Positions 1 through 20,916 of a stretch of 20,916 nucleotides of DNA are shown in pieces. This stretch comes from a virus: positions 1-20,916 of IMG/VR virus record IMGVR_UViG_3300031565_000467. One strand, 5' to 3'. The notes beneath the pieces are model-generated. The model did no database searches and was not told the DNA's origin. It saw only the letters and a list, made by a program, of their open reading frames with translations. How positions within the stretch are numbered: the stretch's first letter is position 1; every line of letters starts with the position of its first letter. Made by a program: the position numbers and the translations under genes.

Positions 1-2
1 CC

Positions 3-188
3 GGCCAACTCATCTCAAGGGCCGAGAGAGACCAGCAAGATTTCAACACCGCCCGAACAGTCCGGGACGCGCTTTTGAACATTCCGGACAGGATAAGCGC
101 AATATTGGCGGCTGAGACTGATGAAAGCAAGGTGAGCGAGTTTTTAACCAAAGAGATTAGGCAGGCATTGGAGGTATTGAGCAAATGA
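3..188 (+). CDS. Terminase small subunit, C-terminal part (5' truncated by window edge)
   Basis: An open frame enters from the left edge and stops at TGA 186-188. The visible 61 residues contain the segment RTVRDALLNIPDRISAILAA followed by KEIRQALEVL. This resembles the C-terminal helices of Nu1/TerS-type small terminases, where a basic helix and an 'IPDR..A..LAAE' stretch precede a final helix ending in 'IRQALE.L'. The N-terminal DNA-binding domain lies outside the window. In the family this subunit recognises the packaging site and recruits the large terminase. The stop overlaps the next start (ATGA at 185-188), which implies translational coupling, and terL lies one small gene downstream, which supports the call. 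The family name rests on motif memory and position, not on a search. Confidence 0.72.
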   Translation, partial: GQLISRAERDQQDFNTARTVRDALLNIPDRISAILAAETDESKVSEFLTKEIRQALEVLSK

Positions 189-376
189 GGAAGTGTATAC
201 GCTGTAGGGGTGGTAAGTACCCATGCCTTTGTGACCACATCGTGGGTTTTGATGAGGGTTATGGTTTTGATGGTGGCGCACCCGCGAGCCTCCTTAAAGA
301 ATCAGAAACATTTATAGACGATTTGGATATTAAATTTAAATTTTGCCCGATGTGCGGGGAAAGGTTGAGCAAATGA
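185..376 (+). CDS. Small zinc-ribbon protein between terS and terL
   Basis: 63 residues with three cysteine pairs: C4/C7, C14/C16 and C54/C57, the last in the zinc-knuckle signature CPMCGERL near the C terminus. Such proteins usually bind one zinc ion and act as small nucleic-acid or protein adaptors, but no specific function is recognisable. It overlaps the upstream gene by 4 bases (ATGA) and the terL start by 4 bases (ATG at 373, stop TGA at 374-376), so the three genes look translationally coupled. The tight placement inside the packaging cassette suggests a real gene. It could be an accessory gene with no role in packaging. Confidence 0.7.
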   Translation: MRKCIRCRGGKYPCLCDHIVGFDEGYGFDGGAPASLLKESETFIDDLDIKFKFCPMCGERLSK

Positions 377-2238
377 CCTTCACCCAAGCATTCAAGACCG
401 GCCTAAGACCGGATCCCGAACTTAACTTTGTCGAGTGGGCGGATAAGGAGTTTTATCTATCCCGCGAGTATTCAGCGGAATATGGCCAGTTTCGCATAAG
501 CCGGACGCCGTTTATCCGGGAACCGCTTTTAGAGTTGTCCCCATCCTCACCGACGCAAAAAGTTATTCTCATGAAGCCGACGCAGCAGGCAGGAACCACA
601 ATTGCACAGATTTTTGTATTTGGTGTTGCTGCCATGTTTCCGGGCCCGCTTATGATGGTGATGCCGACAACGACAAAAATGCAAGGATTCAGCAAGAAAC
701 GTATTGCAACGGGTTTAAGAGATATCCCCTGCATGGAGGGGCTGGTCAAGGATGCAAGCCTGAAGACATCGAGCAATACGATTCTTGAAAAGACTTTTCC
801 GGGTGGGTCATGGGTATTTGCAGGGTCAAACTCGCCGATCACTTACCGATCTGACAGCATTAAATATATCATATTAGACGACTTTGACGGGTTTGTTTCA
901 GACGTAGCGGGGGAAGGGGACCCCGGCGATCTATCCGACCGTAGGACCGGCACGTTTGGCAAAAAAAGCAAGACGTTTATCAATTCAACCCCGACGATCA
1001 AGGGTTTTTCTAATATTGAGCGCGAGTATAATTTATCAAGCATGGGGAAATTTTGCGTACCTTGCCCAAGATGCGGAGAGCTTCAATATCTTATTTTCCA
1101 GAACCTAAAATTCGACAAGTTAAATCTATCATGGGTTTATTATGAGTGCCAGTTCTGTCAAAATAAAATCGATGAAGTCTCGAAGCATACCATGTTGCCA
1201 GCCGGTGAGTACATCCATGAACACCCGGAGCGTAAAATTCGAGGATTTCAATATAACGCCATGGTCTGTCCGATGGGCTGGAAGAATACATGGCTTTATA
1301 TCGCGGAGGAGTTCTTAAAGTGTAAAATCCAGGGTGTTGTAAATATCGAAAAGCTCAAGACCTGGACAAATACGCTAATGGCGGACCCGTTTGAACAGCA
1401 CGGCGACCGACCGGCACATGAGATGCTACAACAACGGGCGGCGATGCAAGATGTTATCGTTCCACAACAGGCGCTTTTCTTAACTGCATCCGTAGACGTT
1501 CAGCATTTATTTCTTGCCGTGCTGATCCAGGCATGGGGCAGGGGTGATCAATGCTGGACAATCTCATATCAGAAAATAGACGGCGACACATCTCGGGGCG
1601 CAGCTTGGAAGAAATTAGACAAATTGACCATAAACCGGCAATTCGAGCATGAAAGCGGGGCGAAACTCAATATTTTATCCATGGGCGTTGATTCCGGGGA
1701 TGGAGCCAGGACCCAGGTTGTTTATAATTACTGTCGATTGAGACAGCCGGTTGTTTTTGCGCTTAAAGGCATGTCTAACCCGGGCAAGCCCATTCTGGGG
1801 GCTCCGGCTCCGCAAACCGTAACTTATGGCGGAAAGAAGATCCCAAACGGGGTTATGCTCTGGCCGGTTGGCTCCGACACCGCAACCGCGACGATTTACA
1901 CCCGATTGCAACAGGAAGAACCGGGGCCGGGGTATTATCATTTTCCGGTCGGGCTCGACAAAGAGTTTTATTTGCAGTTGACCGCCGAGAAGTTCATAAA
2001 CAGCCGGGACAAAAAGGGGTTTCCGGTGCGCGAATTGGTCAGGGTACACCCCAGGGCAGAGGTTTTAGACTGTTTTAAATATTCATACGCCGCTGCTTTG
2101 AGAATCGTTGACAGCATTAATCTTGACAAGTTGGAAAGGGACCTGGAACAACAGATAAGAAGCAAGACGGAACGAAAGGAAGAAAAACCGAAAAAACAAG
2201 CGTTTATACCGAAGCCGAAGGGGGATTGGTTTAGATGA
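373..2238 (+). CDS. terL: Terminase large subunit, lambda gpA family
   Basis: The ATPase/nuclease motor that pumps DNA into the prohead and cuts concatemers. The chosen start (373) overlaps the upstream stop as ATGA and gives 621 aa, close to lambda gpA (641 aa). An in-frame ATG at 343 lies inside the previous gene and is less likely. Visible motifs, numbered from 373: a Walker-A-like segment KPTQQAGTT (68-76), a Walker B segment YIILDDFD (about 165-172), paired CxxC knuckles CPRC (231-234) and CQFC (259-262) as in many gpA proteins, and nuclease-domain acidic residues in ASVDVQ (D375), GVDSGDGA (D440) and EVLDCFKY (D566). The C-terminal tail is Lys-rich. The Walker A sequence departs from the usual GxGGTE-like gpA form. 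Family assignment is strong. Catalytic assignments are by analogy. Confidence 0.93.
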   Translation: MTFTQAFKTGLRPDPELNFVEWADKEFYLSREYSAEYGQFRISRTPFIREPLLELSPSSPTQKVILMKPTQQAGTTIAQIFVFGVAAMFPGPLMMVMPTTTKMQGFSKKRIATGLRDIPCMEGLVKDASLKTSSNTILEKTFPGGSWVFAGSNSPITYRSDSIKYIILDDFDGFVSDVAGEGDPGDLSDRRTGTFGKKSKTFINSTPTIKGFSNIEREYNLSSMGKFCVPCPRCGELQYLIFQNLKFDKLNLSWVYYECQFCQNKIDEVSKHTMLPAGEYIHEHPERKIRGFQYNAMVCPMGWKNTWLYIAEEFLKCKIQGVVNIEKLKTWTNTLMADPFEQHGDRPAHEMLQQRAAMQDVIVPQQALFLTASVDVQHLFLAVLIQAWGRGDQCWTISYQKIDGDTSRGAAWKKLDKLTINRQFEHESGAKLNILSMGVDSGDGARTQVVYNYCRLRQPVVFALKGMSNPGKPILGAPAPQTVTYGGKKIPNGVMLWPVGSDTATATIYTRLQQEEPGPGYYHFPVGLDKEFYLQLTAEKFINSRDKKGFPVRELVRVHPRAEVLDCFKYSYAAALRIVDSINLDKLERDLEQQIRSKTERKEEKPKKQAFIPKPKGDWFR

Positions 2239-2474
2239 AAGTTCTAATTAAAAATAGCGCAATATCTCAGATTATTTCTATCATTTCTGAATGGCCCGAA
2301 AAGATGCGGGATCGAGCATTAAGGGAAATCCAAAAAGAAGCGGATAGACTCAGGCATGGAGACTACACAGAAGAAGAAAGGCGTATGTTTGTTGATTTTC
2401 CAAGGACCATGGGTGAAGCGGCAAGAAGAACTTACGACCAAATTGTTGTTGAGGCTTTTAAAAATGAGCAATGA
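2235..2474 (+). CDS. Hypothetical protein, small charged helical
   Basis: 79 residues, highly charged, predicted largely helical (MRDRALREIQKEADRL, then GEAARRTYDQIVVEAFK), with no cysteines, signal or membrane segment. The start overlaps the terL stop (ATGA at 2235-2238), and a purine-rich GGGGGA about ten bases upstream can act as ribosome binding site. The end overlaps the next start by 11 bases. I do not recognise the family. Position directly after terL, in a string of small genes that separates terL from the gpW gene, suggests an accessory gene carried in the packaging operon. Confidence 0.65.
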   Translation: MKVLIKNSAISQIISIISEWPEKMRDRALREIQKEADRLRHGDYTEEERRMFVDFPRTMGEAARRTYDQIVVEAFKNEQ

Positions 2475-2703
2475 AACCGGCAGAATAATCAAAGGCATAC
2501 CCGATTTGTGTAATTGGTTCCAAGAGATTCACAAAGTGTCGATGTCACGACCTACGATTATGAAATACATTCAAGAGGGCTTGCCTTGCTGGTTGGTTTT
2601 CAACGCTTATCATTTTCACACGGCTAACGTCGACGCATTTTTCAGGGCCAGGACGATACGACCCATAAAAGACCCCCCGGAAGAGGGGGAAGTGGAGGCT
2701 TGA
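2464..2703 (+). CDS. Small helix-turn-helix DNA-binding protein (excisionase/Nu1-like fold)
   Basis: 79 residues. The start at 2464 is preferred over an upstream in-frame ATG at 2356, because 2464 has GAGG at 2451-2454 nine bases upstream and removes an unrelated N-terminal extension read through the previous gene. The pattern IPDLCNWF (12-19), then SRPTIMKYIQEGLPCWLV (28-45) and VDAFFRAR (56-63), matches the order of MerR/excisionase-type winged helices: helix, turn, recognition helix ending in 'I.EGLP', a wing, and a closing 'F...R' helix. Small terminases of the Nu1 type start with the same fold, so this could be a TerS-like or Xis-like DNA binder. The C-terminal tail is acidic. The fold is moderately supported and the target is unknown. 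It ends in TGATG with the next gene. Confidence 0.68.
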   Translation: MSNETGRIIKGIPDLCNWFQEIHKVSMSRPTIMKYIQEGLPCWLVFNAYHFHTANVDAFFRARTIRPIKDPPEEGEVEA

Positions 2704-2921
2704 TGGCAAAACAAAATCTAAGTGATCAAGAATTGACTGAATTTATATCTTCGTTTTTTGAGGTTGTGGGGCATATCGATTCAAAGGGGCGGGTTCTGGA
2801 TTTGTTTGGAGCCTTTGTTGCCCTCGTTGCCGATGATTACCCGGAAAGGACCAGGCAATATTTAGAGGCCTTAAAGCAAATCATTTACAAGTCAAACCCT
2901 CGTTTAAAGTTGATAAAATAA
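2703..2921 (+). CDS. Hypothetical protein, 72 aa
   Basis: ATG at 2703 overlaps the previous stop by one base (TGATG). A TTG in the same frame at 2700 is less likely as a start. The protein is predicted helical (DQELTEFISSFFEVVGHID, then LFGAFVALVADDYPERT and YLEALKQIIY), with no cysteines, membrane segment or recognisable domain. It belongs to the coupled string of small accessory genes after terL, and I cannot assign a function. The hydrophobic face of the middle helix suggests an oligomerising or partner-binding protein, but that is inference only. Confidence 0.6.
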   Translation: MAKQNLSDQELTEFISSFFEVVGHIDSKGRVLDLFGAFVALVADDYPERTRQYLEALKQIIYKSNPRLKLIK

Positions 2922-2944
2922 TATTTAACAATAAGGAGAAGAAA

Positions 2945-3373
2945 ATGAGTAAATCAGACGAGTTAGCAAAAGCGGCGCTTGACACAGTAATCAATTATTT
3001 TGGGTTAAAACTGGGAAGCAGAGAACAAAAGGAGGCTGAATCTTCAGCAAGCCATGCCATACGGGTATTGGCGCTTTCTAAAAGTATTGGGGAACTGAAA
3101 GAAGATTCCACGGACGAAGAGCCAGCGAGTGAGGATATCATTTGGGAGTGTCCCATTAGGATTTCGTTGTCCACCCAAAGTACCGAGGCAGAGGCTAAGG
3201 GTTTTTGGAAAATGGAGGTGGAGAATGGGCGGGTGAATTTTACGCGGTATAGCTCTGGACGCCCAACAGAGGCCTATGCGCCGGTGAACTTGGAAAAGGC
3301 AGTTGTCTATGCCGCTGCAATTATCGCAGGGTATGACCCGCCACGCAACTTGAAGTTTTCGGATAATAAATAG
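2945..3373 (+). CDS. Hypothetical protein, 142 aa
   Basis: Preceded by a strong Shine-Dalgarno (AAGGAG in 2933-2939) and ending in TAG. The N-terminal 50 residues look helical and amphipathic. They are followed by an acidic linker (STDEEPASED, about 55-64) and a C-terminal part that looks mixed alpha/beta (ECPIRISLS, WKMEVENGRVNFTRYSSG, VVYAAAIIAGYDPP). No cysteine knuckle, signal peptide or membrane segment is evident. I do not recognise the family. It starts after a 23-base gap, so translation here is independent of the upstream genes rather than coupled to them. Confidence 0.68.
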   Translation: MSKSDELAKAALDTVINYFGLKLGSREQKEAESSASHAIRVLALSKSIGELKEDSTDEEPASEDIIWECPIRISLSTQSTEAEAKGFWKMEVENGRVNFTRYSSGRPTEAYAPVNLEKAVVYAAAIIAGYDPPRNLKFSDNK

Positions 3374-3381
3374 GGGCGCTT

Positions 3382-3750
3382 ATGGGGTTTTCAAAGGAAT
3401 GCACTAAGTGCGGGCGGGTGAAGTGGTGGTATGAGTTTGATAGGGGTAAGAAAGGATGCAAATTTTCAATAGAATCACAATGCAGTAATTGTAGTAAGGC
3501 TTATCAGAAAAAAAGTCGCGAAAAAAATAAGGACAAACGCCGCCGCCGCTATGTGGAAAACAGGGATGAAATATTCGCCAGAATGAAGTGCTATCTCCAA
3601 AAAGAAATGGACGAGCTATCCGATAATTATGTAAAAAAATTGATATGTAGGCAATTTAGAATAAAACGAAAAGACATCACACAGAATTTAGTAATACTAA
3701 AACGACAACAACTTAAAATTTATAGGGCGCTAAGGGAGGCAAACAAATGA
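3382..3750 (+). CDS. Zinc-knuckle, HNH-recognition-like phage protein
   Basis: 122 residues. Two CxxC pairs at C7/C10 and C34/C37 flank a short aromatic stretch (WWYEFDRGKKG) and are followed by the very basic KKSREKNKDKRRRRY. This is the arrangement of the zinc-binding half of many phage HNH endonuclease-like proteins, but no HNH catalytic histidine cluster follows. The C-terminal half (DELSDNYVKKLI, then ILKRQQLKIYRALREA) resembles the tail of small phage DNA-binding proteins of this type, so it is probably a nucleic-acid-binding protein without nuclease activity. An AGGGG ribosome site overlaps the previous TAG stop. The end overlaps the next gene as ATGA. Confidence 0.68.
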   Translation: MGFSKECTKCGRVKWWYEFDRGKKGCKFSIESQCSNCSKAYQKKSREKNKDKRRRRYVENRDEIFARMKCYLQKEMDELSDNYVKKLICRQFRIKRKDITQNLVILKRQQLKIYRALREANK

Positions 3751-4142
3751 TATTCGATCAAGAAATACAAGAAATACACCGACAACGGCAGTTGTATAAT
3801 ATTGGAAAGATCACACATGAGCAGTTTATGGCAAACATGAGGGCGTTCGACCAGACCCACAAATGCATGTCCAATAAAATACAGGCCTATGCAGTAGCAA
3901 TCAAGGCGAATCGAACCATCAGGGGGCACATGGAGAGAGATACGCTAATTGCATGCGGGTCGATCCCTCAAATTAACAGTGAATCGCTTGAACTCGAAAT
4001 GATAAAATGTCCAGACCAGGGCGACAAGATGATCACAAGGGCTGAGTGTTTGGATTATTCGGGGGGGCATGAGTCGTGCCGGACATGCGAGGCCGACAAG
4101 ACAACCAAGAGGTTATTGCTTGGGGATGGAGGGGCGCAATGA
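3747..4142 (+). CDS. Small protein with C-terminal zinc-binding domain
   Basis: 131 residues, starting in an ATGA overlap with the preceding gene. The N-terminal half looks helical and hydrophilic. The C-terminal part contains a compact cysteine/histidine cluster: KCPDQGDKMITRAECLDYSG then HESCRTC, giving C88, C101, H108, C111 and C114. Similar 'CPD..k.ItraeCldy...C..C' domains occur in small phage and bacterial proteins of unknown role. They are presumably structural zinc sites. A run of seven G (4061-4067) lies inside the coding region and encodes part of SGGH. The stop overlaps the next start (ATGA, 4139-4142). Function unknown. Confidence 0.66.
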   Translation: MIFDQEIQEIHRQRQLYNIGKITHEQFMANMRAFDQTHKCMSNKIQAYAVAIKANRTIRGHMERDTLIACGSIPQINSESLELEMIKCPDQGDKMITRAECLDYSGGHESCRTCEADKTTKRLLLGDGGAQ

Positions 4143-4306
4143 AACGATATACTATGACATCATGGAAACATTCCTTCCCAGGGGGGGACACCTATGGACT
4201 TGATGTTAGGATGGATGAAGACCCGGATGGTGAATGGGTTAAACATGCTGACATTGTAGAAAGTTTAGAATGCCAAGAAACCAAAAGCACCCACCCACAA
4301 GAGTAA
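4139..4306 (+). CDS. Hypothetical protein, 55 aa
   Basis: Start in an ATGA overlap with the preceding stop. An in-frame upstream ATG at 4076 lies inside the previous gene and is rejected. The product (MKRYTMTSWKHSF, then DEDPDGEWVKHADIVESLE) has the look of the short phage proteins with a 'DP.GEWV...D...LE' ending that occur in accessory gene strings. No function can be given. A seven-G tract (4181-4187) lies in the coding region. The 3' end overlaps the HAD-like fragment at 4270, so this gene may itself run into rearranged sequence. Confidence 0.5.
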   Translation: MKRYTMTSWKHSFPGGDTYGLDVRMDEDPDGEWVKHADIVESLECQETKSTHPQE

Positions 4307-4386
4307 TAGCCGTTGATGTTGACGGCACAATAAAGAAATTTAAGGCTAAATATCGTGTCAAGCCAAATCTGTGTCAATATGCTTAA
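4270..4386 (+). pseudogene. Truncated HAD-superfamily hydrolase N terminus (38 aa remnant)
   Basis: A short frame from ATG 4270 to TAA 4384-4386 encodes PTRVIAVDVDGTIKKF. The hydrophobic beta strand followed by DVDGT is HAD motif I, whose first Asp is the nucleophile in phosphatases of this superfamily. Family members are normally at least about 130 aa, so the remaining motifs and the cap are missing. Directly after the motif the sequence changes to YRVKPNLCQYA and stops. The frame overlaps the end of the 55-aa gene upstream. The best reading is a gene fragment left by a deletion or recombination that fused it to the promoter-like spacer. A genuine micro-ORF is less likely. Confidence 0.5.
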
Positions 4387-4389
4387 AGT

Positions 4390-4419
4390 TTGACCTATAT
4401 GAGTTGCATTCTGTTTAAA
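4390..4419 (+). promoter_or_regulatory. Candidate sigma70-type promoter
   Basis: TTGACC (4390-4395), an 18-base AT-rich spacer and TTTAAA (4414-4419) fit a sigma70-like promoter with one mismatch in the -35 box and a weaker -10 box. Transcription would begin near 4426, just upstream of the stem-loop at 4436-4490. It lies in one of only two spacers longer than 100 bases. Support is by consensus only. Confidence 0.35.
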
Positions 4420-4435
4420 GTCTGCGCAACCCCCC

Positions 4436-4493
4436 AAAACCTCATTGTATAGTGTGTGTAATTTCAAACACCACTATATGATGAGGTTTTTTT
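4436..4493 (+). terminator. Long stem-loop with T7 tract that also buries the next gene's Shine-Dalgarno
   Basis: AAAACCTCAT (4436-4445) pairs perfectly with ATGAGGTTTT (4481-4490). The stem continues through two G-U pairs, TATAGTG/CACTATA (4448-4454 with 4472-4478), a one-base bulge at 4455 and TGTG-type pairs, and closes on an 8-base loop (4460-4467). That makes about 23 base pairs. A run of seven T (4487-4493) follows, so it has the form of an intrinsic terminator. The only ribosome binding site of the next gene, GAGG at 4483-4486 with a 7-base spacer to ATG 4494, sits in the 3' arm. Folding would therefore block translation or end transcription. Which of these happens cannot be seen from sequence. 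Confidence 0.75.
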
Positions 4494-4817
4494 ATGGCAA
4501 AATGTCAAGGAACCACTAAAAAAGGCCGATCCTGCAAAAGTTCTGCTATCGACGGTAGTTTATTCTGCGTTTCTCATCAAGACCTTACCCCCATCCAGCC
4601 AGTTTCCCCAGCTATCCAAACGACCGCACTTTCAGAAATTCAGACGACTACCATCACCGAGTCAGACGACCGGATGATGCGATACCGAAAGACTCCCCAA
4701 TGCCCCAACTGCGGCGCGCATCCGGTCGTTTGTTTAATGCGCCGCCAGGACTACGCCTCTTTTCGATGCCGTCAATGCAGCCACAGGTTTGAGATCGACC
4801 ACAGGGTGGAGGTTTAA
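4494..4817 (+). CDS. Two-domain zinc-binding protein (DUF5763-like N terminus plus zinc ribbon)
   Basis: 107 residues. The N-terminal C4-x-GTTKKGRSC14...FC25VSH28 pattern matches the small 'C.GtTkkG..Ck...g.yC..H' domain (DUF5763 type). A Thr/Ser/Pro-rich linker (31-58) leads to a C-terminal zinc ribbon with CPNC (70-73), C80 and CRQC (92-95), resembling the Cys4 ribbons of phage regulators such as Mu Com and P2 Ogr. Its GAGG ribosome site is buried in the 4436-4490 hairpin and a promoter-like sequence lies upstream, so it may be a separately controlled unit. It stops directly against the gpW start (TAA 4815-4817, ATG 4818). A nucleic-acid-binding regulator is the favoured role but is inference. 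Confidence 0.7.
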   Translation: MAKCQGTTKKGRSCKSSAIDGSLFCVSHQDLTPIQPVSPAIQTTALSEIQTTTITESDDRMMRYRKTPQCPNCGAHPVVCLMRRQDYASFRCRQCSHRFEIDHRVEV

Positions 4818-5051
4818 ATGGCTTTCACAACATGGACCGCTTTGAGAACCGCAATAAAAGACGCGATTGCTGATCATATCGCCGGGTCTCCGTGTACGGG
4901 ATCTTACACAAAGGGAACCCGGACCATAACCTATCGCTCTTTTGACGAATTGGTGGGGCTTTTAGAAAAGACTTACCAACTTGAAGCCCTTGAATCAAGC
5001 GGGGATCGGTCCCAGATGGTCAGTTTCGGCAGACATCGGAGGTTTCAATAA
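4818..5051 (+). CDS. gpW-like head-tail joining protein
   Basis: 77 residues immediately upstream of the portal, which is where lambda gene W (68 aa) lies. The sequence starts with a helical segment (TWTALRTAIKDAIADHIAG), continues with a beta-type stretch (YTKGTRTITYRSFDELVGLL) and ends with a helix. This fits the alpha/beta gpW fold, in which 'R.v.y.s.deL...i..Le' is the typical hairpin and second helix. In lambda this protein joins the DNA-filled head so that the tail connector can bind. The stop and the portal start overlap as TAATG. The extra C-terminal tail (RSQMVSFGRHRRFQ) is basic. Confidence 0.82.
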   Translation: MAFTTWTALRTAIKDAIADHIAGSPCTGSYTKGTRTITYRSFDELVGLLEKTYQLEALESSGDRSQMVSFGRHRRFQ

Positions 5052-6706
5052 TGAGCAAGTTTTTTCAGCTTTACGCCAAGTTTTTTCCCGATAGAGCCAT
5101 GCGTGGGTACATCGCAAGCCAGAGAATCGGCAGACTAAAGGATTTTGACGGCCAACGGCGCAGCTTTGACTCGGTTTCAAAGGGGAGAGGGCGTTACGAC
5201 CTGAAAGCCGAAGCCAGAAGCCCGGACGCTTCCATTTTTAATTCTATCTCAGCCTTACGGGAACACGTCCGGCAGTTGGAACAGAACAACGGCTTTGTCT
5301 CGGGTCCGATCAAGAGAAACGTGCGCCACGTAGTCGGTCAGGGGATTAGGTTTCAATCCGCTGTGACCGCCGACGATCCAGACATGCCGATACTAACCCC
5401 TTCGATAAATGAAAACTCCGCTATGTTTGCGGCTTTTTTCTTCGAGCGATGGTTCGAGAAGTGGCAAAGGCAGGCCGACAAAAGACTGATGAGCTCGTTT
5501 TACGAACAGCAGGGCATAGCCGAGGGTGCTTTGATGCGCGACGGTGAAAGCCTTGTCATAGGGAGGGAGAGCAAGCGCCGAGGCCGGGTTATTTCATACT
5601 GTATAGAGGTCCTTGAGGCGGACCGGCTACAAACACCGAGTTCAGAAATAAACAATCCTAAAATCAGACACGGGATCGAGTACGACGAAGAAGGCGTCCC
5701 AAAAAAATATTATGTCTTAAAGACACACCCAGGGGAAACACTTTCCGTCGCGATAAACCGCTCTGATTATGAGGAAATCGACGCCTATTTCACAACACCC
5801 GGCAACGGCGCTCTTAAAAAAGTCATCCATCTCTTTAACCCGTTAAGACCTGAGCAGTCAAGGGGATTTTCCGAGTTTGCGGCTGGCCTTAAAGACCTTC
5901 ACGACCTGGACCGCTACACCGAGGCCGAAAAGTTAGCTGCCCTTGAAGACGCTTGCATGACCGGGATTGTGAAGACCCAAGATCCTACGGGATTTTCAGC
6001 CAATTACACCTTACCGGTTCCAGACTCAGAACGGCCAGACGGATATGAGCGCATCAACGAATACGCCCCAAATATGACGCATTATCTGATGCCGAATGAA
6101 GATTTCGACATTCACAAACCCAGCAGGCCAAACGATTCTTTCGGTGAGTTCGTCAATCAGATGTTGAGGGGTCCGGCCAACGCTTTAGACATGCCCCCCG
6201 AGGTCTTCAGCCAAAATTGGCAGGGCATGAACTATTCCAACGCCCGGACAGTTCTACTGAATTGGTACGCCGCTTGCGCCGCACGTCAATGGTATCTCAT
6301 CAACCATCTTTGCAGGCCGGTATGGGAGAACGTCGGCACTCGTTTGGTAATTGAGGGTAAGGTCACGGCCAGAGGGTTTGACCGGCGGCTTGATGATTAT
6401 CTGGCATCGGATTGGATTCCGGCAGTCTTTAGAAAGTGGATTGATCCGGCAAAAGAAGCAAAAGCCAACGAAACCGACCTGAACACAATGGTTGAAATCC
6501 TCCCTGACGTATTGGCCGAGCGAGGCAAGGATTTTGACAAGCACATTGAAAAATTAGCAAGGGCGAAACTTAAAATCAAGAGAGTTGAAGAAAAGTATGG
6601 GGTGACATTAACCACGCCGCCGCCGGAAACGAAAGACGGACCGAGCGGTAAAAAGGAAAAAGGTAATGAAAAATCAAATGTTTTATCGGTCGTTCGAGAT
6701 CGATGA
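5051..6706 (+). CDS. Portal protein, lambda gpB family
   Basis: 551 aa, similar to lambda gpB (533 aa). The portal forms a dodecameric ring at one capsid vertex through which DNA is packaged and to which the connector binds. Family hallmarks are visible: an N-terminal region ending in NNGFVSGPIKRNVRHVVGQG (80-98), VLEADRLQTP (187-196), HLFNPLRPEQSRG (260-272) followed by FSEFAAGLKDLHDLDRYTEA, and LEDACMTGIV (about 298-307). The C terminus is Lys/Glu-rich. The start overlaps the gpW stop by one base. The end overlaps the protease gene by 41 bases in a different frame. Confidence 0.93.
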   Translation: MSKFFQLYAKFFPDRAMRGYIASQRIGRLKDFDGQRRSFDSVSKGRGRYDLKAEARSPDASIFNSISALREHVRQLEQNNGFVSGPIKRNVRHVVGQGIRFQSAVTADDPDMPILTPSINENSAMFAAFFFERWFEKWQRQADKRLMSSFYEQQGIAEGALMRDGESLVIGRESKRRGRVISYCIEVLEADRLQTPSSEINNPKIRHGIEYDEEGVPKKYYVLKTHPGETLSVAINRSDYEEIDAYFTTPGNGALKKVIHLFNPLRPEQSRGFSEFAAGLKDLHDLDRYTEAEKLAALEDACMTGIVKTQDPTGFSANYTLPVPDSERPDGYERINEYAPNMTHYLMPNEDFDIHKPSRPNDSFGEFVNQMLRGPANALDMPPEVFSQNWQGMNYSNARTVLLNWYAACAARQWYLINHLCRPVWENVGTRLVIEGKVTARGFDRRLDDYLASDWIPAVFRKWIDPAKEAKANETDLNTMVEILPDVLAERGKDFDKHIEKLARAKLKIKRVEEKYGVTLTTPPPETKDGPSGKKEKGNEKSNVLSVVRDR

Positions 6707-7670
6707 ACGGGAGGTAAACGAGAAAGACCGGAGTGTAAAAACTTCTTTTTCTTCGGAAATGCCCGCCAAGCGTTGGTTCGGTAATGAGATTTTACTCCAT
6801 GGAAAAAAGAACGTCGATCTATCAAGACTCAAAAATCATGGGGCTGCATTGCTGAATCACAACCCGAGCGTAATCGTTGGGCCGCTTAAAAACATCAGTA
6901 TTAAAGATCGGGTCGGGTTTGCAACGGTAATCTTTGACCAGGATGAGGACGGCGAAAAGGCATTTGGAAAGGTCAAGTCCGGCAGTTTGCGGGGCGTGTC
7001 GGTAGGTTACACGGTCCAGAAGTTCAGGGAAGTTTTGCAGAATGAAGATTATGAAACCGAAGACAACGTGAAAATCAAAGGCCCTGCCATGGTTGCTATA
7101 CGCTGGACGCCACATGAAATTTCTTTAACTCCCATTCCCCTTGATTCTTCGGTCGGTATTGGCAGGGAACTGACGCGTTCATTGGATGGGATCGACATAG
7201 AAAGAACTATTAAAAAGCAGGAGGCTCAAAAAATGGAAAAACACGAAGTACAGGAAATGATTGACGGGGCAATCGGCAGGCTAAATTTCGCCAAACCGGA
7301 GGACATCCCCAAAGCCGAGGACATTGCCACAGCCGTTCGGTCCATACTGACCGAGGACGCACGGCCCAAAATGCGGGTTGATACCGAAACGTTCACCGAT
7401 CTGCTCGGACGCGCCGGGGCCGTTTCGCCCGAATGCAAAAACAAGATTTCGGATATGGCAGTTGACGGCAAAACCGAACCGGAGATGTTGAGGGCGATTA
7501 CAGACATGGCAACCGGCAAGAGTGATGCCGAAGACCTTGGCGATTTGGGCGATGGCCTGAAGAAAAAGAAAAAAGGCACGATGGATAGAACCCTTCGGAC
7601 TTCTTTCGAGGGGCTTGACGACAAAGACTTTTTTTCCGGAATAGTCCAGCCCACAATGTCTTTTAACTAA
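6666..7670 (+). CDS. HK97-type prohead protease fused to C-terminal scaffold domain
   Basis: 334 aa. Residues 1-170 carry the U35/S78 prohead protease pattern: ALLNHNPSVIVG (61-72; H65 candidate catalytic His), SGSLRGVSVGY (105-115; S112 candidate nucleophile) and HEISLTPIPLDSSVGIGR (150-167). The canonical NHD is NHN here. After residue 180 the protein becomes charged and helical (EVQEMIDGAIG, DMAVDGKTEPEMLRAI, a KKKKK run), typical of a scaffold or delta domain. A strong internal ribosome site and ATG at 7233 would make this part separately. The start at 6666 lies within the portal gene. An alternative ATG at 6678 is possible. The enzyme matures the capsid by cleaving scaffold and capsid N termini. 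Confidence 0.88.
   Translation: MKNQMFYRSFEIDEREVNEKDRSVKTSFSSEMPAKRWFGNEILLHGKKNVDLSRLKNHGAALLNHNPSVIVGPLKNISIKDRVGFATVIFDQDEDGEKAFGKVKSGSLRGVSVGYTVQKFREVLQNEDYETEDNVKIKGPAMVAIRWTPHEISLTPIPLDSSVGIGRELTRSLDGIDIERTIKKQEAQKMEKHEVQEMIDGAIGRLNFAKPEDIPKAEDIATAVRSILTEDARPKMRVDTETFTDLLGRAGAVSPECKNKISDMAVDGKTEPEMLRAITDMATGKSDAEDLGDLGDGLKKKKKGTMDRTLRTSFEGLDDKDFFSGIVQPTMSFN
7219..7224 (+). promoter_or_regulatory. Internal ribosome binding site for nested scaffold protein
   Basis: A full AGGAGG lies inside the protease gene, 8 bases upstream of an in-frame ATG at 7233. It is a better Shine-Dalgarno than the one in front of the full-length gene (AAAGGT). The position, at the boundary between the protease and helical domains, argues that it is used rather than accidental. 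Confidence 0.72.
7233..7670 (+). CDS. Nested in-frame capsid scaffold protein (internal start)
   Basis: From ATG 7233 (residue 190 of the protease) the same frame yields a 145-aa charged protein beginning MEKHEVQEMIDGAIG. Lambda makes its scaffold Nu3 from an in-frame start inside protease gene C, and many related phages do the same. This window has the same arrangement with an HK97-type protease in place of the lambda S49 protease. No separate scaffold gene exists between portal and capsid, which supports the call. Scaffold proteins guide capsid assembly and are then removed by the protease. Evidence is the internal AGGAGG, domain boundary and gene order. Expression itself is inferred. Confidence 0.7.
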   Translation: MEKHEVQEMIDGAIGRLNFAKPEDIPKAEDIATAVRSILTEDARPKMRVDTETFTDLLGRAGAVSPECKNKISDMAVDGKTEPEMLRAITDMATGKSDAEDLGDLGDGLKKKKKGTMDRTLRTSFEGLDDKDFFSGIVQPTMSFN

Positions 7671-7692
7671 ATTTTAAAAAGGAGAATGAAAA

Positions 7693-8535
7693 ATGGCCGC
7701 TACAAATAAAGATCCGTTTGTATATTCAAACAGAAAGGATGGCAAGCCCCATATGTTCAAAGGGTTGGTTCAGGCCGGGTCTACCCAGGCGATTAAGCGC
7801 GGGGAAATCTGCACCTGGAATGAAACCACCGGGTATTTTATCCCGATTGATGCCGTTGCCGATTTTCGCTACCCGTTGGCAATCGCCGCAGAGGAACAAA
7901 AAGCCAGCGGCAGGCATGAGCTTGTCGCGTCACGGTACATCGAATTTTATTCACTTCACCCGGAAGACGTTTTTGAATTTCCGATTGCAGCCGCCGCTGG
8001 CGTAGCGGTTGGAGATCCTTACACGTTGACCGCCACCACAACCCAAACACTCACCGCTGGAGCTGGTGCGTTTGCTGTAGCCATTGTTGTTGATGACAGC
8101 CACTATCCCCAAGAAGAGGACACGACCATCAGGAACCAGTCATATGCACGGTTTTCTTTCAATCCTGCTGTGTCTTATTGGGGTTTCAGGTTCAGTCAGT
8201 TGGTGAATCCGGGACGCAGGGTGCTTGCAGTCACCGCAACCGCAACCCTTCTCGAAGGGGATATGTATAACTCCCTGATTCTTATTTCGGGAACCACGAC
8301 CATTACCCTACCCGCAGTTAAACCGGGGATGGACGCGATTTTTGTCAATATCGATGGTGCGGATCAAAACATCAATCCAAATACTGCGGATGCGATCCGT
8401 CTGAATGGTGCAGTGCTGACTGCCGGTAATCAAATAGCTCAAACCACTATTGGATTTTCTGTCCAATTACTTACAGAAAGCGCGGATGGTTTTATCGCTT
8501 TGGGTACGACGTCTGCATGGACCGACGGCAGCTAA
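7693..8535 (+). CDS. Head decoration-like protein with extra C-terminal beta domain
   Basis: 280 aa, between the protease/scaffold and major capsid genes, where lambda gene D (110 aa, capsid-stabilising) lies. The N-terminal half (MFKGLVQAGSTQAIKRGEIC, about 21-40; then VGDPYTLTATTTQTL) is beta-rich and alanine-rich, with the 'k.GevL.....g.....' style of decoration proteins. The second half (about 180-280) adds a beta domain with TTTITLPAVKPGMDAIFVN and NPNTADAIRLNG, a pattern common in phage fibre and surface proteins, which would explain the length. Shine-Dalgarno AGGAGA precedes the ATG. Decoration by position and fold style is likely. The C-terminal domain may be surface exposed. Confidence 0.68.
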   Translation: MAATNKDPFVYSNRKDGKPHMFKGLVQAGSTQAIKRGEICTWNETTGYFIPIDAVADFRYPLAIAAEEQKASGRHELVASRYIEFYSLHPEDVFEFPIAAAAGVAVGDPYTLTATTTQTLTAGAGAFAVAIVVDDSHYPQEEDTTIRNQSYARFSFNPAVSYWGFRFSQLVNPGRRVLAVTATATLLEGDMYNSLILISGTTTITLPAVKPGMDAIFVNIDGADQNINPNTADAIRLNGAVLTAGNQIAQTTIGFSVQLLTESADGFIALGTTSAWTDGS

Positions 8536-8558
8536 TTTTAATTTGAACGGAGGATAAA

Positions 8559-9779
8559 ATGAAAACATTTATCAAAAGCAACCTTGTAAGAATTGGCCAC
8601 GGTCTGTCGATTGGCGATTTAAGAGCGTTGGCCCAGCATGAGCCCGAGAATTTTGTTCACAAGATTCAGCAGGGCGCAGACGACGGGCATTTGAAACTCG
8701 AAAATCTGAAAGACCTTCGATCTTTGTACCATGGCCTTGCAGATGTTGAGGTCCCGGTGCTTATGACCATGCCCGGTGGCATTCAAAGGTCTGTCACGAC
8801 TTCAGCCTTTCCAATTCTGACCGGGACGGCGACCATCGCCCAGGTCAACGATGCTTATCAAGCCGTTGAAACCGTGGGGCAGGATCTTTGCACCGATTTC
8901 GACGATAACAAAAAAGTTACAACCATGGTTTCAGTTAATACCATGGATAGCCAGGTTGATGAGGTCAAGGAAAAGGGTGACTTTCCTGAAATCGGAGTCG
9001 ATGAAGAGAAGGTAGAAATCCGGCACAGAAAGAACGGGCGGAAAATCACCTTTTCCCTTGAGTCGATTCTTGAAAACGACCTCCCTGATATTGTCGCCAG
9101 AACCAACGCTCTGGGAGAAATTGCGGCTGAATGGATCGAAGAGCAGACCCTCAAACGAGTAACGGATTATGATGGTTCACAGACCACACCCGCCGAGCCT
9201 TATGTTTATCGACCGGCTGGAACCGGGACTGCGCTTTTTTCTGCAACGGCCAACACGCCCGGAACCCGAGCGCCTTCAGGAAACCGAATCAATACCAATC
9301 CCTTTGTTGATGAAACCGACCTGGAAAACTGTCGGGTACGCATGGGAACCATGCTCAATTCCAGGGGCAAAAGAATAATGATTCCGAGATCCCTGGTTCA
9401 GATTCTTTGCCCGGATGCGATTGTCGGAACGGTTATGAAGGTTCTCAATTCTGAGTATGTACCCGGTGTCGAGAATGAAAAATCCAACTGGGGTCCTGCT
9501 GGAAAATGGAACATTCCTGCGGAGCGTGTGGTTTCAACCACAAAACTGGACGATCTATCCGCTGCTACCTGGTATTACGGCGCGTTCAAAAAGCAGTTCA
9601 AGCGTAAGTGGAAGATGCGATTTGAATACGTGACCCTGGGAGAGAACACCCAGGCGTATCTCAATAGTCAGATTGCTTTTCAGGCTCGCTTGGCATGGGA
9701 CGTGGAAATCGGTGCTGTTGATTATGTTTATGTAATTCAGAACTTGAGCGCCACCACTTCACCCGCTGACGGCGGATAA
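8559..9779 (+). CDS. Major capsid protein (HK97 fold, E-family-like)
   Basis: 406 aa, directly after the decoration-like gene and preceded by a strong ribosome site (ACGGAGG, 10 bases from the ATG). Features fit large capsid subunits: a helical N-terminal arm (about 1-65), then TTSAFPILTGTATIAQVNDAY (about 81-101), a long E-loop-like charged stretch (DEVKEKGDFPEIGVDEEKVE), a spine-helix-like segment (LGEIAAEWIEEQTLKRV, about 185-205), and a C-terminal domain with KRIMIPRSLVQILCPDAIVG and a P-loop-like WYYGAFKKQFKRKW. These subunits build the icosahedral shell. Gene order and length support the call. The exact family would need a profile search. Confidence 0.85.
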   Translation: MKTFIKSNLVRIGHGLSIGDLRALAQHEPENFVHKIQQGADDGHLKLENLKDLRSLYHGLADVEVPVLMTMPGGIQRSVTTSAFPILTGTATIAQVNDAYQAVETVGQDLCTDFDDNKKVTTMVSVNTMDSQVDEVKEKGDFPEIGVDEEKVEIRHRKNGRKITFSLESILENDLPDIVARTNALGEIAAEWIEEQTLKRVTDYDGSQTTPAEPYVYRPAGTGTALFSATANTPGTRAPSGNRINTNPFVDETDLENCRVRMGTMLNSRGKRIMIPRSLVQILCPDAIVGTVMKVLNSEYVPGVENEKSNWGPAGKWNIPAERVVSTTKLDDLSAATWYYGAFKKQFKRKWKMRFEYVTLGENTQAYLNSQIAFQARLAWDVEIGAVDYVYVIQNLSATTSPADGG

Positions 9780-9796
9780 TCGAAACGGAGGTTAAT

Positions 9797-11212
9797 ATGA
9801 AACGCTTTAAATTTATTTTGATTCCCTTGCTGATTATGGCCTTTGTTTCGACATCGGTTTGGGCAGGGACTGCACAGCGTATGAAGTACGGTGTCCGTTT
9901 TGAAGATGAGGGTGCCGACCATAGCACACCGCCCAGCGGTTATCTCGATCTATTTGTCAATACTGACAAGCTCTATATTATTGACGATTCCGGCACGAAA
10001 ACCGATGTGCTGGCAACGTCCAGTGCGACTGCATGGGATAACCTTGCTGTTCCGGACGCCAACGAAACCCTTGATATGACGACCTATACCACAACGTGGG
10101 ACTTTGGCGGCACCGCTGATATGTTTTCGATGCAGTTCACCGCAGCCTTTGGTGACGTGACGGGACTTCTTTTAGAACAGAAGACCGGGAACCCGACAGA
10201 CGGAACCATTTTTGAAATCAAACTGGCGGATACGGACCCGGACTTTCTATCTTTTTCTACGGCGGGAACCGAAGTGGTCAACGTCGATTCGTCCGGGAAT
10301 GTCACTCTTGCAAGTGGATCGGCTTCAGCTATTACAAAAGTGGCTGATGGTGCGGCAGATGATTTTACTTTAAGTTTAACCGGCGCTAAAGACTCAAGCC
10401 TTGTCTTGAGTTCCACGGGTACGGCTGCGGACGCTATGACTCTCAGCACATCGGCGGGCGGTATTGATATAACTGTTGCTGGATCTGTTGCGGGTGAAGA
10501 CTTAGACCTTACAAGTGCGTCTTCTATCAATTTGGTTGCGACGGAAGCGGTTGGAGATCAAATCAAAATCGATGGGCAAGGGACTGTCGCCGGCAACGCT
10601 ATCAATTTAGAGACGACCGATGGCGGAATTATTATCAATGCGGTAGGGGGGTCAAATGGTGACCTTACTTTGCAATCTGGTGATGACATGAGCCTTACTG
10701 CAACCGGAACGGTCGCTATTGATTCGGCTGATTGGGACATTTCGGCAAGTGGAGCAGTCACCAATATTGCAAGCCTTGGGTTCGATTCGTCGACCATTAT
10801 CTACCATGACACTATTGAATTAACCAATGCACAGATAAAAGACCTAGCAGACACGCCTATTACTCTGGTGGCTACTCCCGGTGCCAATAAGTTTCTTGAG
10901 TTTGTTTCTGCTGTTTTGATTCTTGACTACGGTACAAATGTGCTTTCCGAGGATGCGGATAATTTAGTTATTGAGTATGCCACAAGCGGCGCAGACGTAA
11001 CCGGCACGATTGAAATGACCGGATTTATCGATCAGGCCGTAGACCAGATGGCGCTTATCAACCCCGTTGGTATTGCTACGGATGCGGCCAGCGATATCGT
11101 TAATAATGGCCTACGATTATTTAATCCCAATGACGACTTTGCGGGCAATGCCGGTGGAGATACCACAATGACGGTCAAGATTGCCTACAGAATACACGCT
11201 GCGGGGCTATAA
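9797..11212 (+). CDS. Beta-rich repetitive protein with Sec signal peptide, head region
   Basis: 471 aa. The first 23 residues form a classical signal peptide: MKRFKF, a hydrophobic core (ILIPLLIMAF) and a VWA cleavage site before GTAQ. The body is low in charge and rich in Ala, Thr, Ser, Gly and Asp. It shows loosely repeated beta-strand units (SGNVTLASGSA, GGIDITVAGSVAGEDLDLTSA, GGIIINAVGGSNGDLTLQSG, DDMSLTATGTVAIDSA). The C-terminal part (about 335-471), with NAQIKDLADTPITLVATPG and GDTTMTVKIAYRI, resembles a domain of phage virion surface proteins. A good ribosome site (ACGGAGG) is present. Position between capsid and connector genes implies a virion protein, yet the leader implies export. 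The conflict is unresolved. Confidence 0.75.
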   Translation: MKRFKFILIPLLIMAFVSTSVWAGTAQRMKYGVRFEDEGADHSTPPSGYLDLFVNTDKLYIIDDSGTKTDVLATSSATAWDNLAVPDANETLDMTTYTTTWDFGGTADMFSMQFTAAFGDVTGLLLEQKTGNPTDGTIFEIKLADTDPDFLSFSTAGTEVVNVDSSGNVTLASGSASAITKVADGAADDFTLSLTGAKDSSLVLSSTGTAADAMTLSTSAGGIDITVAGSVAGEDLDLTSASSINLVATEAVGDQIKIDGQGTVAGNAINLETTDGGIIINAVGGSNGDLTLQSGDDMSLTATGTVAIDSADWDISASGAVTNIASLGFDSSTIIYHDTIELTNAQIKDLADTPITLVATPGANKFLEFVSAVLILDYGTNVLSEDADNLVIEYATSGADVTGTIEMTGFIDQAVDQMALINPVGIATDAASDIVNNGLRLFNPNDDFAGNAGGDTTMTVKIAYRIHAAGL

Positions 11213-11547
11213 TGAGCTTTTCAACACAGCTTACCGCCGATGATTTGGCGATCTATAACACCGACGAATTTGCCGAAACGGTTACTTATAACAGCGGTAG
11301 CATTTCGGCAATCGTCGATTATGGAGAGGCGTTGGATGAAGTGACCGGGAGGATGGTTGCCACCGCCCAGATGTCTATCAAGGTGAGCGATGTTGCAAGT
11401 CCGGCTCGACGTGACGTTGTAGTTATAAACTCAGTCACTTGGTACGTTTCAGATACCATAAGCGGAAACGGAAGCGATTGGGATCTTCTACTTTTTAGAG
11501 ATGAGCGCATGATTTTCAAAGAGGAAAAGATTTATGAAGGCCGTTAA
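11212..11547 (+). CDS. Head-tail joining protein, gpFII/attachment-type
   Basis: 111 aa, starting in a TAATG overlap with the upstream gene. The sequence is beta-rich, with VTYNSGSISAIVDYGEALDE (about 24-43), then MVATAQMSIKVSDVASPARRD and VTWYVSDTISGNGSDWDLLLF. This resembles the 'G..y.V......d....l.L' end of FII/Phage_attach-type head-tail joiners, about 110-117 aa long in lambda-like phages. Such proteins bind the connector ring and accept the finished tail. It comes first in a three-gene block of overlapping small genes, in the right place for head-tail completion. Confidence 0.72.
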   Translation: MSFSTQLTADDLAIYNTDEFAETVTYNSGSISAIVDYGEALDEVTGRMVATAQMSIKVSDVASPARRDVVVINSVTWYVSDTISGNGSDWDLLLFRDERMIFKEEKIYEGR

Positions 11548-12151
11548 TTTGATCTTCAAAAACGCACAACAGGTCAAAAGAGAGTTGAACGCGTTTGAAA
11601 AGAAACGAGTTAGCGCTGCTCAGACCGCCGCTAAGGTGGAGGCGTTCAGGCTTTATAAAAAATTACAAGGTGAAGTCAAGGCGGCTCGACCTGGGGGAAC
11701 GAAACTTGCGCCATTATCTCAGATTGCGAGATACACGAAAACCGGGAAGTTCAAGAAAAACGCCCGAAGACCGCTTGCGTCCTTGTCAAGGCTTGTCAGG
11801 TATAAAGCAGGGATCACGGGCGGAAAGTACAACGTTGAGGTTGGTTTTATAAGCCCCGGCATAGATGCGAAAGGATGGAGGGGGCTTGCAACAGTTCTTC
11901 AGTCCGGCGGGCAAACCCTACCATCAGGATCACGGGCGGCTCTCAGAAAGAGACTTTTACCATTAGCCATTAAGTTAAAAAAACAGAGGGACCCGGCTTA
12001 CAAGTTTTTCTTCATCCGAAAGACCGGACCCTCAACTTTTAAGCTTCCGGCACGTCAGGAAATCGACCCGTTTTGGCAAGTCAACAAAGCCGAAACGTGG
12101 AGAAACATCGAAAGTAATTGGAACCGTAAAATGATGGGTGAGCGAATATGA
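11534..12151 (+). CDS. Minor tail/tail-completion protein, gpZ-like position
   Basis: 205 aa, very basic, starting 14 bases inside the previous gene. It begins with an amphipathic helix (VKRELNAFEKKRVSAAQTAA), as HK97 gp10 or lambda gpZ-type proteins do, and then has a loop-rich region with YNVEVGFISPG (about 99-109) and a C-terminal FWQVNKAETWRNIESNW. Lambda gpZ is 192 aa and lies between FII and U, which fits the neighbours here. The family role is to help form the tail-to-head interface. The call rests on position, length and composition. Sequence identity is weak by eye. Confidence 0.65.
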   Translation: MKAVNLIFKNAQQVKRELNAFEKKRVSAAQTAAKVEAFRLYKKLQGEVKAARPGGTKLAPLSQIARYTKTGKFKKNARRPLASLSRLVRYKAGITGGKYNVEVGFISPGIDAKGWRGLATVLQSGGQTLPSGSRAALRKRLLPLAIKLKKQRDPAYKFFFIRKTGPSTFKLPARQEIDPFWQVNKAETWRNIESNWNRKMMGERI

Positions 12152-12627
12152 ACATGATTACCCTCTTGACCACATTAAGGGACGCCATACATGACAGCAG
12201 CGCGACTCAAACGTGGTGTACTTCTAATTATACGAGAAACCACAAGGTGCTTGTCGGGACCGACCATCAGGAACCCCCGGCGCAGGGTCAGTTTCCGCTT
12301 GTCTTAATCCGGATGCGCCAAAAGCATTTAGGATATGAACTCGAAACACAAGACCACTGGATGGAGATTGTGCCTGCTATTTATGACGCAAGCTCGCGAA
12401 CCGGCGGCAAGACCAATGTTGTTGAAATGAACGGTGAGCAGAACATCGAAACATTCCGAAAGTTGGTGGAATCCGTAATTGTTACGGCGGTCGCTACTCT
12501 TACAGGCATGAGGATCGATGAAATGCAAATCAGGTATAGCACCCTGGGGTCATATCCACATTTCGATGCTCAGATGTTAATCAAGATCGTTAGCGATTAC
12601 TACGGGGGCGGCGACGTGTTTGCGTAA
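12148..12627 (+). CDS. Tail terminator-like protein (gpU position)
   Basis: 159 aa, ATGA overlap with the upstream gene. An N-terminal helix (ITLLTTLRDAIHD) is followed by a central beta segment (QFPLVLIRMRQKHLGYELE) and two strands near the end (MRIDEMQIRYSTLG, FDAQMLIKIVSDYY). Lambda gpU (131 aa) has this alpha/beta layout and caps the tail tube to stop growth and bind the head. It is the last gene before the only other long spacer (12628-12732), after which tail tube genes begin. The assignment rests on gene order and secondary-structure pattern. Confidence 0.68.
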   Translation: MNMITLLTTLRDAIHDSSATQTWCTSNYTRNHKVLVGTDHQEPPAQGQFPLVLIRMRQKHLGYELETQDHWMEIVPAIYDASSRTGGKTNVVEMNGEQNIETFRKLVESVIVTAVATLTGMRIDEMQIRYSTLGSYPHFDAQMLIKIVSDYYGGGDVFA

Positions 12628-12672
12628 TTAAAAATTAAACACTTTGTCCGGCTTGATCACCGGGCAAGCAAG

Positions 12673-12720
12673 AGAAAAGGGCAGTGTGGTGCCACACCAT
12701 TACACTGTCCTTTTCTATTT
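12673..12720 (+). terminator. Terminator-like stem-loop between connector and tail genes
   Basis: AGAAAAGGGCAGTGT (12673-12687) pairs with 12702-12716 over 15 bases with a single G-U pair, and an inner GGTG/CACC (12688-12691 with 12695-12698) extends the stem. A broken T tract (TTTTCTATTTT) follows. It may reduce read-through from the head genes or stabilise the 3' end of the head transcript. No convincing promoter is visible between it and the next ATG. Confidence 0.62.
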
Positions 12721-12732
12721 TCGGAGAACCAA

Positions 12733-12921
12733 ATGAAACCCTATCGAGGACCGATAAAAATCAGTTGCACCAAACCAAAATCTTGCCCGGAGAAGGTTCA
12801 TAAAGACGTTCAGAGTTTTTGCCTGCTTTGTGAAAATGCAACGCTCGAACTGCTGGATCTGGAAGGAAAAGTCCTTTCTACCAAGAAACCCAAGAGCAAG
12901 AAACCTAAGAAGGAGAAATAA
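12733..12921 (+). CDS. Small Cys4, lysine-tailed protein
   Basis: 62 residues with four cysteines in two pairs (C12, C18, C30, C33) and a strongly basic tail made of KKPK repeats (about 51-62). The start is supported by GGAG at 12723-12726, six bases upstream of the ATG. The layout suggests a tiny zinc site with a nucleic-acid-binding or otherwise sticky tail. I do not recognise a family. It lies between the terminator-like hairpin and the first tail tube gene, only two bases before the next start, so it is probably cotranscribed with the tail genes. Confidence 0.6.
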   Translation: MKPYRGPIKISCTKPKSCPEKVHKDVQSFCLLCENATLELLDLEGKVLSTKKPKSKKPKKEK

Positions 12922-12923
12922 CA

Positions 12924-13340
12924 ATGGCTTACAATTCAACTCCATTTCATGGAAAAGCTGTGCGGATCGAGAAAAACGATGTCGCCATGGGCTATACCCA
13001 AGGATGGTCGATAGATGTGTCCTTAGACATGGGCGATATGTCGAGAAGCGGCCAGGATTGGAAAGAAGCACTGCCCGGTCAAGCCGGATGGTCCGGATCG
13101 TTCAATGGGTCTTTCGTTGCTGGGAACACAGAACAGAAAGCGTTTTTTGACAATCTGATTACAGCGACACCCGGAACAAAACTGACTGATGTGAAATTTC
13201 TTTTGGACGCCTCAACAAATGCGTTCACCGGGAATATCTACGTCACTGGGTTTTCTATGGGGCCGTCTTTAAGCGGCACAGCGAATTTCACTATTAATTT
13301 TCAGGGCGATGGCGCTTTGTCCCTAACCTATGAAGCATAA
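12924..13340 (+). CDS. Tail tube protein (copy 1, short form)
   Basis: 138 aa after a strong ribosome site (AAGGAG). The sequence is beta-rich, with MGYTQGWSIDVSLDMGDMS (22-40), DWKEALPGQAGWSGSFNGSF (45-64), then a helix-like AFFDNLITATPG and C-terminal strands (NIYVTGFSMGPSLSGTANFT). The 'G....s..i..d..D.s..g..w...lpG...w..s..g.' pattern is typical of phage tail tube subunits, which stack as hexameric rings to form the tail shaft. The C-terminal half of the next gene is a clear paralogue. Its order directly before the chaperone and tape genes fits. Confidence 0.8.
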   Translation: MAYNSTPFHGKAVRIEKNDVAMGYTQGWSIDVSLDMGDMSRSGQDWKEALPGQAGWSGSFNGSFVAGNTEQKAFFDNLITATPGTKLTDVKFLLDASTNAFTGNIYVTGFSMGPSLSGTANFTINFQGDGALSLTYEA

Positions 13341-13355
13341 AAAGGGGGGTTTATT

Positions 13356-14249
13356 ATGGCAAGTCCAACCTCTCCAACCCATGGAAAACTGGCAGCTATC
13401 TATCGGCTTAGACCTAACGGGTTTTCCGGGAGCGGACTTAACGACGTTACGTGGGGAACCGGGGCGACAAACGCAGCGACATCTTATTATGAAGTCGTAA
13501 TAGACGCCGCCGATGTACCCGATACTTTCAAGTGGCGAAAGAACGGCGGGGCCTGGACCGAGACTGTTTCTATTACGGGTTCGGCCCAGACCCTTGATGA
13601 AGCCCAAACGATCCTATTCGCGGCGACCACGGGTCATACCTTAGCCGATCAATGGATGATTGGAAACCTCAAGGATGAGGCTACGACTGAATCAGCGGCA
13701 ACCGCCCAAATTACTACGGCTGCAAAGCGACTCCTGAACCCCAACGCAACCCCGACCTTTACCGATACCGGCAGTGAAACTGTTTTGATTGTGGATCATG
13801 TCCGGGGTCAAGCCACGTTCACCGGCAATGTTACGGTGGTCGATGTGGACGGCAATAACGGATACATCGAGGCTTCCGCTTTGGAAAAGGTCGGATATCT
13901 ATTGGGGTGGAGTTTTGACGTTTCCCTCGACATGGCAGATCAAAGCTATTGTGGGCAACAGTGGAAACTCGCCCTCCCAGGTCAGGGGAGTGGGTCCGGA
14001 AGCGCACAGGCGTTTTTTATCGGCACGGCTTCCTTCTTTGAGTCGATGAAAGATTGTGTGGACGGCACACAAGACTATTTTCTTTTACAGTTGTTTAATT
14101 ACGACCCGGATGCCGATCAAACCGGGGATCATTTTACCGTATGGGTTACATTCACGGGATTTTCTATAAACCCATCCGTTGGGGAAGTTGTGAAGGAATC
14201 GGTGCAATTCCAGATGCTTGGAGCACCTTCATTTACGTCAAACGCATAA
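13356..14249 (+). CDS. Tail tube protein (copy 2) with extra N-terminal domain
   Basis: 297 aa, about twice the length of copy 1. Residues about 172-297 repeat the copy 1 pattern: VGYLLGWSFDVSLDMADQS and WKLALPGQGSGSGS align with its MGYTQGWSIDVSLDMGDMS and WKEALPGQAGWSGS. The first 170 residues are an added module. A segment at about 44-100 (YYEVVID, DTFKWRKNGGAWTE, ITGSAQTL, TTGHTLADQWMI) matches a beta-sandwich-like pattern found in many phage tail proteins and may decorate the outside of the tube. A strong AAGGGGGG ribosome site precedes it. Whether copy 1 or 2 is the main tube subunit cannot be told from sequence. Confidence 0.75.
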   Translation: MASPTSPTHGKLAAIYRLRPNGFSGSGLNDVTWGTGATNAATSYYEVVIDAADVPDTFKWRKNGGAWTETVSITGSAQTLDEAQTILFAATTGHTLADQWMIGNLKDEATTESAATAQITTAAKRLLNPNATPTFTDTGSETVLIVDHVRGQATFTGNVTVVDVDGNNGYIEASALEKVGYLLGWSFDVSLDMADQSYCGQQWKLALPGQGSGSGSAQAFFIGTASFFESMKDCVDGTQDYFLLQLFNYDPDADQTGDHFTVWVTFTGFSINPSVGEVVKESVQFQMLGAPSFTSNA

Positions 14250-14266
14250 CTTAAAAGGGGAGCAAA

Positions 14267-14644
14267 ATGGCAAAGTTAAAAATTGATTGGTCAGATTTAA
14301 GTATGGATGCGAAGTGGTACGATTTTGAAAACGGGGATGTTGTCGAGGGAGAACCCAAGGGGGACGGAACATATTTTAAAATCCGTCCGTATCCCACCGA
14401 GCTTGCCGGCGCGATAATTAAGGACGGCGGGTTTCTCATGTCCGGAGAACAGCGGAAGAAAATTCATGATCATTGCCTTGTTAGTTGGAAAGGATTGGTC
14501 GATGCAAACAACAAAGACATTCCCTTCAGCGAAGACACGAAGGAAAAAATATTCAAGTACTCTCTCGGGGGGATATCCGCTTTCGTGTTCAACCGAAGCA
14601 CAGCTTTTGGCGACAAGAAAAAGGCGCAGGAAAAAAACTCATAA
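14267..14644 (+). CDS. Tail assembly chaperone, gpG-like (0-frame product)
   Basis: 125 aa between tail tube and tape measure genes, as lambda gpG. Shine-Dalgarno AGGGGAG precedes the ATG. The sequence begins with WSDLSMDAKWYDFENGD and has a beta/alpha body (TYFKIRPYPTELAGA) and a Lys-rich C-terminal end (GDKKKAQEKNS). In lambda-type phages this protein, together with a frameshifted longer form, binds the tape measure protein and recruits tube subunits. The last codons contain an A AAA AAC slippery heptamer in the correct phase, which makes the pair recognisable. Confidence 0.8.
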   Translation: MAKLKIDWSDLSMDAKWYDFENGDVVEGEPKGDGTYFKIRPYPTELAGAIIKDGGFLMSGEQRKKIHDHCLVSWKGLVDANNKDIPFSEDTKEKIFKYSLGGISAFVFNRSTAFGDKKKAQEKNS

Positions 14645-15003
14645 AATGGGCGGAGTGGTTTTTTTCGCCCACAAAGATGGAGTGTTCTTTTTGTGTCCGA
14701 CTACAGAAAGACGGATTCCCAGGGAGCGAGGGGTTAAACTGCAAAGGAATTGAGTATGTCGATGAGTGCCATAGGCCGGGTGGTAAAGCTCAAAAACTTT
14801 CGGGACAAAACCGAAAACTCCTGGACTTGTTTGGTCGGATGAACATTGTCGGCCCGGAAGTCGTTTTCAAAACCTATCGCGTACCAATCGGGCAACGGCC
14901 CATAATTTTGGACAGATACATAGGGTTGCTTTCTGCCATTAAGCGCATACGAGAAAAAAGTAATGACCACAAAGCTAAAAATAGACCTGCTCGTAGACGA
15001 TAA
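14267..15003 (+). CDS. Tail assembly chaperone long form, gpGT-like, by -1 frameshift
   Basis: Read as 14267-14638 then 14638-15003: the ribosome slips one base back on A AAA AAC (14632-14638) and continues through LIKWAEWFFSPTK to TAA 15001-15003, giving about 245 aa. The extension has its own possible metal-binding cysteines (MECSFC, then GLNC and DEC) and a helical, basic end. It overlaps the tape measure start by 41 bases. Without the shift it has no convincing start: ATG 14677 lacks a ribosome site. Shift efficiency is unknown. A separate small gene translated on its own is the alternative. Confidence 0.75.
14632..14638 (+). promoter_or_regulatory. -1 ribosomal frameshift slippery heptamer A AAA AAC
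   Basis: In the gpG-like frame the codons are GAA AAA AAC TCA TAA, so positions 14632-14638 read X XXY YYZ exactly. The 0-frame stop is 14642-14644, two codons later. The -1 frame is open for a further 121 codons into the tape measure start. Confidence 0.85.
14647..14671 (+). promoter_or_regulatory. Candidate frameshift-stimulating hairpin
   Basis: TGGGCG (14647-14652) pairs with CGCCCA (14666-14671) around a 13-base T-rich loop. The stem begins 8 bases after the slippery heptamer, in the spacing range of known stimulatory structures. It is short but G/C-rich in an A/T-rich context. Confidence 0.6.
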
Positions 15004-18000
15004 AGGCACGGCAGTTGTCACAAATTTTGGCACAAAGGCAGAGAGTGCTTTTAAGTTAGCTGCAAAAGGGGCTTTGGTGTTTGGCGCTGCGTTTGCCGGC
15101 ATATCAGTGGGGGTAGCAAAAGTACTAAACGAGTTCCAACCCTTTGAAACCGCCCTTGTTGATATGGGCAAGGTGACAGGCCGCAGTCTCGAAGAAATCC
15201 GTGCTGAAATAATGGCCCTCCCTCCTGAACTTGGAAGCGCCACCCAATTAATGCAGGGGTACTATCAGGTTATTTCCGCTGGCGTAACCGACCCCGTAAA
15301 AGCTTTGGAAATGCTCACGACTTCGGCCATGGCTGGAAAGGCCGCACACGTCGATCAAGCCGAAGTCGTCAAAGGGCTCACAAAGGTTATGGCCGGCTAC
15401 GAGGGGGAAGTCCGTTCCGCCGCAGACGCCGCAGACCTTTTATTTGCCATTGAACGTGTTGGTCAAACGACTGTTGCTGAACTCGTTCCACATATTGGCG
15501 GACTCGCAAAGGCATCTCACGATTTAGGTATCAGTCAAGACGAACTCGGGGGATCATTCGCACAGGTCACACAGCTTGCCGGGAACTCCGACGAAGCGGC
15601 CACGCTTTACATGCGAACCCTTACCTCTCTAATGAAGCCCTCCAAGGCCATGAATGAAGCCTTGAAGTCTATGGGATACGAGAGCGCGCAGGCTGCGATA
15701 AAAAGCATCGGGTTTACTGAGACTCTAAAGCAATTAAGCGCCACGGCTGGCGGCTCTCAGGTCAAGATGGCGGCTCTTTTTGGAAACATCCGGGCCATAC
15801 GGGGTGTTGCTGCTCTATCCGTGGGCGACTTCAAGGGCATGGCGGATAAAATAGAAGACATGGGGAACAAAACCGGCTCCATGGACAAAGCCTTTCGGGA
15901 GTGGATGGTAACTCTTGAGGCTTCAAAAGAGGCGTTTAGAAATACCATTGGGAAGGTTTTAATCGATATAGGTGAGGAAATAGCACCTACTGTTATTGCT
16001 GCTATGAAAAGCATCGGTGATGTCATCATTGAAAACAAAGACAATCTTGTCATTCTCGCAAAGGCGAGCGTAATAACGCTTGAGGGTATAATTGATCTTT
16101 GTAATGCAGTAGTCGGTGCGTTTTTCACTATGGCCGATGCGATCCTGTTGACTATCGGCATATTTAAAGAGTGGGCCAGCAATGTCGTAAATGCCATAGA
16201 AGACGTTGCGAACGCTCTCCCGGATGCAGTTACAGAAGCAGACCTATTCACCGAATCGGCGAACAACGCTTCTGCTGGCCTTGATGGAATGCTGAAGAGT
16301 GCCCACGGTGCAAGCAAGGAAATTGGGTTGATTGCGACGCACACCATAAAGGCCAATGCTGCCATTAAGGGATATGCCGATGTGTCCGGTCTTGCAGCGG
16401 CGCAACAAAAAGACCTTGGGACGGTGACCAATAAAACCAAAGAAGAAATCAAGGCGGAAGCGAAAGAAATAAAAGCGGCGAAGGAATACGTTGAAAAATT
16501 AGCCCTATCATTTGGCAAACTTTCCAAGAGCGTAAAAGAAGAAGCCATGCTTGAAAGAAAGCATATGGATTTGACCGCTGCTGATTACGCCAAACATAAC
16601 GAAGCAATGGTGAAGTTCAGGGAGAATCGATCCGAAAAGATAAAGAAGATAACAGCCGAAGAAACGCAAGCGATAAACTCGCTTTATGAAATGCTTGGGG
16701 GTAGCCTAAGACGAACCGATGAAAGTTATTTCGAGTTCAAGAAAAAGATGCTCGACGATGAGAAGCAAAGATACATCGACCTGTTTGGAGAAACCGCCCT
16801 TATTAATGAAGCCTTTGCCCAGAGATACATCGAGCTTGAGCATGAAAAAATGCGGGCGAGTGACGATTTCTTTGCCGGGGTCAAGGCCGGACTCTACGAC
16901 ATTACCCAGGACACGATCACATGGGGCGATGTTGGGTATGAGACGATTAGAACGTTTAATGATTCCGGGACCGCTGCCCTGACTGATTTCTTCAATTTTA
17001 CAGGTGATGGGTTTTTAGATTTGGGCGAACTCGCAGGCAGTGTTTTTGATAACATGGTTGAGATGTGGTCTGAGATGTTGGCTAAATTCATTATGCGTTG
17101 GGCGTCGGCAGGCTTAGAAAAATTAATTGGAGGCATAGGCGATCTGTTGGGGATTCCTTCCCTCGGTGATTTGCTCGGTCTTGGCGGGGCGGCAGCCGGC
17201 GGAGCGGCGGGAGCCGGGGCAGCGGCGGCTGGAGGTGCGGGAGCGGGAGCACTAACGAGTTTTGGATTTACTGCGGCAGAAACCGAAGCGGCCCTTGCGG
17301 GTGGTGGTGCGGTGGCGGCACCGACCGGAGCGGCGGCAACCGGAACAGCGGCGGCAGGGTCGAGTACTGCCGCAGGGTTGGCGGCGGCGGCACCATACAT
17401 GGCGTTGGCGTTGGCCGTACCATTATTAGGCCCGACTATCACAGCAACAATGGCCCCAATAATGCGCGATCTATTTGGCAGTAATCCCACATCCCCATCA
17501 GCCGGAGCCTATGTTTCAGCATGGGAGCAAGGGTTGTCAACATTCAGGGTAGAGGGGCTTGACCAAGATTTTGCCGTACCCGCCGACATTGCCCCACTCA
17601 AGGAACTTTTCAACGATTGGTTTCTTAATAATTTGGTTTGGGGAACAGACATTGCGCCCGCTGGGGACACCCTACCAAATTGGGCAAAGGACAATGAATA
17701 TTTAAATTCTTTTATGAGCGACAATATGTTGCTTGCCGATTATATCCAAAATATGCAGGACTTAAAATCTTCAACCGCAGCAAGCTATTGGGCGGCAGAA
17801 GCGGCGGCAGGCGCTCACGCTACGGGCGGGCCATTATTGGCGAATGAAATGTTTTTATCCGGCAGAGGGCCGTTAGGTGAAAGTGCTTTCTGGGGTGGCG
17901 TTGGCGAAGGTGTTGTCAATAACGATGCTGGCATGAACACCCTTGCTGAAATTAATAACGGCACACTCGTTGATAGGCTTGTCAATGCGGTTAACTCTGC

Positions 18001-18136
18001 GAGCGGGGGGAGCGACAGACCGATATACTTATCACAAAAAATCGTAATTGATGGCCATGAAATTGTCAATGTGGTTACGAAATACGGGCCGGGAGATCCG
18101 GGATATAGAGATTCAATTCAAGAGATAGCAAATTAA
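14963..18136 (+). CDS. Tail tape measure protein
   Basis: 1057 aa, the longest gene, directly after the G/GT chaperones. The tape measure sets tail length and exits with the DNA at infection. Visible parts: a hydrophobic segment near the N terminus (ALVFGAAFAGISVGVAKVL, about 37-55), a TP901-type tape domain (about 60-330, with AETALVDMGKV-like and MLTTSAMAGKAAHVDQAEVVKG motifs), hydrophobic stretches at about 360-405, a Lys/Glu-rich coiled-coil-like part (about 490-620), an extreme Gly/Ala-rich tract (about 740-812) ending in a hydrophobic segment (PYMALALAVPLLGPTITATM), and a C-terminal domain with ATGGPLLANEMFLSGRGPLGE. The start overlaps the GT frame and has only a weak purine-rich ribosome site. 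Confidence 0.93.
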   Translation: MTTKLKIDLLVDDKGTAVVTNFGTKAESAFKLAAKGALVFGAAFAGISVGVAKVLNEFQPFETALVDMGKVTGRSLEEIRAEIMALPPELGSATQLMQGYYQVISAGVTDPVKALEMLTTSAMAGKAAHVDQAEVVKGLTKVMAGYEGEVRSAADAADLLFAIERVGQTTVAELVPHIGGLAKASHDLGISQDELGGSFAQVTQLAGNSDEAATLYMRTLTSLMKPSKAMNEALKSMGYESAQAAIKSIGFTETLKQLSATAGGSQVKMAALFGNIRAIRGVAALSVGDFKGMADKIEDMGNKTGSMDKAFREWMVTLEASKEAFRNTIGKVLIDIGEEIAPTVIAAMKSIGDVIIENKDNLVILAKASVITLEGIIDLCNAVVGAFFTMADAILLTIGIFKEWASNVVNAIEDVANALPDAVTEADLFTESANNASAGLDGMLKSAHGASKEIGLIATHTIKANAAIKGYADVSGLAAAQQKDLGTVTNKTKEEIKAEAKEIKAAKEYVEKLALSFGKLSKSVKEEAMLERKHMDLTAADYAKHNEAMVKFRENRSEKIKKITAEETQAINSLYEMLGGSLRRTDESYFEFKKKMLDDEKQRYIDLFGETALINEAFAQRYIELEHEKMRASDDFFAGVKAGLYDITQDTITWGDVGYETIRTFNDSGTAALTDFFNFTGDGFLDLGELAGSVFDNMVEMWSEMLAKFIMRWASAGLEKLIGGIGDLLGIPSLGDLLGLGGAAAGGAAGAGAAAAGGAGAGALTSFGFTAAETEAALAGGGAVAAPTGAAATGTAAAGSSTAAGLAAAAPYMALALAVPLLGPTITATMAPIMRDLFGSNPTSPSAGAYVSAWEQGLSTFRVEGLDQDFAVPADIAPLKELFNDWFLNNLVWGTDIAPAGDTLPNWAKDNEYLNSFMSDNMLLADYIQNMQDLKSSTAASYWAAEAAAGAHATGGPLLANEMFLSGRGPLGESAFWGGVGEGVVNNDAGMNTLAEINNGTLVDRLVNAVNSASGGSDRPIYLSQKIVIDGHEIVNVVTKYGPGDPGYRDSIQEIAN

Positions 18137-18146
18137 AGGGGGAAGT

Positions 18147-18590
18147 ATGAGACAGATATTTTTAACGCTTTTGATTTTATTTTTTACAGTTGCTTCGGCT
18201 TTGGCGGACGGAACGGCTCCGCAAGTATCAACGGTTCTTTCAAGGGACATGCTTCAAATCACCTTTACCGTCACCGGTGACGCTTCAACCGGGGCCATAT
18301 CCGACCAGGACACGACAGACGGCAGAATAATCGGGATGTATCTCTATCGGGTAATCGTTGAAAACGATTCCGGCGATACCAGCGTCACCGACAATTCAGA
18401 CGTTTATATTCTGGACGCCGGGGGAACTGATCTTCTAAACGGCAAGGGTGTTGATCAACTCGACGACGATACAAGAAATTACATCAGACCATGCAGACAC
18501 GACCCCATCACCGGAGCATTGACGTTGGATGTAAATAGTCAGGCAACCGCCTCCGGGGTTTACATCGTGACTCTAATCTTTGCGAAATAA
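18147..18590 (+). CDS. Small Sec-leader protein after the tape measure gene
   Basis: 147 aa with a clear signal peptide: MRQ, a hydrophobic core (IFLTLLILFFTVAS) and a cleavage motif ALA before DGTAP (cut after residue 20). No lipobox is present. The mature part is beta-rich and acidic (VLSRDMLQITFTVTGDAST, MYLYRVIVENDSGDTSVTDN), ends with the strand SGVYIVTLIFA, and contains a 'NYIRPCRH' loop. A GGGGGAAG ribosome site precedes the ATG. I do not recognise a family, although the two-layer beta pattern resembles virion surface or adhesin-like domains. It is the first of three consecutive leader-bearing genes. Confidence 0.75.
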   Translation: MRQIFLTLLILFFTVASALADGTAPQVSTVLSRDMLQITFTVTGDASTGAISDQDTTDGRIIGMYLYRVIVENDSGDTSVTDNSDVYILDAGGTDLLNGKGVDQLDDDTRNYIRPCRHDPITGALTLDVNSQATASGVYIVTLIFAK

Positions 18591-18600
18591 GAGGTTTAAA

Positions 18601-19464
18601 ATGAAAAACAAATTAACTTCCCTTATAATTTTCTCGCTCTTGATCTTCCCGATTTCGGCGCTGGCTTTTGTGCCGTGCGATGTTTGCGTTGATGATAGCG
18701 CCTATAATGCAACGACCTGGAATGGAAACGATTGCGTTCCCACCATGGACGCCGTGAGAGACAAGATCGAAACCGTATCAGCGGCGGCGGCTCCGGTGGG
18801 TGCAAAGTATATTGTTCAAACCGCTGATGGGACTTTGAGCGCCGAACAGGCATTGGGCGCATTGGCAAGCGGTATTGTTTACAACACGACCACCACGGGC
18901 GCTTTGTCGATTGCGACACAAGGGACGGATTACTATAAACCCGGCGGCACAGACGTTGCTGATGTTGACGTAGTGGATGCTTTAACCATAAGCGGCGGCA
19001 CAATAGACGGCACACCGATAGGCGGCACGACCTCTGCGATTGCTCAAACAAGAGTCAAACGATTATATCCTGCAATCTTATCAGATACGACAAGCCCTCA
19101 TCAGCTTACGATCCAAGAATGCTCCAATACCCTAATCACTACCCAGGGTTGGAACGGCACGGATGATATTCAATTCGGGTTGCCCGATATTTCGGCTTAT
19201 GACGGCTCAGAGGGCGTTCTTGTAGTGCGGTTCAAGGACACGATTGGTATGCAAGATGCTGACACAGACTTTTATATTGATCCTGACGCATCGACCCAGA
19301 TCGATCTTGACGGAACGCTTACGGGAACTGATGGGGATCGGATCTGGTACGATAATATCACGATACGCACTTCCATAGTCTGCTCATCTGATTATAGCGT
19401 TGTGCTTGGCGGGTTTTGGAGCTGTTATCAAATCGTAGGCGTAGCTGCCGATAAGGGGTCATGA
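18601..19464 (+). CDS. Fibre-like protein with Sec signal peptide
   Basis: 287 aa from ATG 18601. An upstream in-frame ATG at 18580 lies inside the previous gene, whereas 18601 has an AAGAGG site. Residues 1-22 form a signal peptide (MKNKL, core IIFSLLIFPI, cleavage at ALA). The mature N terminus is Cys-rich (FVPCDVCVDD, then NDC). The middle (about 75-145) has the phage tail-fibre pattern YIVQTADGTLSAEQALGALA, then TTTTGALSIATQGTDYYKPG and LTISGGTIDGTPIGG. The C-terminal domain is beta-rich with two more cysteines (IVCSSDY, FWSCY). It looks like a short fibre or adhesin. The leader and cysteine pairs would suit the periplasm, which is odd for a virion protein. Confidence 0.72.
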   Translation: MKNKLTSLIIFSLLIFPISALAFVPCDVCVDDSAYNATTWNGNDCVPTMDAVRDKIETVSAAAAPVGAKYIVQTADGTLSAEQALGALASGIVYNTTTTGALSIATQGTDYYKPGGTDVADVDVVDALTISGGTIDGTPIGGTTSAIAQTRVKRLYPAILSDTTSPHQLTIQECSNTLITTQGWNGTDDIQFGLPDISAYDGSEGVLVVRFKDTIGMQDADTDFYIDPDASTQIDLDGTLTGTDGDRIWYDNITIRTSIVCSSDYSVVLGGFWSCYQIVGVAADKGS

Positions 19465-19745
19465 TGAAAAAACGATTACTCATATTTTTAACGCTGTTGC
19501 TGATCCCCACCCTTGCCTTTGGTCTTGTCTGGAAAGAAGACGAAACCAGCTACACCTCCGTCCGTGGTTCCTTCGTGGACGGGCAGGCTTGGCTTGACGG
19601 AATCATCCCAACTGCTTTGCCGAATAACATCACCGGAATAACAAAAGCGAATCCCGGCGTGGTGTCTTCGACGGCTCATGGCTTAGAAGTTGGCGACTTG
19701 GTTTACTTCGACACCCTGACGGAAATGACGGAGCTAAACTGGTAA
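19461..19745 (+). CDS. Sec-leader protein, 5' part of an interrupted gene
   Basis: 94 aa from two adjacent ATG codons: 19461 overlaps the previous stop, while 19464 is better spaced from GGGG (19455-19458). The leader is MKKR plus a core (LLIFLTLLLIPT) ending LAFG, and the mature part begins LVWKEDETSY. The segment TKANPGVVSSTAHGLEVGD then YFDTLTEMTELN is the first half of a small beta domain common in phage proteins ('vtt.aHGLs.GD.vy..g..GMteLNg...tV'). A TAA (19743-19745) cuts the domain in the middle. The same frame then stays open and completes it, so this is probably the N-terminal part of a longer gene. Confidence 0.62.
   Translation: MMKKRLLIFLTLLLIPTLAFGLVWKEDETSYTSVRGSFVDGQAWLDGIIPTALPNNITGITKANPGVVSSTAHGLEVGDLVYFDTLTEMTELNW
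19743..19745 (+). other. In-frame TAA inside an otherwise continuous reading frame
   Basis: Reading from 19461, the codons around the stop are TGG TAA GTC AGG. The frame continues without a stop to 20735 and the residues after the stop (VRAVTVKDSADAFSI) complete the domain begun before it. One C-to-T change (CAA, Gln, to TAA) would explain it. Sequencing error, a nonsense mutation, or suppressed or read-through translation are the options. Confidence 0.6.
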
Positions 19746-19847
19746 GTCAGGGCGGTCACGGTTAAAGATAGTGCCGATGCCTTTTCAATAAGCACAACTG
19801 CGGCTTATGTTGCGGCTGAAACCACAGGCGGGGCTTGCGGTCATTCT

Positions 19848-20735
19848 GTGGTGTCTCTTTCAACTCAATTCGCAGGCACCGGCTACAGGGTAGTTTTAGA
19901 TGCTGGCGACGGCAGTAAGGCAATCGGCTATGCTGGTCCAGAGGCAACGATTGAAACGCTTGGCACCAACCTGTTCGACCAGGACGGCGGTGGTGGTAGC
20001 GGCGACAAGGGTGCTTTTACCCTTGCTGACCTCAGACTCGCCGAGCTTTCTTCTGGAACTCTCACCGTTGGCAAGATGTACGAGATCAGCGCACAGAGTT
20101 TACTTGATTTCACCGCTGATGGCGCACCCAATAGCACCGTGGGAACAACCTTTATTGCGACAGGGACGAGTTTAACCCTGACCGCTGCTGACAAGGTTTA
20201 TCCGGTTGACATAAGCTGGGTTGTATACGGTACGAACACGATGGAGATTGATAGCGGGGCGTTGAAGATTAGTTATGTGGATAATGCGAGTGGGGCAAAG
20301 TTAACATTAAGAGATGCCGCTTCGGATTTTAGTGCTGACCTTGAAGTCGGAAAGCAGTACAAAATAACAGGAAATGCCAAGGTTGGAGCAACTGATTCAG
20401 TAGCGTTAAGACTTTACAGTGGAGCGGCTCCGTATTCATTCAGCTCTGTTACAATTACATCCACATCATTTGTACCATTTGAACTTTATTTAACAGCAGA
20501 TAGCACCACAGCCTGTGCTTTTCGTTCAGCAGAAATGGCCGCAGGCGAAGAAATCTGGCTCGACAACCTAAAACTCTACGAAGTCACAGAACCCAACGCA
20601 TCGGCAGTTCATATCTACAAGCAGAGAGGACTCGTCAATGAGGGGTGGTATTCGAATGCGCTGACGGATTTGAACGCAGGGACGAGCTTTGATTTTAATG
20701 TGTATAAAGAAGGCGGCGGGGCTGCGCTTTGGTAG
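19848..20735 (+). CDS. 3' part of the interrupted gene: beta-rich, carbohydrate-binding-module-like protein
   Basis: The same frame as 19461-19745 continues from 19746. The first plausible initiator after the stop is GTG 19848 (295 aa), without a convincing ribosome site. The sequence resembles fibre or adhesin parts: GGGGSGDKGAFTLADLRLAE linker, then two beta domains. The second (about 140-250) has YKITGNAKVGATDSVALRLY, TSTSFVPFELYLTADST and EEIWLDNLKLYEV, the pattern of jelly-roll carbohydrate-binding modules. The C terminus has YKQRGLVNEGWYSNALTDL. If joined to the leader part, the full protein would be about 424 residues. Binding to host surface glycans is inference. Confidence 0.62.
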   Translation: MVSLSTQFAGTGYRVVLDAGDGSKAIGYAGPEATIETLGTNLFDQDGGGGSGDKGAFTLADLRLAELSSGTLTVGKMYEISAQSLLDFTADGAPNSTVGTTFIATGTSLTLTAADKVYPVDISWVVYGTNTMEIDSGALKISYVDNASGAKLTLRDAASDFSADLEVGKQYKITGNAKVGATDSVALRLYSGAAPYSFSSVTITSTSFVPFELYLTADSTTACAFRSAEMAAGEEIWLDNLKLYEVTEPNASAVHIYKQRGLVNEGWYSNALTDLNAGTSFDFNVYKEGGGAALW

Positions 20736-20744
20736 GGAGATAAA

Positions 20745-20916
20745 ATGGCCGCAGTTGAAATCTACGACTACCTATCAACAGTAACCGCCGACAACGATGT
20801 AACATTGAGTGTTGACCCTTCGGGCGTGGTGACGGAGATGGGATCTTTTAACGACAAGATCCTCAAGGGTGACGATGGCTCCGAAGAACGTGTGCGGATC
20901 GGTTCGGATACGCCGG
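20745..20916 (+). CDS. Tail protein, N-terminal part (3' truncated by window edge)
   Basis: ATG 20745 follows GGGAG (20735-20739) directly after the TAG stop of the previous gene, and the frame is open to the window end (57 residues). The sequence begins MAAVEIYDYLSTVTADNDVT and continues with VVTEMGSFNDKILKGDDGSE. No signal peptide is present, unlike the three genes before it. Position after the tape measure and leader genes suggests a distal tail or tip component. The family cannot be assigned from this fragment. Confidence 0.6.
   Translation, partial: MAAVEIYDYLSTVTADNDVTLSVDPSGVVTEMGSFNDKILKGDDGSEERVRIGSDTP

Follow-up and report, generated by a model that had tools for sequence, protein, structure and literature searches.

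Introduction

As far as is known, the virions of tailed phages are put together inside the cytoplasm, where their fibres and other appendages are made without a signal peptide. Phage-fibre-like proteins with a signal peptide are described in Bdellovibrio, where the trimeric proteins of the MAT superfamily work outside the cytoplasm and have a conserved beta domain of ~130 aa after the leader and, in 13 of 21 members, an S74 chaperone/protease end (PMC10769870). For diversity-generating retroelements (DGR), a survey found the phage-encoded target proteins to be without signal peptides (PMC6199706), while cellular DGR targets do bear them (PMC8144416). The literature searched, of which coverage was partial, held no description of leaders on the virion genes of tailed phages.

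Here we analysed a window of 20,916 nucleotides, which is the whole of IMG/VR record IMGVR_UViG_3300031565_000467, a fragment from an uncultured metagenome. It contains a structural module from terminase to tail, with the capsid gene at 8559 and the tape measure gene at 14963, in which four genes begin with a Sec-type leader. The analysis suggests that several outer tail and head parts of this phage and its relatives carry export signals and would be sent across the inner membrane before use.

Methods

For the contigs, both genes and leaders were called with our own scripts, and genes are named by their start positions, preceded outside the window by a locus handle. Two IMG/VR queries led to relatives, the capsid sequence on its own and an alignment of two tape-measure sequences; with 18147, 18601 or the tape measure as a single-sequence query, none were returned. 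As a control, 45 genes of E. coli K-12 were scanned with the strict leader rule, which matched just two membrane proteins, AcrZ and YbhI, and with a looser rule, which additionally matched the lipoprotein YbhC; the periplasmic ModA was missed and no soluble enzyme was matched. An N-terminal anchor and a leader that is cleaved look alike to the leader rule.

Results

Four leader genes in the late operon of the window

In the leaders of 9797, 18147, 18601 and 19461, a basic n-region is followed by a hydrophobic core free of charged residues and by an AxA/AxG-type site, and purine-rich ribosome sites lie upstream of all four genes (Table 1). All four belong to the late structural operon, beside the tape measure or the capsid gene, and 18147, 18601 and 19461 stand side by side between the tape measure gene and the gene at 20745, which is by our own reading a distal tail gene and for which a family match was sought and none found. 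The central observation of the initial annotation, three adjacent Sec-leader genes after the tape measure and four in the late operon when 9797 is included, was confirmed by the open reading frames, the leaders and the ribosome sites.

Under the strict rule these four genes were the only matches among the 30 called ORFs of the window. When the relatives were included with the window, the rule matched 35 of 942 called ORFs. We counted 23 of these matches as fibre-type or head/tail surface genes, and the background outside the fibre-type class in related phage contigs was ~1.3% of genes, which gives P ~6e-4 for 4 of 30 window ORFs and ~6e-5 for three adjacent ones; the P figures are a guide only, because the split between fibre-type and other genes was set by us after the matches were known.

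A lipobox is absent from all four leaders, unlike the small superinfection-exclusion lipoproteins of the T5 Llp and Cor type, and no defence or exclusion family was matched. The window contains no Rfam family and no tRNA, and no reverse transcriptase was seen among its ORFs, the record stopping at 20916. Between terminase and portal, at 3382-4142 and 4494-4817, it encodes small Cys-rich proteins (4.6-7.5% Cys) of zinc-finger-like appearance.

Table 1. Leader genes, their predicted leaders and neighbouring landmarks in the window
Feature	Position	Strand	Description
Head-module leader gene (9797)	9797..11212	+	471 aa; low-complexity beta repeats after the leader, and a jelly-roll/TNF-like domain at the C terminus
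Sec leader of gene 9797	9797..9865	+	MKRFKFILIPLLIMAFVSTSVWA, then GTA
Tape measure protein (landmark)	14963..18136	+	1057 aa; phrog_23013 3e-30, PF10145 4e-18
Leader gene 1 (18147)	18147..18590	+	small beta protein of 147 aa; leader present on the L044 and L029 homologues, absent from those of MetMV and L039
Sec leader 1	18147..18206	+	MRQIFLTLLILFFTVASALA, then D
Leader gene 2 (18601)	18601..19464	+	287 aa with six Cys and segments that look fibre-like; searches gave no homologue
Sec leader 2	18601..18666	+	MKNKLTSLIIFSLLIFPISALA, then F
Leader gene 3 (19461) as it stands	19461..19745	+	94 aa; leader and E1_FCCH-like start, closed by in-frame TAA
Sec leader 3	19461..19523	+	MMKKRLLIFLTLLLIPTLAFG, then L
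In-frame TAA interrupting gene 3	19743..19745	+	
Open frame continuing gene 3 past the TAA	19746..20735	+	329 codons; next stop is TAG at 20733-20735
Next gene (20745), truncated by record end	20745..20916	+	resembles a tail protein by our own reading

Properties of the four products

The structure model of the 18147 protein (pLDDT 72) had as its best PDB match the capsid chain 7eel_H of cyanophage Pam1 (E 7e-4, TM 0.42), a weak fold match. We take this Pam1 chain to have a decoration-type role.

The second gene had been described as having Cys-rich segments suited to periplasmic disulphides and fibre-like repeats. Its Cys residues lie at positions 26, 29, 45, 174, 261 and 275, three of them close to the mature N terminus; the fibre-like repeats gave a weak database match (phrog_34130, E 0.001).

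The third gene had been read as one ORF up to 20735 with a carbohydrate-binding-like end. However, an in-frame TAA closes the gene early (Table 1), and the C-terminal part has no match in Pfam, in PHROGs at E<0.01 or among PDB sequences, which leaves a carbohydrate-binding function unsupported. The N-terminal part gave weak matches to E1_FCCH and to the tail family phrog_584 (2e-4). Stop reassignment of this TAA was rejected and its recoding is unlikely, because TAA is the main stop in this genome (16 of 25 genes); judged from one record, it may be either a genuine nonsense mutation or a mistake of the assembly. A full-length homologue was found for neither 18601 nor 19461.

Relatives of the 9797 protein occur at 22 IMG/VR loci, chiefly via its C-terminal domain, and leaders are present on some of them (L002, L003, L004, L005, L006, L011 and L023) and absent from others. 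Its family profile matched PDB chain 9eg4 'orf16' (E 1e-8), and a fold search with its model gave generic jelly-roll matches only, mainly to virus capsids. L007 was considered as a leaderless homologue and rejected, as its contig ends overlap and the true start, L081:11658, has a leader. Directly 3' of the 9797-type fibre gene, a small coiled-coil-like leader gene of 86-88 aa was observed in three contigs (L003:10524, L004:5405 and L006:10442).

Leader genes in related phage contigs

The closest relatives, L025/L044 and L026/L043, have a capsid 80% identical to that of the window. Both lack a leader gene immediately 3' of the tape measure, and in L043/L044 a leader-bearing 18147 homologue (168 bits) is positioned after the distal tail genes. 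In L044, where the four leader genes lie within 13478-16023, the three that come after it encode 270, 149 and at least 272 aa, and the L043 copy of the contig stops sooner, inside the leader cluster. Thus the leader of 18147, whose loss in homologues would have spoken against the initial annotation, is retained in the two closest relatives, where the 18147 homologue heads a run of four leader genes at a place other than directly after the tape measure. Between 18147 and its closest-relative homologue, the leaders are identical at 8/21 positions (38%) and the mature parts at 78/126 (62%). The fourth leader gene of L044 is a member of tail protein family phrog_5302 (E 5e-45). L044:14759, also leader-bearing, is a possible fibre-assembly partner, since comparing the two sequences gave a weak match (E 7e-6) with gp73 of EBPR siphovirus 2, itself weakly fibre-related. 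The 7693-type (cement-like) gene, present in one copy in the window, is tandemly duplicated in the closest relatives (L026:8258-9975).

In the head modules of other related contigs, a leader gene lies just 3' of the capsid gene in L028, L029, L031, L034/L037 and L062, the capsid of L062 being our own reading. In L028, L029, L031 and L034 a GTVSxKPYGVSTPYWYG-like mature start follows immediately after the cleavage site, and the leaders are 27-58% identical compared with 57-78% over the first 60 mature residues. The post-capsid leader genes of L029 and L062 match fibre family phrog_38058, and that of L029 is followed by an 18147 homologue with a leader. No leader was present on any inspected gene for terminase, portal, capsid or tape measure. 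Flags on the tape-measure genes of L044 and L062 were inner starts in the loose scan only, and vanished under the strict rule. The head module of L034 also has a gene with a lipoprotein-type leader (8169-8630) near a gene that reads as peptidase-like (8627-9031), and the former may be part of a lysis cassette.

A scan of genome contigs with the capsid alignment gave one match, in a Nitrospiria MAG, and the 296 Nitrospirota genomes searched yielded that same contig and no other. No host is called, because only this one Nitrospiria genome contig matched.

Leaders on recognised tail proteins

Contig G006 (L007, L080 and L081), from an unrelated phage, is podovirus-like, 43 kb long with overlapping ends, and has leader-like starts on at least five genes of its structural region. 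Three of its leaders, called by eye, with less typical -1/-3 residues and unflagged by the scripts, precede proteins of known families. In L080:4815 the leader is followed by a T7 tail-fibre N domain (phrog_1640, 3.7e-16; PF03906, 7.6e-5, under Pfam's cut-off), a beta helix and, at the C terminus, a stretch resembling the 9797 domain by our own reading, and the mature start aligns with the start of the leaderless fibre of HTVC028P. In L007:6309 the protein behind the leader is a podoviral tail protein in full length (phrog_376, E 2.5e-195, match from residue 22); Pelagibacter relatives among the matches listed, annotated as tail tubular B, were matched only from residue 23, and the sole one inspected, HTVC203P, has no leader. 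In L081:7249 the leader stands before a phrog_8510 virion protein. Matches to fibre or tail families are weak for the window genes (phrog_584, E1_FCCH and phrog_34130) and strong for leader genes in other contigs, both related and unrelated.

Counterparts without leaders

In Methanosarcina virus MetMV (AZF89954.1 and AZF89919.1; also in IMG/VR locus L039), an 18147-like small beta protein is followed side by side by a phrog_5302 tail protein, the homologue of the fourth leader gene of L044, but neither protein of the pair has a leader. Likewise, gp74 and gp73 of EBPR siphovirus 2 are homologues of L044 leader genes 2 and 3 in the same order (the gp73 match is weak), but are without leaders. 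The T7-type fibre of Pelagibacter phage HTVC028P has its N-terminal attachment domain in common with L080:4815, but begins directly with this domain. The matched tail proteins of Polaribacter Freya_1, crAss-like cr55_1 and Synechococcus S-EIVl have no leaders. Cys is more frequent in some leader-bearing versions (12 in 737 residues of the L080 fibre, 2 of them within the leader, versus 3 in 760 of HTVC028P; 5 in 270 of L044:13934 versus 1 in 388 of gp74), but not in all, since 9797 has none.

Downstream of the MetMV-like tail protein of L039 lies a gene that we read as reverse-transcriptase-like (3337-4434), which suggests a DGR targeting the family of the L044 leader protein. An annotated reverse transcriptase is present in crAss-like cr55_1.

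Discussion

The leader pattern in the window and its relatives is well supported, and apart from the correction of the third gene and the reinterpretation below, the original observation is largely right. What we replace is the proposal of a separate adhesin or envelope-modifying cargo, because several phages unrelated to one another have leaders in front of recognised tail and fibre proteins, and members of these families are leaderless in MetMV, EBPR siphovirus 2 and Pelagibacter phages. Our preferred reading, to which we give roughly even chances, is that virion appendage genes of fibre and decoration type have been prefixed with a cleavable Sec leader, and that their products would be exported, fold in the periplasm and join the virion at lysis. 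It is favoured because the gene types that bear leaders are parts added last or outermost (fibres, decoration-like proteins and a terminal tail protein), and because Cys is enriched in some versions.

Late in infection, these products would be exported via the host Sec machinery and the leader removed; folding and trimerisation would then follow in the periplasm, along with disulphide formation where this is possible. Particles from the cytoplasm would meet these last-added parts once the inner membrane fails at lysis and be completed there, which is the less certain step. Since the putative fibre-assembly partner L044:14759 also bears a leader, fibre maturation itself may take place in the periplasm. 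We know of no precedent among tailed phages for a cytoplasmic particle and a periplasmic part meeting at lysis.

Alternatively, the leader-bearing proteins could be purposely secreted and never enter the virion, serving as adhesins, receptor decoys or superinfection blockers derived from fibre domains. The Bdellovibrio MAT adhesins use signal peptides on phage-fibre-like proteins in this way (PMC10769870), and the leader genes are clustered and vary between relatives, as would be expected of adhesins. However, leaders also stand on the full-length phrog_376 protein and on a fibre of T7 type that includes the tail-attachment domain, and a decoy role is not obvious for either. No defence family was matched, and no leaderless duplicate was noticed on reading the contigs, several of which are incomplete. 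We consider secretion of this kind rather unlikely.

It is less probable still that the hydrophobic N termini are uncleaved anchors, holding the parts at the inner membrane, where tails would then assemble, or placed within the particle. Anchors would satisfy the leader rule, but would not need the small -3/-1 residues that recur just before conserved mature starts, and the leaders diverge faster than the mature parts, as signal peptides do. Chance hydrophobic starts or wrong start codons without any export are very improbable: one of the four window leader genes is broken and the sequence comes from an uncultured metagenome fragment, but three adjacent strong leaders with ribosome sites are not expected at the background rate (~6e-5), and leaders recur in independent contigs.

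Extended beyond this locus, the preferred reading of exported appendages would mean that widespread uncultured tailed phages have virions built in two compartments, with capsid, connector and tube made in the cytoplasm, and fibres and outer parts exported by Sec and added periplasmically at lysis; we regard this generalisation as doubtful but conceivable. If the leaders work on tail and fibre proteins, either some virion assembly is extracytoplasmic or virion parts become secreted agents, both of which are open to direct testing, and any annotation practice that takes a leader as a sign of host origin would need correcting.

Among known systems, the Bdellovibrio MAT proteins have in common with the leader genes here a signal peptide on a phage-fibre-like protein. 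They differ in being encoded by bacterial chromosome genes that serve predation, and Pfam detected no S74 domain in the window proteins. Since the same families occur leaderless in MetMV, EBPR siphovirus 2 and the Pelagibacter phages, the leader appears here as an addition to normal virion genes.
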